The notes below the pieces were generated by a model that had not been told where the DNA came from, ran no database searches, and saw nothing but the letters and a program-made list of their open reading frames with translations. This document shows positions 1 to 64,000 of a stretch of DNA of 64,000 nucleotides, in pieces. Location: the NCBI RefSeq assembly GCF_014526325.1, contig NZ_JACNMJ010000002.1, positions 310,001 to 374,000 on the forward strand, in the 5' to 3' direction. Position numbers and translations under genes: made by a program. This stretch comes from Psychroserpens algicola. Its GTDB lineage: Bacteria > Bacteroidota > Bacteroidia > Flavobacteriales > Flavobacteriaceae. How positions within the stretch are numbered: the stretch's first letter is position 1; every line of letters begins with the position of its first letter.

Positions 1-328
1 TAAACCTGTAAACAGTAAAGTCATTATCTTTAATGGCTTCAATAAGCGTAGCCTCTTCAAGATTACCGTAACGATCTACATACCAGTTACAACTTTCTTT
101 TAACTGGTCATTAGTAAAAAACTTTCTGAAACGAGAAGTCGCATTTCGTGAGCTTAACTTTAGGGTATTAGTAGCATTACAATCAGTAAGGGCTTTAGCT
201 ACAAAATCTTTAACCAAAGTTTTAGAAGTTTCAGACATTGAAGACAATTCTATTTTCGGATACTGAGCACTACTATGTTGCCATAGTAACACCAAAACGA
301 TTACACTTACATAATTGACAATCTTCAT
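1..328 (-). CDS. Secreted protein of unknown function (C-terminus cut by window edge)
   Basis: The reading frame starts with ATG at 328 and stays open to the left window edge, giving 109 codons. The N-terminus [22 protein letters not shown] is a signal peptide with a likely cleavage after SAQ, so the product is exported to the periplasm or outer membrane. The mature part has a Cys in ALTDCNATN and another in KESCNWYV, possibly a disulfide. Its ATG overlaps the parE stop (ATGA), so it is translationally coupled to parE. In related flavobacteria a gene in this place separates parE from parC; that is recalled from synteny, not seen here. Function not recognised. Confidence 0.75.
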
Positions 329-2190
329 GAATTAACGTCCTCCTCTATTATATCTAACTCCACTTTTAGGTTATCAATGATAAACTCTTGTCGTGATGGC
401 GTGTTTTTTCCCATGTAAAATGACAACAACTCTTCAATAGACATGTCTTTATCCAGCATTACGGGATCTAAACGAATATCGTCGCCAATAAAATGCACAA
501 ACTCATCAGGTGAGATTTCACCAAGTCCCTTAAATCGGGTAATCTCAGGCTTTGGTTTTAGCTTCTCTATAGCACTGCGTCGTTCTTCATCAGAATAACA
601 ATAAATCGTTTCCTTTTTATTACGAACCCTAAACAAAGGGGTTTGTAAAATATACAAATGCCCTTCTTTAATCACTTCAGGAAAGAATTGTAAAAAGAAG
701 GTAATCAACAGTAACCTGATGTGCATCCCATCAACATCGGCATCTGTAGCAATAACAATATTATTGTAACGCAAATCTTCTAAAGATTCTTCAATATTTA
801 ATGCCGCCTGCAACAGATTAAACTCTTCATTTTCATAAACTATCTTTTTACTCAACCCATAACTATTTAAAGGTTTCCCTTTTAAACTGAAAACGGCTTG
901 TGTGTTCACATCTCTGGATTTAGTTATACTACCAGAAGCCGAATCTCCCTCAGTAATAAATAATGTTGTTTCCAGGTTACGCGGATTTTTAGCATCGCCA
1001 AAATGCACACGACAATCTCTTAGCTTTTTATTGTGAAGGTTTGCCTTTTTAGCTCTGTCTTTAGCCAGTTTTCTTATTCCTGAAAGCTCCTTACGCTCGC
1101 GTTCTGCCTGAAGTATTTTGCGTTGTATCTTTTCTGCTGTATCTGGATTTTTATGCAAATAATTATCCAGATAGCGCTTCATAAAGTCATTGATATAAGT
1201 CCTAACTGTTGGTAAGTCTCCACCCATATCGGTAGAACCCAGTTTGGTTTTGGTCTGACTTTCAAAAACAGGTTCCATCACTTTAATAGAAATTGCAGAT
1301 ACAACCGATTTCCGAATATCAGAGGCTTCATAATTTTTTCCGTAGAACTCGCGAAGTGTTTTCACTAAGGCTTCACGAAAAGCCGATAAGTGCGTACCAC
1401 CTTGTGTTGTATTTTGTCCATTAACAAAACTATGATACTCTTCACTATACTGTGTTTTACTATGTGTTAAAGCAACTTCAATATCATCACCTTTAATATG
1501 TATGATATCATAAAGCCGATCGGTTTCATTGATGTTTTCAGATAACAAATCCTTTAAACCATGCTCACTATAATATTTTTCACCATTAAAAACAATTGTC
1601 AATCCAGGATTAAGATATACGTAGTTTTTGAGCATTTTTGCAACATACTCATTACGGTATTTATAGTTTTTAAAAATGGTCTCATCTGGAATAAAAGAGA
1701 CTTTAGTTCCTTTGCGACGAGAAGTATCCTCAAGCATATCTTGATTTGTCAAGTTACCTTGCTCAAATTCTGCAGAAGCCGATTTTCCATCTCTGGTTGA
1801 TTCTACTCGGAAATAGTTAGACAAGGCATTTACGGCTTTAGTACCAACACCATTTAATCCTACCGATTTTTTAAAAGCTCTGGAATCGTATTTTCCACCA
1901 GTATTCATTTTTGAAACCACATCGACAACCTTTCCTAAAGGAATACCGCGACCATAATCTCTAACAATAACTTTATTTCCATGAATAGAAATTTCGATGG
2001 TTTTTCCAGCTCCCATCACATACTCATCGATAGAATTATCTAAAACTTCCTTGAGTAGAATATAAATCCCATCGTCTGGTGAAGATCCATCACCTAATTT
2101 ACCAATATACATTCCTGGTCGCATTCGGATGTGTTCTTTCCAATCAAGCGAGCGTATGTTATCTTCGGTATATTTGGTTTCTTGAGACAT
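325..2190 (-). CDS. parE: DNA topoisomerase IV subunit B
   Basis: ATPase subunit of the type IIA topoisomerase that decatenates daughter chromosomes. The 621-residue protein has the GHKL ATPase motifs in order: [10 protein letters not shown] (about 48-57, with the Mg-binding Asn), DYGRGIP (78-84) and [12 protein letters not shown] (111-122). The TOPRIM domain follows with EGDSASG (about 416) and DADVDGMH (about 486), then RFKGLGE near the C-terminus. Length and the absence of a long TOPRIM insertion fit ParE better than GyrB, which is the only close alternative. The start ATG at 2190 gives the usual short N-terminus before RMRPGMYIG. The stop overlaps the start of the downstream secreted protein by 4 bases. 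Confidence 0.93.
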
Positions 2191-2308
2191 ATATCAGTGA
2201 AAAAAATTAGAATAGAATGCAATATAACATAACGTTATAAAAAATAAAACAGGGACAGCACAAAGTAATTAACAATAAAGTTCCAATTATGTTGAGAACA
2301 TAGAAGAT

Positions 2309-2773
2309 CTATGAGATATGAGATAATTCTTCTGCTTTTTCCTTTAAAAATGCGTTTCTGGTTTCTAATAGATGTTTCATATAACGCTTTAAAAATAAGA
2401 TATTGGCTAACTTTCCGAAGATACCATAAGGTGATTGAAAGTAAAATTTATCTCTAATAAGCGTTCCTGAACCTTTGGAAATAAACCGATGTTCATGTTT
2501 AAAAGATTTGAACGTACCCGAAACCATTTCATCTGTAAAATAATTTGGACGATCAAACTCTGTGATTTTTGAAGTCAGTTGTTGCGTGATTCCAAAATGT
2601 TTGGCTTCCCAAGTTACCCATTCACCCAATTCAATTAAGCCTGCGGTTTTACCTGCGATTGCTTTTTCGTTTGAATGTTCTAAAGATGCCTGATGAAAGT
2701 CAATATTTCTCGCTAAATCAAAGCAACTGTAAATATCAGCCTCTACGAACGTTTCAATGTCTATAAGCGGCAT
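2309..2773 (-). CDS. SRPBCC-family protein
   Basis: A 154-residue soluble protein with the START/SRPBCC layout: an N-terminal strand and helix (IETFVEADIYSCFDLARNIDFH), a run of beta strands with W and F residues (GEWVTWEAKHFG, FKHEHRFISKGSGTLIRDKFYF), and a long C-terminal helix (FLKRYMKHLLETRNAFLKEKAEEL). Such proteins bind lipids or hydrophobic ligands in a deep cavity; the ligand here is unknown. Similar proteins are often labelled cell division inhibitor, which has no support in the sequence. Its ATG shares one base with the ychF stop (TAATG), so the two are co-translated. Confidence 0.7.
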   Translation of the reverse strand: MPLIDIETFVEADIYSCFDLARNIDFHQASLEHSNEKAIAGKTAGLIELGEWVTWEAKHFGITQQLTSKITEFDRPNYFTDEMVSGTFKSFKHEHRFISKGSGTLIRDKFYFQSPYGIFGKLANILFLKRYMKHLLETRNAFLKEKAEELSHIS

Positions 2774-3867
2774 TACACATTAAATAAGAAATGCATCACA
2801 TCACCATCTTTGACAATGTAATTCTTTCCTTCAACACGCATTTTACCAGCTTCTTTCACTTTGGCTTCACTTCCGTACTGTATATAGTCATCATACGCAA
2901 TGACTTCGGCTCTAATAAATCCTTTTTCAAAATCGGTATGAATAACACCTGCGGCTTGCGGACCAGTAGCACCAACGGTAACTGTCCATGCTCTTACCTC
3001 TTTAACACCAGCTGTAAAATAGGTTTGCTGATTTAACAACTTATAGGCCGATCGGATTAATTTAGCCGAACCTGGTTCGTCTAACCCAATATCCTGAAGA
3101 AACATTTGACGCTCTTCATAATCATCTAATTCGTTAATATCGGCTTCTGTACCAACTGCCAACACCAAAACTTCGGCATTTTCATCTTTTACAGCCTCAC
3201 GAACCTGTTCCACATAAGCATTACCTGTCACTGCACTTCCTTCATCCACATTACACACATACATTACAGGTTTTGCAGTAATTAATTGGGCAGGATTTAC
3301 AAACTCTTCTAGGTCTTCATCACTAAATTCGATAGCTCTTACCGATGTTCCAGCCTCTAATCCGGCTTTCAGTTTTAAGAGTACAGCTTCTTCTTTTTGC
3401 GCTTCTTTATTTCCTGTTTTAGCAGCTCGTTTTACTTTATCAAGTTTTTTCTCAACAGTTTCTAAATCTTTTAACTGCAGCTCCATATCGATAGTTTCCT
3501 TATCACGAATAGGATCAACACTACCATCAACATGCACAATATTTTCATTATCAAAACAACGCAACACATGAAGAATTGCATCAGTCTCACGAATGTTTCC
3601 TAAAAACTGATTCCCTAAACCTTCACCTTTACTTGCACCTTTAACCAATCCTGCTATATCTACTATTTCAACTGTAGCTGGAATAACACGTTCTGGATTT
3701 ACCAGAGACTCTAGCTTTTGAAGTCTAGGATCTGGTACATTGACCACACCAATATTTGGTTCTATAGTACAAAACGGAAAGTTTGCACTTTGCGCTTTAG
3801 CATTAGACAAACAGTTAAATAATGTTGATTTTCCTACGTTTGGTAATCCTACGATTCCTGCTTTCAT
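2773..3867 (-). CDS. ychF: Redox-regulated ATPase of the Obg family
   Basis: P-loop ATPase (OLA1/YchF) that binds ribosomes and is linked to stress responses. The G1 loop GLPNVGKS sits at residues 7-14, followed by [11 protein letters not shown] (switch I region) and [20 protein letters not shown] (G3). The usual NKxD guanine motif is replaced by CNVDEG, the change that gives YchF its ATP preference. The C-terminal TGS domain includes [23 protein letters not shown] place the start at the ATG at 3867 (364 aa, matching the family length of about 363); the frame is open another 21 codons upstream without homology. A -7 box (CAAATGTA on the plus strand, 3888-3895) lies just upstream of this start. 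Confidence 0.95.
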
Positions 3868-3887
3868 AAGTTCTGATTTTGCGATTG

Positions 3888-3895
3888 CAAATGTA
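3888..3895 (-). promoter_or_regulatory. Bacteroidota -7 promoter box for ychF
   Basis: The minus strand reads TACATTTG, matching TAnnTTTG, about 21 bp upstream of the ychF ATG. No convincing -33 box was picked out. Confidence 0.45.
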
Positions 3896-3916
3896 ATTAA
3901 ATATCTTATTGTTTTA

Positions 3917-3946
3917 ACAAAAAATCCCAAGCAAAAGCTCAGGATT
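3917..3946 (-). terminator. Rho-independent terminator after the ferredoxin gene
   Basis: On the minus strand AATCCTGAGC, loop TTTT, GCTTGGGATT forms a 10-bp stem with two G-U pairs, followed by a T-run. It lies about 30 bp past the ferredoxin stop and just upstream of the ychF promoter, so it insulates the two. Confidence 0.8.
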
Positions 3947-3975
3947 TTATATATGTTGAGATGAGGATTAAAAAT

Positions 3976-4329
3976 TTAATCGTCTGGATGCATAAAACGT
4001 TGTTTCCCAAGAAGTACTTCTTCTGTTTCCACATGATCATCATCAGGAACACAGCAGTCTACAGGACAAACAGCAGCACATTGAGGTTCTTCATGAAAAC
4101 CTTTACATTCAGTACATTTGTCTGGTACAATATAATAAATCTCGTCACTTATCGGTTCTTGAGCTTCATCAGCATCTACAGCATTTCCGTTTGGCAACAC
4201 TACACTACCTTCTAAACTTGTACCATCTTTATATCTCCAATCATCAGCACCTTCGTATATCGCTGTGTTTGGGCATTCTGGTTCGCATGCGCCACAGTTA
4301 ATACATTCGTCTGTTATTATAATTGCCAT
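3976..4329 (-). CDS. 2[4Fe-4S] dicluster ferredoxin
   Basis: Small acidic electron carrier of 117 residues. The first cluster motif is C9-x2-C12-x2-C15-x3-C19-P; the second is C72-x2-C75-x8-C84-x3-C88-P with further cysteines at 92 and 93. The 8-residue spacing in the second motif is the Allochromatium-type ferredoxin signature. About 40 residues (25-68) separate the two motifs. The frame is open 25 codons further upstream, but the start at 4329 (MAIIITDEC) is the standard family N-terminus. Divergent from the acyl-CoA reductase gene across 76 bp; a partner reductase is not identified in the window. Confidence 0.92.
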
Positions 4330-4353
4330 AGTAATTTTTATTTCTAGTTTGTG

Positions 4354-4361
4354 TAAATTTG
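4354..4361 (+). promoter_or_regulatory. -7 promoter box for the acyl-CoA reductase gene
   Basis: TAAATTTG matches the Bacteroidota -7 consensus exactly and lies 44 bp before the ATG at 4406. It sits to the left of the oppositely facing ferredoxin box at 4368-4375. Confidence 0.55.
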
Positions 4362-4367
4362 CAGTTG

Positions 4368-4375
4368 CAAAAATA
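4368..4375 (-). promoter_or_regulatory. -7 promoter box for the ferredoxin gene
   Basis: The minus strand reads TATTTTTG, matching TAnnTTTG, 38 bp upstream of the ferredoxin ATG at 4329. Confidence 0.55.
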
Positions 4376-4405
4376 AAGCCAAAACATCGTATAACCAAAC
4401 ACAAT

Positions 4406-5467
4406 ATGGATTTACAACAAAGAATTAACGCATTTGTTAAATTAGGTGAGTTTTTAAGTCAATTCACTAATGAAGGCATTCAAAAGAAGGATGATATTCC
4501 ACATAATGAATTATTCTTTGACGGTTTTTCCCATCAATTACAATTAGCTCAGGAAGCTAATGGCTGGTTTACAAAAGAAAATGTATGTTTTGCATTACAA
4601 GGATGGTCTAACCAACTGAAAGAAAACACTATTAACAAATGGCTTTCAAAGTATCAATTTAACAATGAAAATCTTAAAACAATTGCCATAATAATGGCGG
4701 GAAACATCCCTTTAGTAGGTTTTCATGATTTTTTATCTGTACTGATTTCAGGTCAGAAGGTTCTAGTAAAACAATCGTCAAACGACAAACACCTCCTTCC
4801 GTTTTTAGCCAAATATATTGAATACGTAGAACCCGAATTTAAAGGACGTATTTCATTTACAGATAAAAAACTTACGGATTTCGATGCTATTATTGCTACT
4901 GGTAGTGACAATACTGCACGATATTTTGAATACTATTTTAAAGACACCCCTTCTATTATTAGAAAAAATCGAAATTCGGTTGCCATACTTACAGGAAACG
5001 AAACTACAGATGAATTGAAAGCACTTTCCGAAGACATCTTTAGATATTACGGTTTAGGTTGCAGAAATGTCTCTAAATTGTTTGTTCCTAAAGCGTATGA
5101 TTTTCAGCAGTTTTTTGAAGCAATGTACCATTGGAACCCTATTATTCACCAAAATAAATACGCAAATAACTATGACTACAATAAAGCAGTGTATTTAATG
5201 AGTGAATTTGAAATGTTAGAAAATGGCTTTTTAATGATTAAAGAAGATGACAACTTTTCATCTCCCATAGCTACAGTGTTTTATGAATATTATACTTCAA
5301 CAGAAACCTTATTAGAAACACTCGATGATAAAAAAGACAAAATTCAATGTGTGGTTTCTAACGGAATTTTAGATGAGGAAATTAAATTTGGCCACACACA
5401 ATTACCAAATTTATGGGATTATGCGGATAACGTTGATACTATTACGTTTTCGTTGAAAATCTGTTAA
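4406..5467 (+). CDS. Acyl-CoA reductase, LuxC family
   Basis: Predicted NADPH-dependent reductase of an acyl thioester to an aldehyde, in the aldehyde-dehydrogenase superfamily. The 353-residue product has an N-terminal helical part, a nucleotide-binding stretch ([19 protein letters not shown]), [15 protein letters not shown], and the region YYGLGCRN, where Cys219 takes the place of the LuxC catalytic cysteine. The upstream frame to 4265 lies on the ferredoxin gene and is not used; the start at 4406 follows a -7 box at 4354. No luxD or luxE-like partner is nearby, so the in vivo acyl donor is unknown and bioluminescence is not implied. Neighbours are ferredoxin (divergent) and serC (130 bp downstream). 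Confidence 0.8.
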
Positions 5468-5508
5468 TAATTTATCAAATTCATAACACATTTTTTTACA
5501 GAATTTAC

Positions 5509-5567
5509 CACCTTTGTGGAGATTGAAATCTCAACTAGTTTTCGTAAACTCTCAAGCCAAATTTGAG
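5509..5567 (+). promoter_or_regulatory. serC promoter region and short hairpin leader
   Basis: A near-consensus -7 box CACCTTTG at 5509-5516 is followed by two small inverted repeats: gagat/atctc (5519-5523 and 5528-5532, loop tgaa) and ctcaa/ttgag (5551-5555 and 5563-5567). The serC ATG is at 5598, leaving a leader of about 75 bases. The stems are only 5 bp, so a regulatory role is a guess. Confidence 0.25.
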
Positions 5568-5597
5568 ATAAGAAGAACTATATAAATAATCGAACAG

Positions 5598-6659
5598 ATG
5601 AAAAGACATAATTTTAGTGCAGGACCTTGTGTTTTGCCAGGAAGCGTTCTTCAAAAAGCTTCTGAAGCCGTGATTAATTTTGACAACGGATTATCACTAT
5701 TAGAAATCTCCCACAGAAGCAAACCTTTTGTAGATATCATGGAAAACGCCAGAGCCCTTGCACTTGAACTTCTTGGTTTAGAAGGCAAAGGCTATAAAGC
5801 ACTATTCCTTCAAGGAGGTGCAAGCACACAGTTTTTAATGGTAGCACTTAATATGCTTGAAAAGCGTGCTGGTTACTTAAACACAGGAACCTGGAGTGAT
5901 AAGGCTATTAAAGAAGCAAGAATCTATGATGACATATACGAAGTAGCGTCTTCAAAAGATGCTAATTATAATTACATCCCTAAAGGATATGATATTCCTA
6001 GTGACTACGATTATTTTCACTGCACATCAAATAACACCATTTTTGGTACACAGATGAAAGAATTTCCTAACGCTCCAATTCCAATGGTTTGCGATATGAG
6101 TAGCGATATTTTTTCTCGTCAACTGGATTTTTCAAAATTTGATATTATTTATGCAGGTGCTCAAAAAAATATGGGACCAGCAGGTACGACGCTTGTAGTC
6201 ATTAAAGAAGATGTCTTAGGGAAAGTGTCTCGCAAAATTCCATCAATGATGGATTACAAAGTGCATATCAGTAAAAGCAGCATGTTCAACACGCCACCTG
6301 TATTTGCTGTTTACACCTCTATGTTAACGTTAGAATGGCTAAAAGGTTTAGGAGGTATTTCTGCTATAGAAAAAGAAAACGAAAAGAAAGCGCAATTGAT
6401 TTATTCTGAAATAGATTTAAATCCGTTGTTTAAAGGATTTGCTACTAAAGCCGATCGTTCTACAATGAATGCAACTTTTACACTTGCAAACGAAGATTTA
6501 AAAGAAACCTTTGAAACGATGGTAAAAGAAGCCGGTATTAATGGTTTAAATGGTCATAGAAGTGTTGGTGGTTACAGAGCATCAATGTATAACGCTTTAA
6601 CACTAGAAAGTGTTGGTGTTTTAGTAGACGTTATGAGTGAATTAGAAAGAAAAGCATAA
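5598..6659 (+). CDS. serC: Phosphoserine aminotransferase
   Basis: PLP enzyme that converts 3-phosphohydroxypyruvate and glutamate to O-phosphoserine, the second step of serine synthesis. The 353-residue protein begins with the family hallmark NFSAGP, has LFLQGGASTQF near residue 75, and the PLP lysine K190 in AGAQKNMGPAG. The C-terminal HRSVGGYRASMYNA holds substrate-phosphate-binding residues. serA follows after 11 bp, so the two form an operon. O-phosphoserine is also the substrate of some cysteate synthases, which may link this operon to the cysteine-synthase-like gene at 49.6-50.7 kb. Confidence 0.96.
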   Translation: MKRHNFSAGPCVLPGSVLQKASEAVINFDNGLSLLEISHRSKPFVDIMENARALALELLGLEGKGYKALFLQGGASTQFLMVALNMLEKRAGYLNTGTWSDKAIKEARIYDDIYEVASSKDANYNYIPKGYDIPSDYDYFHCTSNNTIFGTQMKEFPNAPIPMVCDMSSDIFSRQLDFSKFDIIYAGAQKNMGPAGTTLVVIKEDVLGKVSRKIPSMMDYKVHISKSSMFNTPPVFAVYTSMLTLEWLKGLGGISAIEKENEKKAQLIYSEIDLNPLFKGFATKADRSTMNATFTLANEDLKETFETMVKEAGINGLNGHRSVGGYRASMYNALTLESVGVLVDVMSELERKA

Positions 6660-6670
6660 ATATAAATTAC

Positions 6671-7621
6671 ATGAAAGTATTAGCAAATGACGGTGTATCT
6701 CAAAGCGGAATAGATGCATTAGAAAAAGCAGGTTTTGAAGTTTTAACCACAACAGTAGCTCAAGAGCAATTAGAAAACTACATCAACGAGAATGAAATTT
6801 CTGTGTTATTAGTTAGAAGTGCTACAACAGTTAGAAAAGATATAATTGACAACTGTCCTAGTTTAAAAATTATCGGACGTGGTGGTGTTGGTATGGATAA
6901 TATCGATGTAGACTACGCACGTAGTAAAGGGCTACACGTTATTAATACTCCGGCCGCTTCATCACATTCGGTTGCCGAGTTGGTATTTGGGCATTTTTAT
7001 GGTCTGGCTCGTTTTTTACATAACTCTAACCGAGATATGCCTTTAGAAGGTGATGCTAACTTCAAAGGTTTGAAAAAGGCTTATGCAAAAGGAACAGAAT
7101 TAAAAGGAAAAACTTTAGGTGTTTTAGGTTTTGGTCGTATTGGTCAAGCTACAGCCAAAGTTGCTATTGGAGCAGGTATGAAAGTTGTTGCCTTTGATCC
7201 TTTTTTAGAAAAAGCCGACTTAGAGTTGAGTTTCTTTGATGGACAAAAAGTTAATTTTGAAATCAAAACAATTTCTAAAGAAGAGGTCTTAAAACAAGCT
7301 GATTTTTTAACTCTTCATGTTCCGGCGCAAAAAGATTATGTAATTGATGAAGCTGAATTCAAACAAATGAAAGACGGTGTTATCATTGCTAATGCAGCAC
7401 GTGGTGGTGTAGTAAATGAAGTAGCACTTGTTAAAGCTATTGAAAGCGGTAAAGTTTCTAGAGCGGCATTAGATGTGTTTGAAAAAGAACCTAAACCTGA
7501 AATTCAATTATTAATGAATTCTGCATTATCTTTAACTCCTCATACTGGAGCTGCAACAAATGAAGCTCAAGATAGAATTGGTACTGAATTAGCTGAACAA
7601 ATTATTAGCATATTAAAATAA
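6671..7621 (+). CDS. serA: D-3-phosphoglycerate dehydrogenase (short, no ACT domain)
   Basis: NAD-dependent 2-hydroxyacid dehydrogenase, first step of serine synthesis. In 316 residues it shows GRGGVGMDNIDV near 75, the Rossmann motif GVLGFGRIG at 150-158, catalytic R244 in NAARGGVVNE, the ELDVFxxEP-type segment DVFEKEPKP, and H291 in LTPHTGAAT. It ends right after the substrate domain, lacking the C-terminal ACT domain, so it should not be inhibited by serine through that domain. Its position 11 bp after serC supports PGDH over other members of this dehydrogenase family. Confidence 0.9.
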   Translation: MKVLANDGVSQSGIDALEKAGFEVLTTTVAQEQLENYINENEISVLLVRSATTVRKDIIDNCPSLKIIGRGGVGMDNIDVDYARSKGLHVINTPAASSHSVAELVFGHFYGLARFLHNSNRDMPLEGDANFKGLKKAYAKGTELKGKTLGVLGFGRIGQATAKVAIGAGMKVVAFDPFLEKADLELSFFDGQKVNFEIKTISKEEVLKQADFLTLHVPAQKDYVIDEAEFKQMKDGVIIANAARGGVVNEVALVKAIESGKVSRAALDVFEKEPKPEIQLLMNSALSLTPHTGAATNEAQDRIGTELAEQIISILK

Positions 7622-7657
7622 TTTATCACTTAACATGTGACCTTATATAAAAAAATG

Positions 7658-7685
7658 AGTCCTAATTATGTTAGGACTTTTTTTT
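7658..7685 (+). terminator. Terminator of the serC-serA operon
   Basis: agtcctaa (7658-7665) pairs with ttaggact (7671-7678) around a 5-base loop and runs into eight T residues. Confidence 0.9.
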
Positions 7686-7729
7686 GTACATTGAAAGTCC
7701 AATTATATTAACCTTATTTAAATTAAATT

Positions 7730-8368
7730 ATGTCAGGAATTTTAGACTTATTAAACAGTGACCTTGGTAAAACAATTATTAGTGGAGTCTCTGGATCTAC
7801 AGGAACAGATCAAAACAAAACCAGTAGTGTTTTAACAATGGCTTTACCAGTATTAATGAAAGCAATGGAACGAAATGCTTCAACACCTCAAGGTGCAGAA
7901 GGATTAATGGGAGCCCTTAGCAGTAAACACGACGGAAGCATCTTAGACAATTTAGGTGGTTTATTTGGCGGAGGCGTTGATGAAGAGGTGAAACAAGATG
8001 GTAGTAAAATTCTTGGACATGTATTAGGTAGCAAGCAACAAGGCGTTGAAAAAATTCTTGGAGAAAAATCTGGATTAGATGCAGGTTCTGTTGGAAACAT
8101 TCTTAAAGTGGCTGCTCCTATACTTATGGGTGTTTTAGGAAAGCAAGCCAGACAAAACAATGTGAGTTCTTCTAATGATTTAGGTGGCTTACTTGGTGGT
8201 TTACTTGGTGGTAGCGAAGCAAAACAAGAGCAAAGTTTCTTAGAAAAAATATTAGATGCAGATGGTGACGGAAGTGTTATTGATGATGTTGCTGGTATGG
8301 TATTAGGAAATGCTAATAAAAAAGGTGGACTTGGTGGTTTACTAGGTGGTCTTTTTGGCGGGAAATAA
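7730..8368 (+). CDS. DUF937 family protein with glycine-rich repeats
   Basis: A 212-residue protein without signal peptide. The N-terminal part (1-140) has the repeated helix pattern of DUF937 (MSGILDLLNSDLGK, VLTMALPVLMKAMERNA, KVAAPILMGVLGKQAR). The second half alternates GGLLGG/GGLFGG runs with DADGDGSVIDD near residue 183, which reads like an EF-hand calcium loop (D-x-D-x-D-G-S). The same short Gly/Leu/Phe runs close the protein (GGLLGGLFGGK). Function is unknown for the family; self-assembly through the Gly-rich runs is a guess. Monocistronic: it has hairpin terminators before and after it. Confidence 0.75.
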   Translation: MSGILDLLNSDLGKTIISGVSGSTGTDQNKTSSVLTMALPVLMKAMERNASTPQGAEGLMGALSSKHDGSILDNLGGLFGGGVDEEVKQDGSKILGHVLGSKQQGVEKILGEKSGLDAGSVGNILKVAAPILMGVLGKQARQNNVSSSNDLGGLLGGLLGGSEAKQEQSFLEKILDADGDGSVIDDVAGMVLGNANKKGGLGGLLGGLFGGK

Positions 8369-8390
8369 ATAATTCCTTAAAATAAAACAA

Positions 8391-8417
8391 AAGCCAAACA
8401 GATAAGTTTGGCTTTTT
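8391..8417 (+). terminator. Terminator after the DUF937 gene
   Basis: aagccaaac (8391-8399) pairs with gtttggctt (8406-8414) around agataa, followed by a T-run. Confidence 0.9.
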
Positions 8418-8433
8418 TTATACACCAAAATGA

Positions 8434-8464
8434 CGTTTACTCAATGAAAAACAGCGTTTACTCA
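8434..8464 (+). promoter_or_regulatory. Tandem 10-bp direct repeat, candidate activator site
   Basis: CGTTTACTCA occurs at 8434-8443 and again at 8455-8464, exactly 21 bp apart, two helical turns on the same DNA face. It lies 80-110 bp upstream of a TAACTTTA -7-like box (8544-8551) and the lipoprotein ATG at 8565. The arrangement resembles LytTR-type response-regulator sites; the regulator is not identified. Confidence 0.45.
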
Positions 8465-8564
8465 TTATAGGTTTTTGCTATTACTAGTGATCTCTATTTT
8501 TGAGATATATTAAAACATAAAACTGAACCTAAAATGATTTTCGTAACTTTAAAATAAAAACGCC

Positions 8565-8996
8565 ATGAAACATTCTTTATATATAATAGTCCTCTCTTTT
8601 TTTCTTAGCGGTTGTGGCGCATCACAATCTGCTGTAAGCGATAATAGTCAATCTTCTGTTCCTGAAGAAGACATCGTTAGAATTGCAAATGATGATATCG
8701 AATATGAAATTATAATTATAGAACCTGGATTTAATTCGTGGTTAATCTCTATGGCAAGGCCAGAAGGTTACTACTCGCAATCCTATATGGAATCTAGAAA
8801 TCAAATCTACGTTCAAGCTTGGAACTCTAGAGTATTACAAGTTAATAGGTTTGATCCCAACTTATACGGAATGCAAATCGATTACAACCCAAATATAGAT
8901 TATGGCTATGAAGTAAATTACAAATTATATAACTATTTCATTTACTTTCAATTAACCTATAATCAAAAACTTTCTACGTTTATTCCTAGAATTTAA
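8565..8996 (+). CDS. DUF6146-like lipoprotein
   Basis: A 143-residue lipoprotein: signal peptide MKHSLYIIVLSFFLSGC with the lipobox LSGC, so it is lipid-anchored at residue 17. The mature part starts with a Ser/Gln-rich linker and then a conserved block with FNSWLISMARPEGYYSQSYMESRNQIYVQAWNSR split by short loops, then several Tyr-rich segments (YNPNIDYGYEVNYKLYNYF). I recall this block from a flavobacterial family labelled DUF6146, function unknown. It is preceded by the direct repeat at 8434-8464, unusual among these genes. It stands 27 bp before the DUF6787 gene, which has its own -7 box. Confidence 0.65.
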   Translation: MKHSLYIIVLSFFLSGCGASQSAVSDNSQSSVPEEDIVRIANDDIEYEIIIIEPGFNSWLISMARPEGYYSQSYMESRNQIYVQAWNSRVLQVNRFDPNLYGMQIDYNPNIDYGYEVNYKLYNYFIYFQLTYNQKLSTFIPRI

Positions 8997-8998
8997 AT

Positions 8999-9006
8999 TA
9001 TCTTTG
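8999..9006 (+). promoter_or_regulatory. -7 promoter box upstream of the DUF6787 gene
   Basis: TATCTTTG matches TAnnTTTG and overlaps the end of the gap after the lipoprotein stop; the next ATG is at 9024. Confidence 0.5.
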
Positions 9007-9023
9007 CACAGCAAAATTATGCT

Positions 9024-9521
9024 ATGCTAAAGAACTTTAAATCCAATTGGGATATACATCAAAATTGGCAGCTTCTCTTTCCTTTTTTAGGCATCATTGG
9101 TTTATTATACAGTGCTTATAAATTGGCCTTGTTATTCACTAAAGCCTATGCGTTATATATAACTATAGTATTAGCTGTAATAATTTTTATTTTCCTGCTG
9201 AAACTTACCTTGTTTATTTTTAAAAAACTAGAACACAAATGGATAGTAAATCACCGATGGGAAATGATTCGCATCTTTATCGTATTTGCTGTTACTGGAT
9301 CGTCTTCAATGTTTGTTGGGCGTCCTATTATGAAACTCATAGGAATTACTAAAGAAAACTTAAACCCTATACTTTATTGGGTTTTATTTATTATTATTGG
9401 GCTCGTTTTCTACCAAATATTATTAGTAGCATTTGGATGGCTTTTCGGACAATTTAAATTCTTTTGGGAATTTGAAAAAAAAATGCTCCGACGATTTGGC
9501 TTAGGAAAGTTTATTGATTAA
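9024..9521 (+). CDS. DUF6787-like inner-membrane protein
   Basis: A 165-residue integral membrane protein with four hydrophobic segments (about 19-36, 40-62, 84-102 and 117-140). The segment HRWEMIRIFIVFAVTGSSSMFVGRP is followed by KLIGITKENLNPILYWV, a conserved block I associate with the DUF6787 family, sometimes mislabelled diacylglyceryl transferase. No catalytic motif is evident. Its stop overlaps the next gene's ATG (TAATG), so it is coupled to the histidine-rich protein and the TonB receptor, which suggests, but does not prove, a part in metal uptake. Confidence 0.6.
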   Translation: MLKNFKSNWDIHQNWQLLFPFLGIIGLLYSAYKLALLFTKAYALYITIVLAVIIFIFLLKLTLFIFKKLEHKWIVNHRWEMIRIFIVFAVTGSSSMFVGRPIMKLIGITKENLNPILYWVLFIIIGLVFYQILLVAFGWLFGQFKFFWEFEKKMLRRFGLGKFID

Positions 9522-9856
9522 TGGAAAAAAAAGAATATCATATCTCATTTCGTATCGCTACTCTACTGATAGCGTTTATAATGGTATTGCCTTCTGTGGT
9601 TAAGTTATCTCATGCCATAACCCATGATCATCAACACGAAGTGTGTATTGAAAAAAACCAAACGCATTTCCACAAAGTAGATTTTGACTGCGAGTTTTAT
9701 AAATTTAAAATCAATCAAAATTTATTTTTTGAGTTTACCAATTATAATATTGAAAGTAGTTCGTATACAAATACTTCTGAAACTGCTTATTATACGTACT
9801 TAAAAAGTCATAAACAACTCACCTCTTTTCTTCGAGGTCCACCGCATCTAATGTAA
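9521..9856 (+). CDS. Small exported histidine-rich protein, probable metal binder
   Basis: A 111-residue protein with one N-terminal hydrophobic segment (ISFRIATLLIAFIMVLPSVV), either a signal peptide or an anchor. Directly after it comes a cluster of possible metal ligands, HAITHDHQHEVCIEKNQTHFHKVDFDC, spread over about 27 residues with seven His and two Cys. The rest is Asn/Thr/Tyr-rich without a recognisable domain. It lies between a DUF6787 gene (1-base overlap) and a ZnuD-like receptor 40 bp downstream, so a role in handling zinc or copper at the envelope is likely. No named family recognised. Confidence 0.6.
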   Translation: MEKKEYHISFRIATLLIAFIMVLPSVVKLSHAITHDHQHEVCIEKNQTHFHKVDFDCEFYKFKINQNLFFEFTNYNIESSSYTNTSETAYYTYLKSHKQLTSFLRGPPHLM

Positions 9857-9896
9857 ATACTCATACCCTTTTTTCATTTACATTAAATAACTTTTG

Positions 9897-12305
9897 ATGA
9901 AATATTATTTCATGAGTTTGATGTTATTCGTTTTTGGATTACATCATGCTCAAAACTGTAATTTTACCCTTTTAGGAGAAGTTAAAGATTTCCATGATGG
10001 TACACCGATTACAGCAGCTAACATTTATATTAAACAATTAGACAAGTACATTATTTCAGACTTCGACGGAAAGTTTAAGATTGAAGACTTGTGTAAAGGT
10101 GAGATAACTTTAGTGATATCGCATATTGGTTGTGAAACGAAAACAACGACTATCGATATTTCTGGTGATGCTTTTAAATCTATTGCTTTAGAGCATCATA
10201 TCGAAGAATTAAATGAGGTTGCTGTTAAAGGAAGTGCTTATAGAAATACAACTAAAACTGCTCAGGAAACCGTATTAAAAACAAGTACTATTGAACAGTA
10301 TAGTCATCTTAGTTTAGGTGATGCTCTAAAAGAGGTTTCAGGTGTGTCGTCAATAAACACCGGAAATAGCATAGTAAAACCAATGATTAACGGATTGCAT
10401 AGTAGTAGACTGTTAATTCTTAATAATGATGTACGTTTACAAGATCAAGAATGGGGCATCGAACACGCACCAAACATTGATATTAATAGTGCAAATCAGA
10501 TTTCTGTCATTAAAGGATCTGGTGCTTTGGCTTATGGTGGTGATGCCATTGGTGGCGTAGTTGTAATTAAGCCCAGTAGGATTATTAGAAAAGATAGCCT
10601 TTACGGTAAGACAATAATTGGCGGACAAACTAACGGAAGAGGTTACAACCTAACTTCTTCATTGCATAAGAGTTATAAATCTGGTTGGTTTGCTAATGTT
10701 CAAGGTAGTTTAAAACAAAATGGTGATTTTAAGGCTCCAGACTATAATTTAACCAATACTGGATTGCAATCTCAAAGCATTTCAGTTCAGTCAGGAAAGA
10801 ACAATTTCGAATCTGGTTTTGAACTATTCTACAGTTATATCCATAGTGAAATAGCAATTTTAAGCGCTTCACATATTGGTAATGTAAATGATTTAATAAA
10901 TGCAATAAATTCTAAAGAGCCTACTATTATAAGGGACTTTAGTTATGATATCGATAATCCCAAACAAGAGATAACCCATCATCTGCTTAAAGGGAAATAT
11001 TTTAAACGATTTAAGAATTTTGGTAAACTAAGTTTACAATATGATTATCAAAACAACAGACGTTTAGAATTTGATATTAGACGTGGTGAACTTAATAATG
11101 AAGCTGCTTTAGATTTAACATTGCAAACACATACTTTACTTGCTGATGTTAATCTGGATGCAAATTTGAATCACAAAGTGAATTTTGGAATTTTAACACG
11201 TTATCAAGACAATTACGCTCCAAATACTGGAGTTAGACGTTTAATACCAAACTACGAAAAATATGATTTTGGTACATATATAACGTCTGAATTACAACTT
11301 AACGATAACCTTCTAATCGACGGAGGATTACGATATGATTTTAATCGCGTTGACGCTCTAAAATTCTATCGGGTCTCACGTTGGACAGAGCGTGGTTATG
11401 ATGAGGATTTTGCACATTTTGTAGTTCCTCCTGAAGACGGTCAGGATTTCGGATCTGATTTACTTGCAAATCCTATATTCAATTTTCACAATATATCGGC
11501 ATCTATTGGTTCTAGATATGACTTCAACGATAAGAATTATATTTTAGTCAATTTAAGTTTATCAAGCAGACCACCAAATCCAGCTGAATTATTTAGCGAT
11601 GGATTACATCATTCAGCAGCACGCATAGAATTAGGTGACTTAAGATTGAATCCAGAAATAGCACATAGAATATCAACAACTTATGGTTATGAAAACACGA
11701 ATTTCAACCTTACAGCCGAACTGTTCTACAATGCTATAAACGATTACATGTATTTGAGACCTACTGGTGTGCTCCAAAGTAACAGAGGTGCTTTCCCTGT
11801 TTGGGAATATGAACAAACCAATGCCCAATTATTTGGTACTGATATTACTTTAAGCTATGATTTTGCTAATCGATTTAATTGGCATAATAAATCATCATTT
11901 ATTAAAGGGTATGATGACGATAGCCAACCTTTAATTGATATGCCATCATTCAATACTGTTAATACTATAAAATATAGTAACAATGAATGGCATAATTTTT
12001 CAGCCAGTATACAATCCGAATGGGTTTTTGAGCAAAATGAATTCCCAGATTTCAATTTTGAACTAGAGAATCCAAGTACTGGAGAGATAGCGCTTTTAGA
12101 TATTAGCACTCCTCCACCAGGATATCATTTATTTCACTTTCAAAGTGAAGCTACTTTTGCTTTGAGCAACAAAACAAATTTAAATATTGCTCTAGGCATC
12201 AATAACATATTTGATACATCCTACAGAAATTACCTAAACCGACTGAGATATTTTGCAGATGATTTAGGAAGAAACTTAACCTTACAATTAAAATTAAATT
12301 ATTAA
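9897..12305 (+). CDS. TonB-dependent receptor, ZnuD-like (probable zinc/transition-metal uptake)
   Basis: An outer-membrane importer of 802 residues. A signal peptide (MKYYFMSLMLFVFGLHHAQ) precedes a carboxypeptidase-regulatory-like beta domain (about 24-105), a TonB plug with NGLHSSRLLILNNDV and KGSGALAYGGDAIGGVVVI, and a 22-strand-type barrel ending in an aromatic-rich LTLQLKLNY. The barrel segment ELFSDGLHHSAARIELGD with NPE after it resembles the ELYAHGKHVATNTFEVG region of neisserial ZnuD, hence the metal assignment. A TTG three bases earlier is in frame, but the ATG at 9897 is the natural start. The preceding gene encodes a His-rich exported protein, the next a lipoprotein. Confidence 0.8.
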   Translation: MKYYFMSLMLFVFGLHHAQNCNFTLLGEVKDFHDGTPITAANIYIKQLDKYIISDFDGKFKIEDLCKGEITLVISHIGCETKTTTIDISGDAFKSIALEHHIEELNEVAVKGSAYRNTTKTAQETVLKTSTIEQYSHLSLGDALKEVSGVSSINTGNSIVKPMINGLHSSRLLILNNDVRLQDQEWGIEHAPNIDINSANQISVIKGSGALAYGGDAIGGVVVIKPSRIIRKDSLYGKTIIGGQTNGRGYNLTSSLHKSYKSGWFANVQGSLKQNGDFKAPDYNLTNTGLQSQSISVQSGKNNFESGFELFYSYIHSEIAILSASHIGNVNDLINAINSKEPTIIRDFSYDIDNPKQEITHHLLKGKYFKRFKNFGKLSLQYDYQNNRRLEFDIRRGELNNEAALDLTLQTHTLLADVNLDANLNHKVNFGILTRYQDNYAPNTGVRRLIPNYEKYDFGTYITSELQLNDNLLIDGGLRYDFNRVDALKFYRVSRWTERGYDEDFAHFVVPPEDGQDFGSDLLANPIFNFHNISASIGSRYDFNDKNYILVNLSLSSRPPNPAELFSDGLHHSAARIELGDLRLNPEIAHRISTTYGYENTNFNLTAELFYNAINDYMYLRPTGVLQSNRGAFPVWEYEQTNAQLFGTDITLSYDFANRFNWHNKSSFIKGYDDDSQPLIDMPSFNTVNTIKYSNNEWHNFSASIQSEWVFEQNEFPDFNFELENPSTGEIALLDISTPPPGYHLFHFQSEATFALSNKTNLNIALGINNIFDTSYRNYLNRLRYFADDLGRNLTLQLKLNY

Positions 12306-12367
12306 TTATGAACTCAAATAATAAAAATATTAAAACTATGAAAATCAACTATTTAAACTCAAACATT

Positions 12368-12943
12368 ATGAAGACAAGTAAATTTATATTAAGTACAATA
12401 TTATGTTTAAGCGTTCTGGTGTCATGTTCAAGTGATGACGATGCACCAAGTCAACCCAACGAAGAAGAGGTAATCACAGATGTGACGTTATCGTTTACTA
12501 ATGATGCTGATGCTAACGATGTGGTTGTACTACTAAGTGTAGATGAAGACGGCGAAGACGGACCTTTAAATCCCGTTCAAACCATAACTGGTCATTTTAC
12601 TGCTGGTGCAACATATACTGCCACAATAAGTTTATTTAATTCTATAGAAAATGAGGATATTACTATCGAAGTTACAGATGTAGAACCAGACGAGCACTTC
12701 TTTATTTATACCGTAAACGGATTAGATATGAACTTTACGCGATCTACAAATGACGTTGAAAGAGCTGATGGTAATAAATTAGGTTTTGAAACTTCTTGGG
12801 TCGCAAATACTGCAAGTACTGGAACTATTAGAGTACAACTATTTCACGAATCTGAATCTGTAGATGATAGCAATGAATTTGGAACACAATCTGGAGGTTC
12901 TTCAGATGTTGATGTTACATTTACAGGTGTAAGTATCCAATAA
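12368..12943 (+). CDS. Lipoprotein paired with the ZnuD-like receptor
   Basis: A 191-residue lipoprotein: MKTSKFILSTILCLSVLVSC carries the lipobox LVSC, followed by SSDDDAP. The mature part is an acidic beta-rich domain (EEEVITDVTLSFTNDADAN, GHFTAGATYTATISLFNS, DEHFFIYTVNG, GTIRVQLFHES, SSDVDVTFTGVS). Close relatives of this layout are commonly labelled type 1 periplasmic binding fold superfamily protein and follow TonB receptors; the label has little experimental basis. The frame is open from 12308, but the ATG at 12368 places the signal peptide at the N-terminus. It probably captures or passes on the receptor's ligand; the many acidic residues fit metal binding. Confidence 0.65.
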   Translation: MKTSKFILSTILCLSVLVSCSSDDDAPSQPNEEEVITDVTLSFTNDADANDVVVLLSVDEDGEDGPLNPVQTITGHFTAGATYTATISLFNSIENEDITIEVTDVEPDEHFFIYTVNGLDMNFTRSTNDVERADGNKLGFETSWVANTASTGTIRVQLFHESESVDDSNEFGTQSGGSSDVDVTFTGVSIQ

Positions 12944-12964
12944 TTTTAGAATAACTTAGATATA

Positions 12965-12998
12965 AAAAACGCTCAAATTATTTTGAGCGTTTTTTTTT
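12965..12998. terminator. Bidirectional terminator
   Basis: acgctcaaa (12969-12977) pairs with tttgagcgt (12982-12990) around ttat, flanked by A and T runs on both sides. It serves the lipoprotein gene from the left and the small membrane protein gene from the right. Confidence 0.9.
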
Positions 12999-13281
12999 AA
13001 TTAAGATCTACTACAGTATCTTCAGGTTTCTTTTCCGAAGAAAAAACATGCGTATAAAACCACATAATTGTAAATGAAGGAATAAAATCTGTACCAGGAA
13101 TGATTTCTTCTATAAAGGAAAAAATACCTGCTAATCTACCTGTATTTCCTTTATATAATTTTGTCATCAAGTACCCTGAAAGCGGTGCCCATAACAAATC
13201 AATAAATGGAATCATCCCAATAGCATCAAATAAGATACTTAGTATTAACTTTTTATTTTTTGAAAGATTTTCTAATGTCAT
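12997..13281 (-). CDS. Small membrane protein of unknown function
   Basis: A 94-residue protein with two or three hydrophobic stretches: LILSILFDAIGMIPFIDLLWAPLSGYLM (about 12-39, containing a break) and a C-terminal FIPSFTIMWFYTHVF. The motif DAIGMIPFIDLLWAPLS with KLYKGNTGRLAGIFSFIEEIIPGTDFIPS split by it looks conserved and reads like a thin two-helix protein. No enzyme motif. It ends at the shared terminator at 12965 and lies 50 bp downstream of folE on the same strand, so it may share the folE transcript. Confidence 0.6.
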   Translation of the reverse strand: MTLENLSKNKKLILSILFDAIGMIPFIDLLWAPLSGYLMTKLYKGNTGRLAGIFSFIEEIIPGTDFIPSFTIMWFYTHVFSSEKKPEDTVVDLN

Positions 13282-13331
13282 ATATATTGTAATTTACTTA
13301 TTATAAAGCAAATAACATTCCAAAATTTAAA

Positions 13332-13928
13332 CTATGACAATTTTTCACTTATGAGTTTTAAAAACTCGGTTCTGGTTTCCATTTTTTCAAAAGCACCTCT
13401 AAATCCGGATGTTGTCGTTGTGGAGTTTTGTTTTTGAACACCTCGCATCATCATACACATGTGTGAGGCTTCAATAACGACTGCAACACCTTCGGGTTTT
13501 AATGTGTCATTAATACAATCGAGTATCTGCTCAGTTAAACGTTCCTGAACTTGTAATCGTCTCGAAAATACATCTACTATTCGAGGTATTTTACTCAATC
13601 CAACTATGTGACCATTAGGAATATAAGCGATATGTGCTTTTCCAAAAAAAGGCAAAATATGATGCTCACATAACGAATACAATTCAATATCCTTAACAAT
13701 CACCATTTCATTATAAGACTCTTTAAACATGGCGCTTTTTAAAATTTCAGCAGCATCCTGGTTATAACCCTGAGTTAAAAACTGCATGGCTTTTGAAGCG
13801 CGCTCTGGCGTTTTTAACAAACCGTCTCGAGTCGTATCTTCTCCCAGATCTTTTATGATTTGTTCATACCGCTGCTTAACATCGTCGGTAACCTTTATAT
13901 TATACTCTTCAAATTTTTGATATGGCAT
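13332..13928 (-). CDS. folE: GTP cyclohydrolase I
   Basis: Converts GTP to 7,8-dihydroneopterin triphosphate, the first step of folate (and queuosine) synthesis; cytoplasmic homodecamer. In 198 residues the zinc ligands C87 and H90 ([12 protein letters not shown]) and C158 (SHMCMMMRG) are all present, with the tunnel motif [12 protein letters not shown] and the C-terminal [12 protein letters not shown]. The length matches the family (about 200-220). The start at 13928 leaves a normal N-terminal helix ([17 protein letters not shown]). It stands alone upstream, with 213 bp before the divergent DUF5916 gene. Confidence 0.96.
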
Positions 13929-14059
13929 GTGTTGTAGGAATTATTTTGCTTAAAAATAATAAAAATATGACGACTTCATTTCAAAGTATCTTACCAAAAC
14001 ATTAACAATATAGGTTTCTTTTTAACGTTTAATTATGAAAATTGACCAAGTTCCGTGGG

Positions 14060-14067
14060 TAGATTTG
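14060..14067 (+). promoter_or_regulatory. -7 promoter box upstream of the DUF5916 gene
   Basis: TAGATTTG matches TAnnTTTG, with a TTG 15 bp upstream as a possible -33 element; the ATG is at 14142, so the leader is about 70 bases. Confidence 0.4.
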
Positions 14068-14141
14068 TGTACCTAACTGTAACAAACTAATTTTTTTAGT
14101 GTCATTATTACAATCGAACACTAATCATCAATCAAATAATT

Positions 14142-16667
14142 ATGAACTTTCGTTTCGTATTTATCGCTTTATTTACATTAAGCTATTGTGCTTATGCGCA
14201 AGACTCAGACACTACACAAGAAGAAGTTATTGAAAAAAAACAACTTCAAATATCCAGAACCACAACTGCACCAAAAATTGACGGTATATTAAATGACCTC
14301 GTTTGGGAAAACGCAGATATCGCTACAGATTTTATTCAATTTCGACCTGATATGGGTAAAGCTGCTACAGAAGACATCAAAACTGTTGTAAAAATGGCTT
14401 ATGATGACTCAGGTATTTATGTCGCAGCTTATATGTATGATGATCCTAAGCTAATTTCCAAACAATTTACAAGTCGAGATAATTTTGGACAATCCGATTT
14501 TTTTCTAGTCGTTTTAAACCCTAATAACGATGCACAAAATGATACAGAGTTTTTTGTATTTACCTCCGGAACACAAGCCGATGCAGTTGCTAACCCGAGT
14601 AATGGTGAAGATTTTGGGTGGAATGCTGTTTGGGATAGCGCAGTTCAAATCAATGATGATGGCTGGGCTGTAGAAATGAAAATACCGTATCGTGCTTTAC
14701 GTTTTTCAACAGATGTTGAAACATGGGGATTACAGTTTCACAGACGATTTAGACGAAACAATGAACAGTACACCTGGAACCCTTTAGATGTCACTAAAGG
14801 TAATATTGGTTTATATCATGGTGAATTAAATGGAATCAAAGATATAGAGCCTCCTGTAAGGCTTAACCTATATCCTTTTGCTTCGACAGTTTTTGACAAT
14901 ATGGACAAACCCAATTTTAATATTGGAATGGATGTTAAATATGGAATCACTGAAAACATTACTCTAGACGCCACATTGATTCCAGATTTCAGTCAGGCTG
15001 GCTTTGATAACTTAAGTCTAAACCTTGGTCCTTTTGAACAGACATTCAGCGATCAGCGACAATTCTTTACTGAAGGCGTCGACCTTTTTAATAAAGGGAA
15101 TTTGTTTTTCTCACGACGTGTTGGTGGTCATCCTTCAAGAAGACCTAATTTAGCCGATAACGAACAAGTTACCAATGACATTAAGGAAGTTAAAGTCTTA
15201 AACGCCGTAAAAGTATCAGGACGTACTAAAAAAGGATTAGGTGTAGGTTTTTTTAACGCCATTACCGAAAAAACAGATGCCAGAATTTTAAATACTGAGA
15301 CAGGTGAAACAAGAACCGAAACTGTAGAACCGTTTACAAACTATAATATTTTTGTTTTGGATCAACAGTTTAATGGCAATTCGTCAATAGCAGTTGTTAA
15401 TACAAATGTAACCAGAGAAGGACATTTTAGAGATGCTAATGTCACCGCATTGGTTGCTAATGTTTTTAATAAACGAAACACCTATAATATTCGAGGTGAT
15501 GTCAAAATGAGCAACCGAAACCTCGCAGATGGAATTGAAACCGGATTAAGCTCTTTTATTTATGTACGTAAAGCGCACGGAAAATTTAGATATAGTTTTG
15601 ATCATAGTTTTTCTAACGAAAATTTTAACATTAATGACCTTGGGTTAAACAATACTAATAACTTTAATAATTTTGGTGTAGACGCCTGGTATCAAATCTT
15701 TGAACCTACAAAAAAGTTAAATAATTTCTACGTTGGTGCGTGGTACAACTACAGGAGACTATTTAGTCCTAGTAAATTTTCTGGTCAGAATGCAGGTGTT
15801 AGTCTCAACGGAAAAACAAAAAAGGAACTCATGGATTTTGGTGGAAACATCAATTATCAAATGGGCAAACAGTATGATTTTTTTGAACCTCGAGATTTTG
15901 AAAACAAACGCTTTTTTATTTATGAAAATCGAGTAAACGGAAACGTTTGGATTTCTAGTAATTATAACAAGCCTCTCGCAATTGATGCCAATATTGGTGG
16001 CGCTACTTTATTTGAAAAAGAAAGAGATTATAAGGTTTTATGGTTTAGCGTTGGTCCTAGAATACAGTTTAGCGATAAGTTTTTAGTCTCCTACTCTTTC
16101 AGTTATGAAAATGAATGGAAAGACAGAGGCTACGCAAACAATTCAAACAGTATTGATAATCAAATTATATTTGGTCAGCGTGATCAGCTAACCATAGTGA
16201 ACAGAATCTCTGGCGGCTACAATTTTGACCCTTTTAATTCTATAAACCTAACGTTTAGAAATTATTGGACAACAGTAAATTATGAAGACAACCCTTACTT
16301 TTTACAAGACAATGGTCGACTGATTCAATCTCCAAACACCTTTTCGCAACTTGGTTTAGAGTCTTCAGATATTAACTTTAGCACATGGAATGTTGATTTA
16401 AGTTATTCGTGGCAGTTTGCTCCTGGAAGCTTTTTAACAGCGCTTTACAGAAATCAATTATTCAATTCTAATGCGCTCGCAGATGAGAACTTTTTTGATA
16501 GCCTCAACAACTTATTAGATCAGGATATGCAACATATTTTATCTATTCGTTTACAATACTTTATCGATTATGGAGGCATAAAAAGCATCTTTAAAAAGAA
16601 AAACCAATCGGTAGACAAAGTGAGTAAGTTGTCGCAACTTATGAATCCTAACATGACGATTCTTTAA
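14142..16667 (+). CDS. DUF5916 outer-membrane protein with CBM9-like domain
   Basis: An exported protein of 841 residues. The signal peptide MNFRFVFIALFTLSYCAYAQ is followed by a carbohydrate-binding family 9-like domain (about 40-220: KIDGILNDLVWENADI, YDDSGIYVAAYMYDDP, WAVEMKIPYRALRF), then a long beta-barrel-like DUF5916 part (SFSYENEW, NRISGGYNFDPFNSINLTFRNYW, WNVDLSYSWQFAPGSFLTALYRNQL) typical of outer-membrane strands. The family is common in Bacteroidota; some members sit with peptidases or glycan loci. Ligand unknown. Here it is alone, 48 bp before the LolD-type gene and possibly read through into it. Confidence 0.8.
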   Translation: MNFRFVFIALFTLSYCAYAQDSDTTQEEVIEKKQLQISRTTTAPKIDGILNDLVWENADIATDFIQFRPDMGKAATEDIKTVVKMAYDDSGIYVAAYMYDDPKLISKQFTSRDNFGQSDFFLVVLNPNNDAQNDTEFFVFTSGTQADAVANPSNGEDFGWNAVWDSAVQINDDGWAVEMKIPYRALRFSTDVETWGLQFHRRFRRNNEQYTWNPLDVTKGNIGLYHGELNGIKDIEPPVRLNLYPFASTVFDNMDKPNFNIGMDVKYGITENITLDATLIPDFSQAGFDNLSLNLGPFEQTFSDQRQFFTEGVDLFNKGNLFFSRRVGGHPSRRPNLADNEQVTNDIKEVKVLNAVKVSGRTKKGLGVGFFNAITEKTDARILNTETGETRTETVEPFTNYNIFVLDQQFNGNSSIAVVNTNVTREGHFRDANVTALVANVFNKRNTYNIRGDVKMSNRNLADGIETGLSSFIYVRKAHGKFRYSFDHSFSNENFNINDLGLNNTNNFNNFGVDAWYQIFEPTKKLNNFYVGAWYNYRRLFSPSKFSGQNAGVSLNGKTKKELMDFGGNINYQMGKQYDFFEPRDFENKRFFIYENRVNGNVWISSNYNKPLAIDANIGGATLFEKERDYKVLWFSVGPRIQFSDKFLVSYSFSYENEWKDRGYANNSNSIDNQIIFGQRDQLTIVNRISGGYNFDPFNSINLTFRNYWTTVNYEDNPYFLQDNGRLIQSPNTFSQLGLESSDINFSTWNVDLSYSWQFAPGSFLTALYRNQLFNSNALADENFFDSLNNLLDQDMQHILSIRLQYFIDYGGIKSIFKKKNQSVDKVSKLSQLMNPNMTIL

Positions 16668-16715
16668 TTACCATTATTCATTTTAAAGTAGTATTTTCGA
16701 AATTCATTTCATGTT

Positions 16716-17378
16716 ATGATAAAAGCTAAGAACATCCATAAATACTATGGTGATTTACATGTATTAAAAGGTGTAGATCTCGATATTAAAAAAAGTGAAG
16801 TCGTTTCTATTGTTGGTGCTTCTGGTGCTGGTAAAACCACATTACTTCAAATACTTGGCACCTTAGATCAAATAGAAAACAAATCTTCAAGTCAGCTAGA
16901 AATTAATGATGTATCTATTCCGCAATTGGGAGATAAAGCCTTAGCTAAATTCAGAAATGAGCATATAGGGTTTATATTTCAGTTTCATCAGTTATTACCT
17001 GAGTTTACAGCTTTAGAAAATGTGTGTATTCCTGCTTATATCTTCGGAAAGTCGCAAGTACAAGCCGAAGCAAGAGCAAAAGAATTGCTGGACTTTTTAG
17101 GCTTATCTCATCGCTACAATCATAAACCTAATGAACTATCAGGCGGAGAGCAACAACGCGTCGCTGTAGCCAGAGCACTTGTAAATAATCCTGATTTAAT
17201 TTTTGCCGATGAGCCTTCTGGAAATTTAGACAGTGCATCTGCCGAAAACCTCCACAATTTATTTTTCAGGCTACGTGACGAATTTGGTCAAACCTTTGTT
17301 ATCGTTACACATAATGAAGACCTAGCTGATATGGCAGATCGTAAACTCACCATGGTTGACGGCAAAATTGTTGACTAA
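16716..17378 (+). CDS. ABC transporter ATPase, LolD type
   Basis: ATPase subunit of an inner-membrane ABC system of the MacB/LolD/FtsE type. The 220-residue protein has Walker A GASGAGKT at 34-41, Q-loop [18 protein letters not shown] near 87-103, signature LSGGEQQ at 141-147, Walker B LIFADEP at 161-167 and the switch H in VTHNEDLA. The [16 protein letters not shown] region is characteristic of LolD, which powers release of lipoproteins for transfer to the outer membrane. No LolC/E permease gene is adjacent, so the partner must be elsewhere and the exact role is inferred. Confidence 0.85.
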
Positions 17379-17438
17379 TTAATAACCACAACACGCAACC
17401 TTTTTGTGTTTTTCTTATCTAAATAGAAATACCTTTTC

Positions 17439-18464
17439 TTGAAACATATTTACCGTATTATTATCAGTGTTCTTTTACTACAGTCTTGTGCAACCCTGTA
17501 CAATTCTGAAACTACTAAAGTTAAAATATTTGTGCCAGAAAACACCTCCTTAGTTTTTGATAATGACACATTGAGCTTAGAAAAAAATTACTTAACGGTT
17601 TTTCCGAAACGCTCAAAAGACGATTTAAAATTCAGTCTTTTTAACAGCGAAACTGAATCTGATTTTAGTTTTAAAAGTAGAAAATCAACCTATTACTATC
17701 TTAATATACTTACTAATTATGGTATCGGAATGCTTATCGATGCCAATAGCAATAAGCGATTTACTTATAAAAATGTCATACATTTTGAATTAGATACTAC
17801 CACTCAAAACTTTGTTGTTTCTAATTCTAAAATTAGTCCGTTTCGTCAACATGATGTTTTTATGTACACCTCACCGCTGAGGGCTATTGATATCACTTCA
17901 GACCCAATGCTCACACTTGGTGTTGAGTATTTTATATTAGATGATTTTAGTGTCAGCTTAGAATACGGAACGATTTTCACACAACGTTTTAGAGTTAATC
18001 CTACTAATGAATTGGTTGAAAACAAAGGACATTCTCAACGCTTAGAAATAAAATATTACAATGGTTTTAATCTCACTCAAAATCCGAGGATAAACGAATA
18101 TTTAGGACTAGAAGCGCGATTTATAAGTCATCAATTTACAGATGATATACAATACCTCATAACCGATGAAGATATCAGCTATACGCGAACAGAAGATTTT
18201 ATTGTTCAAAAAGCTGTTTCAGTTTTTAATTTAAAATATGGCTTTAATTTTCCTGTTGGAAAACGCCTGTATTTTGATGTTTATAGCGGTTTTGGATTAC
18301 GATTAAAAGACATTAAAAATCCAAATATCTTTTTTGATAGAAACTTACATAGCTATCTAGATATTGGACATCATGATTATTTTGGCAAAAGCAATCTAGA
18401 GGCTTATCAAAAAAATTCCAACTTTAATGTGTCACTCGGATTTAAATTTGGAATTAAACTTTAA
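17439..18464 (+). CDS. Lipoprotein with N-terminal domain and C-terminal beta-barrel-like part
   Basis: A 341-residue product starting at a TTG codon; this start is supported by the signal peptide that follows directly (KHIYRIIISVLLLQSC, lipobox LLQSC). Mature start CATLYNSETTKVKIFVPENT is the pattern of lipoproteins that open with a small PEGA-like beta domain; the block NYGIGMLIDANSNKRFTYKN fits that. The second half (about 140-341) has alternating strands (SVSLEYGTIFTQRF, RLEIKYYNGFNL, LYFDVYSGFGLRLKD, FNVSLGFKFGIKL) ending in a hydrophobic C-terminus like an outer-membrane barrel. Function unknown. Convergent with the next gene across 10 bp with no terminator hairpin. Confidence 0.65.
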   Translation: MKHIYRIIISVLLLQSCATLYNSETTKVKIFVPENTSLVFDNDTLSLEKNYLTVFPKRSKDDLKFSLFNSETESDFSFKSRKSTYYYLNILTNYGIGMLIDANSNKRFTYKNVIHFELDTTTQNFVVSNSKISPFRQHDVFMYTSPLRAIDITSDPMLTLGVEYFILDDFSVSLEYGTIFTQRFRVNPTNELVENKGHSQRLEIKYYNGFNLTQNPRINEYLGLEARFISHQFTDDIQYLITDEDISYTRTEDFIVQKAVSVFNLKYGFNFPVGKRLYFDVYSGFGLRLKDIKNPNIFFDRNLHSYLDIGHHDYFGKSNLEAYQKNSNFNVSLGFKFGIKL

Positions 18465-18474
18465 GACCCAAAGC

Positions 18475-18924
18475 TTACTCCACTAAAATTGAGCTCTTTG
18501 CTTTAATTTCAACATCCTTCCTGAACATAACATCGAAATAATCGGCATGACCTTTTTCTCCTTTAACTTCCAGTTTAGCACGAGCTGTTTCTAATCCGTT
18601 TTCATCTAAAATATTAATATAAAGAATCTTATTAAAATCATTTTCAAAACTGATAGATAACGTTAGTAAGTTATTGTTTCCGCCTGCAGGATTATCCTTA
18701 ATGGTATATTTTAGTGGTTTAAGCCCTTTTTTTAATAACTCTTGTGATAACTGAACTTTAGACACCAGATTCTTGTTATTATCTTCAGAAATAGCTTCAA
18801 CAAATTCGGTTTCCGATTTCTCAACAACTTCAGCACTAATGGCGTCTTGCGTTTTATCTTTCGAACGTTGACAAGCACTTAATATACATACCATAAGAAC
18901 GACAATTAACAATTTATACTTCAT
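18475..18924 (-). CDS. Small lipoprotein of unknown function
   Basis: A 149-residue lipoprotein with signal peptide MKYKLLIVVLMVCILSAC (lipobox LSAC). A charged linker (about 19-60, rich in Glu, Lys and Asp) leads to a beta-rich domain: LKPLKYTIKDNPAGGNNNLLTLSIS, FNKILYINILDENGLETARAKLEV, DYFDVMFRKDVEIKAKSSILVE. The last part reads like one immunoglobulin-like sheet. No family recognised. Its start is 92 bp from the divergent TIGR02757 gene. Confidence 0.6.
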   Translation of the reverse strand: MKYKLLIVVLMVCILSACQRSKDKTQDAISAEVVEKSETEFVEAISEDNNKNLVSKVQLSQELLKKGLKPLKYTIKDNPAGGNNNLLTLSISFENDFNKILYINILDENGLETARAKLEVKGEKGHADYFDVMFRKDVEIKAKSSILVE

Positions 18925-18986
18925 AAGCTAATATTGATGTTACCCTCAAAAATAATAGTTTCATTGTAATTAGAATGAAAGAACAC

Positions 18987-18994
18987 TAACTTTG
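18987..18994 (+). promoter_or_regulatory. -33/-7 promoter for the TIGR02757 gene
   Basis: TAACTTTG (18987-18994) matches TAnnTTTG and has TTG at 18964-18966, 20 bp upstream, a standard -33/-7 spacing. It lies 22 bp before the proposed TTG start, which supports that start. Confidence 0.55.
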
Positions 18995-19016
18995 TTTTCC
19001 ATTTTAAAACTACCTT

Positions 19017-19781
19017 TTGAACCAAAAAGACCTGAAAGAGTTTCTCGATGCCAAAGTAGAACAATACAATCATCCTCGATTTATTGAAAGTGACCCTATT
19101 CAAATTCCGCATCAATTTTCAAAAAAAGAAGATATTGAAATTGCCGGATTTTTAACAGCAACCATTGCCTGGGGAAATCGAAAAAGTATTATTACTAAAG
19201 CGCATAAAATGATGCAACTCCTCGATCAAGCTCCTTATGATTTTATCATGAATCACAATGCCAACGACCTCGATAAGTTTCATGGCTTTGTACATCGAAC
19301 TTTTAATAGTGACGATTTTATTCAGTTTGTCAAGAGTTTAAAGCACTTATACGCCAATCATAACGGACTTGAAGCAGTGTTTTTAAAACATGCAAAAAAA
19401 GACACACTTCAGCATGCGATACATGAGTTTAAACATTATTTTTTTGAAATAGAACATTTAGAACGCTCCAAAAAGCATGTGAGCGATCCGTTAAAAAACT
19501 CGGCAGCTAAGCGTATCAATATGTTTTTACGCTGGATGGTAAGGCAAGATCAAAATGGTGTTGATTTTGGTATCTGGAAAAGCATCTCTCCTGCACTTCT
19601 CTCTTGTCCTTTAGATGTACACTCTGGAAATGTTGCCAGAAAATTAAAGCTTCTTAAACGCAAACAAAATGATGGTAAAGCTTTAATCGAACTAGATACA
19701 GCGCTTCGAAAACTGGATGCTAAAGACCCAGTAAAATATGATTTTGCTCTATTTGGTTTAGGTGTTTTTGAAGGGTTTTAA
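19017..19781 (+). CDS. TIGR02757 family protein
   Basis: A 254-residue soluble protein. The hallmark N-terminal block is present: LKEFLDAKVEQYNHPRFIESDPIQ followed, after a short break, by IPHQFSKKEDIEIAGFLTATIAWGNR. Other conserved parts are FHGFVHRTFNSDDF, NMFLRWMVRQDQNGVDFGIWKSI and LDVHSGNVARKLKLL. The 'FLRWMVR...VDFG.W......L..PLD.H' pattern is reminiscent of helix-hairpin DNA glycosylase folds (DUF2400 group), but no catalytic role is known. The start is TTG at 19017; it agrees with the family N-terminus and follows a good promoter. Confidence 0.85.
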   Translation: MNQKDLKEFLDAKVEQYNHPRFIESDPIQIPHQFSKKEDIEIAGFLTATIAWGNRKSIITKAHKMMQLLDQAPYDFIMNHNANDLDKFHGFVHRTFNSDDFIQFVKSLKHLYANHNGLEAVFLKHAKKDTLQHAIHEFKHYFFEIEHLERSKKHVSDPLKNSAAKRINMFLRWMVRQDQNGVDFGIWKSISPALLSCPLDVHSGNVARKLKLLKRKQNDGKALIELDTALRKLDAKDPVKYDFALFGLGVFEGF

Positions 19782-19816
19782 AGTCCTAGCACAGACACAA
19801 TATAACTGTGTTAAGT

Positions 19817-21709
19817 TTACTTATGTAACCAAGCATTTCGCAACTTAACTTGTGCCTCTGTAGCATTTTTGTTTATGGTTAAGGCCTTAACCGTTGTAAA
19901 CGCTTTAGTAAGCTTGGTTTTAATATCCATAGTTTTTCCGTTACGCTCAATAACAACTTCAATATCATCGCCTGGCTCCCAGTTATACATATGTTGTATC
20001 ATAGTATTAGCATTCTCTGGAATTATCTTAATTCGGTTGACAGATAACAAAACATCATTAGCCAAAACGCCTTGCTCCACCCAAAAACTATTTCCTTTTA
20101 CAGCATCATTAAAAAATACTGTTCTATTGTCTTTATCAGCTTCTAAAATCACACCTTCACCAGATTCCATATACAAACACTCAACCTGTAAATCTGCTTT
20201 ATGAACACCTACTTTATCAAAAAATGTATTATAATCTATTGGTGTTCCACCAACGACGTGTGTTTTTAAAAATACTCCAACCGAAGGATAGGTCATAGCA
20301 GTAATTTCTTCAATTAAGGTATCATCTTCAAACGGTTTTTCTATGCCATATGTATGAGATAACTCTTTCATTAATGATAACATACTTCGATTACCATGAC
20401 TTTCTTCTCGCAATAAAATATCTAAACACATGCCTATAAGTGCTCCTTTTTGATACACATTAGCATAATTTGCAGCATAAGGCTGACTTATAATTTTTTC
20501 GCTCATTTCAGTAAAACTCATAGTATCATCATAATACTTAGCGTAATTGATTTCTTTTTCAATGGTTGTTAAGTAGGTCTGTATATCTACTAAACCTTCA
20601 TAAACCTGAAAATGTTGAGCAAAATATTCGGTCACACCTTCATACATCCATAAGTGTTTTGAAAAGCTTGGATCGTTATAATCAAAATAATGCACATCTT
20701 CAGAATGCACAGTAAGTGGTGTTACAATATGAAAAAACTCATGAGCCACAACATCGATGACAGATGCTGCCAATTCTTCTTTATTATATCGCTCTCTCAA
20801 CACAACTACAGTTGATGTATGATGCTCTAGTGCTCCAAAGCCTCTTGGTGCATCAGCACTTTCATCAGACAAATACAAATAGATATCATAACGCGAAGTA
20901 CTATCAATATCACCTAAATACGATTTTTGAGCTTTCATCATTTTATACACCGTTTCTTTCAAACTAGTGGCTGTATGTACTTTATTTGGTGAATAAACAC
21001 TTAAAACAATCTTTATGTCACCTACCATAAATTCTTCTACATCTAATTCGCCATACATCATAGGATTGTCTGTAATGTCAAAATAGCGTGGCGCATAATA
21101 TGATGTCGTTTTTTGTGTGCCATCAACACTAATTGTACTACTTGTTTCTTGAAGTGCAGATGTACGCTCAAAGTGAGTAGGCGCAGTAACATTTAAAGTA
21201 TATTGAGCGTCTTTTAGCGAGTCAAAGTACCCAATAAATCCATGTAGGTTTAAAACATAATTATCAGCTTCAATATTTGTGCCTCCTGGAGAAAACGGAA
21301 TTTCATTACCAGAAAAACGACCTGATTTTTCCTGATCATACGTATCATTAACCCAGTATTTAATCTCATCAAGCTGAGTCGCATTAGCTATAGTCCATGA
21401 ATTTACATCTTGCTTAATTGTTGCCATTTCATTGCCATTATAATCATAGGCTTTAAAATCCTCAATAAACTTTCCGAAATCACTAACCTCATAAAACCCC
21501 TGAATAACCTTTGGCATTCTGTATACCACAGTGTCTTGTGTAAATCGCCCAGGATTAATCATTACTGGCGCTTTATCGTTTACTACTTCTGATAAATTAA
21601 TAGCTGTTGAAATAGGAATTGCCGTTGCCAAATCATTTTGAACAACTTTAGACGAACCGCATGCTATTAGCAAAACTCCAAGAACGAAAATTAAAAAAAT
21701 ACGAGTCAT
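19817..21709 (-). CDS. M61-family metallopeptidase with PDZ domain, lipoprotein
   Basis: Glycyl-aminopeptidase-like zinc peptidase of 630 residues. A lipoprotein signal (MTRIFLIFVLGVLLIAC) anchors it in the envelope. The N-terminal half is beta-rich; the catalytic site is H323-E324-F-F-H327 with the third ligand probably E357 in WMYEGVTEYFAQ, the M61 pattern. A PDZ domain occupies about 520-600 (GNSFWVEQGVLANDVLLSVNRIKI). Flavobacteria usually carry several such peptidases for peptide uptake or envelope quality control; the substrate is not predictable. It is convergent with TIGR02757 and divergent from the glycosyltransferase. Confidence 0.88.
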   Translation of the reverse strand: MTRIFLIFVLGVLLIACGSSKVVQNDLATAIPISTAINLSEVVNDKAPVMINPGRFTQDTVVYRMPKVIQGFYEVSDFGKFIEDFKAYDYNGNEMATIKQDVNSWTIANATQLDEIKYWVNDTYDQEKSGRFSGNEIPFSPGGTNIEADNYVLNLHGFIGYFDSLKDAQYTLNVTAPTHFERTSALQETSSTISVDGTQKTTSYYAPRYFDITDNPMMYGELDVEEFMVGDIKIVLSVYSPNKVHTATSLKETVYKMMKAQKSYLGDIDSTSRYDIYLYLSDESADAPRGFGALEHHTSTVVVLRERYNKEELAASVIDVVAHEFFHIVTPLTVHSEDVHYFDYNDPSFSKHLWMYEGVTEYFAQHFQVYEGLVDIQTYLTTIEKEINYAKYYDDTMSFTEMSEKIISQPYAANYANVYQKGALIGMCLDILLREESHGNRSMLSLMKELSHTYGIEKPFEDDTLIEEITAMTYPSVGVFLKTHVVGGTPIDYNTFFDKVGVHKADLQVECLYMESGEGVILEADKDNRTVFFNDAVKGNSFWVEQGVLANDVLLSVNRIKIIPENANTMIQHMYNWEPGDDIEVVIERNGKTMDIKTKLTKAFTTVKALTINKNATEAQVKLRNAWLHK

Positions 21710-21811
21710 TAGTAATTATAAAGGGATTAACATCTTAGTTTTTGTCGCACAAAACTACAATCTGTTATAACTTATATAGCTAAGGTTTTGTTAAAAGGTT
21801 ATTTTTATGCC

Positions 21812-22819
21812 ATGAATCAAGACACCATAAGTATTCTAATTCCGTTTAAGAACACAGAGCACTATCTAGAAGAGTGCCTAGACTCTGTGATAGCACAAGA
21901 GCATCAAAACTGGGAACTGCTTATCGTTGACGATCATTCTACCGATAATAGCTATACACTTGTTAGCGCTTACGCGGAAAAAGATAAACGTGTCAAACTC
22001 TTTAAAAATAAGGGTAATGGTATCATTGAAGCCTTACGTTTAGCCTTTTCTGAAAGTTCCGGAACTTATATAACTCGAATGGACAGCGATGATATAATGC
22101 ATCCTCAAAAACTTGGTACTATGCTCAAGAACTTGAAATCACATGGTAGGCAAACTGTCGCTCTCGGACTAGTAAAATACTTTAGCGCAGATGGTATCGG
22201 AGAAGGTTATGCAAAGTATGAAGCCTGGCTCAATACCTTAACTCGTGAAGGTAAAAATTACTCAGAAATCTACAAAGAGTGTGTGATCCCTTCACCTTGC
22301 TGGATGCTTCATCGTGATGATTTATTAGCCTGTAATGCCTTTACTCCCAATCGGTATCCTGAAGATTATGATTTGACATTTCGGTTTTATAAACATAACA
22401 TCAAATGCATCCCATCTCAAAAGTGCTTGCATTATTGGAGAGATTATAGTACCAGAGCTTCAAGAACCGATAAACACTATACTGAAAATCATTTTTTAGA
22501 ACTTAAAGTGGACTATTTTTTAGAACTGGATTATAATGCATCTCGGCCACTAATACTTTGGGGCGCTGGTCAAAAAGGAAAAAGAGTAGCCAAACTTTTA
22601 AAGCAAAAACAAGTTCCTTTTATATGGGTTTGTGATAACCCAAAAAAAATAGGAAAACATATTTATGATGAACAGCTTTTTGGTTTCGAGCATTTAAAAA
22701 CCTTAAGCAATCCACAAACCATTGTAACAGTAGCTAATAACGAATCGCAATTGGAAATAAAAACATATCTAAAAAATCAAGGAATGAGCGCTATGCAAGA
22801 TTATTTTTTCTTTTGTTAA
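21812..22819 (+). CDS. GT2 glycosyltransferase fused to a nucleotide-sugar-type Rossmann domain
   Basis: The N-terminal 220 residues are a GT-A family 2 glycosyltransferase: ISILIPFKNTEHYLEECLDSVIAQ, ELLIVDDHSTDNSY, the DxD-type TRMDSDDIMHPQKL and PSPCWMLHRDDLL. Residues from about 243 on form a second unit, RPLILWGAGQKGKRVAKLL with WVCDNPKKIGKHIYDEQLFGFEHL, which has the GAGxxG Rossmann start seen in PglD-like or sugar-epimerase-like domains. The frame extends to a TTG at 21788, but the ATG at 21812 gives the normal GT2 N-terminus. Acceptor and donor are unknown; no glycan gene cluster adjoins it. Confidence 0.8.
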   Translation: MNQDTISILIPFKNTEHYLEECLDSVIAQEHQNWELLIVDDHSTDNSYTLVSAYAEKDKRVKLFKNKGNGIIEALRLAFSESSGTYITRMDSDDIMHPQKLGTMLKNLKSHGRQTVALGLVKYFSADGIGEGYAKYEAWLNTLTREGKNYSEIYKECVIPSPCWMLHRDDLLACNAFTPNRYPEDYDLTFRFYKHNIKCIPSQKCLHYWRDYSTRASRTDKHYTENHFLELKVDYFLELDYNASRPLILWGAGQKGKRVAKLLKQKQVPFIWVCDNPKKIGKHIYDEQLFGFEHLKTLSNPQTIVTVANNESQLEIKTYLKNQGMSAMQDYFFFC

Positions 22820-22898
22820 AATTCTCAAAAGCAAAAGCAACTAATCGCATATCATTTTCTATATTTGATTTTTAACACAAACAATCCCAATACTAGGA

Positions 22899-24824
22899 AT
22901 GCAGTTTAAACACCCAGAACTTCTTTACGCATTATTTCTGCTCGTCATTCCAATTATTATACATTTATTTCAACTCCGAAAATTTAAGAGTGTTCCCTTC
23001 ACTAATGTTCAGTTTTTAAAAGAACTAACCATTCAAACTCGTAAAAGTTCTCAGCTAAAAAAATGGCTAACCTTACTAACTAGACTATTATTATTAGCAT
23101 GTATTATCATTGCCTTTGCTCAGCCTTATATATCTAATTCGGACAGCTTCAACACCAAAAGTGAAACGGTTATTTATTTGGATAATTCGTTTAGTATGCA
23201 ATCGCCGAGTTCTAATGGAAGCTTGCTAAATTCGGCCATACAAGATATTATTGAAAATATTGATGAGAATGAACAAATTTCGATTTTTACCAACAATGCC
23301 AACTTTAATAATACTAGTGTAAAAGCTATAAAAAATGACTTGATACAATTGCAACATTCGCCAAACCAATTGGCTTATGACGCCGTAGTTTTAAAAGGAA
23401 AAAAGCTGTTTTCAAAAGATGAAAGTGCTATAAAAAATTTAGTCATAGTATCAGATTTCCAACAAAAAAAGGAAACGTTAACAAACTTAAATGATAGTGT
23501 AGTAAATATAAAACTGGTACAACTCAAACCTTCTAATCAAAATAATATTTCAGTAGATTCTGTTTATATTTCAAAAACTACAGTTGAAAATTTAGAACTC
23601 ACTGTACGTATTAAAAATCAAGGTGAAGCAATAGAAACATTGCCTGTTTCTCTATTTAATGACACTAAACTCATAGCAAAAACAGCAGTATCAATTACTG
23701 ATGAAGCCACTACAAATTTTACTATTCCTGCAAACGCTGTATTTAACGGAAAAATTGTTGTAGATGATCGCAATCTTCAGTATGACAATACCTTATATTT
23801 TAATATTGATCAACGTGAAAAAATTAACGTTTTAGCTATCAATGAAGCCGACGACAACTTTCTAAAAAAGATCTATACAAGTGACGAATTTGAGTATATG
23901 TCAACCAATTTCAACGCCTTGAATTACAATGTACTTGAGCAGCAAAATTTAATTGTTTTAAATGAATTAAAAGACATCCCAAATTCATTGACAACCACTT
24001 TAAAATCATTTACAGACAACGGCGGAAGCATATTAATTATTCCTTCAAGTGATGCAAGATTAGATAATTATAATCAGTTATTTACGTTGTACGGGTTTTC
24101 TAGTTTCAGCACCTCTAATATTGCAGAGAAAAAAATTACGACAATACACTTTTCGCATCCTTTACTGAGCAATGTATTTGACAAGCGTGTTAGCAATTTT
24201 CAGTATCCGAAAGTAAATTCATTTTATGCCAATTCATCAAATTCTGTTGGATCAATTTTGAGCTTTGAAGACGGAATGTCATTCTTATCGCAGTCTGGAA
24301 ATGCATATCGCTTTTCCGCAGCATTAGACACTAAAAATTCAAACTTTAAAAATTCGCCACTTATTGTTCCAATTCTTTACAATATTGGGAAACAAAGTTT
24401 AAAAACTGGTAACTTATTTTATACTATTGGTGAGCAAAATACAATTGACATTGCGACGAAACTACAGCAAGACGATATACTTACCTTAGTAAATGGCGAA
24501 CACTCGGTAATACCACTACAGCAAACCTATGATAATAAAGTAGAGCTCATTACTAACACCTATCCTGATGTGGCTGGAATTATTTCGGTAAAAAATAAAG
24601 ATGCTTTTCTTAAAAATCTAAGTTTTAATTTTAACCGAAGTGAAAGCAATCTGAACTACTTTGACACACAGGATATTGTAAATACAACTGTTAATAATTC
24701 GGTAGCTTCTGCCATTAGTGATATCAAAAGTGCAACTAATGTTAACGAACTATGGAAATGGTTTGTTATTTTTGCAGTGATTTTCTTAATCATTGAAATG
24801 CTCATATTAAAATTTCTAAAATGA
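22899..24824 (+). CDS. BatA-domain and vWA-domain membrane protein
   Basis: A 641-residue inner-membrane protein. It begins with the BatA (aerotolerance N-terminal) signature MQFKHPELLYALFLLVIPIIIHLF, then FKSVPFTNVQFLKEL and a second membrane segment (WLTLLTRLLLLACIIIAFAQ). A von Willebrand A-like domain follows with a MIDAS DxSxS at D95-N-S97-F-S99. The long middle part is periplasmic (LELTVRIKNQGEAIETLPVSLF), and a last membrane helix closes the protein (WFVIFAVIFLIIEMLILKFL). These proteins are common and poorly understood in Bacteroidota. It opens a six-gene run and overlaps the next gene by 4 bases (ATGA). Confidence 0.85.
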   Translation: MQFKHPELLYALFLLVIPIIIHLFQLRKFKSVPFTNVQFLKELTIQTRKSSQLKKWLTLLTRLLLLACIIIAFAQPYISNSDSFNTKSETVIYLDNSFSMQSPSSNGSLLNSAIQDIIENIDENEQISIFTNNANFNNTSVKAIKNDLIQLQHSPNQLAYDAVVLKGKKLFSKDESAIKNLVIVSDFQQKKETLTNLNDSVVNIKLVQLKPSNQNNISVDSVYISKTTVENLELTVRIKNQGEAIETLPVSLFNDTKLIAKTAVSITDEATTNFTIPANAVFNGKIVVDDRNLQYDNTLYFNIDQREKINVLAINEADDNFLKKIYTSDEFEYMSTNFNALNYNVLEQQNLIVLNELKDIPNSLTTTLKSFTDNGGSILIIPSSDARLDNYNQLFTLYGFSSFSTSNIAEKKITTIHFSHPLLSNVFDKRVSNFQYPKVNSFYANSSNSVGSILSFEDGMSFLSQSGNAYRFSAALDTKNSNFKNSPLIVPILYNIGKQSLKTGNLFYTIGEQNTIDIATKLQQDDILTLVNGEHSVIPLQQTYDNKVELITNTYPDVAGIISVKNKDAFLKNLSFNFNRSESNLNYFDTQDIVNTTVNNSVASAISDIKSATNVNELWKWFVIFAVIFLIIEMLILKFLK

Positions 24825-26074
24825 ACGTACTTGTAAAATCTGCCACAATAGTTGACCCTAAAAGCGATTTTCACAATCAAACCGTTGATATTCTAATAGA
24901 AAAAGGAACAATTTCTCAGATTTCAAAACGCATTCAAAATCCGAAAAACTATAAAGAAATCAGACGAGATAATCTTCATGTATCTCAAGGTTGGTTTGAC
25001 AGTAGCGTGAGTTTTGGAGAACCAGGATATGAAGAACGTGAAACTATCGCAAATGGCCTCGATACAGCTGCCAAATCAGGATTTACTGCAGTTGCCGTCA
25101 ATGCAAATACCAACCCTGTCATTGATTCGTATGCTGATATTTCATTTTTAAAATCGAAAGCTGAGAAACATGCCGTTAACCTCTATCCTATTGGCGCTTT
25201 AACGAAACACAGTGACGGTACCGACTTGGCAGAGTTGTTTGACATGAAAACCGCTGGAGCCGTAGCCTTTTATGATTACCAGCATCCGATTGCTAATCCT
25301 AACTTAATGAAGTTGGCACTACAGTATGCAAGTAACTTTAAAGGTTTGGTATGCTCATTTCCGCAGGAATCAAAAATTAGCGGATTAGGTGTGATGAACG
25401 AAAATGTAACAAGCACTTCGCTAGGTTTAAAAGGAAATCCAGCACTAGCAGAAGAGTTACAAGTAGCAAGAGATTTATTTATTTTAGAGTATACAGAAGG
25501 CAAACTTCATATTCCAACCATTTCTACAGCGAAATCTGTAGAATTAATTCGAGCTGCAAAACAGAAGAAACTTGATGTAAGTTGCAGTGTTGCTATTCAT
25601 AATCTGATATATACTGATGAGCATTTAAAGACCTTCAATACCAACTTCAAAGTATTACCGCCTTTAAGAACGCAAAAAGACATCGATGCGCTCATTTCAG
25701 GAGTAAAAGATGGTACTATTGACATGGTTACGAGCGATCATAATCCTATAGATATCGAAGACAAAAAAATAGAATTTGACTATGCAAAATATGGCACAAT
25801 CGGATTAGAGAGTGCTTTTGGTGCCTTAAATTCAATATTCACGATAAAGAAAACTGTAGAACTGCTCACCAATGGTAGAGAGCGCTATGCTATGGACACC
25901 ACTCCTATTGCTGTTGGCAATTCAGCAAATTTATCCATGTTTAACCCAAACAGCACTTATACGTTTACAAAAGATCACATGTTTTCAAGGTCAAAAAATG
26001 CTATGTTTGAAGGTCACAACCTAAAAGGTAATGTTTACGGAATTATTGCTAATAATCAATTGGTAATACAATAA
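24821..26074 (+). CDS. Dihydroorotase-like protein lacking metal ligands (probable pseudoenzyme)
   Basis: Amidohydrolase fold of 417 residues aligned by eye with class I dihydroorotase: N-terminal MNVLVKSATIVDP, GFTAVAVNANTNPVID, GALTKHSDGTDLAEL, and C-terminal TIGLESAFGALN and VGNSANLSMFNP. The metal and substrate motif DxHxHxREPG is changed to D60-S-S62-V-S64-F-G66-EPG, so both zinc histidines and the substrate Arg are gone. The later H-[IV]-x-H-[IVS]-S-T is HIPTIST, with its second His lost, while VTSDHNP keeps the Asp. It should not bind the usual binuclear centre; a structural role like the inactive pDHO subunits of some ATCases is possible. Overlaps the BatA gene by 4 bases; DUF4870 follows after 3. 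Confidence 0.8.
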   Translation: MNVLVKSATIVDPKSDFHNQTVDILIEKGTISQISKRIQNPKNYKEIRRDNLHVSQGWFDSSVSFGEPGYEERETIANGLDTAAKSGFTAVAVNANTNPVIDSYADISFLKSKAEKHAVNLYPIGALTKHSDGTDLAELFDMKTAGAVAFYDYQHPIANPNLMKLALQYASNFKGLVCSFPQESKISGLGVMNENVTSTSLGLKGNPALAEELQVARDLFILEYTEGKLHIPTISTAKSVELIRAAKQKKLDVSCSVAIHNLIYTDEHLKTFNTNFKVLPPLRTQKDIDALISGVKDGTIDMVTSDHNPIDIEDKKIEFDYAKYGTIGLESAFGALNSIFTIKKTVELLTNGRERYAMDTTPIAVGNSANLSMFNPNSTYTFTKDHMFSRSKNAMFEGHNLKGNVYGIIANNQLVIQ

Positions 26075-26077
26075 GTC

Positions 26078-26410
26078 ATGACAGATAAGACAATACAAGA
26101 CGGTAAAACCTTAGCCTGTGTGAGCTACATTCCAATTTTTGGAACACTTATCGCCTACTACCTCAATGCAGACAAGAAAAACCCTTTTACTAGCTTTCAT
26201 GTAAGACAAGCCCTTGGTATCTTTTTATTTTATCTCATCTGTGCCATAAGTGTTAGCAATTACGATTCTTCGACATTGCGATTATGGCTTTGGGGCATTT
26301 TTGGCACCTTAATTCTCTATGGTTTTTTTATGGCATTTTTAGGCAAACAACAAACGGTACCAGTTATTGGTCCGTTATTTCAAAAATGGTTTTCTAATAT
26401 CGGAACTTAA
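26078..26410 (+). CDS. DUF4870-like small membrane protein
   Basis: A 110-residue integral membrane protein with three hydrophobic helices: TLACVSYIPIFGTLIAYYL (about 11-29), FHVRQALGIFLFYLICAISV (40-59) and LWGIFGTLILYGFFMAFLG (70-89). The FHVRQALG motif is the hallmark of the DUF4870/Tic20-like group. Function unknown. Three bases after the dihydroorotase-like gene and six before the esterase, so it belongs to the same operon. Confidence 0.75.
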   Translation: MTDKTIQDGKTLACVSYIPIFGTLIAYYLNADKKNPFTSFHVRQALGIFLFYLICAISVSNYDSSTLRLWLWGIFGTLILYGFFMAFLGKQQTVPVIGPLFQKWFSNIGT

Positions 26411-26416
26411 TAACAT

Positions 26417-27058
26417 ATGACATTACATCACATCACCAGACCTTCCAGTTTAAAGGATAATGCACCACTTCTCATTATGTTTCATGGCTATGGAAGTGAT
26501 GAAAATGATTTATTTTCATTTGCTCAAGAATTACAGGAAGAATTATTTATAATTTCAGTTCGTGCTCCTCATCCAATGCAACCTTATGGAAATGCCTGGT
26601 ATGCCATAAATTTTGATGCTCAACAAAACAAATGGAATGATGTAGAACAAGCTATAGAATCGCGAGATCATATTGCTGCCTTTATTGACGAAGCCTGTGC
26701 CGAATACCCTGTAGATAAAACAAATGTGACACTTTTGGGCTTTAGTCAAGGTACTATTTTGAGTTATGCCGTGGCACTTAGTTATCCTGAAAAAGTAAAA
26801 AACATAATCGCTCTGAGCGGCTACATAAGTGAGGATATGCTTGCTGATAATTTAACAGATAAGGATTATTCACATTTGGATTTTTATTGCTCTCACGGAA
26901 GTCAAGATCAGGTTATTCCAGTGGATTGGGCTAGAAAAGCGCCAAAATTTTTGGATCAGTTACACATCAAACACACGTATTCTGAGTTTCCTGTAGGACA
27001 TGGCGTAGCACCACAAAACTTCTATGGTTTTAGAAGTTGGTTAGAAGATAGATTATAG
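26417..27058 (+). CDS. Phospholipase/carboxylesterase family alpha/beta hydrolase
   Basis: Cytoplasmic esterase of 213 residues. The full catalytic triad is visible: nucleophile S110 in GFSQG, D164 in SQDQVIPVDWA and H195 in VGHGVAPQN. The oxyanion-loop motif MFHGYGSDENDLF and the AP-x-P-x-x-x-Y-G-x-x-W-Y segment (APHPMQPYGNAWY) are typical of the YpfH/APT1-like subfamily. Likely substrates are short acyl esters or S-acyl groups. No signal peptide. The next gene (lipoprotein) starts 4 bp downstream. Confidence 0.88.
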   Translation: MTLHHITRPSSLKDNAPLLIMFHGYGSDENDLFSFAQELQEELFIISVRAPHPMQPYGNAWYAINFDAQQNKWNDVEQAIESRDHIAAFIDEACAEYPVDKTNVTLLGFSQGTILSYAVALSYPEKVKNIIALSGYISEDMLADNLTDKDYSHLDFYCSHGSQDQVIPVDWARKAPKFLDQLHIKHTYSEFPVGHGVAPQNFYGFRSWLEDRL

Positions 27059-27062
27059 TATT

Positions 27063-27611
27063 ATGAAGATTAAACTACTCGCATTACTCTGTTTTACAGC
27101 ACTTTTATCTTGTAAAAATGACAGTGATATTTACAAAACCACCTCAGGTGCTTATGCGTCTAAACAAGGAAAATTTGTTGCTAAATTTCCAACTGAACCA
27201 CTTTTAAGTGTACATGAGAATAAAATCGGCTTTAAAGAATTTCAAGTGTATGCGTACAGATCAACTCTAGGCACTAATAAGATTTTCTCAGTAGAATATT
27301 TTGATTATCCAGGAGACATGATTGAAGCTATGCCTAATCAAGAATTTCTAGAACAGGCTGTCTCTAATTACACCTATCAAATGTCTGCTAATTTTGAATT
27401 AGATTTTAAGGAACCTGTCAGTAATGGAGATTTAGAAGGCATTTACTTTGTACTCCAACCAAAAGAAAATGCAACAATACATGGACTCAAAGGCATGATA
27501 TTAGGTGAAGTGTTTAAGACATCAAACCGGGTGTATACCATTACCTATTTAGGAATACCTGATGCCAAAGTTGATGCGTTTATTGACTCCTTTACCATAA
27601 TTAACGAGTAG
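27063..27611 (+). CDS. Lipoprotein of unknown function
   Basis: A 182-residue lipoprotein with signal peptide MKIKLLALLCFTALLSC (lipobox LLSC). The mature part is a single domain with the shape of PsbP/Mog1-like proteins: GKFVAKFPTEPLLSVH, KIFSVEYFDYPGDM, LEQAVSNYTYQ, GLKGMILGEVFKTSNRVYTITYLG and a final helix VDAFIDSFTI. This resembles small lipid-anchored proteins that appear alone in many flavobacteria. Its role in the operon is unknown. The GNAT gene follows after 2 bp. Confidence 0.65.
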   Translation: MKIKLLALLCFTALLSCKNDSDIYKTTSGAYASKQGKFVAKFPTEPLLSVHENKIGFKEFQVYAYRSTLGTNKIFSVEYFDYPGDMIEAMPNQEFLEQAVSNYTYQMSANFELDFKEPVSNGDLEGIYFVLQPKENATIHGLKGMILGEVFKTSNRVYTITYLGIPDAKVDAFIDSFTIINE

Positions 27612-27613
27612 AA

Positions 27614-28147
27614 ATGAAATATCTTCTCACAGGTGAACACACCGAGCGTCTTAATTTTAGGTTAGTTACCTTAGAAGACTTCGAGCTATGGCTACCACTG
27701 TTTGAAGAAGAACATGTAGCTAAATTTCTTGGTATAGACCAAAATCTATCCCCTTTCGAACAATGTGAATTTTGGTTCAATAAAGTATTCCATAGATATG
27801 ACAATGGTCTTGGAGGCATGAATGCACTTATCGATAAAAACACTGGTGAATTTATTGGACAATGCGGACTCTTAGTACAAACTGTTGATGAGGAAGAACG
27901 CCTGGAAATCGGATATTCTATATGTCCCAAACACTGGAAAAAGGGCTACGCTCTAGAGGCGGCTATAAAATGTAAGAACTATTGCTTTGAACATGAATTT
28001 ACAGATAACCTTATGTCGATGATGCACATCGATAATATAGGTTCAGAACTTGTAGCAAGAAGAAATGGTATGACTTTCGAAAAACAGGTAAAATCCTTTT
28101 ATGTCTTTAGTATTTCAAAAGCACAATGGGAAAGCCAAAAAGAATAG
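27614..28147 (+). CDS. GNAT family N-acetyltransferase (RimJ/RimL-like)
   Basis: Acetyl-CoA-dependent acetyltransferase of 177 residues. It starts with TERLNFRLVTLEDFELWLPLF, then IGQCGLLVQTVDEEERLEIGYSICPKHWKKGYALEA, where the W-x-x-G-Y/K-x-x-x-A segment is motif A for acetyl-CoA, and closes with LMSMMHIDNIGSELVARRNGMTFEK. This is the layout of ribosomal-protein and amino-sugar acetyltransferases; the acceptor is unknown. It closes the run that starts with the BatA gene and is convergent with the next gene, with only 1 bp between stops. Confidence 0.85.
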   Translation: MKYLLTGEHTERLNFRLVTLEDFELWLPLFEEEHVAKFLGIDQNLSPFEQCEFWFNKVFHRYDNGLGGMNALIDKNTGEFIGQCGLLVQTVDEEERLEIGYSICPKHWKKGYALEAAIKCKNYCFEHEFTDNLMSMMHIDNIGSELVARRNGMTFEKQVKSFYVFSISKAQWESQKE

Positions 28148-28148
28148 C

Positions 28149-28652
28149 TTAAGGCTGATATAATAAAGACCCTAACTCTTTAAAAGTGACATTTCCTTTA
28201 TCGTCCATATCGTAAGCTAAAAGCATTTCTCCAGAGTATTTACCATCGGTGAAATTAATGATGATCCATTTATGATTTAACATTCTAATTTGATCTATAC
28301 GCATTTTTTCACCAGACATAGATGCAAATGGCACTAATGGGTGATCTTCAGTATCGTAGTCATTTAAGCTGATCAATCCGTCTTCAATAAGTGGAACAAA
28401 TTCTGAAATCCGAAATCCTCGTTTTTCCCAATACGTCATTGCATCATCATTAGTATCAAATCTAAACGTATACATATCCTCCACTTTATCGTCCTGCATA
28501 ATACGAAGCGAATCTTTAAGCTGTGTATTTGTGGCTTTATAACTCGTTAGTTGTTCATCATAATTTTCGATGATGTTTTTTGAGTTTACAAACTGAAAAA
28601 TGACCAGTAATAATGTAAAAATAAACAGGTACATAAAAATTCTTTGCTTCAT
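28149..28652 (-). CDS. Membrane-anchored protein of unknown function
   Basis: A 167-residue protein with one N-terminal anchor (RIFMYLFIFTLLLVIFQFV), a short coiled-coil (YDEQLTSYKATNTQLKDSLRIMQ) and a compact soluble domain with DAMTYWEKRGFRISEFVPLIEDGLISLNDYDTEDHPLVPF split by loops. Homologs are sometimes labelled hydrolase because of the gene downstream of which they sit, but no catalytic residues can be seen. The PhnP-like gene lies 11 bp upstream on the same strand, so the two are one transcript. Confidence 0.6.
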   Translation of the reverse strand: MKQRIFMYLFIFTLLLVIFQFVNSKNIIENYDEQLTSYKATNTQLKDSLRIMQDDKVEDMYTFRFDTNDDAMTYWEKRGFRISEFVPLIEDGLISLNDYDTEDHPLVPFASMSGEKMRIDQIRMLNHKWIIINFTDGKYSGEMLLAYDMDDKGNVTFKELGSLLYQP

Positions 28653-28663
28653 CTTAATAATAT

Positions 28664-29425
28664 TTATAGTTCTAGTTGTAAGTTATCGTAAGCTAAATAA
28701 ACGTTTTCTGGTAAACTTTGTTGCACTGTATCATGAAATCCTAAATAGTGACTAATATGTGTTAAATAAGCACGCTCAGGCTGCACTCGCTCTATAAAAG
28801 CTAATGCTTCATCCAGGTTAAAATGAGACAGGTGTACTTTTTCACGTAACGCATTTACGACAAGAACTTTTACGCCTTTAAGTTTTTCAATCTCCTCATC
28901 AGCAACAGTTTTCATATCTGTGAGATAGGCAAAATCTTTGAAGCGAAACCCAAAAACCTGAAGTTTATGGTGGTAGCCATTTATAGGCAGGACTTGCAAG
29001 TTTCCGAGGAGAAAAGGCTCATTTTTAATTTCATTCTGAATGACACTCGGTACTCCAGGATATTTATCTTTTGTTGTAAAAATATAGTTGAAACGCTTTT
29101 CTAACTCTCCTAAAACACGTCTGTGCGCATAGAATGGAATATCGCCTTGACGGAAATAGAACGGACGAATATCATCTAATCCAGCAGTATGATCGGCATG
29201 CTCGTGAGTAAAAACAATTCCGTCAATTTTATGACAATTTGCTCTTAACATTTGCTGTCTGAAATCTGGACCACAATCAATAACATAGCTGTAATCATCC
29301 CACTCTACAAGTACAGAAACACGTAAACGCTTGTCTTTAGGGTTTTTACTCAAACACACAGGATGATCACTCCCAATGACTGGAATACCTTGCGATGTAC
29401 CTGTACCTAAAAAAGTAACTTTCAA
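28664..29425 (-). CDS. MBL-fold metallohydrolase, PhnP-like
   Basis: Zinc-dependent hydrolase of 253 residues, probably a phosphodiesterase of the PhnP/lactamase_B_2 subgroup. It starts with KVTFLGTGTSQGIPVIG and carries the metal motif H74-E-H76-A-D78-H79, with further ligand candidates H in INGYHHKLQVFGFRF, D in AYLTDMKT and H in RAYLTHISHYLG. DCGPDFRQQML is also conserved in this group. The substrate is not predictable: no phn genes are in the window. A -7 box lies at 29445-29452. Confidence 0.85.
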   Translation of the reverse strand: MKVTFLGTGTSQGIPVIGSDHPVCLSKNPKDKRLRVSVLVEWDDYSYVIDCGPDFRQQMLRANCHKIDGIVFTHEHADHTAGLDDIRPFYFRQGDIPFYAHRRVLGELEKRFNYIFTTKDKYPGVPSVIQNEIKNEPFLLGNLQVLPINGYHHKLQVFGFRFKDFAYLTDMKTVADEEIEKLKGVKVLVVNALREKVHLSHFNLDEALAFIERVQPERAYLTHISHYLGFHDTVQQSLPENVYLAYDNLQLEL

Positions 29426-29444
29426 CTCCTAATTAATTTTGCTG

Positions 29445-29452
29445 CAAAAATA
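29445..29452 (-). promoter_or_regulatory. -7 promoter box for the MBL-fold hydrolase gene
   Basis: The minus strand reads TATTTTTG, 20 bp upstream of the ATG at 29425. Confidence 0.5.
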
Positions 29453-29486
29453 AAACTTATTTTTTTAGTTTGACCTGCTATTTTAA

Positions 29487-29494
29487 TACCTTTG
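29487..29494 (+). promoter_or_regulatory. -7 promoter box for the 483-aa conserved protein
   Basis: TACCTTTG matches TAnnTTTG and lies 26 bp before the ATG at 29521. A promoter here argues against the TTG at 29500 as the start. Confidence 0.55.
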
Positions 29495-29520
29495 TATAGT
29501 TGACAAACCCAAAATATAAG

Positions 29521-30972
29521 ATGGAAATAACCTTAAAAGGAGATAAAGAGTTTGATGAGATTCCTTCATTAAAAACGAAATGTTTACGCATTAACTTAAA
29601 TGAGAATATCTACGGAACATTTGCAGAAATTGGCGCAGGCCAAGAAACTGTACGTCAGTTCTTTAGAGCTGGTGGTGCTTCAGGAACTATTGCAAAAGCC
29701 ATGTCGGCTTACGATAAAGCCTTTAGTGATGCGATTTATGGTATAGAAGATGACAAACGATATGTAACTGAAGCCAGACTTCGTAAGATGTTAGATCATG
29801 AAGTTAATCTGGTAGAAGAGCGTATTAAAAGAGAAGCACATCCTAATAAAATGTTCTTTGCTTATGCAAATACAGTAGCCACTATTGACTTTGCTAAAAA
29901 ATATAAAGGCCATGGTTGGGTAGGAATTAAATATCAGGTTGATCCAGAACAAGGGTATAACGAAATTGTACTTCACCTGAGATTTAAAGAAACAGATGCA
30001 AGATTACAACAAGAAACATTAGGCGTTTTAGGTACAAACTTAATCTATGGTGCATTCTATAAATATAATGAGCCAAAAAAATTACTGCGATACTTATACG
30101 ATCACCTGGATAAAGATCAGGTAGAAATCGATACTATTAACTTTTCTGGACCAGTTTTCGAAGATGTTGACAACCGTTTAATGAGTTTACAATTGGTTAA
30201 AAACGGAATGACTGATGCTGTAATGTTTGCACCTGACGGAAATAATGTTTTGCCAGCGAGGGTATTATACAAGAAAAATATTTTAGCACTACGTGGTAGC
30301 TTTAGACCAGTAACTAAAGTCAATATGGACATGTATAAGAAATCTTATGAAATGTTCATTAAAGAAAATAAAGTTGACCTTGATAAAACTCAGGTTATTT
30401 TCGAAATAACATTATCTAACCTAAGAGCTGAAGGCGAAATTGATGAGCAGGATTTTATGGATCGTGCACGATTATTATGCTCTCTAGGTCAAACTGTATT
30501 AATTTCTAATTTTCAAGAGTATTACAAGCTTGTTGAGTACTTCTCTCAATATACGAAAGCGCGTATGGGACTTGCAATGGGAGTTAACAATTTGGTTGAC
30601 ATATTTGACGAAAAATATTATCGTCATTTAAGTGGTGGAATTCTAGAAGCTTTTGGAAAGCTATTCTTTAAAGATTTAAGAGTGTACCTATATCCTATGC
30701 AAAATGAAGATGGAACACTTACCGATAGTGAAAACCTTAAGGTTCATCCTAGAATGAAAGAATTATATAAGTTCTTTAAATACAATGGTAAAGTGGTTGA
30801 CATTACAGATTATGACGAATCTACTCTATCCGTATTTTCAAGAACAGTTTTAAAAATGATTGCCAATGGAGAAGATGAATGGGAATCAATGCTACCAGAA
30901 GGTGTTTCTAATCTTATCAAAGAAAAAAGTCTATTTGGTTGTGAAACAGAACAAGTTCATATCAAAGAGTAA
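29521..30972 (+). CDS. Conserved Bacteroidota protein, often mislabelled nicotinate-nucleotide adenylyltransferase
   Basis: A 483-residue soluble protein. I recognise it as strongly conserved across flavobacteria by TKCLRINLNENIYGTFAEIG, RAGGASGTIAKAMSAYDK and MFFAYANTVATIDFAKKYKG (each seen here), but it has no P-loop, no HxGH nucleotidyltransferase motif and no other known active site. Databases often name it nicotinate-nucleotide adenylyltransferase or TonB-associated, which the sequence does not support. It reads as an alpha/beta protein with several Arg/Lys-rich patches. Monocistronic with its own promoter and terminator. Function unknown. Confidence 0.8.
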   Translation: MEITLKGDKEFDEIPSLKTKCLRINLNENIYGTFAEIGAGQETVRQFFRAGGASGTIAKAMSAYDKAFSDAIYGIEDDKRYVTEARLRKMLDHEVNLVEERIKREAHPNKMFFAYANTVATIDFAKKYKGHGWVGIKYQVDPEQGYNEIVLHLRFKETDARLQQETLGVLGTNLIYGAFYKYNEPKKLLRYLYDHLDKDQVEIDTINFSGPVFEDVDNRLMSLQLVKNGMTDAVMFAPDGNNVLPARVLYKKNILALRGSFRPVTKVNMDMYKKSYEMFIKENKVDLDKTQVIFEITLSNLRAEGEIDEQDFMDRARLLCSLGQTVLISNFQEYYKLVEYFSQYTKARMGLAMGVNNLVDIFDEKYYRHLSGGILEAFGKLFFKDLRVYLYPMQNEDGTLTDSENLKVHPRMKELYKFFKYNGKVVDITDYDESTLSVFSRTVLKMIANGEDEWESMLPEGVSNLIKEKSLFGCETEQVHIKE

Positions 30973-30992
30973 TCTTAGATTTTAATAACAAA

Positions 30993-31023
30993 AAAACCGC
31001 ATGACATCATGCGGTTTTTTTTT
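30993..31023 (+). terminator. Terminator after the 483-aa conserved protein
   Basis: ccgcatg (30998-31004) pairs with catgcgg (31008-31014), extended by A/T pairs, and runs into a long T-run. Confidence 0.9.
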
Positions 31024-31042
31024 GAAGTATTTTATATTAGCT

Positions 31043-31106
31043 ATGCTGAATTTATTTCAGCATCTCATCATAATTCTCTTGTGGGATTCTGAAACCTGTT
31101 CAGAAT
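31043..31106. repeat. Paired-hairpin intergenic element, REP-like
   Basis: Two perfect inverted repeats of the same design lie in tandem: atgctgaa/ttcagcat (31043-31050 and 31056-31063) and attctgaa/ttcagaat (31086-31093 and 31099-31106), each an 8-bp stem with a 5-base loop. The linker reads ctcatcataattctcttgtg. Similar ctgaa...ttcag elements are scattered between genes in other flavobacterial genomes as I recall them; no second copy was seen in this window. It sits between two converging genes after a normal terminator. Confidence 0.6.
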
Positions 31107-31119
31107 GACGACATTTAAA

Positions 31120-31575
31120 CTATTCAGATAATATCTGTTCGGTATGAATTTTCGCTTTTACTTTATCGATAACACGATCAACAACACCTTCCTCATTAAT
31201 AATGAAAGTCTTACGGTGTATACCATCAAATTCACGTCCCATAAACTTTTTAGGTCCCCAAACACCAAAAGCGTTAATTACTTCTTTTTCTGTATCTGCC
31301 AGTAAAGGATAAGGAAAATCAAATTTATTTCTAAAATTAGATTGGCGTTTTTCAGAATCTGCACTAACACCTAAGATTTCATAACCAGCCGCTTGTAAAG
31401 CTTTATAGTTTTCTCCCAAGTTACACGCTTCAACAGTACATGTTGGCGTACTTGCTTTAGGATAAAAAAAGACGACTAATTTTTTTCCTTTATAATCTGA
31501 AAGTGAAACGGCATTGCCGTCTTGATCATTTACTGTAAAATCTGGCACTGTATCTCCTGCTTTTAATGTCTGCAT
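31120..31575 (-). CDS. bcp: Thioredoxin-dependent thiol peroxidase (peroxiredoxin Q/Bcp)
   Basis: Reduces hydrogen peroxide and organic hydroperoxides in the cytoplasm. In 151 residues the peroxidatic C46 (STPTCTVEAC) and the resolving C51 are five apart, the classical atypical 2-Cys BCP arrangement. FFYPKAST precedes it and IRNxFxFPYPLLADTE-type sequence (RNKFDFPYPLLADTE) follows, with the conserved Arg in GIHRKTFII. Divergent from nth across only 45 bp with overlapping promoters. Confidence 0.95.
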   Translation of the reverse strand: MQTLKAGDTVPDFTVNDQDGNAVSLSDYKGKKLVVFFYPKASTPTCTVEACNLGENYKALQAAGYEILGVSADSEKRQSNFRNKFDFPYPLLADTEKEVINAFGVWGPKKFMGREFDGIHRKTFIINEEGVVDRVIDKVKAKIHTEQILSE

Positions 31576-31581
31576 ATTGTT

Positions 31582-31589
31582 TATTTTTG
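31582..31589 (+). promoter_or_regulatory. -7 promoter box for nth
   Basis: TATTTTTG matches TAnnTTTG, 31 bp before the nth ATG and only 7 bp from the bcp ATG. Confidence 0.5.
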
Positions 31590-31607
31590 CTTTTTAAATG
31601 AGTTTAC

Positions 31608-31615
31608 CAAATATA
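31608..31615 (-). promoter_or_regulatory. -7 promoter box for bcp
   Basis: The minus strand reads TATATTTG, 32 bp upstream of the bcp ATG and 5 bp from the nth ATG. It faces the nth box at 31582-31589. Confidence 0.5.
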
Positions 31616-31620
31616 CGATA

Positions 31621-32277
31621 ATGACCAAACAAGAAAAAGTAGATTTTGTTATAAGAACGTTAAACGAATTATATCCAACGATTCCTATTCCTTTAGATCA
31701 TAAAGATCCATACACATTACTAATAGCTGTATTGATGTCTGCTCAAAGTACCGATGTTCGTGTTAATCAAATTACGCCTTTGCTGTTTGAAAAAGCCGAT
31801 AATCCGTATGATATGATAAAACTCTCAGTCGAAGAGATTAGAGATATTATCAGACCTGTTGGTTTATCACCAATGAAAAGTAAAGGCATTCATGGCTTAT
31901 CGCAAATATTAATTGATAAACACGATGGAAAAGTACCTCAAACTTATGAAGATTTAGAAGCGCTTCCTGCGGTTGGACATAAAACAGCAGCAGTGGTATT
32001 ATCGCAAGCATTTGGCATTCCTGCATTTCCTGTTGACACGCATATTCATCGTCTTATGTATCGCTGGAATTTAACAAATGGTAAAAATGTGGTACAAACC
32101 GAAAAAGACGCCAAACGCCTATTTCCAAAAGAATTATGGAATGATTTACACCTTCAAATTATTTGGTATGGTCGAGAATATTCGCCTGCTAGAGGTTGGG
32201 ACCTAGAGAAAGATATTATCACAAACACTATTGGCAGAGCTTCGGTTTTAAAAGAATATCATGCCAAAAGAAAGTAG
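31621..32277 (+). CDS. nth: Endonuclease III without the iron-sulfur cluster
   Basis: DNA glycosylase/AP lyase for oxidised pyrimidines. The 218-residue protein keeps the helix-hairpin-helix LPAVGHKTA with catalytic K121 and the catalytic D139 in VDTHIHRL. The C-terminus, where E. coli Nth has the C-x6-C-x2-C-x5-C cluster loop, reads LQIIWYGREYSPARGWDLEKDI and contains no cysteine; indeed the whole protein has none. It therefore cannot hold the 4Fe-4S cluster. The enzyme is probably still active, as cluster-free relatives exist in the superfamily. It ends at a strong terminator shared with the small gene downstream. Confidence 0.9.
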   Translation: MTKQEKVDFVIRTLNELYPTIPIPLDHKDPYTLLIAVLMSAQSTDVRVNQITPLLFEKADNPYDMIKLSVEEIRDIIRPVGLSPMKSKGIHGLSQILIDKHDGKVPQTYEDLEALPAVGHKTAAVVLSQAFGIPAFPVDTHIHRLMYRWNLTNGKNVVQTEKDAKRLFPKELWNDLHLQIIWYGREYSPARGWDLEKDIITNTIGRASVLKEYHAKRK

Positions 32278-32294
32278 ATTATCGCTTTAAATAA

Positions 32295-32331
32295 AAAAAA
32301 ATCCTGAAGACTAACTATTCAGGATTTTTTC
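32295..32331. terminator. Bidirectional terminator between nth and the sigma-factor operon
   Basis: atcctgaa (32301-32308) pairs with ttcaggat (32318-32325) around a 9-base loop, with an A-run on the left and a T-run on the right, so it can stop transcripts from both sides. Confidence 0.88.
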
Positions 32332-32335
32332 AAAT

Positions 32336-32479
32336 TTAGTTTTGAAGTGCTTCAAACTTCAAATTATTACAATGTATAACACTTAAAGCCTTTGAATAAT
32401 TCAGAAGAAAATCTATGGTTTCTTCTTTTGGATTGAGGTTGTTTTGTTTTTGGGGACATTCTGAGTAAAGTTTTGCCAT
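32336..32479 (-). CDS. Conserved-looking 47-aa protein downstream of an ECF sigma factor
   Basis: A short frame from ATG 32479 to TAA 32336 encodes 47 residues starting MAKLYSECPQ and containing EETIDFLLNYSKALSV, then HCNNLKFEALQN. The middle is a strong amphipathic helix. I recall very similar short proteins in the same place in other flavobacteria, which is the main reason to call it real. It begins 57 bp after the sigma-factor stop, on the same strand, and ends right at the terminator. It could be a small regulator of the sigma factor or an unrelated passenger; no function is known. Confidence 0.65.
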   Translation of the reverse strand: MAKLYSECPQKQNNLNPKEETIDFLLNYSKALSVIHCNNLKFEALQN

Positions 32480-32536
32480 TTTACGTTTTTTAGTTTGTTA
32501 TAATCTCATAAACGCAACAAAACTTAACTTATTGTA

Positions 32537-33121
32537 TCAATTTGTTAAAATAATATTGTTCTTGTCAATCACCTTTCGCAGGTTAATGAGCGCATAACGC
32601 ATTCTACCTAAGGCTGTATTAATGCTTACGCCTGTTCGGTCTGAGATTTCTTTAAAACTCATATCCTTATACATACGCATAATTAAAACTTCTTTTTGAT
32701 CTTCAGGAAGCTCTTCAATGATACGCCTTAAATCACATTCTACCTGATCTTTTATCAATCGCTTTTCAGCGTTTAACGAAGAATCACCCAAAACAGAGAA
32801 AATATTAAAGTCACCAGAATTATCAAATTTTGGCATTCGGTTATTCTTTCTAAAATGATCAATGACTAGATTGTGAGAGATACGCATAACCCAAGGTAAA
32901 AATTTGCCTTCTTCATTATACTTTCCCAGTTTTAAATTTTTAATGACCTTGATAAAAGCATCTTGAAATATATCTTCAGTGATATCTCTGTCAAAGACTT
33001 TAGAATAAATAAAACTGTAAATTTTTTGCTTGTGTCTGTGAATAAGGACCGATAGAGCACTTTCGTCTCCATTCATGTAGTTCTTAACTAAAACAGCGTC
33101 TGTGATAAGTTCGTGTCTCAT
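32537..33121 (-). CDS. RNA polymerase sigma factor, ECF subfamily
   Basis: A 194-residue group 4 sigma-70 factor. Region 2 (about 15-85) has HKQKIYSFIYSKVFDRDITEDIFQDAFIKV and MRISHNLVIDHFRKN; region 4 (about 130-185) has ELPEDQKEVLIMRMYKDMSFKEISDRTGVSINTALGRMRYALINL in short blocks, a helix-turn-helix for -35 binding. There is no adjacent membrane anti-sigma gene of the FecR/RsiW type. The 47-aa gene follows it. A -7 box TATATTTG lies about 100 bp upstream (33221-33228), so the housekeeping sigma probably transcribes it. It is divergent from uvrA. Confidence 0.9.
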   Translation of the reverse strand: MRHELITDAVLVKNYMNGDESALSVLIHRHKQKIYSFIYSKVFDRDITEDIFQDAFIKVIKNLKLGKYNEEGKFLPWVMRISHNLVIDHFRKNNRMPKFDNSGDFNIFSVLGDSSLNAEKRLIKDQVECDLRRIIEELPEDQKEVLIMRMYKDMSFKEISDRTGVSINTALGRMRYALINLRKVIDKNNIILTN

Positions 33122-33220
33122 AATAATTACTTTAAGGCAAAGAATTTAATCTTAGCTTGGGGTTAAATTTTTAAAGTAATATTATAATATAGGCAACTCG
33201 GTTTTAACTGTTTATGTTCT

Positions 33221-33228
33221 CAAATATA
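33221..33228 (-). promoter_or_regulatory. -7 promoter box for the ECF sigma factor gene
   Basis: The minus strand reads TATATTTG, leaving a leader of about 90 bases before the ATG at 33121. Confidence 0.45.
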
Positions 33229-33318
33229 ACAACAATCATTCCGAAATTCCAAAAAAAAGTAACAAACTTTAACATTTTAATGAACAATAATCCATTTTCT
33301 AAGCTTCAATAAAAGACC

Positions 33319-33326
33319 TATCTTTG
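33319..33326 (+). promoter_or_regulatory. -7 promoter box for uvrA
   Basis: TATCTTTG matches TAnnTTTG, 25 bp before the ATG at 33352. Confidence 0.55.
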
Positions 33327-33351
33327 CACATTCTTATTTGCTATATCTCCT

Positions 33352-36135
33352 ATGAACAGTAACATTCTAGACTTAAATCCGAAAGAAAACATCATCATTA
33401 AAGGTGCTAAATTGCACAATCTAAAAAATATTGATGTGGTCATTCCCCGAAATAAACTAGTTGTCATAACAGGTTTATCGGGTTCTGGTAAGTCTAGTTT
33501 AGCGTTTGATACCTTATATGCTGAAGGACAACGTCGTTATGTTGAGAGTTTATCTAGTTATGCACGTCAGTTTTTAGGACGACTTAATAAACCGAAGGTT
33601 GATGTGATAAAAGGTATCGCTCCTGCTATAGCAATTGAACAAAAAGTAAATAGTACCAATCCTAGATCTACTGTTGGAACAACGACTGAAATCTATGATT
33701 ACCTGAAATTGTTATTTGCCCGAATAGGAAAAACATATTCACCCATTTCTGGAAACCTCGTCAAAAAACATCGTACTAAAGACGTGCTGGATTTGGTGAA
33801 ATCATTTGATGAGCGTGAGAAATTATTACTCCTCTCTCCTATTATATTAGAGGAAGGACGAACGATGTCTGACAAGCTTAATGTTTTAAAACAGCAAGGT
33901 TATGCCAGAATTCAATACAAAAATGAAGTTTTAAGAATAGATGATGCTATTGAAAAAAATGTAAAGACATCTGTGTTTTTAGTGGTAGATAGAATTATCG
34001 TAAAACATGAAGATGATTTCTTTAACAGGCTTGCTGACGCCATAGAAACTGCGTTTTTTGAAGGAAAAGGCACATGCATCATTGAATCACTATCTGATAA
34101 GAAACGTACAGAGTTTAATAATCGTTTTGAGTTGGATGGCATGAGCTTCTTAGAACCTAATCCGCATTTATTCAGCTTTAATAATCCTTATGGAGCTTGT
34201 CCGAAATGTGAAGGTTATGGTGATATAATTGGAATAGATGATGATTTAGTAATTCCCAACACAGGACTTTCGGTCTATGAAAATGCTATATTTCCATGGC
34301 GAGGTGAAAGTATGAGTTGGTATCGCGATCAATTGGTAAATAATTCTCATAAGTTTGATTTTCCTATTCATAAACCCTTTTTCGAGTTAACTCCAGAGCA
34401 GAAACAATTAGTATGGGATGGCAATCAGTATTTTGAAGGGTTAAATTCATTCTTTGCCGAATTAGAATCTAAAGCCTATAAAATACAAAACCGGGTCATG
34501 TTATCGCGTTATCGTGGGAAAACCAAGTGTAACGTTTGTAAAGGTAAACGTCTTCGTGAAGAGGCTAATTATGTAAAGATTAATAATGTTACCATTACAG
34601 ATCTGGTTGAAATGCCTCTGGATGCTTTAGCTAATTTCTTTAAGCAAATAGAGTTAGACGATTATGATACTACAATAGCTAAGCGTTTACTCAAAGAAAT
34701 CAATAGTCGTTTATCATTTCTAAGCAATGTAGGTTTAGATTATTTAACCTTAAACCGAAAATCAAATACCTTGTCTGGTGGTGAAAGTCAGCGTATAAAT
34801 TTGGCGACATCGTTAGGCAGTAGTCTTGTTGGCTCTATGTATATCCTAGATGAACCTAGTATTGGCTTACACCCAAAAGACACCGAAAAACTGATTAAAG
34901 TGTTACAGGCACTTCGTGATTTAGGAAATACGGTTATTGTAGTCGAACATGATGAAGATATCATGAAAGCTGCCGATGAAATTATAGATATCGGACCAGA
35001 AGCTGGTACTTTTGGTGGTGAAGTTGTGGCTAAAGGGACCTTCAAAGATATTTTAAAATCAGAATCCCTTACAGCTCAATATTTAAACGAAACTTTAAAA
35101 ATTGAACTTCCAAAGCAAAGACGAACGTCCAAATACCAAGTGGAAATTATTGGTGCCAAAGCACATAATCTTCAAAATATTGATGTGACGTTTCCATTGG
35201 AAATGTTAACCGTTGTTACTGGTGTCTCTGGTAGTGGAAAAAGTACTTTAGTTAAGAAAATTCTATTTCCTGCTATCCAAAAACAACTTACAGGTTTTGG
35301 AGATAAACCTGGTCAGTTTACTGAATTGAAAGGTAATTTTAAGACTATAAAACATATTGAGTTTGTAGATCAAAACCCAATTGGGCGATCATCAAGGTCA
35401 AATCCAGTGACTTACATTAAAGCGTATGACGATATCAGAGCGCTTTTTGCAAATCAAAAACTGAGTAAAATTCGTAATTATCAAGCTAAGCATTTTAGTT
35501 TCAATGTTGATGGTGGACGCTGTGAAACCTGTAAAGGTGACGGAGAAGTGACTATTGAGATGCAGTTTATGGCCGATGTGCATTTAACCTGTGAAACCTG
35601 TAACGGTAAACGTTTTAAAAAGGATGTTTTAGAAGTTACTTTCGAAGGCAAAAACATTGATGATATTTTGAGCATGACTATTGATGATGCCATTGCTTTT
35701 TTTGATGAATACAAGGTTACCAAAATTAAAAATAAGTTACAGCCACTTCAAGATGTTGGTTTGGGATATGTAGCTTTAGGACAAAGTTCTTCTACCCTTT
35801 CTGGTGGTGAAGCCCAACGTATTAAGTTGGCTTCTTTTCTCGGAAAAGGATCTAAAAGCGATAATGCGCTATTCATTTTTGACGAACCTACCACAGGGTT
35901 ACATTTCCATGATATAAAAAAATTACTAAAATCATTTCAAGCGCTAATAGCAAAAGGGCATTCGATAATCGTAATCGAACACAATCTCGAATTGATTAAA
36001 TGTGCTGATTATATTATTGACTTAGGTCCTGAAGGTGGTATTCGCGGAGGTCAGCTCATCGCAGAAGGAACTCCTGAAGAGCTGGTAAAAAACAACGCCT
36101 CTATAACGGGTAAGTTTTTAAAAGAAAAACTTTAA
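33352..36135 (+). CDS. uvrA: Excinuclease ABC subunit A
   Basis: Damage-recognition ATPase of nucleotide excision repair. In 927 residues both ABC ATPase halves are complete: Walker A GLSGSGKSS at 41-49 and GVSGSGKST near 624; signatures NTLSGGESQR and STLSGGEAQR; Walker B with ILDEPSIGLHP and IFDEPTTGLHF. Zinc modules are CPKC near 283 with CNVC near 393, and CETC near 724 with a second CETC about 23 residues later. VDQNPIGRSSRSNPVTY is also a UvrA hallmark. It stands alone with a good promoter; SOS control cannot be seen. Confidence 0.97.
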   Translation: MNSNILDLNPKENIIIKGAKLHNLKNIDVVIPRNKLVVITGLSGSGKSSLAFDTLYAEGQRRYVESLSSYARQFLGRLNKPKVDVIKGIAPAIAIEQKVNSTNPRSTVGTTTEIYDYLKLLFARIGKTYSPISGNLVKKHRTKDVLDLVKSFDEREKLLLLSPIILEEGRTMSDKLNVLKQQGYARIQYKNEVLRIDDAIEKNVKTSVFLVVDRIIVKHEDDFFNRLADAIETAFFEGKGTCIIESLSDKKRTEFNNRFELDGMSFLEPNPHLFSFNNPYGACPKCEGYGDIIGIDDDLVIPNTGLSVYENAIFPWRGESMSWYRDQLVNNSHKFDFPIHKPFFELTPEQKQLVWDGNQYFEGLNSFFAELESKAYKIQNRVMLSRYRGKTKCNVCKGKRLREEANYVKINNVTITDLVEMPLDALANFFKQIELDDYDTTIAKRLLKEINSRLSFLSNVGLDYLTLNRKSNTLSGGESQRINLATSLGSSLVGSMYILDEPSIGLHPKDTEKLIKVLQALRDLGNTVIVVEHDEDIMKAADEIIDIGPEAGTFGGEVVAKGTFKDILKSESLTAQYLNETLKIELPKQRRTSKYQVEIIGAKAHNLQNIDVTFPLEMLTVVTGVSGSGKSTLVKKILFPAIQKQLTGFGDKPGQFTELKGNFKTIKHIEFVDQNPIGRSSRSNPVTYIKAYDDIRALFANQKLSKIRNYQAKHFSFNVDGGRCETCKGDGEVTIEMQFMADVHLTCETCNGKRFKKDVLEVTFEGKNIDDILSMTIDDAIAFFDEYKVTKIKNKLQPLQDVGLGYVALGQSSSTLSGGEAQRIKLASFLGKGSKSDNALFIFDEPTTGLHFHDIKKLLKSFQALIAKGHSIIVIEHNLELIKCADYIIDLGPEGGIRGGQLIAEGTPEELVKNNASITGKFLKEKL

Positions 36136-36154
36136 GTTTCTTATAATTTAAAGA

Positions 36155-37255
36155 TTAATAAAACATAAAAGCTACTAATGCAATAATGACAGCTGCAAAA
36201 GGAATCACCAGCAGCATGAATGTAAATGTCGCTACACTACCTTTAAAGAAGCTAAAAAACCAACCTTGACCATAAAAACGTTTTAGCGCTATAAGCAAAT
36301 AAATAAATGTTGAGAAAGCGATTAACCAATCAAGTCCATCTGGTATATCCCAAATCATATTGATCCCAAAAATAATACTGAACACAGTAAACAAAAAGGA
36401 AAAATAGTAAAAGCTAAATACCAAATGATGTGCATATCTACCTCTTTTGTAATACAAAACCTTGAGGATTAGCGCAAAAATTGGCAACAGAAAAAATAAA
36501 GCAATAGGTATTGTATCATAAAACGCTTGTAAAATATTACCGCCATCACGTGCTTTATAAAATTTAAGAGCCTGAGCATATATTTTTCTCATAAACCATC
36601 CGTCATCTTCATCCATTCCCATAGCTTTGTAAATCTCTTGATCTGAAGCATTATTTTGAATTAGAGAATCAATTTTTTCTTCATTGAAACTAAAATTAAG
36701 ATCCTTGTCGTTTAAGTTTGTCGTAGCTACGATAGAGTCAATTTCTGTTTCTGTCATTCCGGTAAGGAATTTATTGTCTTCTAAGGCTTTTCTTAATTTA
36801 ACTTTAGCAATAGAGTCTGATTTACGCTTTTGAATTGAGTCAGCTACTCGTATAGAATCTGACTCACGTATGTTGACAGTATCAACCAGTGTGACTGTAT
36901 TGTCATTTAATGTTTTTCGCAGTTGAGTATTGAGTGACTCTGTGTGTTTTCGTGCTGTAAATGAAAATATAAAAAAGAATACAAAGGCAACAAATAAATA
37001 CATTTGTCCAGGATGCAAATACAATAATCGTTTGCCTTCAATAAATTTTTTCGGAAGAAAACCAGGTTTAAACATTAAAGGTAAAAACCCTTTTAAAAAA
37101 CGAGCATCAAACGAAAAGTAATTACTAATGGTATTATAAAATAATACACCTAAGGTTAGGTCTTCTGTAGTTTTTTGTCCGCAGTTAGGACAAAATTCAT
37201 ACTTCTCTTTTAATTCTGACTCACAATTTAAACATTTAGAAATGTGATCTTCCAT
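36155..37255 (-). CDS. DUF3667 membrane protein with N-terminal zinc ribbon
   Basis: A 366-residue protein. A zinc ribbon at the start (CLNCESELKEKYEFCPNCGQ) is followed by the DUF3667 core, TLGVLFYNTISNYFSFDARFLKGF, PGFLPKKFIEGKRLLYLHPGQMYLF and a membrane segment. A long soluble, Ser/Asp/Lys-rich linker (about 118-220) leads to four hydrophobic helices (IPIALFFLLPIFALILKVLYY, FSFYYFSFLFTVFSIIFGI, LIAFSTFIYLLIAL, ATFTFMLLVIPFAAVIIALVAFM). Function is unknown. Convergent with uvrA, 19 bp apart. Confidence 0.82.
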   Translation of the reverse strand: MEDHISKCLNCESELKEKYEFCPNCGQKTTEDLTLGVLFYNTISNYFSFDARFLKGFLPLMFKPGFLPKKFIEGKRLLYLHPGQMYLFVAFVFFFIFSFTARKHTESLNTQLRKTLNDNTVTLVDTVNIRESDSIRVADSIQKRKSDSIAKVKLRKALEDNKFLTGMTETEIDSIVATTNLNDKDLNFSFNEEKIDSLIQNNASDQEIYKAMGMDEDDGWFMRKIYAQALKFYKARDGGNILQAFYDTIPIALFFLLPIFALILKVLYYKRGRYAHHLVFSFYYFSFLFTVFSIIFGINMIWDIPDGLDWLIAFSTFIYLLIALKRFYGQGWFFSFFKGSVATFTFMLLVIPFAAVIIALVAFMFY

Positions 37256-37385
37256 AAGTTGATTGGTGTTGGTTCTATAAAAATAGTAAAAATTGTTATG
37301 AGAATCCTCTTAACTTCAATTCTGATTTTTTTCAAACATTCAAAAATAAAACAATATTCACTTGATTTTCAATGGTTTATATTTT

Positions 37386-37402
37386 TTGGCACGCATATTG
37401 GT
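37386..37402 (+). promoter_or_regulatory. Sigma-54-type (-24/-12) promoter of the 227-aa exported protein
   Basis: TTGGCACGCATATTGGT matches the sigma-54 consensus YTGGCACG-N4-TTGCW in all of the -24 box and the TTG of the -12 box with exact spacing. The ATG is 78 bp further on. No TAnnTTTG box was picked out nearer the gene. Confidence 0.65.
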
Positions 37403-37480
37403 TAGTTCAAAACAAATAGCGTAAGCCGAAAAGTTTCTAAACGAGTTAGACACAAAGGCTAATCTAAAAACCTATAAATT

Positions 37481-38164
37481 ATGAAAAAGCAAGTACTTTT
37501 TATGGCGATGGTGTTAATAGGATTAACATCAGCTACAGCGACAGCAACAGGACATGTTGCTTTAAATGGGGAAGATTATAATAATGCACGCTATCGTTTT
37601 GCAGAACCTATTGTGTTCATTGAGCGTGGTGTAGAGTTTTTAATTTTTCCAGATGGAAGTTTTGATTTTAACACAGAAATCAACACTAACATTTCAGATG
37701 TGTACTACAGAACTTCAAAGTCTAGAAGGAGTTCAGTTAACACAAAATATGGTACTCCTGGTACTGTAAGTAGAATTCATTACAGCAGATCATCAAGACC
37801 TACTGGAGTTATTATAACACACGACAGTAATGGATTAGTTAGACGAATTGGTAACGTATTTATCAATTATGATAGAGATGGCCGAATTAAACGAGCCGGA
37901 TCTGTTTACATGAGCTACCAACGTGGAAATGGACTGTTACGTCAGGTTGGCGGATTAAAAGTAAATTATAACCGTTGGGGTGAAATTGTTCATGTCTCTG
38001 GTATCGTTAACCGCTACAATGCAGATTTAAACTGTGGTCTAGGTTCTGGTTATGGTGGAAATCAACACGATTACTACGAGTATGATGGTGATTTTGATGA
38101 TAATTTCTACTACTACAGAAAAGATGGAAAAGTAAAAAAAATTAAAAAACATAAAAAAGCCTAA
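37481..38164 (+). CDS. Exported protein with 16-residue Tyr/Gly repeats (paralog 1)
   Basis: A 227-residue exported protein with signal peptide MKKQVLFMAMVLIGLTSATATA. A conserved core motif GVEFLIFPDGSFDFN lies at 50-64. Residues 109-180 are four tandem units of about 16 residues of the form G-x-V-x-I-x-Y-x-x-x-G-x-I-x-x-A/V (for example GNVFINYDRDGRIKRA and GGLKVNYNRWGEIVHV), which read as short beta hairpins. The C-terminus is acidic/Tyr-rich (YYEYDGDFDDNFYYY) then Lys-rich (KKIKKHKKA). The paralog at 39035 shares motif and repeats. No known domain; a sigma-54-like promoter and a terminator flank it. Confidence 0.75.
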   Translation: MKKQVLFMAMVLIGLTSATATATGHVALNGEDYNNARYRFAEPIVFIERGVEFLIFPDGSFDFNTEINTNISDVYYRTSKSRRSSVNTKYGTPGTVSRIHYSRSSRPTGVIITHDSNGLVRRIGNVFINYDRDGRIKRAGSVYMSYQRGNGLLRQVGGLKVNYNRWGEIVHVSGIVNRYNADLNCGLGSGYGGNQHDYYEYDGDFDDNFYYYRKDGKVKKIKKHKKA

Positions 38165-38223
38165 TGCACACAATGCATTAACTACTTTGATTGGTTGTTC
38201 ACTATTGTAGTGAGCATATATAG

Positions 38224-38260
38224 AATCCCGGAGTGTTTCCCCAAACCTTCGGGATTTTTA
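38224..38260 (+). terminator. Terminator after paralog 1
   Basis: aatcccg (38224-38230) pairs with cgggatt (38250-38256), followed by a short T-run; the loop is long (19 bases). It also touches the end of the hydroxylase-like gene on the other strand. Confidence 0.65.
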
Positions 38261-38869
38261 GTTATCTACTAGTTTCAATTGGCTTTCTTTAATAATAGCG
38301 CGTAAATTTTCATTTGGTATCATATCTATAGTCAAATTCACCCGTTCGGTATCTCCTGAATTTACCACGCGATGGGCATCCGTTAATTTTAAATACCAAC
38401 ACTCTCCTCGCTTCATAGGAACTGGCTGATTATTTAAATAAAAGGTTACTTTCTCACTTTGCAAAATCGGTATTGTTAATCGTATCACCGATTGTTCTAT
38501 TTCTAGACCTAGCGTTGGATCTGTATGTTCTTTTACATTTGAATGAGGAGCAAGTCTTAATAACCTTACGAGAGTAACCGAAGTAATCTCTTTAAATGCT
38601 TCTACAATACTTTTGATATATGGAGAAGATTCTAGTTCACTAGTATCTAACCAATCGGTCCATGAACCATCAGCATAATCATCTGCAGGTGGTGGCACTG
38701 GTATTGATGCATCTACAATATAAGCAGGAGCTCTCAACTGAATTACATTATAGTATTCAAAATTATTAAGTTTGAGTTCTAAATATTCTTTCAGCAACTT
38801 ATCAGCATCAAAGCTAAAAGGGAGCTTAACGCGATCAATTATCGCTTGTTTACCTTGCAGTACTTCCAT
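38258..38869 (-). CDS. Aspartyl/asparaginyl beta-hydroxylase-like dioxygenase
   Basis: Predicted iron/2-oxoglutarate oxygenase of 203 residues in the cupin fold. The iron ligands are visible as H115-T-D117 (APHSNVKEHTDPTL) and H166 (TDAHRVVNSGDTERVNLTID), with R176 in place to bind 2-oxoglutarate. QLRAPAYIVDASIPVPPPADDYADGSW precedes with a Pro-rich loop (in pieces). No signal peptide, so it acts in the cytoplasm. The frame extends to 38914 but ATG 38869 (MEVLQGKQ) gives a compact start. It lies, reversed, between the two sigma-54-linked paralogs; substrate unknown. Confidence 0.8.
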   Translation of the reverse strand: MEVLQGKQAIIDRVKLPFSFDADKLLKEYLELKLNNFEYYNVIQLRAPAYIVDASIPVPPPADDYADGSWTDWLDTSELESSPYIKSIVEAFKEITSVTLVRLLRLAPHSNVKEHTDPTLGLEIEQSVIRLTIPILQSEKVTFYLNNQPVPMKRGECWYLKLTDAHRVVNSGDTERVNLTIDMIPNENLRAIIKESQLKLVDN

Positions 38870-38984
38870 ATTTAAAAAAAGATTTATTTGTAATCTAATA
38901 TAAGTAGTCAACAAAACATATTTATGGGTAAAACTACTCGTTTTTAATGACCTGAATCACAACACTAACAGAGCATTTCGTTTT

Positions 38985-39001
38985 TTGGCACGCTAATTGT
39001 T
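38985..39001 (+). promoter_or_regulatory. Sigma-54-type (-24/-12) promoter of the 399-aa exported protein
   Basis: TTGGCACGCTAATTGTT matches YTGGCACG-N4-TTGCW except for one base in the -12 box, with exact spacing. The ATG at 39035 is 33 bp away. The first nine bases are identical to the site at 37386. Confidence 0.65.
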
Positions 39002-39034
39002 TTATAATAAACGTAATCAAAAATTCTTACAATT

Positions 39035-40234
39035 ATGAAACGAATATTATCACTTTTTACTGTATTGTTCCTGGTAGGTACAACGGTAAACGCAACAACC
39101 AACAACTTAGCAAAATCAAGCACATCATACAACTACGTTAGAGGTTATGGCAATTCGTTCATATTTAATGTAGACGGTATTGAATTTTCAGTATTCCCTG
39201 ATGGGCAATTTGATTTTTATATCCCTAATTATGGTCCGAATGTTAACGTTGGATTTAGTTCTCCTAATGTATCTATAAGTTTTAATACAGGATATGACTA
39301 TAATCCTTATGTGCAGTACGATGACCTAGGTGCAATTATTCAAATTGAAAACACTCCTATTTATTATGATTATTACGGACGCATATCTCAAGCCGGAAAT
39401 GTAAACATACATTACAATAGCTGGGGACGTATTTCTCGAGTAGGCGGATTATATGTACACTATAATAGATACAGAACGTTTTCACACTGTACAGGGTTTA
39501 TAAATGTGTATAATAGAGCTTATGTATACAGACCTTGGCACAGCTACTATGTAGTTCCTCCAGTAAATTACTGTGTGGTATATTCAAGACCTTACAGACA
39601 ATTTTACACACCTGTAAGACATACATATTACAGACCTTATAGAGATAATTACAGACAGCCTGTAAGAACAAACAGCAGACGTGGAACGGCAGCTACAACA
39701 GGTCGTCGAGGATCTACAATAAGTGATCGTTACCGACAAGATGCAACTTCGACTAGACGAGGAGGAAATAATACTGTAGCAAATTCTACAAGACGAGATA
39801 ACAACAGAGCTATGACGTCTTCTAGAACGACAAATAACAGGGGGTTAACTAGACCTAATTCTGACTCAAGAACGTCTACCAGAGCAACTAAAGAGACCTC
39901 AAGACATGGTAATTCAAGAACGATAACTAATTCTAGAGCAACAAGCAGAACAACTAAAGTTACACCTAGAACTACAACTTCTAGAACTAAAAATGTGACC
40001 AAACCACGTAGTTCTGTGTCTAATAAACGAACGACAACAAGAACGGATAAAAAAAATACGAGTATAAGAAAACCAAACACAACAAATTCTCGTATATCTA
40101 GTAACAAACGAAGCAGTAAATCTTCATCAAAGGCTACACAGTCTAGAAGTAGAAATCAGTCTTCGATTAAATCATCAAGTTCAAGAACTTCATCAAAGAG
40201 TTCAAGAACTTCTAGATCAAGATCACGTTCATAA
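39035..40234 (+). CDS. Exported protein with 16-residue Tyr/Gly repeats and a long Arg/Ser/Thr tail (paralog 2)
   Basis: A 399-residue exported protein with signal peptide MKRILSLFTVLFLVGTTVNA. It shares with paralog 1 the motif GIEFSVFPDGQFDFY (48-62) and three 16-residue repeats at about 105-160 (GNVNIHYNSWGRISRV, GGLYVHYNRYRTFSHC). Residues 161-210 are Tyr/Arg/Pro-rich (YYRPYRDNYRQP). From 211 to the end the sequence is almost only R, S, T, N and K, without hydrophobic residues, so it is disordered and strongly basic. Such a tail could bind DNA, anionic glycans or another envelope polymer. Adenine-rich codon usage in the tail reflects its composition, not clear transfer. Confidence 0.75.
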   Translation: MKRILSLFTVLFLVGTTVNATTNNLAKSSTSYNYVRGYGNSFIFNVDGIEFSVFPDGQFDFYIPNYGPNVNVGFSSPNVSISFNTGYDYNPYVQYDDLGAIIQIENTPIYYDYYGRISQAGNVNIHYNSWGRISRVGGLYVHYNRYRTFSHCTGFINVYNRAYVYRPWHSYYVVPPVNYCVVYSRPYRQFYTPVRHTYYRPYRDNYRQPVRTNSRRGTAATTGRRGSTISDRYRQDATSTRRGGNNTVANSTRRDNNRAMTSSRTTNNRGLTRPNSDSRTSTRATKETSRHGNSRTITNSRATSRTTKVTPRTTTSRTKNVTKPRSSVSNKRTTTRTDKKNTSIRKPNTTNSRISSNKRSSKSSSKATQSRSRNQSSIKSSSSRTSSKSSRTSRSRSRS

Positions 40235-40266
40235 CAATATATAATTTTTTGGTTGGTTAGTAGAAT

Positions 40267-40310
40267 GTCCCATAAGCCGTATGCCTCAAAGCACCTTATG
40301 GGACTTTCTC
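40267..40310 (+). terminator. Terminator-like hairpin after paralog 2
   Basis: gtcccataag (40267-40276) pairs with cttatgggac (40295-40304), a 10-bp stem with an 18-base loop; the following T-run is interrupted (tttctc). Confidence 0.6.
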
Positions 40311-40376
40311 ATTTTAAAAATTGTATACTTGCAACGAACTCTATGAAATTAATTGAATACGTTTCTATAAAAATTA

Positions 40377-41834
40377 TCATTTACGTTTTAAATACTTCAG
40401 CAAAACTTCAGAAATATCTTCAGAGATGTTTAATCTATAAATAAGTAATCCATACACTATAGCAATAGCCATTGATTTTAGAGCTATGTTTACAATCGGA
40501 TGGAAAGGAAAATCCCAGAAATAAAAGGCGCATACCATAACTATTAATACAAGTGTAACTTTTAAAGTTTCCGAAGTAAAAGGAAGCATGCTAAATTTCA
40601 GCTTTACAAAATACACTTTTATTGTGTTATAAATTACTATGGCTGTAAATGTAGCTAATGCCGAACCATTTATACCGTAAAGCGGAATGAGAATTAAATT
40701 AAGTACTACAGCCAAAACAGCTAAAAACACACCAAAAAACAATACCATATAATAGTAATCACTATTAAATAAAATAGCATTGTTGTTCCCTAAAAGATTA
40801 TCGTATAATTTCGCTAAACTTATCAAAAACACAACAACTAATCCTCCACTAAATTCAGAAGGAATGATTTCATAAAGCTGATTGATGTTAACAATAATGA
40901 GTAAAAAAATAAATCCACTTATCACGTAGAGTGTCAAAGAGCTTCTTTGATATAAATCGTTAAGTTCTTTTGCTTTATTTTCATTTAAAAACGTAGCAGT
41001 TAAAGGCAATAAAATTTGGTGCATCGCTCGCTGTGGAACAGCAATTACTGTCGCTATAAAAACCGCTACACTGTAATAGGCAACTTTCTCTATACTTAAG
41101 TAATTATTTAGCATAAACTTATCTAAATCTAAAATTATGGTAGCTATAGAGCCAGCTATAATGATTAATGATGCGTATTTTAATATAGATCTGATTTTAT
41201 CAATTTTGTTAAACTTAAAAACTGGTAGACGTTTACTGAAGGCATACAGCATCATTACAAAAGTTCGAATTACATAAACACCAACAATTCCCATTAAAAA
41301 TTGATCGACAGTAATATGATTTAAGAACACCGAAAGTAATAACATCATTGCGCCTACCCGATGAAATACCTCTTTCATGAAATTTCCAAATACCGTTTGC
41401 ATTTGCACTTTAACCCAGGCATAGAAGACTTCAAAATAAGCCATTGCTACAGCAGTAATGAAAATATACCATAAATAGTCTCTTACAATGTCATTTTTTT
41501 GTGATAAAATATCGGCAATAGCATCATAAGAAAAATACCCTATAGCTGCAACTGGAATTGCCAATACTAAGGGCAAAAACAGCATAAGTGTCATAAAACT
41601 ATTAAGTGAATTTTTAGTCTTAAATGTTGAATAGAATTTGACAATCGTATTGTGTGCACCAAATGCCATTAACGGCATCATGATATTAGCAGCTGAGAGA
41701 ATATAAGCTACTAAGCCGTAATATTCATCTGAAATGAAATTAGTATATAAAAACAAGGCATTTATAGCTCCTATACCGAAACCTAAATACGTCGTTACCG
41801 TGTTTTTTAAGGATTGGTTAATTACAATTCCCAT
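40377..41834 (-). CDS. Polysaccharide flippase (Wzx/MATE-like exporter)
   Basis: A 485-residue integral membrane protein with about 12-14 hydrophobic helices from VTTYLGFGIGAINALFLYTNFI to IALKSMAIAIVYGLLIYRL. The N-terminal TTYLGFGIGAINALFLY and a mid-protein LDLDKFMLNNYLSIEKVAYYSVAVFIATV resemble Wzx-type lipopolysaccharide or capsule precursor flippases of the MOP superfamily. It overlaps the GT4 gene by one base (TAATG), so the two act together in surface-glycan assembly. Substrate unknown; the family identity is clear. Confidence 0.82.
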   Translation of the reverse strand: MGIVINQSLKNTVTTYLGFGIGAINALFLYTNFISDEYYGLVAYILSAANIMMPLMAFGAHNTIVKFYSTFKTKNSLNSFMTLMLFLPLVLAIPVAAIGYFSYDAIADILSQKNDIVRDYLWYIFITAVAMAYFEVFYAWVKVQMQTVFGNFMKEVFHRVGAMMLLLSVFLNHITVDQFLMGIVGVYVIRTFVMMLYAFSKRLPVFKFNKIDKIRSILKYASLIIIAGSIATIILDLDKFMLNNYLSIEKVAYYSVAVFIATVIAVPQRAMHQILLPLTATFLNENKAKELNDLYQRSSLTLYVISGFIFLLIIVNINQLYEIIPSEFSGGLVVVFLISLAKLYDNLLGNNNAILFNSDYYYMVLFFGVFLAVLAVVLNLILIPLYGINGSALATFTAIVIYNTIKVYFVKLKFSMLPFTSETLKVTLVLIVMVCAFYFWDFPFHPIVNIALKSMAIAIVYGLLIYRLNISEDISEVLLKYLKRK

Positions 41835-43114
41835 TAGATAATTTCAGACAAACGTTTGGTTAGCGCTTTTCTGCTATACTGTTCCAAACCAATAGCATTT
41901 ACAACTAAGGTATCAGATTTGTATGCTTCAAAATACGATAAAATTTGTGATTTTATACGTTCTTTTTCGCTGTAATAAAAATACTGTCCTGTATTGGTAG
42001 TCTTCAAAATTTTCTCAACATCAGAGTCTTCAGGACCAACAGCAATAATAGGTGTTCCTGATGCCATGTACTCAAACAATTTTCCTGGAATAATGACTTT
42101 AGTCTCTTCAGAATCAATCTCAACCATTAATAACAATTGCGAGGCCATTTGATGCTTGATAGCAGTTTCATGATTGACATAACCAAAATTTTGGATGTAT
42201 GGTTTTAAACCATGATTTACCATAGTGCTTACGACATCGTCACTTGTAACACCAATAAGTTTTAGCTGAAATGCGCTTCGAAAATCCTCATGCTCATTAA
42301 TAAGCTCTTGTAAAGCTTCCCAAAGTTGTATCGGGTTTCGCTCTGACAGCAATGAACCAATATGAGCTAATGTGAACGCCGAATCTTTAGCTGGTTTTTT
42401 TATATGATGTGAATCGTAACCATTAGTGATTACTGAGATAGGCCGTTTTGTTTTTGATTCAAACTCTTTCTGTGTATTGGTACTAGTCACTATAATTCTA
42501 TCGGCTGTATTTAAGACTTCAGATTCTAACTGAAGATGCTTCTCTTTAGACGATTGTGTCAATTTTAAAGCTTTATGATAACCAATGGTTGTCCAAGGGT
42601 CTCTAAAATCGGCCAGCCATTTTACACCTAGTTTAGCTTTTAATTCTAAACCAATCAAATGTAAACTGTGTGGCGGACCAGTTGTAATTATTGTAGTTAT
42701 CGCATGCTTTTGAATATAATCAGAAAGAAAATGCACTGAAGGCTTTACCCAGTTTTTTCGTGCATCTGGAATAAAGAAGTTTCCACGCACATACAGCAGT
42801 AACTTTTGAATAAGTGATTGTTTTTTTTGCTTCGGAATTACGCCAGAACTAATCTGTTTAGAGTTTCGTTTTGATAGCAAATTAGCAAAGCGATAAGGCT
42901 CACTTATAGGCTGTTTAATAACTTTAATGTTATCAGGAAGTTCAGCTAATAAGCTTTCATCGATAATTGGATAACTTGGATTTTCAGGGCAATACACAAT
43001 AGGATCTATATCAAATTTGGGCAAATACTTAACAAACTTCAACCATCGCTGTACTCCTGGTCCTCCTGCTGGTGGCCAATAGTACGTGATAATAAGAACC
43101 TTTGTTTTACTCAT
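41834..43114 (-). CDS. Glycosyltransferase, GT4-like
   Basis: A 426-residue cytoplasmic GT-B enzyme. The N-terminal VLIITYYWPPAGGPGVQRWLKFVKYLPKF is the donor/acceptor loop common to a Bacteroidota GT4 subgroup, and ITTGPPHSLHLIGLELKAKLGVKWLADFRDPW follows (in pieces). The C-terminal Rossmann domain has ISVITNGYDSHH, HIGSLLSERNPIQLWEAL and the E-x7-E-type motif IIPGKLFEYMASGTPIIAVG. Donor sugar is unknown. Its stop overlaps the flippase start by one base; the YfhO gene is 52 bp upstream on the same strand. Confidence 0.87.
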   Translation of the reverse strand: MSKTKVLIITYYWPPAGGPGVQRWLKFVKYLPKFDIDPIVYCPENPSYPIIDESLLAELPDNIKVIKQPISEPYRFANLLSKRNSKQISSGVIPKQKKQSLIQKLLLYVRGNFFIPDARKNWVKPSVHFLSDYIQKHAITTIITTGPPHSLHLIGLELKAKLGVKWLADFRDPWTTIGYHKALKLTQSSKEKHLQLESEVLNTADRIIVTSTNTQKEFESKTKRPISVITNGYDSHHIKKPAKDSAFTLAHIGSLLSERNPIQLWEALQELINEHEDFRSAFQLKLIGVTSDDVVSTMVNHGLKPYIQNFGYVNHETAIKHQMASQLLLMVEIDSEETKVIIPGKLFEYMASGTPIIAVGPEDSDVEKILKTTNTGQYFYYSEKERIKSQILSYFEAYKSDTLVVNAIGLEQYSRKALTKRLSEII

Positions 43115-43166
43115 CTTTGATAGTGTTGCTACAGCAGAAATCTATAGCTATTTGCAGAAATGACAA

Positions 43167-45644
43167 CTAACTTTCTTTATGCTTAAACCCAAACCATAAA
43201 CCTCCAACTAATAACAACCCAAGTATAATAGCACTCATAAGAGCAATCATACTTCCAGTTTGTACGACTTTAGGTTCAAATTTAAATTCAATACTATGAT
43301 TTCCAGCCGGAACTTGTAATCCGCGTAAAGCATAATTTACACGTTGGATTGGAACAGCATTACCATCAATTGTAGCTTGCCATCCATGCGCATAGTACAT
43401 TTCAGAAAACACAGCAAAACCATCATTATTATTCGTAGAAGTGTACTTCAAATAATTAGGTTTATAGTCAATTAAGTTAATTCTTGAGGTCGAATCGACA
43501 ACATACGTTTTTGATGACAATTCGGAACTTGTGGTGACAGCTTTACGGTTGGTTTGCAGGCTATCTAATGCTCTAATTTCATCATTTGCAGAAGCAAGTT
43601 TTTCTATTTCAGTTACAAACCAGGCATTACCATTAGCATCCTCATTAACAAAAGGAAACACTTTGCCTTCCTCTTCAGCAATAATATACTTTGTGTTTAG
43701 CATATTGAGGACATTCATATTATTTCTTGAAATATGAAAATCATATAATTCTTCAAAACGCTTCAGTTTCGCAGCATGATACCCATTTAAAGAATTATGA
43801 AAATAAGCCGCTTTCGCAGGAGCTCTACTCCCTTCTGTAGAAATATCCCAAACTCTAAAATAGCTGTCGTCCTGCATTATTTCTTTATCTGCAGCATTAG
43901 CCAGATAAGGTTTTTCAACCTTAATACCAGCTATAAAATTATCGGTATTAACATAGCGACGATCTACACCGACTAAATCAAAAACGATCAAAATGGCAAA
44001 AATTCCAACAACTAAAGTTTCAGATAATTTCTTCTTTAGAAACATAAAAATTGCTCCAGCTGATAACAAAACTAATACAAGTGTTCGTAAGGTATCTTGT
44101 GTAAAAAAGGTTTTTCTATCGTCACGTAAGGCATCTACAAAACCTTGACCATACTGACCATAGGCATTTCTAAAATACCCATCGTTAGCACCAACAAAAT
44201 CAAAGAGTACAGATTTAAATAATAAAAACACCAATGCTAATCCGCCTGCAATGGCCAGAGAAAATTTAAGCGCTTTTAGTTTGCGTTCATCTTTATCAAA
44301 ATCGTTAAACAGTTTTACCAGTCCGAAAATAGCCAGGACAGGAATACATAATTCTAACAGAACTTGAATAGAACTTACGGCTCTAAATTTATCATATAGA
44401 GGCACATAATTTATAAAGAAATTAGTTATTGGATTACTATCTGGATCAGGGTTTGTGACAAAAAACCAGTTTTTACCAATTGATAAAATCCATGACATTA
44501 AAATGCCTCCAACAAGCCACCATTTGAGTCGCCCTTTTAATAAAAACAATGCAAAAATAGCTAAGAATATTACCACTGCTCCAACATAAGCGGGAGCTTC
44601 TACTATTGGCTGACTTCCCCAATATGTAGGAGCATTTTGAGCTTGTTCTAAGGCTTCAGTTGGGCTTGCGCCAATAGTTCTGAAAAATTGATAGATTTCA
44701 GACTCTTTGCCTACATCTTCGTAGTTTCCGCCTCCAAATAATCTAGGTACAAAAAGGTTTAAAGATTCACCAATACCATAACTATATTCGGTGATATAAT
44801 CTTTACTCAAACCTGACGTTGCTTCTTTAGACAAGCCATCAGTAGTAATGGTTAATTCACTTTGACCACGAGTACTTTCTTTTACATACTCCTGTGTAGC
44901 TAAAATATTAGTTGCATTAAGACCTATTGCTAAAATTAGAGCGACAAACATGATGCCTGTTGCTTTAAAAAAATGTGGCAACATTTGCTTTTTATAAGCG
45001 TCAACAAAGTAAGCAATACCTAATACGAGCACCAATAGCATCAAATAATATGTCATTTGAAAATGATTGGCTCCTATCTCTAAGGCCAAGGCAATTGCTG
45101 TGAGTAAAAAACCTAATATAAAGCGTTTTCGAAACGTGAGTACTATTCCTGCTAAAACTAAAGGCATGTAAGCTATTGCATGAGCCTTACTATTGTGACC
45201 TACTCCCAAAATTATGATGAGATAGGTTGAAAAACCAAAGGCCAAAGCACCTAAGGCGGCGAGTTTAAAGTCTACTTTTAATGATAGTAATAAGATATAA
45301 AACCCAATGAAGTAAATAAACAAGTAATCTGCTGGACGAGGTAAAAAACGTAAAACAGAATCTAATTTTTTGATATAATTGTGAGGATAACGTGCTCCTA
45401 ACTGATAGGTGGGCATGCCACCAAATGCACTGTTGGTCCAGTACGTCTCTTGTCCGGTATTAGCTTTAAACTCTTTTTGCTGCTGCGCCATACCAATATA
45501 ATGTTTGATATCGCTCTGGAAAATTTGCTTTCCTTGTAATACAGGACTAAAATAAGCTAATGAAATCACCACAAAACCAAGTAAAACTAAAAGATGTGGT
45601 AAGATTTTTTTAAATGGAAATGACATATATCGTAAGACTTTCAA
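43167..45644 (-). CDS. YfhO-family membrane protein
   Basis: A large GT-C-like membrane protein of 825 residues. It starts with ILPHLLVLLGFVVISLAYFSPVLQGKQIFQSDIKHYIGM, where the exit of helix 1 leads to a catalytic-type Asp loop, and has about 12 further helices (YLFIYFIGFYILLLSL, LAALGALAFGFSTYLIIILGVGHNSKAHAIAY, and so on, in pieces). A periplasmic domain (about 590-780) ends in YYAHGWQATIDGNAVPIQRVNYALRGLQVPAG and a last helix. Family members are thought to add sugars to lipid or glycan carriers. It is in line with the GT4 and flippase genes, suggesting one surface-glycan unit. Confidence 0.85.
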   Translation of the reverse strand: MKVLRYMSFPFKKILPHLLVLLGFVVISLAYFSPVLQGKQIFQSDIKHYIGMAQQQKEFKANTGQETYWTNSAFGGMPTYQLGARYPHNYIKKLDSVLRFLPRPADYLFIYFIGFYILLLSLKVDFKLAALGALAFGFSTYLIIILGVGHNSKAHAIAYMPLVLAGIVLTFRKRFILGFLLTAIALALEIGANHFQMTYYLMLLVLVLGIAYFVDAYKKQMLPHFFKATGIMFVALILAIGLNATNILATQEYVKESTRGQSELTITTDGLSKEATSGLSKDYITEYSYGIGESLNLFVPRLFGGGNYEDVGKESEIYQFFRTIGASPTEALEQAQNAPTYWGSQPIVEAPAYVGAVVIFLAIFALFLLKGRLKWWLVGGILMSWILSIGKNWFFVTNPDPDSNPITNFFINYVPLYDKFRAVSSIQVLLELCIPVLAIFGLVKLFNDFDKDERKLKALKFSLAIAGGLALVFLLFKSVLFDFVGANDGYFRNAYGQYGQGFVDALRDDRKTFFTQDTLRTLVLVLLSAGAIFMFLKKKLSETLVVGIFAILIVFDLVGVDRRYVNTDNFIAGIKVEKPYLANAADKEIMQDDSYFRVWDISTEGSRAPAKAAYFHNSLNGYHAAKLKRFEELYDFHISRNNMNVLNMLNTKYIIAEEEGKVFPFVNEDANGNAWFVTEIEKLASANDEIRALDSLQTNRKAVTTSSELSSKTYVVDSTSRINLIDYKPNYLKYTSTNNNDGFAVFSEMYYAHGWQATIDGNAVPIQRVNYALRGLQVPAGNHSIEFKFEPKVVQTGSMIALMSAIILGLLLVGGLWFGFKHKES

Positions 45645-45656
45645 TAAACACGAAAA

Positions 45657-45935
45657 TTAGTCAATTTCTTCGTAATCTATATACTCTCCTACTTTTTTAT
45701 TTGAGGTAGAATTATTTTTAGGCATCTTATCGATGACCGTTTCTCCTTCTTTATGTTGTTGTTTTTGGTGCTGTTGCTGGTTAAATTGTCCTTCAAACTT
45801 CTCTTGCATTTTCTTCGACATGTAGCGCATTAGATAAGGTGCAAATAAGCGAGAGAGAATTTTTATTCCATAGTAAACCAAAAGTATAATAAGAATGGTC
45901 CTTACAAAACCATATAATGATGCTGCTTGTAACAT
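45657..45935 (-). CDS. DUF4834 small membrane protein
   Basis: A 92-residue protein with one helix (VRTILIILLVYYGIKIL), then FAPYLMRYMSKKMQEKFEGQ and a Gln/His-rich stretch (NQQQHQKQQHKEGE), ending KKVGEYIDYEEID, the conserved tail of the family. The frame goes six codons further to a TTG at 45953, but the ATG at 45935 is preferred. Function unknown. It lies 12 bp upstream of the YfhO gene. Confidence 0.78.
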   Translation of the reverse strand: MLQAASLYGFVRTILIILLVYYGIKILSRLFAPYLMRYMSKKMQEKFEGQFNQQQHQKQQHKEGETVIDKMPKNNSTSNKKVGEYIDYEEID

Positions 45936-46013
45936 TAAATTAAATTTTTTCAAAAATACAACTATAAGTATTTAAAAAACCACTTTAGTTACATAAAAAA
46001 AATATAAAATCTC

Positions 46014-46021
46014 TATATTTG
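46014..46021 (+). promoter_or_regulatory. -7 promoter box for the 46.0 kb outer-membrane protein gene
   Basis: TATATTTG matches TAnnTTTG exactly and lies 17 bp before the ATG at 46039, so the leader is very short. Confidence 0.5.
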
Positions 46022-46038
46022 GCTTAAATCGATAACCT

Positions 46039-47022
46039 ATGAACCTCACCAAAAAACTACTGATATTTACCATAATGTTTATCACTCAGTTAAGCTTTGC
46101 CCAGTATACTGAAGTGATTAATTCTAACAGACCAGGTGTCTCTAAAAGTGCTTTTTCTGTCGGAACAAACGTGCTACAGTTTGAAGTTGGTCCTTATATC
46201 GTTAATGAAGAGCATACGCCATTACAATATGATGTATCAGGATTTGGTGCCGATTTTACTGCTCGTTACGGACTCTTTTTTGAGCAATTAGAAATCAACT
46301 TAGAAGGTATCTATCAAAATGATACTTTTACAGATAACCGCTCAACTATACCTGCTGAAAACAAACGCTCAAACTTTAAAAATTTTGCTATAGGAGCTAA
46401 ATATCTGGTTTATGATCCTTATAAAAATTCTGAAGAAGAGGATAAACCAAACTTGTACAGTTATCATGCTAACCGTTCATTTAAGTGGAAATCATTAATT
46501 CCTGCAGTAGCTGTATATGCTGGTGTAAATATAGATTCTAAAAACAATTCATTTTTACCTCCTGGTGTTGAAGGTATAAGTCCTAAAATTATGGTATCCA
46601 CTCAAAATAATTTTTCAGGTGGATGGGTTTTAGTAACGAATTTGATTAAAGATAGAATTGGTACAGATTTTTCAGACTTTCAATATATCATTACATTAAC
46701 ACATTCTTTTAATCCGCAATGGGTCGTCTTTGGAGAAACTCAAGGAATAAAAAGTGATTTTTACGCTGATAATTTATTTAGATTTGGAGGTGCTTATTTG
46801 TGGAGTAAAGATTTTCAACTGGATACAGCTGTGACCTTTAACAGTAAAGATACACCTTCGGTTTTTGGTGTTAACTTCGGAATGTCATACCGATTTGATT
46901 TTCATGTTGATAAGGAAATAGATAATGGAAACTCACGTGATGAAGCCGATAAAAGAAAACCCAAAAACAAAAAAGGAAAAAAGAAAAGAACAGATGATTT
47001 TGATGACGATGGAAATCTTTAA
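46039..47022 (+). CDS. Outer-membrane beta-barrel protein (phenol-degradation MetA-like transporter family)
   Basis: A 327-residue exported barrel. Signal peptide MNLTKKLLIFTIMFITQLSFAQ is followed by INSNRPGVSKSAFSVGTNVLQFEVGP, a common opening in this family, then alternating strands (YGLFFEQLEINLEGIY, NFAIGAKYLVYDP, SFNPQWVVFGETQGI, FQLDTAVTFNSKDTPSVFGVNFGMSYRFDF). The last 35 residues are a charged tail, Lys-rich (KRKPKNKKGKKKR) then acidic (DDFDDDG), unusual after an outer-membrane strand. The GNAT-like gene follows after 12 bp. Transport substrate not known. Confidence 0.75.
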   Translation: MNLTKKLLIFTIMFITQLSFAQYTEVINSNRPGVSKSAFSVGTNVLQFEVGPYIVNEEHTPLQYDVSGFGADFTARYGLFFEQLEINLEGIYQNDTFTDNRSTIPAENKRSNFKNFAIGAKYLVYDPYKNSEEEDKPNLYSYHANRSFKWKSLIPAVAVYAGVNIDSKNNSFLPPGVEGISPKIMVSTQNNFSGGWVLVTNLIKDRIGTDFSDFQYIITLTHSFNPQWVVFGETQGIKSDFYADNLFRFGGAYLWSKDFQLDTAVTFNSKDTPSVFGVNFGMSYRFDFHVDKEIDNGNSRDEADKRKPKNKKGKKKRTDDFDDDGNL

Positions 47023-47034
47023 ACTGTATTATAT

Positions 47035-48156
47035 ATGATTCGTGTTGAAGAAATCTATTCTAAGAAAGATTTAAAAAAGTTTATCAAGTTTCCATTCAAA
47101 CTTTATAAAGACTCAGCAAATTGGGTGCCTCCAATTATCAAGCAAGAGCTAGAAACATTTAATAAGGATAACAACCCTATTTTTAAAGATGCTGAAGCTC
47201 GTTTTTTCCTAGCTTACAAGGATAATGAAATTGTAGGTCGGGTTGCTGCCATTATTAACTGGTTAGAAGTAAAAGACCAAAATCAAAAGAAAATGCGTTT
47301 TGGCTGGTTTGACTTTATAGACGACCTCAATGTCTCAAAAGCGCTTTTAGAGAAAGTTGAACATATTGGAAAAGAGCATAATTTAGAATATACCGAAGGT
47401 CCGGTTGGATTTTCAAATCTAGATAAAGTTGGAGTTATGACTGAAGGTTTCGATAGTATTGCTCCAATGATTACATGGTATAATTATCCTTATTATGTTA
47501 ATCATTACGAATCGCATGGTTATATTGTAGAGAAGCATTATTCAGAAAGTAAATTTCCGTTTAAAAATGTAAAACCTGAATTTTTTAAAAAAGCACAAGA
47601 ACTTATCAAACGACGTTATCAACTAAAGGCGTTAAAGTTCACGAAAACTTCTGAAGTCATGCCTTATGCAGATAAGATGTTTGACCTATTTAATGAAAGT
47701 TATGCATCTTTATCCTCATTTGTTGCCATTACAGATATTCAGAAAGAATATTTCAAGAAAAAATTTATAAGTTTCGTAAATCCAGAGTATATTAAGTTTG
47801 TTGTCGATAAAGACGATGAATTAGTTGGTTTTGCTATAGTGATGCCTGCTTTTGCTCAAGCGCTTAAAAAAGCCAACGGTAAATTATTTCCATTTGGTAT
47901 TGGTCATATTTTAAAAGCCCGCAAACATAGTAAAGATGTTATTTTCTACCTTATAGGTATTCATCCCAGCTATCAAAATAAGGGCGTACATGCTGTTATT
48001 TTTAATGAATATTATGAAACTTTCACCGAAAAAGGTATTCAAACGTGTTTTAGAACACCAGAGCTAGAAGATAATGAAGCGATTCATAAAATATGGAAGC
48101 ATTTTTCACCTACAGTGTATAAACGACGTAAAACTTTTAGGAAATCACTCGTATAA
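47035..48156 (+). CDS. Conserved GNAT-like protein (often mislabelled GTP cyclohydrolase)
   Basis: A 373-residue soluble protein with an acetyltransferase-like fold. The N-terminal part reads IRVEEIYSKKDLKKFIKFPFKLYKDSANWVPPII, and the signature EGPVGFSNLDKVGVMTEGFDS with YNYPYYVNHYESHGY is strongly conserved in Bacteroidota (in pieces). The C-terminal GIHPSYQNKGVHAVIFNEYYETF has the Q-x-x-G-x-x/G motif of GNAT enzymes. Some databases call it GTP cyclohydrolase, which the sequence does not support. Real substrate unknown. It follows the barrel gene in the same operon and ends at a strong terminator. Confidence 0.75.
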   Translation: MIRVEEIYSKKDLKKFIKFPFKLYKDSANWVPPIIKQELETFNKDNNPIFKDAEARFFLAYKDNEIVGRVAAIINWLEVKDQNQKKMRFGWFDFIDDLNVSKALLEKVEHIGKEHNLEYTEGPVGFSNLDKVGVMTEGFDSIAPMITWYNYPYYVNHYESHGYIVEKHYSESKFPFKNVKPEFFKKAQELIKRRYQLKALKFTKTSEVMPYADKMFDLFNESYASLSSFVAITDIQKEYFKKKFISFVNPEYIKFVVDKDDELVGFAIVMPAFAQALKKANGKLFPFGIGHILKARKHSKDVIFYLIGIHPSYQNKGVHAVIFNEYYETFTEKGIQTCFRTPELEDNEAIHKIWKHFSPTVYKRRKTFRKSLV

Positions 48157-48192
48157 AAAAAATCCGATTCATAATTTGAATCGGATTTTTTA
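48155..48192. terminator. Bidirectional terminator
   Basis: aatccgattc (48161-48170) pairs with gaatcggatt (48178-48187) around ataattt, with A-run and T-run on the two sides; it ends the GNAT-like transcript and the oppositely oriented oxoamine synthase transcript. Confidence 0.92.
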
Positions 48193-48213
48193 TTACATTT
48201 TTATGTGGTTCAC

Positions 48214-49473
48214 TTACTCACCCATCGCAGCCATAACTGCAGCAGATAAACGTTTGTAGGTACCATTTTCTAAGCGATCTCTAATTGCATCAAAGGCATC
48301 TAAAGTCTCTTCAACGTCTTTTAACGTATGCGTTGCTGTTGGTATCATTCTAAGTAATATTAATCCTTTAGGGATTACTGGATACACAACAATAGAACAA
48401 AATATACCATAGTTTTCACGTAAATCACGTACTAAAGCCATAGCTTCAGGAATACTTCCTTTTAAATATACTGGAGTAACACAACTCTGTGTCGTACCAA
48501 TGTCAAAACCACGCTCTTTTAATCCAGATTGTAAGGCGTTAACTATGGTCCAAAGATTTTCTTTTAATTCAGGCATTGTTCTTAACATTTCCAAACGTTT
48601 TAAAGCACCAACAACGAGTTGCATTTGTAACGATTTTGCAAACATTTGAGAACGCAAGTTATATTTCAAATAGTCGATAATCTCCTGATCAGCAGCTATA
48701 AAAGCTCCAGTACTAGCTAAAGATTTTGCAAAAGTAGCAAAATACACATCGATATCATCTTGTACACCTTGCTCTTCACCAGCACCTGCTCCAGTTTTTC
48801 CTAAGGTACCAAAACCATGAGCATCATCTACAAATAATCTGAAGTTAAATTTCTTTTTAAGTGCAACGATTTCTTTCAAACGACCCTGTTCTCCTCGCAT
48901 TCCGAAGACACCTTCAGAAATTACCAAAATTCCGCCTCCTGTTTGCTCAGCCATTTTAGTAGCACGCTCTAAGTTTTTCTCTAAACTTTCAACATCATTA
49001 TGCTTATAGGTAAAACGTTTCCCCATATGTAAACGAACACCATCAATAATACAAGCATGCGCATCAACATCATAAACAATGATATCATCTTTAGAGACCA
49101 AAGCGTCAACAGTTGACACCATACCTTGATAACCAAAATTTAGCAAGTAAGCGGCTTCTTTGTTTACAAATTCGGCAAGTTCATTTTGTAATTGTTCGTG
49201 TAGTTCTGTGTGCCCAGACATCATTCGTGCTCCCATTGGGTAAGCAGAACCATATTGTGCTGCAGCTTCAGCATCTACTTTACGTACTTCAGGATGATTA
49301 GCCAATCCCAGGTAATCATTAATGCTCCAAGTAATCACTTCTTTTCCTTGAAACTTCATTCTGTTAGAAATCTCTCCTTCTAGCTTTGGAAACACAAAAT
49401 ATCCTTCAGCTTGAGAAGCCCATTTTCCCAATGGTCCTTTATCTTTGTATATCTTCTCAAATAAATCCTTCAT
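48214..49473 (-). CDS. Alpha-oxoamine synthase family enzyme; candidate cysteate acyltransferase of sulfonolipid synthesis
   Basis: PLP enzyme of 419 residues related to 2-amino-3-ketobutyrate ligase and serine palmitoyltransferase. It shows YLGLANHPEV, ARMMSGHTELH, the PLP-stacking H139 in DVDAHACIIDG, D216-D-A-H-G, and the Schiff-base K250 in TFAKSLASTGAF. The long N-terminus (KDLFEKIYKDKGPLGKWASQAEGYFVFPKLEG) and the C-terminal MRMIPTATHT-type segment match the Bacteroidota group in which the cysteate:acyl transferase of capnine synthesis is found. The neighbouring gene is a cysteine-synthase-like enzyme, which supports this. Serine palmitoyltransferase is the alternative. It has its own -7 box at 49506. 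Confidence 0.7.
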   Translation of the reverse strand: MKDLFEKIYKDKGPLGKWASQAEGYFVFPKLEGEISNRMKFQGKEVITWSINDYLGLANHPEVRKVDAEAAAQYGSAYPMGARMMSGHTELHEQLQNELAEFVNKEAAYLLNFGYQGMVSTVDALVSKDDIIVYDVDAHACIIDGVRLHMGKRFTYKHNDVESLEKNLERATKMAEQTGGGILVISEGVFGMRGEQGRLKEIVALKKKFNFRLFVDDAHGFGTLGKTGAGAGEEQGVQDDIDVYFATFAKSLASTGAFIAADQEIIDYLKYNLRSQMFAKSLQMQLVVGALKRLEMLRTMPELKENLWTIVNALQSGLKERGFDIGTTQSCVTPVYLKGSIPEAMALVRDLRENYGIFCSIVVYPVIPKGLILLRMIPTATHTLKDVEETLDAFDAIRDRLENGTYKRLSAAVMAAMGE

Positions 49474-49505
49474 TAAAGCGAGTTTTTTAGTCTTATTAGT
49501 TGGGA

Positions 49506-49513
49506 CAAAATTA
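49506..49513 (-). promoter_or_regulatory. -7 promoter box for the oxoamine synthase gene
   Basis: The minus strand reads TAATTTTG, 33 bp upstream of the ATG at 49473. With the terminator at 49576-49605 it shows that this gene is transcribed separately from its upstream neighbour. Confidence 0.5.
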
Positions 49514-49575
49514 GTTAATAATATTATGATAGCATAATATTTTTATAAACCAATGTTTATAACCATTTTAAACAT

Positions 49576-49605
49576 AAAAAACCTACCACGATAAGACATG
49601 GTAGG
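49576..49605 (-). terminator. Terminator after the cysteine-synthase-like gene
   Basis: cctacca (49582-49588) pairs with tggtagg (49599-49605); on the minus strand the stem is followed by a T-run. Confidence 0.8.
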
Positions 49606-49630
49606 AGTTTTTATTCTTTAGTTTTATATT

Positions 49631-50668
49631 TTATTTTATATACTGAATTTTTTCAGCCACTTCTCTCTGACTATCAAAAAATCCTTGGTCTTCCATCCAT
49701 TTGTCACTATACACTTTACTCATATAACGCGACCCATGATCAGGAAAAACAACGACAACTTTATCTCCAGCTTTAAATTCACCATCTTCATTAAGTTGCT
49801 TTAAAGCTTGCATCGCTGCACCACTAGTATAACCTACAAATAAACCTTCGGATTTAGAAATCTCACGAGCGGTATGTGCACTTTCCTCATCGGTAACTTT
49901 TATAAACTTATCGATTAGATCAAAATCGGTAGCAGTAGGAATTAAATTTTTACCTAAACCTTCAATTCGATAAGGATAAATTTCTTTTTCGTCTAGCTCA
50001 CGTGTTTCGTGGTATTTTTTTAATACAGAACCAAAAGCGTCAACACCGATGACTTTAACATCTGGGTTTTGTTCTTTTAAATATTTTGAAATTCCTGAAA
50101 TTGTTCCTCCAGTTCCACTACACGCAACAAGGTGTGTAATTTGTCCTTCTGTTTGCTCCCATATTTCAGGACCAGTTGTATGATAATGAGCATCTAAATT
50201 GAGCGCATTAAAATACTGATTGATATAAATTGAACCTTTAATTTCATTATGCAAACGCTTAGCAACCTGATAATACGATCGAGAATCGTCGGCACTAACG
50301 TTAGCAGGACACACATAAACTTGCGCACCCATTGACTTAAGCATGTCAATTTTATCTGCAGATGACTTAGAACTTACCGCTAAAATACATTCATATCCCT
50401 TGATGATACTCACCATCGCAATACTAAAACCAGTATTCCCTGATGTCGTTTCTATTATTGTATCTCCTGGAGTTAAAATGCCTTGTCTTTCGGCTTCTTC
50501 TATGATGTGAAGAGCAATTCTGTCTTTTGACGAATGACCTGGATTGAACGCTTCAACTTTAGCAAAAAAGTCTCCGTCAAAATCCTGGACCATTTTGTTT
50601 AATTTGATAAGAGGGGTTTTACCAATTAATTGTAAAACATTATCAAATACTTGTATGTCTTTTTTCAT
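49631..50668 (-). CDS. Cysteine-synthase-like PLP enzyme; candidate cysteate synthase
   Basis: Fold-type II PLP enzyme of 345 residues in the CysK/CysM/CBS group. PLP lysine K48 lies in [11 protein letters not shown], where typical CysK has NPGGSVKDR; TSGNTG is at 75-80, and the phosphate loop is SGTGGTISG. There is no C-terminal CBS domain. The H-S-S change in the active-site loop and the location beside an alpha-oxoamine synthase suggest cysteate rather than cysteine formation (from O-phosphoserine and sulfite). That is inference; ordinary O-acetylserine sulfhydrylase or cystathionine beta-synthase activity is not excluded. A -7 box TAATTTTG lies at 50718-50725. Confidence 0.72.
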
Positions 50669-50717
50669 AAATGCTATTTATCAGTTTCCTATTTTAAATC
50701 TGAAACGTAAAACCTTG

Positions 50718-50725
50718 CAAAATTA
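50718..50725 (-). promoter_or_regulatory. -7 promoter box for the cysteine-synthase-like gene
   Basis: The minus strand reads TAATTTTG, 50 bp upstream of the ATG at 50668, overlapping the short gap after the S9 peptidase gene. Confidence 0.45.
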
Positions 50726-50740
50726 CGACTTTTTTTTTAA

Positions 50741-52801
50741 TTAGATACTAATTCCTTCTAAGTCTAGTAAAAAAGCAAATTCCTGAGCATCTTCTTTTAA
50801 AGCTTCAAATCGTCCTGAAGCACCACCATGACCTGCATCCATATTAGTTAACAAATACAATTTATTAGTATCTTGCTTGTAAGTTCTAAGTTTAGCCACC
50901 CATTTTGCTGGCTCCCAATATTGGACTTGAGAATCATGTAAACCTGTGGTTATCAGTAAATTTGGATATGCTTGCTGTTTGACATTATCATAAGGCGAAT
51001 AAGTCATCATATAGTCATAATATGTTTTATCATTTGGGTTTCCCCATTCATCATATTCACCTGTTGTTAGAGGAATAGAATCATCAAGCATGGTCGTGAC
51101 CACATCAACAAAAGGTACTGCAGCAATGACTCCATTATACAATTGCGGTGCTTCATTAAGAATAACGCCCATAAGCAAACCTCCTGCACTTCCTCCAATT
51201 GCATATAAATGCTTTGATGACGTGTAGTTATGTTCTATCAGATGGTTTGAACAATCAATAAAATCGGTAAATGTATTTTTCTTTTTTAAGAGTTTTCCGT
51301 TTTCATACCAATCACGTCCTAAATATTCACTTCCTCTTACATGTGCAATAACATAGATAAACCCTCGATCTAAAAGACTTAATCTTATGGTTGAAAAATA
51401 AGGATCTACAGTAGAACCATAACTTCCGTATGCGTATTGTAGTAGTGGCGCATTTCCATCTAATAAAGTATCCTTTCGCCTAACTAGGGACATTGGTATT
51501 TTTGAACCATCTTGAGCTGTTGCCCATATACGTTCGGAAGTATAATTGTTTTTATCAAAATTTGGATCCAGAACTTCTTGTTCCTTTTTAATCTCTTTTG
51601 TTCTAGTCCTCATATTGAAATCAATAACTGAAGAAGGTGTCGTTAGCGAATTATAAGTATAGCGCAAAATTTCGGTATCAAAATCAACATTAGTCCCTGT
51701 ATTTGCTGTATAGGTTTCATTATCGAAAGGTAAATAGTAATCTAACGTTTCATCCCAACGTTTTATTCTTATTTGATTTAATCCGTTAGTACGTTCACTA
51801 ACGACCAGATAATCTTTAAAAATTTCGATATCTTCAAGCAATACATCATTTCGATGTGCAATAACCTCAACCCAATGTTCTATCTCAGTTGCCTCCTCTG
51901 GGGTATTCATGAGTTTAAAGTTAGTTGCTTTATCACGATTTGTCAATATATAAAACGCGTCTTCAAAGTGTGATATACTGTATTCTAATCCGCGAATTCG
52001 CTTTTGAAAAAGTTTAAAATTTTCATTTGGCGTATCTGCACTCAAGACATGAAACTCATTCGTTAAAGTGCTATAACAGGCAATGATGATATATTTTCGT
52101 GACTTAGACTTATATACTGCAACTCCAAAAGTATCATCTTCTTCAGTGAATATACAAGAATCTTGATCTTCAGAGTCTCCTATTTTATGCTTAAAAACCT
52201 CACTAGAACGTAAAGTTTGTTCATCCTTTTTAGTGTAGAACAGTGTAGAATTATCATTAGCCCAAGTAGAAGATCCAGTAGTGTTTTTAATCGCATCTGA
52301 AAAAATTTCATCTGTTATCAAACTTTTAATCTGAAGCGTGTATTGTCGTCTCCCAACTGTATCCAAACCAAAAGCAATCATAGTATTGTCTGGACTTACA
52401 CTCAAACCTACTAGTCTAAAATAAGCATGACCTTCAGCCATTTTATTGCAATCAAATAGCAATTCTTCTTTGGCCTCTAAGGTTTCCTTTTTCCGTGTAT
52501 AAATGGGGTAATCTTTACCCTTTTCATAACGAACTATATACCAATATCCATTATATTTATAAGGCACCGAGGCATCATCTTCTTTGATACGTGCTTTCAT
52601 TTCTTCAAAAAGTGACACTTCAAAGTTTTTGGTATGGGCTGTTTCTTGATTATAATAATCATTTTCGGCTATCAAATAATCTAATACATTTTGATCTTCT
52701 CTATTGTTCAACCAAAAGTAATTGTCTATTCTTGTTTCGTTATGGATGTGTAATTCCTTCGGAATTTGTCTAGCGACAGGAGCTTCAAGGATCGTCTTCA
52801 T
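50741..52801 (-). CDS. S9-family prolyl oligopeptidase (oligopeptidase B-like)
   Basis: Serine peptidase of 686 residues, without signal peptide, so cytoplasmic. The N-terminal two thirds are a beta-propeller (LVGLSVSPDNTMIAFGLDTVGRRQYTL and similar blades, in pieces). The C-terminal hydrolase domain begins near IPMSLVRRKD and has QYAYGSYGSTVDPYFS (oxyanion side), nucleophile S538 in GGSAGG, the Asp in GLHDSQVQYWEPAKW and the His in DAGHGGASGR. The motif set fits oligopeptidase B (PtrB), which cleaves short peptides after basic residues; the exact specificity is not proven. Confidence 0.92.
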   Translation of the reverse strand: MKTILEAPVARQIPKELHIHNETRIDNYFWLNNREDQNVLDYLIAENDYYNQETAHTKNFEVSLFEEMKARIKEDDASVPYKYNGYWYIVRYEKGKDYPIYTRKKETLEAKEELLFDCNKMAEGHAYFRLVGLSVSPDNTMIAFGLDTVGRRQYTLQIKSLITDEIFSDAIKNTTGSSTWANDNSTLFYTKKDEQTLRSSEVFKHKIGDSEDQDSCIFTEEDDTFGVAVYKSKSRKYIIIACYSTLTNEFHVLSADTPNENFKLFQKRIRGLEYSISHFEDAFYILTNRDKATNFKLMNTPEEATEIEHWVEVIAHRNDVLLEDIEIFKDYLVVSERTNGLNQIRIKRWDETLDYYLPFDNETYTANTGTNVDFDTEILRYTYNSLTTPSSVIDFNMRTRTKEIKKEQEVLDPNFDKNNYTSERIWATAQDGSKIPMSLVRRKDTLLDGNAPLLQYAYGSYGSTVDPYFSTIRLSLLDRGFIYVIAHVRGSEYLGRDWYENGKLLKKKNTFTDFIDCSNHLIEHNYTSSKHLYAIGGSAGGLLMGVILNEAPQLYNGVIAAVPFVDVVTTMLDDSIPLTTGEYDEWGNPNDKTYYDYMMTYSPYDNVKQQAYPNLLITTGLHDSQVQYWEPAKWVAKLRTYKQDTNKLYLLTNMDAGHGGASGRFEALKEDAQEFAFLLDLEGISI

Positions 52802-52875
52802 TTTTATTTTTAAAAGTCAGGCAATTTAGTAATTTTACAACTTATAATATTAATACTTAATTAATACTTAACAAT

Positions 52876-53199
52876 ATGTTTGGAGATATGATGGGAATGA
52901 TGGGTAAACTAAAAGAAGCCCAGAAAAAAGTTGAAGCGACAAAAGAGCGACTTCATGGAGTTTTAATTGACATGAATAGTCATGATGATAAATTAAAAGT
53001 GACAATCACTGCTAATCGTACTTTAAAATCAATTACAATTGACGATGAACTTCTTCAAGATAAAGACATGTTAGAAGATTATTTAATTCTTACAATTAAT
53101 AAGGCTATTGCTCGTGCAACAACTGTTCATGAAACTGAGGTCGCTGCAGTGGCAAAAGAAGGCATGCCAAATATTCCAGGAATGGATTTATTTAAATAA
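52876..53199 (+). CDS. Nucleoid-associated protein, YbaB/EbfC family
   Basis: Small DNA-binding dimer of 107 residues that coats DNA. It has the tweezer pattern: N-terminal helix [26 protein letters not shown], three strands ([23 protein letters not shown]) and a C-terminal helix [25 protein letters not shown], in pieces. In enterics it is next to dnaX-recR, which is not the case here. The stop is 3 bp from that of the opposing lipoprotein gene. Confidence 0.92.
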
Positions 53200-53202
53200 T
53201 CC

Positions 53203-53685
53203 TTACTGTTTTGAGTAAGAACCAATCACCACAGTAGTATCAAAACCTAAACCGCCTAGAAGGTTAAAACTCAAGGTATCTGCCGATAGTGAGATAGAGA
53301 CTGTTCTGTCAACTCCTGAGGCTACAAGTGATAGTGCATTTCCATCTAAGGTCCATGTGCCATTTCTAGAATTATCAAAACATAAAACGCCTTGAAGTTC
53401 AGTTAAAAATTCAAGAGCATATTCACTATCGCCACTCCATGTTCCATCAGCATTGAAAATGAGTTGCTCAACAACACAGTCAGATTCTGTATGCAAATTT
53501 TCAGAAGCTGTTCCATCTTCATCAACATCAAGAGGCAGTTCGCTTACAAGCGTCACAATATTCCATGTGCCAATTAAGTCGGCTTCTTCTATTGAGCCTC
53601 CTGTACTACTATCATCATCACTACTACATCCAAACGTAAATACAAGAGTTACTAGTACAAATAATCTAAGTGCTTTTGAGAACAT
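53203..53685 (-). CDS. Lipocalin-like lipoprotein
   Basis: A 160-residue lipoprotein: signal peptide MFSKALRLFVLVTLVFTFGC (lipobox TFGC) followed by SSDDDSS. The rest is one lipocalin-like beta barrel with the family hallmark DLIGTWNIVTLVSEL, LIFNADGTWSGDSEY and RNGTWTLDGNALSLV, closing in SADTLSFNLL. The two Cys (ESDCVVEQ, GVLCFDN) may form a disulfide. Ligand and role are unknown. Confidence 0.75.
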   Translation of the reverse strand: MFSKALRLFVLVTLVFTFGCSSDDDSSTGGSIEEADLIGTWNIVTLVSELPLDVDEDGTASENLHTESDCVVEQLIFNADGTWSGDSEYALEFLTELQGVLCFDNSRNGTWTLDGNALSLVASGVDRTVSISLSADTLSFNLLGGLGFDTTVVIGSYSKQ

Positions 53686-53725
53686 ATAATTGAGTTTAAT
53701 TAGAGAAACAAATATAAAATATTAT

Positions 53726-54745
53726 CTAAAATTCATTAAGTATATCTAATACTTTTTCATGCATCTTGTCTGTATAATCTAAATGTGTAACCATACGGAG
53801 TTTATTGCTTCCCATACCAATAATGTGTATGCCTTTATCAGAAAGTTGATTTAAAAACTCACTTTCATCAACATGAGCTTCTAATTCAAAAATTACGATA
53901 TTGGTTTCTATCGGTTCTACAGTTTTTATAATTGACAGTTGCTCCAGAACACGGCCGAGTTCCTTAGCTTTTTTGTGGTCTTCAGTTAACCTATCCAAAT
54001 GATGGTCTAAGGCATACATTCCAGCTGCAGCTACATAACCAACTTGACGCATTCCTCCTCCTAATATCTTGCGAACACGAATGGCGCCTTTCATCAACGC
54101 CTCATCTCCTATTAATACAGAACCCATCGGACAGCCTAATCCTTTACTCAGGCAGACAGATATGGTGTCAAAAAGTTTACCATAATCTTCAGCTTTTATT
54201 TGAGATGTTGCTAATGCATTCCATAGTCGTGCACCATCTAAATGGTAGCCTAAATTATGTTTATCACAAACCGCCTTAATTTTTTTTAACTCTTCAAAAT
54301 CCCAACATGCACCTCCACCTTTATTTGTGGTGTTTTCAACCTCGACTAAGGTCGTCAACGGACTGTGATAAAAGTCTGGTGGATTGATAGATTCTACGAC
54401 TTGTTGCGCAGTGAACATTCCACGATTGCCGTCAATAAGTTTGCAGGATATTCCACTATTAAACGAGGCTCCACCACCTTCATAATTGTAAATATGTGCA
54501 TATTTATCACATATGACTTGCTCTCCAGGATTGGTATGCAATTTTAAAGCGGTTTGATTGGCCATACTTCCCGTTGGAAAAAACAAGGCCTGATCTTTAC
54601 CAAACATTTCTGCTAATCGTTTTTCTAAGGCATTTACAGTAGGATCTTCCTTATAAACATCATCACCAACATCTGCCATCATCATGGCTTCTAGCATGCC
54701 TTTGGTTGGTTTGGTTACCGTATCACTTCTTAAATCTATTATCAT
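53726..54745 (-). CDS. Low-specificity L-threonine aldolase
   Basis: PLP enzyme that splits threonine or allo-threonine to glycine and acetaldehyde. In 339 residues it shows the family start IDLRSDTVTKPT, GDDVYKEDPTVNALE, FFPTGSMANQTAL, the PLP-Asp in HLDGARLWNA and the Schiff-base Lys in SVCLSKGLGCPMGSVL. KILGGGMRQVG is also conserved. The frame extends ten codons to 54775, into the upstream gene; the ATG at 54745 lies one base after that gene's stop and gives the family N-terminus. It is co-transcribed with the zinc protease. Confidence 0.93.
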   Translation of the reverse strand: MIIDLRSDTVTKPTKGMLEAMMMADVGDDVYKEDPTVNALEKRLAEMFGKDQALFFPTGSMANQTALKLHTNPGEQVICDKYAHIYNYEGGGASFNSGISCKLIDGNRGMFTAQQVVESINPPDFYHSPLTTLVEVENTTNKGGGACWDFEELKKIKAVCDKHNLGYHLDGARLWNALATSQIKAEDYGKLFDTISVCLSKGLGCPMGSVLIGDEALMKGAIRVRKILGGGMRQVGYVAAAGMYALDHHLDRLTEDHKKAKELGRVLEQLSIIKTVEPIETNIVIFELEAHVDESEFLNQLSDKGIHIIGMGSNKLRMVTHLDYTDKMHEKVLDILNEF

Positions 54746-54746
54746 T

Positions 54747-57155
54747 CTAGTTTTTGGTATAATTACAATAATCACTTCCTATTGGAGAACCATCTGGTAT
54801 TTTAGGAACACTATCAATTTTAAATTTTTCCGCATGTTTTCTAAATTCATTTATCATCATTCCAAATTGAGATCTGTACAATGATGATTTCTTTTTATCA
54901 GACAAATAATCACTAAGCAATGAATTAATTGCAGTATTAGCTTTTGCTTTCACCTGAAAAATAGAGGCATCACTTACCGCTAAATTCATCATGTACATTA
55001 GCACTCTTTCATTGATTAGTTGTTGTATTTCATTTGTATAAGCATCGTTGTGATGTTTTCCGAAGGAACTATCTAATACCTGCTTTAACATATCATCTAA
55101 CCCTAATTGCTTAGCATCTAAACTCTTTTGTTGAATGATTCTATTAGCACGTTGAGGGTTTAACAACAACTTTAAAGTCATATCACTTGCTGTAACTGCA
55201 GCTCCCATAGGATCGAAGGCAACTCCTGTGTTACTTGAAAATGATTCTCTATCTCGATTATATCCAAATGCTCGAGGTGGAAATAGTGCTAACTTATCTT
55301 TTGGTATCGCTAACGTTTCAGCTGAAATGGTATTTAAAATTTCATGTAAAGCCGCTTTTTGGTCATCAGCACTTACAGGTTTCACAATAAATTGACCATC
55401 TCCTTTTACTGCATAGTTATAATCCAGACCTCCAACCACTTTCGTCGCAGCTTCAGTTTGATAACGATGGAAAAAATAAAGTGGCACAAAAACATCTTCT
55501 AATACTGAATAAGGCTCACCACTACGTATATTATCTTTAGAAAAATTAGCGATGGCTTTTGCTCTCACCTTCAAAACATTATTTAATTCTTCGGAAGCGT
55601 TTGTTCCGTTATCCCATAGGTGAGCCAGCGCATGAGCGCCACTTTGAGGTCTTGCATCAGCATCTGTTATAAATCGCAATCCGTTATTGCTCGCTGCGTT
55701 TAAAATAGAATTTAAAGCTTGTTTCTCGTTGATGCTTTCATCAAATTCAGAATAACTATAAGCCACTGTCACTTTATCCCAATCTCCAATACCAACAGCA
55801 TATGCATCACTAAAATCTATAACTCCGTTGGTCATTGTAATCGTTGGATGCGGATAATCCATAACCGAGGCTCTACCATTGGTACTTGCTGCAAAATTAT
55901 GAGCAAATCCTATCGTATGCCCTACTTCATGAGCGCTTAATTGTCGTATTCGTGCTAAAGCCATTTCTAACATAGGCTGATAATTATCATCACGCTCTGC
56001 AAAAGGTTTATTCATTAAGGCCTGTGCAATCATAAAATCCTGACGAATTCGCAGGCTTCCTAAACTTACATGTCCTTTAATAATTTCTCCTGTTCTGGGA
56101 TCAACCACACTTCCACCATAACTCCAACCTCGAGTAGAACGATGCACCCATTGTATCACATTGTATCGACAGTCCATTGGATCTGCATCTTCAGGCAGCA
56201 TTTTCACCTGAAAAGCATCTTTAAATCCGATAGCTTCATAGGCTTGATTCCACCAGCTGGCTCCTTCTAATAAAGCAGAACGAACTGGTTCAGGTGTTCC
56301 TGGATCTAAATAGTAAATAATCGGTTCTTTAGCTTCGCTAATGGCTTGTTCTGGATGTTTCTTTTCTAAGCGATGGCGAATGATATATCGTTTCCGAATT
56401 GATTCTTGAATTGGAGTTGCATAATCTAAAAACGACATAGAGATAGCTCCGCTACGCACATCAAACTCTCGTTTTTTATAACCATCATCAGGTAGTTCTA
56501 TAAAACTATGATGTTGAATGACACTTACTAAAGACGCTGTTGGAGTTACGCTTCTGATGTTTCGTCCTTTGGGCTGACCTTTAAATGTTAATAAGGCTTC
56601 AAACTCAACATTTTTAGGGAAGGCCTTGGTTCTATCCAAAGAAAGTGCACTTTTACTTGTATCGATACTATAACTGCCTTCAGACTTTAAACGATTTGCG
56701 ACGCCATGAGCATCTAACATTAAAAATGGTGTCAGGTCTATCACGTAAGTTCCATTCGTTTCTTCAATAATTTTAAATCCGTACAAAACCGATTTTGCAA
56801 AAGCCTGTTCAATACTTTTCTTTTCAAGAGCATTATCTGTAATTGCTCTATAACTTAAATTTGGTTGTACTAACAATAGCTTATGACCTGCCTTTTCAAA
56901 TTTAACCAGACGTTCTTGACCTAACTGGCCTCTATCTAATCCGATATCATTAGAACCAACTCCAGAGGCTAACGAATTAACATAAAGAAATTCTTTATTT
57001 AAATCTTCGACCTTTAAATAAATTTTATCTGTAGAAGCTTCATAATGAAAATCAAAAAAGCCCTTATAATCTTTTAATGTTTTTGTACTCAAACTTTGTG
57101 AGAACGCATTTACGATAAGAAAAAACGTGATTGTGTTAAATATGTATTGTCTCAT
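54747..57155 (-). CDS. Secreted zinc metalloprotease with DUF5117/DUF4953 domains
   Basis: An exported metzincin-like protein of 802 residues. Signal peptide MRQYIFNTITFFLIVNAFSQ precedes a DUF5117-like domain with TKTLKDYKGFFDFHYEASTDKIYL and RAITDNALEKKSIEQAF (in pieces). The active site is H409-E-V-G-H413-T-I-G-F-A-H419, the HExxHxxGxxH zinc motif. PEPVRSALLEGASWWNQAYEAIGFKDAF is typical for this Bacteroidota group, and a DUF4953-like part follows. No T9SS C-terminal sorting domain is seen, so it probably stays periplasmic or outer-membrane bound. Threonine aldolase follows immediately. Confidence 0.88.
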   Translation of the reverse strand: MRQYIFNTITFFLIVNAFSQSLSTKTLKDYKGFFDFHYEASTDKIYLKVEDLNKEFLYVNSLASGVGSNDIGLDRGQLGQERLVKFEKAGHKLLLVQPNLSYRAITDNALEKKSIEQAFAKSVLYGFKIIEETNGTYVIDLTPFLMLDAHGVANRLKSEGSYSIDTSKSALSLDRTKAFPKNVEFEALLTFKGQPKGRNIRSVTPTASLVSVIQHHSFIELPDDGYKKREFDVRSGAISMSFLDYATPIQESIRKRYIIRHRLEKKHPEQAISEAKEPIIYYLDPGTPEPVRSALLEGASWWNQAYEAIGFKDAFQVKMLPEDADPMDCRYNVIQWVHRSTRGWSYGGSVVDPRTGEIIKGHVSLGSLRIRQDFMIAQALMNKPFAERDDNYQPMLEMALARIRQLSAHEVGHTIGFAHNFAASTNGRASVMDYPHPTITMTNGVIDFSDAYAVGIGDWDKVTVAYSYSEFDESINEKQALNSILNAASNNGLRFITDADARPQSGAHALAHLWDNGTNASEELNNVLKVRAKAIANFSKDNIRSGEPYSVLEDVFVPLYFFHRYQTEAATKVVGGLDYNYAVKGDGQFIVKPVSADDQKAALHEILNTISAETLAIPKDKLALFPPRAFGYNRDRESFSSNTGVAFDPMGAAVTASDMTLKLLLNPQRANRIIQQKSLDAKQLGLDDMLKQVLDSSFGKHHNDAYTNEIQQLINERVLMYMMNLAVSDASIFQVKAKANTAINSLLSDYLSDKKKSSLYRSQFGMMINEFRKHAEKFKIDSVPKIPDGSPIGSDYCNYTKN

Positions 57156-57318
57156 AGTCTTCTTTAAGCCATAAATTTACTTATTTTTGAGTTAATGAAA
57201 TGTGACCAGTAAAAATTAAATGTGTCATAATATATATAATCTTATAGTTGCAGATGTAAGTTTGTTTCTGTAGTATGAATTAGATACTCTGAAAGCCCTA
57301 ATACACAGATTAAATTTA

Positions 57319-57951
57319 GTGATTATCCTCATTAAGAATGGAAATTTAAAGCCCATTTTTAACGGCTTATTAACGCGATTTTACTCCTCAACAAATTTTA
57401 TTGGTGTAGAGCTCCATACCGAAAATCTCAAAAATTGTGATGCCAAGTTGAATATCTCCATTCGACCATTTAAGAATTCAGACATCAATGCTCTTAATGA
57501 AGAGTTAAGACACAGACGTTTAGTAGATGAAAACATCCCTAATTGCTATGTTGCTCAGATTAATACAAACGATACAGTATACAGACAATGGGTATTTAAA
57601 CACCATCAAAATGAACGTATTGCCACATATTTTGGTCCCATTTTTCCAAAGTTAAAAAAAGACGAAGCTATTATAGAAGGGGTGTTTACTCATACCGATT
57701 ACAGAGGTTTACGAATAATGCCTAAAGCAGTTTATGAAATATTAAACCAAGCACACTACTCGCACTTAAAACGAGTAATCGCTTTTGTTGATGAGCAAAA
57801 TATTGCCAGCCTTAAAGGATTTTATCGTGTAGGTTTTGAACCATATATTATCAGAAAAGAACAATGGTTGTTTTTTAAAAGAAAAGTATCTTTTATTCCT
57901 TTACATTCGGAAGTAGAAAAAAGTTATCTAAATTTGATATCAAATATTTAG
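57319..57951 (+). CDS. GNAT family acetyltransferase-like protein
   Basis: A 210-residue protein with an acetyltransferase-like fold: RPFKNSDINALNEELRHRRLVDENIPNCYVAQI, then VFTHTDYRGLRIMPKAVYEIL with the R/Q-x-x-G-x-x motif, and RVIAFVDEQNIASLKGFYRVGFEP, the typical N-x-x-S-x-x-x-Y-x-x-x-G-F end. The N-terminal LKPIFNGLLTRFYSS resembles a basic membrane-contacting helix. The start is uncertain: GTG at 57319 is used, there is no in-frame ATG before the conserved part, and a CTG lies ten codons upstream. Substrate unknown. Confidence 0.68.
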   Translation: MIILIKNGNLKPIFNGLLTRFYSSTNFIGVELHTENLKNCDAKLNISIRPFKNSDINALNEELRHRRLVDENIPNCYVAQINTNDTVYRQWVFKHHQNERIATYFGPIFPKLKKDEAIIEGVFTHTDYRGLRIMPKAVYEILNQAHYSHLKRVIAFVDEQNIASLKGFYRVGFEPYIIRKEQWLFFKRKVSFIPLHSEVEKSYLNLISNI

Positions 57952-58022
57952 AATTAAACATAACGCTGTTTTTGTTTTTTCTAAAGGATAGAAACCTTAA
58001 TTTCGCTGAAAATTTACAGATT

Positions 58023-59133
58023 ATGATTACATCAGATCAAATAAAAGATCTCAATACACGCCTTGACAAACTAAGGCACTATCTTTGACATAGATGCTAA
58101 ACTCATAGAAATTTCCAACGAAGAAGAACAAACATTTGATCCAAATTTCTGGAACGACTCAAAACAAGCCGAATTAGTTATGAAGTCGCTTCGAGAAAAA
58201 AAAAGCTGGGTTCAAGATTATAACACTTCAAAAACTTTAGTCGAAGACTTAGAAGTTATTTACGAATTTTTCAAGGAAGAAGAAGCTTCAGCAGAAGACG
58301 TGCAAAGCAGATATGACAAAGCTGTTTTGCTTATTGAAAAACTTGAATTTAAAAATATGCTTTCTGATGAAGGTGACGCTCTTAGTGCTGTACTACAAAT
58401 TACTGCTGGTGCTGGAGGAACGGAGTCTTGCGACTGGGCAAGCATGCTAATGCGTATGTATTTAATGTATGCTGAAAAGAGTGGATTTAAAGTCAAAGAG
58501 CTTAACTTTCAAGAAGGAGATGTTGCAGGTATAAAAACTGTGACATTAGAAATTGAAGGTGATTATGCTTTTGGCTGGCTTAAAGGTGAAAATGGTGTAC
58601 ATCGACTGGTACGTATTTCTCCCTTTGACAGTAACGCTAAGCGTCATACAAGTTTTGCTTCCGTATATGTGTATCCTTTAGTCGATGACACTATTGAAAT
58701 AGATATTAATCCAGCTGATATTGAAATCACAACAGCGCGTTCAAGTGGTGCTGGTGGGCAAAATGTAAATAAAGTTGAAACAAAAGTTCAGCTGACTCAT
58801 AAACCAACAGGAATCCAGATTTCATGTTCTGAAACACGATCGCAACATGATAACAGATCTCGTGCTATGCAAATGCTAAAATCTCAACTCTATGAGATTG
58901 AATTACAAAAACAGATGGCACAACGCGACGATATTGAAGCTGGCAAAATGAAGATTGAATGGGGAAGCCAAATTAGAAATTATGTCATGCATCCTTATAA
59001 ATTGGTTAAAGATGTGCGCTCAGGTCATGAAACAGGAAATGTCGATAATGTTATGGATGGAGATATAGAGCCTTTTTTAAAATCGTATTTAATGATGATG
59101 GGGCAAAAAGAAGAAAATCCTAACGAATTATAA
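58023..59133 (+). CDS. prfB: Peptide chain release factor 2 with programmed +1 frameshift
   Basis: Class I release factor for UGA and UAA. Translation starts at ATG 58023 and meets UGA at 58086-58088 after 21 codons; a +1 shift on CTT-TGA-C continues in the frame from GAC (58087), giving about 369 residues. The recognition motif SPF is at about 199-201 ([12 protein letters not shown]) and the catalytic GGQ at 244-246 ([16 protein letters not shown]), six residues off the E. coli positions. The frame alone, without the shift, would be a 21-residue stub, so this is normal RF2 autoregulation, not a sequencing error. arsC follows after 8 bp. Confidence 0.96.
58074..58089 (+). promoter_or_regulatory. 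RF2 frameshift signal
   Basis: aggcactatctttgac holds the slippery CTT followed by the UGA stop and C. The upstream Shine-Dalgarno-like AGG is present, but the second GGG of the enteric signal is CAC here and the AGG is six bases from CTT rather than three, so the stimulating element is weaker. Confidence 0.9.
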
Positions 59134-59141
59134 CTATTAAA

Positions 59142-59483
59142 ATGATTACCATATACCACAATCCAAGATGCCGTAAGTCTAGAGAAGGCTTATTACTGTT
59201 AGAAAATTCTGGCAAGACTTTTGAAGTTATCAAATATCTGGACGAGCCAATTTCAGAAGAAAAATTAAAAACAATTGTAAAACTATTAGGACTACAACCT
59301 TTGGAGTTAGTTCGTAAAAATGAGGACATATGGAAGTCGGATTACAAAGGAAAAGACCTTACCGATAGTCAAATTATTAAGGCGATGGTGACACATCCAA
59401 AACTCATTGAACGTCCAATTGTTGTTCATGGTAAGCAAGCTGTAATTGGCAGACCATCTGAAAACATATTAAACATTATATAA
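59142..59483 (+). CDS. arsC: Arsenate reductase (glutaredoxin-dependent)
   Basis: ArsC/Spx-fold enzyme of 113 residues that reduces arsenate to arsenite. Catalytic C10 lies in NPRCRKS at the end of strand 1; the arginines of the active site are seen as VRKNED (R near 60) and RPIVV, and the C-terminus GRPSENILNII fits ArsC rather than Spx or YffB. No arsenite pump or ArsR gene is nearby, so it may serve a housekeeping redox function. It is close behind prfB and shares its transcript. Confidence 0.88.
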   Translation: MITIYHNPRCRKSREGLLLLENSGKTFEVIKYLDEPISEEKLKTIVKLLGLQPLELVRKNEDIWKSDYKGKDLTDSQIIKAMVTHPKLIERPIVVHGKQAVIGRPSENILNII

Positions 59484-59497
59484 ACAGAACTAATATT

Positions 59498-59911
59498 ATG
59501 AAGACTTTATACATTACCCTGTTTTGTTGCTTAGCTTTTATAAGTATGTCATTCTCACAACAAAATAAACCCACTGCAAGTGAGCAAAAGCAAATTGAGC
59601 GTTATAAAGAAGAATCTGACCGTAGAAAAGAAGAGTATATCACTAATTTTATGTCTACCTTAGACGTTGATGATTTTCAAAAAGAAATCATAACTCAATC
59701 GCTTTATGATTACTTTGATGAATTGGTTAAAATTAATAAATTGGGTTTAAAGTCTTATGAGCGCGAAACTCATATTGAACGTTTAGACAAGAGCCACTTC
59801 AAGGATGTTCAAGCAATTGTTTCTGAAGATGTTATGTCTCAAATCATGGATGCCGTTAAAGGTAAATTGGACAAAAAATCTGGTAAGAAGAAACGAAAGA
59901 AGAAAAATTAG
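59498..59911 (+). CDS. Small secreted protein with Lys-rich tail
   Basis: A 137-residue exported protein: signal peptide MKTLYITLFCCLAFISMSFSQ, then a helical region (SEQKQIERYKEESDRRKEEYITNFMSTLDVDDFQKEII, in pieces) and a C-terminal run rich in Lys (KGKLDKKSGKKKRKKKN). The helical part may form a coiled coil. No known domain. It lies 14 bp after arsC, so it belongs to the prfB-arsC transcript, and 93 bp before the barrel receptor. Confidence 0.62.
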   Translation: MKTLYITLFCCLAFISMSFSQQNKPTASEQKQIERYKEESDRRKEEYITNFMSTLDVDDFQKEIITQSLYDYFDELVKINKLGLKSYERETHIERLDKSHFKDVQAIVSEDVMSQIMDAVKGKLDKKSGKKKRKKKN

Positions 59912-60004
59912 TATTTTACATTTTGGTTTAACAAATAATTAACCGAAAAATAGCATAAGAGCTTTATTTTTACGCCTTCTAAACGCTAAACATAAACAAC
60001 TCTT

Positions 60005-62431
60005 ATGAAATTAAAATGGTACTTACTTCTTTTTACTCTAATGACTTCCGCATTAGGTTTTGCTCAACAAGAAATAACAGTAACTGGAAAAGTAATTGAT
60101 GTTGATGACAAAGCACCTTTAGAGTATGCTACCATTTCTTTTTTTAGTCGTGCTCAAAACAAAGTTGTTACTGGTGGTATAACCGATGAAAATGGAAACT
60201 TTAAAATTGAGGTACCTGCTGGGACATTTGATGTTAAAGTAGAATATTTGTCCTACAAAACGAAAACCTACGAAAATAAAACCATTGATAAAGATATTGA
60301 TTTAGGTACTGTATCACTTGCTTTAAATTTAGAAGCACTTGATGCTGTAGAGGTCATTGCTGAAAAGACAACCGTAGAAATCAAACTTGATAAAAAAATC
60401 TATAACGTTGGTCGGGATTTAACTGTAAGAGGTGGTACTGTAAGTGATGTTTTAGATAATGTACCTTCTGTTTCTGTTGACGTTGAAGGTAATGTAGCTC
60501 TGAGAGGAAACGATAACGTAACCATTTTAATCAACGGAAAACCTTCAGGATTAGTCGGATTAAATTCAACAGATGCGCTAAGACAACTACCTGCTGAATC
60601 TATTGAGCGTGTTGAAGTCATCACCTCGCCTTCGGCACGTTATGATGCTGAGGGTACGGCAGGAATACTCAATATCATTTTAAGACGAAGTAAATTACTA
60701 GGCTTAAATGGCGCTGTAACTTTAAATGCAGGAAATCCTACTCAAGCAGGTATATCTGGAAATATCAATTATAGAACTGGAGATTTTAACTTCTTTAATA
60801 CTACAGGTTATCGCTACCGTGAATCACCTGGAAATGCAACGACCAAAACCGAGTATTTTAATGGTGATGACCCTAATACATTCTTTGATGAATTCAGAAA
60901 ATTTGACAGAAAAAGTAAAGGCATAAACACAAACTTTGGTGTAGAATGGTATGTTAATGAAACCTCATCTATTACAGCATCTTTTTTATATAGAAACAGT
61001 GATGAAAATAATGACAGTTCAAATACAATTAATGAACTTGATGCTAATGGAAACCTCATTAATCAATCATTAAGACTCGATCCTGAAGAAGAAACAGATA
61101 GTAATATTCAGTATTCTGTCAATTATGATAAGCAATTTGGTGATGATAGCCAACACCGATTGACTATGGATTTTCAGTATGAAAATAATAGTGAAGAAGA
61201 AAAATCTATTATTGCAGAAGATGGTGATGCAGCAGAACGTGTAAGAACATTAGAAAATGAAAATGAAGCTTTATTGGTTTTAGATTATACCAGACCAATT
61301 GGTGAAAATAGTAATTTTGAATTTGGTTATCGTGGAACGTTCGAAGAATTAGACACCGATTACACTCTCGAATTTAATGAAAATGGCACCTTTGAAATAG
61401 ATAATGATGTTAGTAATAACCTAATTTACCGTCAATATGTTAATGCTGTTTACTCACAGTTTGGAAGTAAAGTAAAAGAAAAATTCTCGTTTTTGTTAGG
61501 TTTAAGAATGGAGAATTCTCGTATTACTATCAATCAAATTACAAGTGGTGATTTTGATCGTAAAACCTACACTAATCTTTTTCCTACTTTAAATTTAGGT
61601 TATGAAATTACCGAAAAACAGAGCTTAACATTTGGTTATAATCGCCGAATTAGACGTCCGCGTTCACGCTTCATCAACCCATTCCCTTCAAGAAGTAGTG
61701 CCACTAACCTATTTCAAGGAAATCCAGATTTAGATCCAAGTTACTCTAATACTGTCGATTTTGGTTACTTAAACCGCTTTGGGAAGTTGACCTTAAATTC
61801 ATCTATTTATTTTCAGCGAGCTACCGACGTATTTACATTTGTAAGTTTAGACACTGGAGAAACTACTATTGTAGGAGGCACAGAAGTCCCAATTATCAAA
61901 CGTACTCCTATCAACCTGGCAACAAATGATCGTTATGGGTTTGAATTTACACTAACTTACAGACCTACGAAAAAATGGAATCTCAACGGAAACCTTAACT
62001 TATTTAAATCGATTACCGAAGGTGTTTTTGAAGGAACCGATTTTGGCGCTGATAACTTAAGTTGGTTTGCTCGAATAAACAACAAGTACACCTTACCAGG
62101 AGATGTCGATTGGCAAACGCGTTTGTTTTATCGCGGACCGAGTGAAGATGCTCAAAATAAAAATAAAGGCATCTTTTCAACCGATCTCGCTTTTAGCAAG
62201 GATTTGTTTGATGGTAAAGCTTCTTTAGCTGTTAATGTCAATGATGTATTTAACTCAAGGAAGCGTCAATCGACTGCTACAACTGAAACCTTTGAAAACG
62301 AAAGTGAATTTCAATGGAGACAACGCAGTTTTAATTTTACGTTCACCTACCGTTTCAATCAACAGAAAGAACGCCAGCGTGAAGGTCGTGGCGATAATGG
62401 TGGCGGAGATGATTTAGATTTTGAAGGATAA
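60005..62431 (+). CDS. Outer-membrane beta-barrel receptor with carboxypeptidase-like domain
   Basis: An exported outer-membrane protein of 808 residues. Signal peptide MKLKWYLLLFTLMTSALGFAQ is followed by a carboxypeptidase-regulatory beta domain (about 24-105: VTGKVIDVDDKAPLEYATISFF), a plug-like part (VSDVLDNVPSVSVDVEGNVALRGNDNVTILINGKPSG and VEVITSPSARYDAEGTAGILNIILRR, in pieces) and a long OMP_b-brl_3 barrel (YGFEFTLTYRPTKKWNLNGNL, WRQRSFNFTFTYRFNQ). This is the TonB-receptor-like family without typical TonB box, common in Bacteroidota. The tail QKERQREGRGDNGGGDDLDFEG follows the last strand. Ligand unknown. Confidence 0.87.
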   Translation: MKLKWYLLLFTLMTSALGFAQQEITVTGKVIDVDDKAPLEYATISFFSRAQNKVVTGGITDENGNFKIEVPAGTFDVKVEYLSYKTKTYENKTIDKDIDLGTVSLALNLEALDAVEVIAEKTTVEIKLDKKIYNVGRDLTVRGGTVSDVLDNVPSVSVDVEGNVALRGNDNVTILINGKPSGLVGLNSTDALRQLPAESIERVEVITSPSARYDAEGTAGILNIILRRSKLLGLNGAVTLNAGNPTQAGISGNINYRTGDFNFFNTTGYRYRESPGNATTKTEYFNGDDPNTFFDEFRKFDRKSKGINTNFGVEWYVNETSSITASFLYRNSDENNDSSNTINELDANGNLINQSLRLDPEEETDSNIQYSVNYDKQFGDDSQHRLTMDFQYENNSEEEKSIIAEDGDAAERVRTLENENEALLVLDYTRPIGENSNFEFGYRGTFEELDTDYTLEFNENGTFEIDNDVSNNLIYRQYVNAVYSQFGSKVKEKFSFLLGLRMENSRITINQITSGDFDRKTYTNLFPTLNLGYEITEKQSLTFGYNRRIRRPRSRFINPFPSRSSATNLFQGNPDLDPSYSNTVDFGYLNRFGKLTLNSSIYFQRATDVFTFVSLDTGETTIVGGTEVPIIKRTPINLATNDRYGFEFTLTYRPTKKWNLNGNLNLFKSITEGVFEGTDFGADNLSWFARINNKYTLPGDVDWQTRLFYRGPSEDAQNKNKGIFSTDLAFSKDLFDGKASLAVNVNDVFNSRKRQSTATTETFENESEFQWRQRSFNFTFTYRFNQQKERQREGRGDNGGGDDLDFEG

Positions 62432-62463
62432 TATACAGACCATATATTTTGATAGAATACATA

Positions 62464-62496
62464 AAAAAAGGAAACCAAATTTGGTTTCCTTTTTTT
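62464..62496. terminator. Terminator after the barrel receptor gene
   Basis: aggaaaccaaa (62469-62479) pairs with tttggtttcct (62480-62490), a perfect palindrome flanked by A-run and T-run; usable from both sides. Confidence 0.92.
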
Positions 62497-62512
62497 ATTA
62501 TTTGATTAGCAA

Positions 62513-62692
62513 TTAATGAGATGCTTCTCGTTTTGCTTTTCTTTCTTCTTTAATTTCATTTAATCGCTCAATAAGCGAACCACCAATCCAATAAGGGATT
62601 ACAAATGTTAATAAAAAAATCATTAACCAGAATCCAATGGTCAATATGGTTAAAAATGCTAAAAATCCTAAATATTGGTCAAATTCAAACAT
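62513..62692 (-). CDS. Small membrane protein of 59 residues
   Basis: A small membrane protein: FDQYLGFLAFLTILTIGFWLMIFLLTFVIPYWI holds one long or two short helices, followed by a basic, charged tail (ERLNEIKEERKAKREASH). The frame extends to 62743 but the ATG at 62692 (MFEFDQYLG) is the natural start. Function unknown; real rather than spurious because of the strongly patterned membrane segment and its fit between two terminators. Confidence 0.6.
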   Translation of the reverse strand: MFEFDQYLGFLAFLTILTIGFWLMIFLLTFVIPYWIGGSLIERLNEIKEERKAKREASH

Positions 62693-62827
62693 GTGGTTTT
62701 TTTTTGTTACTGCAAAGATATAATAAAGCGTTTTGTTTTGCAATAAGAAATTTGAGATTTATTAACAGGTTGTCAAAAAACAAATGAATTGAATAATAGT
62801 TTATTCTAAATTAATAGTATATCAGGC

Positions 62828-64000
62828 CTAATCTTTTAAGACATTCATGACATCATCAAACTCATAACATTTTATAATACCTGAAGTTTTATGACTTTTA
62901 ACTGCTAAAATTTCACTCATATAATGCTTAAGATCAGTATCATTCATTTTAGCAATACTCTCCAATATACTAAGATTAGAATCAGATATTTTATAGGTTT
63001 CCTTAAATGTATATGATGAATCTCCTATAAATTTAAATGTGCCATAATTGTGTGCTGTTGGTATGGCGTAATGGGTTTTAAAATCTAAAATATCAAAAGT
63101 CTTATCGTTGTATTCATACAATTTAAAACCTGGATTATTACCATGACCAATAGTGATACCAGGAGTTGACATACTAATGCCAATTAAACTATCACTATCT
63201 ACTTTTTTACTTGAGTATAAGCGTCGTATACCATCAAAATGTGTATGACTTGTTAATATCCCTTTTATTTGATCTTTTTTACCTGCAACTAAATTGAGAA
63301 ATGCGTTTTGAAAAGACAACACATCGCCTTTTAAGTTCGTTATGCGATAACTGGAATTCCACATTGGTCCTGGAACATTGTCACAGTTGTTTGGCAGTGT
63401 TGAATCAAAATTAGCATAATTATCAATACCAGGCGGAATATGCATCATTATCAATATTGGCTTATTTGTTTTTATGCTATCTAAAGTTTTCTCTAGCCAA
63501 ATAAATTGTTTCTGAGCTGCTGCTTGTTGTGATACATCATCTTTATCGAAATAATAACTTCGCGTCATGATAACCGAATTGAGTGCTATAATTTTTAAGG
63601 TATCTGTTCCTACAGATATATCGGTTGCATAATATCCAAATTGTTTCTGAAAATCTGTGTTTGAAATTTTAGCGACCCCGCTTTTATCATGCAAAATAGG
63701 CCAAGGATCGGCAGCACTATCATCTACAGAAAAAGGAGTTTTACCTTCACTATCCTGAAACGAATAATAATCGCCTGCAAGAGAATCGTTATTTCCTGGC
63801 AAATACAATAAAGGAATGTTAATATTTAAAGCTCTCAAATGCTCTAACATCAAAGTTACATTCTTTACTCTTGACGCATCTTCGTGATGTGGTAAGTCTC
63901 CTAAATACACCATGAATTTTGGCTGCTCTGCTTTTATAACTGCTTCTAATTTACGTTTTGTTCTGGCCCAGAGAGAGTCTCCTGTATCATTATGCCTTCC
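62828..64000 (-). CDS. Metallophosphoesterase, acid-sphingomyelinase-like (N-terminus beyond the window)
   Basis: The frame is open to the right window edge, so at least 391 residues are coded and the start lies outside; the internal Met at 63913 is not the real start. Metal-site motifs are YLGDLPHHED, the Asn-type GNNDS in YLPGNNDSLAGDYYSF, H in MMHIPPGIDN and the paired SHTHFD. The second motif G-N-N/H-D-x and HIPPG are shared with acid sphingomyelinase-like phosphodiesterases. Such enzymes in Bacteroidota are usually exported; the signal peptide would be beyond the edge. Substrate unknown. Confidence 0.8.
   Translation of the reverse strand, partial: GRHNDTGDSLWARTKRKLEAVIKAEQPKFMVYLGDLPHHEDASRVKNVTLMLEHLRALNINIPLLYLPGNNDSLAGDYYSFQDSEGKTPFSVDDSAADPWPILHDKSGVAKISNTDFQKQFGYYATDISVGTDTLKIIALNSVIMTRSYYFDKDDVSQQAAAQKQFIWLEKTLDSIKTNKPILIMMHIPPGIDNYANFDSTLPNNCDNVPGPMWNSSYRITNLKGDVLSFQNAFLNLVAGKKDQIKGILTSHTHFDGIRRLYSSKKVDSDSLIGISMSTPGITIGHGNNPGFKLYEYNDKTFDILDFKTHYAIPTAHNYGTFKFIGDSSYTFKETYKISDSNLSILESIAKMNDTDLKHYMSEILAVKSHKTSGIIKCYEFDDVMNVLKD

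Follow-up and report, generated by a model that had tools for sequence, protein, structure and literature searches.

The locus raises the question of whether two short elements of the form TGGCACG-N4-TTG, located in front of two genes for exported proteins in Psychroserpens algicola, are promoters of sigma-54 (RpoN), and to which regulatory programme the two genes, here called P1 and P2, would then belong. The window, i.e. the whole stretch of DNA that was analysed, has a length of 64,000 nucleotides. The elements had been reported in an initial annotation at 37387-37400 (TGGCACGCATATTG) and 38986-38999 (TGGCACGCTAATTG), and both were recovered there as exact intergenic matches on the + strand with sigma-54 geometry; with the preceding T-tract included, both sites read TTTTTGGCACGCNNNTTG. 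The features of the locus are the following:

37383..37400, + strand: sigma-54-type -24/-12 promoter of P1 (TTTTTGGCACGCATATTG), assigned by exact-pattern match and homologue conservation; GG (-25/-24) at 37388-37389, G (-13) at 37400, -12 base G, not C
37413, + strand: predicted transcription start of P1, 12 nt after the -12 position, placed by sigma-54 geometry
37416..37459, + strand: structured 5′ leader RNA of P1, a DUF805b variant (RF02914) that has the GCC/GGC pairing plus a covarying hairpin as an insertion
37481-38164, + strand: P1, a 227-aa exported protein with YD-like beta repeats
38982..38999, + strand: sigma-54-type -24/-12 promoter of P2 (TTTTTGGCACGCTAATTG); -12 base T
39012, + strand: predicted transcription start of P2, placed by sigma-54 geometry, giving a 23-nt leader
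39035-40234, + strand: P2, a 399-aa exported protein with a conserved N-terminal domain of ~175 aa followed by a Ser/Thr/Arg-rich tail

The two products had been described as paralogous exported proteins, and both parts of this description were borne out: P1 and P2 are related over ~190 residues (BLASTP E = 4e-13, ~31% identity), and the N-termini of both are signal-peptide-like in sequence. Searches of Pfam, at the family cut-offs, and of NCBIfam assigned neither protein to a family. The AlphaFold model of P1 (pLDDT 46) was set aside, while the model of the P2 domain (pLDDT 66) gave weak matches to the teneurin YD-shell (Foldseek best E = 0.04; profile E = 0.006), which are taken as a lead and not as an assignment. 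The conserved part of P1 and P2 resembles a string of YD-type beta hairpins and is weakly similar to the teneurin shell. The low-complexity, Ser/Thr/Arg-rich C-terminal half of P2 is similar in composition to the tail of a lipoprotein of the same genome (L052), whose gene also carries a candidate site.

A pattern search of the window gave no TGGCACG-N4-TTG match besides these two, in agreement with the earlier statement that no comparable intergenic match occurs elsewhere in it, and dinucleotide shuffles yielded a mean expectation of 0.05 against the two observed. The genome-wide search proposed in the initial annotation covered 3.8 Mb in 17 contigs and returned five matches to TGGCACGNNNNTTG (reversed control pattern: 0) and three to the exact TTTTGGCACGNNNNTTG (TTTTGGCACG-N4-TTG), two of them being the window sites. 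All three exact sites are located upstream of exported-protein or lipoprotein genes, the third standing outside the window, where a gene encoding a 316-aa lipoprotein begins ~35 bp downstream. A looser genome-wide pattern, TTGG-N8-TTG-NTT-N25-55-ATG, was dropped as too noisy (51 matches vs 29 for the control). Sites with one mismatch were additionally seen in the same genome before the genes of an exported nuclease/phosphatase-like protein, a Ser/Arg-tailed lipoprotein and a LysM protein (L050, L052, L054); these genes are likely further members of the sigma-54 set.

Conservation of the upstream sites, a check also proposed earlier, was analysed in 151 Flavobacteriaceae genomes, comprising one genome per genus and the window's own genome. 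Homologues of P1/P2 are present in 126 of the 151, nearly all of them different genera, and TTTTGGCACG-N4-TTG occurs 189 times in the set vs 16 times for the reversed control pattern, with many of the matches standing before P1, P2 and lipoprotein-family genes. In 80 named genomes, which were picked via the P2 protein match alone, the site is kept by 78 of the 80 P2 homologues and directly upstream of 45 P1 homologues, i.e. nearly all of those present. It is the most conserved stretch of upstream DNA in both sets of homologues. The sequence logo reads TTTTTGGCACG-N4-TTG, with the GG and the G essentially invariant: the GG at -25/-24 within TGGCAC is found in both window sites and in 98-100% of the 123 homologous sites, and the G at -13, with the fixed spacing GG-N10-G, in both window sites and in 100% of the homologous ones. 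Immediately beyond the site the information falls to background level on both sides, and conservation rises anew 12 nt after the -12 position, which is the predicted +1. Further P2 genes from genera chosen by protein match alone carried the site in 20 of 20 cases with 12-14 of its 14 letters, within a partly conserved neighbourhood (uvrA-P2-flippase-glycosyltransferase), and a third gene family with the site comprises 12 lipoprotein genes from different genera.

The exceptions among the P1 homologues can mostly be accounted for. In four seeming ones (L182, L184, L197, L213) the promoter and the leader RNA lie ~600 bp upstream, where the promoter precedes an inserted gene for a 148-aa exported protein, and a second copy of the RNA stays before P1. 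A few others (e.g. L042 and L044) were without the site within the 170 bp examined; an inserted gene explains the case of L044 and probably also that of L042, for which a site is listed farther upstream. Beyond the Flavobacteriaceae, a class-wide sample yielded P2 in a single genus of one other family; three P2 homologues of that family carry related yet diverged GG-N10-G sites. The DNA upstream of the P1 and P2 homologues showed no conserved site for an activator, and a TGATWATCA palindrome near the -24 box was rejected as a general activator site, being present at one position in only 12 of 78 P2 upstream regions. Some P2 leaders (L085, L095, L098, L100, L101) contain another conserved element, GCTGACCAAA...AAGCAAGTAC, between the promoter and the start codon.

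The sites agree with the sigma-54 consensus in the -24 box and the spacing, but not in the full TTGCW, due to the fact that the -12 base is G at the first site and T at the second. Compared with canonical TGGCAC-N5-TTGCW, the P1/P2 sites share the TGGCACG box, the GG-N10-G spacing and the TTG of the -12 box; they differ in having A or G (P1) or mostly T (P2) for the C at -12, and in an extended T-tract before the -24 box. C occurs at this position in none of the 45 P1 and in ~3 of the 78 P2 homologues. Because the -12 C is a consensus position, these promoters were filed as a sigma-54 variant. The groES genes of the window's genome and its relatives have a -24/-12 site of their own, commonly TTGGCACATTTTTAGCA in 30 family genomes, and C is found at -12 in 19 of these 30; the difference from the P1/P2 sites (Fisher p = 8e-14) is only indicative, since the sequences are related and not independent. 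Moreover, the groES promoters contain the hexamer TGTCAG within 60 bp in 28 of the 30 genomes, nearly always at a constant distance of 17-18 bp from the -24 TGG that follows it, whereas it is absent from all 135 promoters of the P1/P2/lipoprotein class. It is often part of CTGaaacTTTGTCAGT (groES promoters of the window's genome, C15, ~81470, L218, and of L262-L291).

The deviating -12 base lends some weight to the reading that an operator of another DNA-binding regulator has been conserved here and that an ordinary sigma-A promoter directs transcription, and a compact, sharply bounded conservation would also be possible for an operator. The sigma-A box TAnnTTTG, which the initial annotation had named as the signal that would speak against sigma-54, is however absent from both leader regions in the window and unconserved in the homologues (5/45 P1, 6/78 P2, nearly all overlapping the site itself). 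The fixed GG-N10-G geometry is that of -24/-12 promoters, the predicted +1 is again conserved, and the SM4 promoters of the same family are experimentally supported (PMC9723704). Taken together, the operator reading is improbable.

Recognition of the sites by an extracytoplasmic-function (ECF) sigma factor is less probable still. The boxes of ECF promoters, -35 and -10, are ~16-17 bp apart; those found here are separated by 4 bp in unconserved surroundings. Bacteroidota ECF factors often control exported-protein genes, which would suit P1 and P2, but the seven ECF factors of Flavobacterium psychrophilum are linked to a separate motif class, SM6, in the same publication (PMC9723704). Chance matches to a short motif, conceivable for a 10-letter pattern in 3.8 Mb, can practically be discarded given the 0.05 matches expected in the window and the conservation at the same place in many genera despite diverged flanks.

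In order for the sites to function as sigma-54 promoters, the sigma factor and its activators have to be encoded in the genome. An absence of rpoN had been considered decisive against this reading; one complete copy (486 aa) was found, with the activator, core-binding and DNA-binding domains all present and the RpoN box ARRTVAKYR, and rpoN is present in 151 of 151 family genomes. Two strong, true sigma-54 activators, both with a sigma-54 interaction domain, were identified as well. The first is a 387-aa receiver-AAA+ protein (REC-AAA+) without a C-terminal DNA-binding domain; its relatives occur in 144 of the 151 genomes with 59-95% identity, and because their open frames span only 387-425 aa, the missing DNA-binding domain is the rule for this activator. 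The second is an AAA+-Fis protein without a receiver domain, encoded in the arrangement miaB-EBP-lptE-TPR-secG-groES-groEL. All of these genes are located elsewhere in the genome, consistent with the earlier statement that neither rpoN nor an activator gene lies in the window. Using the distribution of rpoN or of the receiver-AAA+ gene as a pointer to the regulator was rejected, because both genes are nearly universal and where they occur is thus uninformative.

Based on the sequence evidence as a whole, we are confident that both sites are genuine sigma-54 promoters and that the sigma-54 regulon of the Flavobacteriaceae has a branch for envelope proteins, to which P1 and P2 belong together with at least one lipoprotein gene and probably further genes. 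The proposal of a co-regulated set of two genes was sound with respect to co-regulation and too narrow with respect to size, as the set extends beyond two genes, e.g. to the lipoprotein gene. Due to the conservation of the promoter type across the family, P1 and P2 very probably fall within its partly known sigma-54 envelope/stress programme. For F. psychrophilum, Guerin et al. 2021 (PMC9723704) report mapped start sites and a -24/-12 motif, SM4, which was ascribed to sigma-54, lies at the mapped starts and was confirmed by promoter mutagenesis; its targets are chaperones, gliding genes, lipoproteins and exported unknowns, and the authors suggest that SM4 clusters may reflect distinct activators. 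By analogy, the window sites fit an SM4-type regulon: the two organisms belong to the same family, and in both there are -24/-12 promoters, a single RpoN, a small number of PF00158 activators and, among the targets, exported unknowns and lipoproteins. They differ in that starts and expression were measured in F. psychrophilum, while the starts of P1 and P2 are predicted. Sigma-54 control of chaperones in Flavobacteriia was also predicted in a later survey (PMC12316311).

At both promoters RpoN polymerase would wait in the closed state, and transcription would start once an AAA+ activator spends ATP. This activator would open the P1 and P2 promoters on an envelope or stress signal, a type of signal suggested by SM4 expression (PMC9723704). 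For P1 a second, post-transcriptional layer would be added by the leader RNA, which begins at +4, three bases after the predicted start, so that the transcript would open almost directly with a DUF805b-type RNA ~20 nt before the start codon; P2, whose leader is short and plain without such an RNA, would lack this layer. The window copy scores 18 bits against RF02914, a cis-regulatory Rfam family, which is under the gathering cut-off of 35.6 bits, whereas the P1 leaders of relatives mostly score 36-48 bits, above the threshold, and share the pairing of a GCC loop with a 3′ GGC. The window copy represents a variant of Psychroserpens type that contains an inserted hairpin and is also found in the P1 leaders of L137, L139, L143, L146, L148, L150, L167 and L172; in this variant pairing is kept in 98% of cells, and both sides have changed in 7 of the 11 pairs. 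In the DUF805b RNAs of relatives two helices form a pseudoknot, backed by 35 double-changed cells, and the loop GCC × 3′ GGC pairing shows GC/AU/UA exchanges (GC/AU in the window-type variant). The RNA was rejected as a general mark of sigma-54 control: copies before other family genes are without a sigma-54 site, so that promoter and DUF805b RNA occur together only at P1 and at the gene inserted next to it. These other copies (among L107-L136) often lie ~16-27 nt before start codons, and the genes behind them are small secreted or bacteriocin-like ones, and others.

TGTCAG is a possible binding site of the AAA+-Fis protein and would suit a Fis-type activator; its fixed position at groES and its absence from the P1/P2 class point to two activator classes. 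It is therefore conceivable, though put forward here only tentatively, that the Flavobacteriaceae have two classes of sigma-54 promoters, chaperone and envelope, each read by its own activator. At the chaperone class (at groES, TTGGCACATTTTTAGCA with TGTCAG) transcription would depend on the DNA-binding AAA+-Fis protein, whose gene lies a few genes before groES. The envelope class (P1, P2 and lipoproteins; TTTTTGGCACG-N4-TTG, with neither a -12 C nor a conserved element upstream) would respond to the highly conserved receiver-AAA+ activator acting from solution, with specificity coming from the promoter sequence alone. Activation from solution in the manner of FlgR is suggested by two observations: nothing conserved was found upstream of the sites, and the activator present in nearly all genomes is devoid of a DNA-binding domain. 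FlgR of Helicobacter pylori is enhancer-independent and likewise combines a receiver and an AAA+ domain without a C-terminal DNA-binding domain (PMC9696931, citing Brahmachary 2004); the two proteins are likened by architecture, and P1 and P2 are no flagellar genes.

Since sigma-54 control of exported proteins is experimentally documented in F. psychrophilum (PMC9723704), the system as such is not new. Three points look new with respect to prior knowledge: a promoter class without the -12 C that the groES sites of the family mostly keep, a P1 leader opening three bases past the predicted start with a DUF805b-type RNA, and the fixed TGTCAG of the groES promoters that does not occur in the P1/P2 class. 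Two widely conserved exported proteins, so far uncharacterised, are placed in a sigma-54 programme, and their trigger therefore becomes testable. For a large and little-studied bacterial family a sharp promoter signature is gained, and two candidate classes of sigma-54 promoters, which could be matched to two activators, are set apart. Moreover, for one of its target genes the orphan Rfam RNA DUF805b is given a defined regulatory context.
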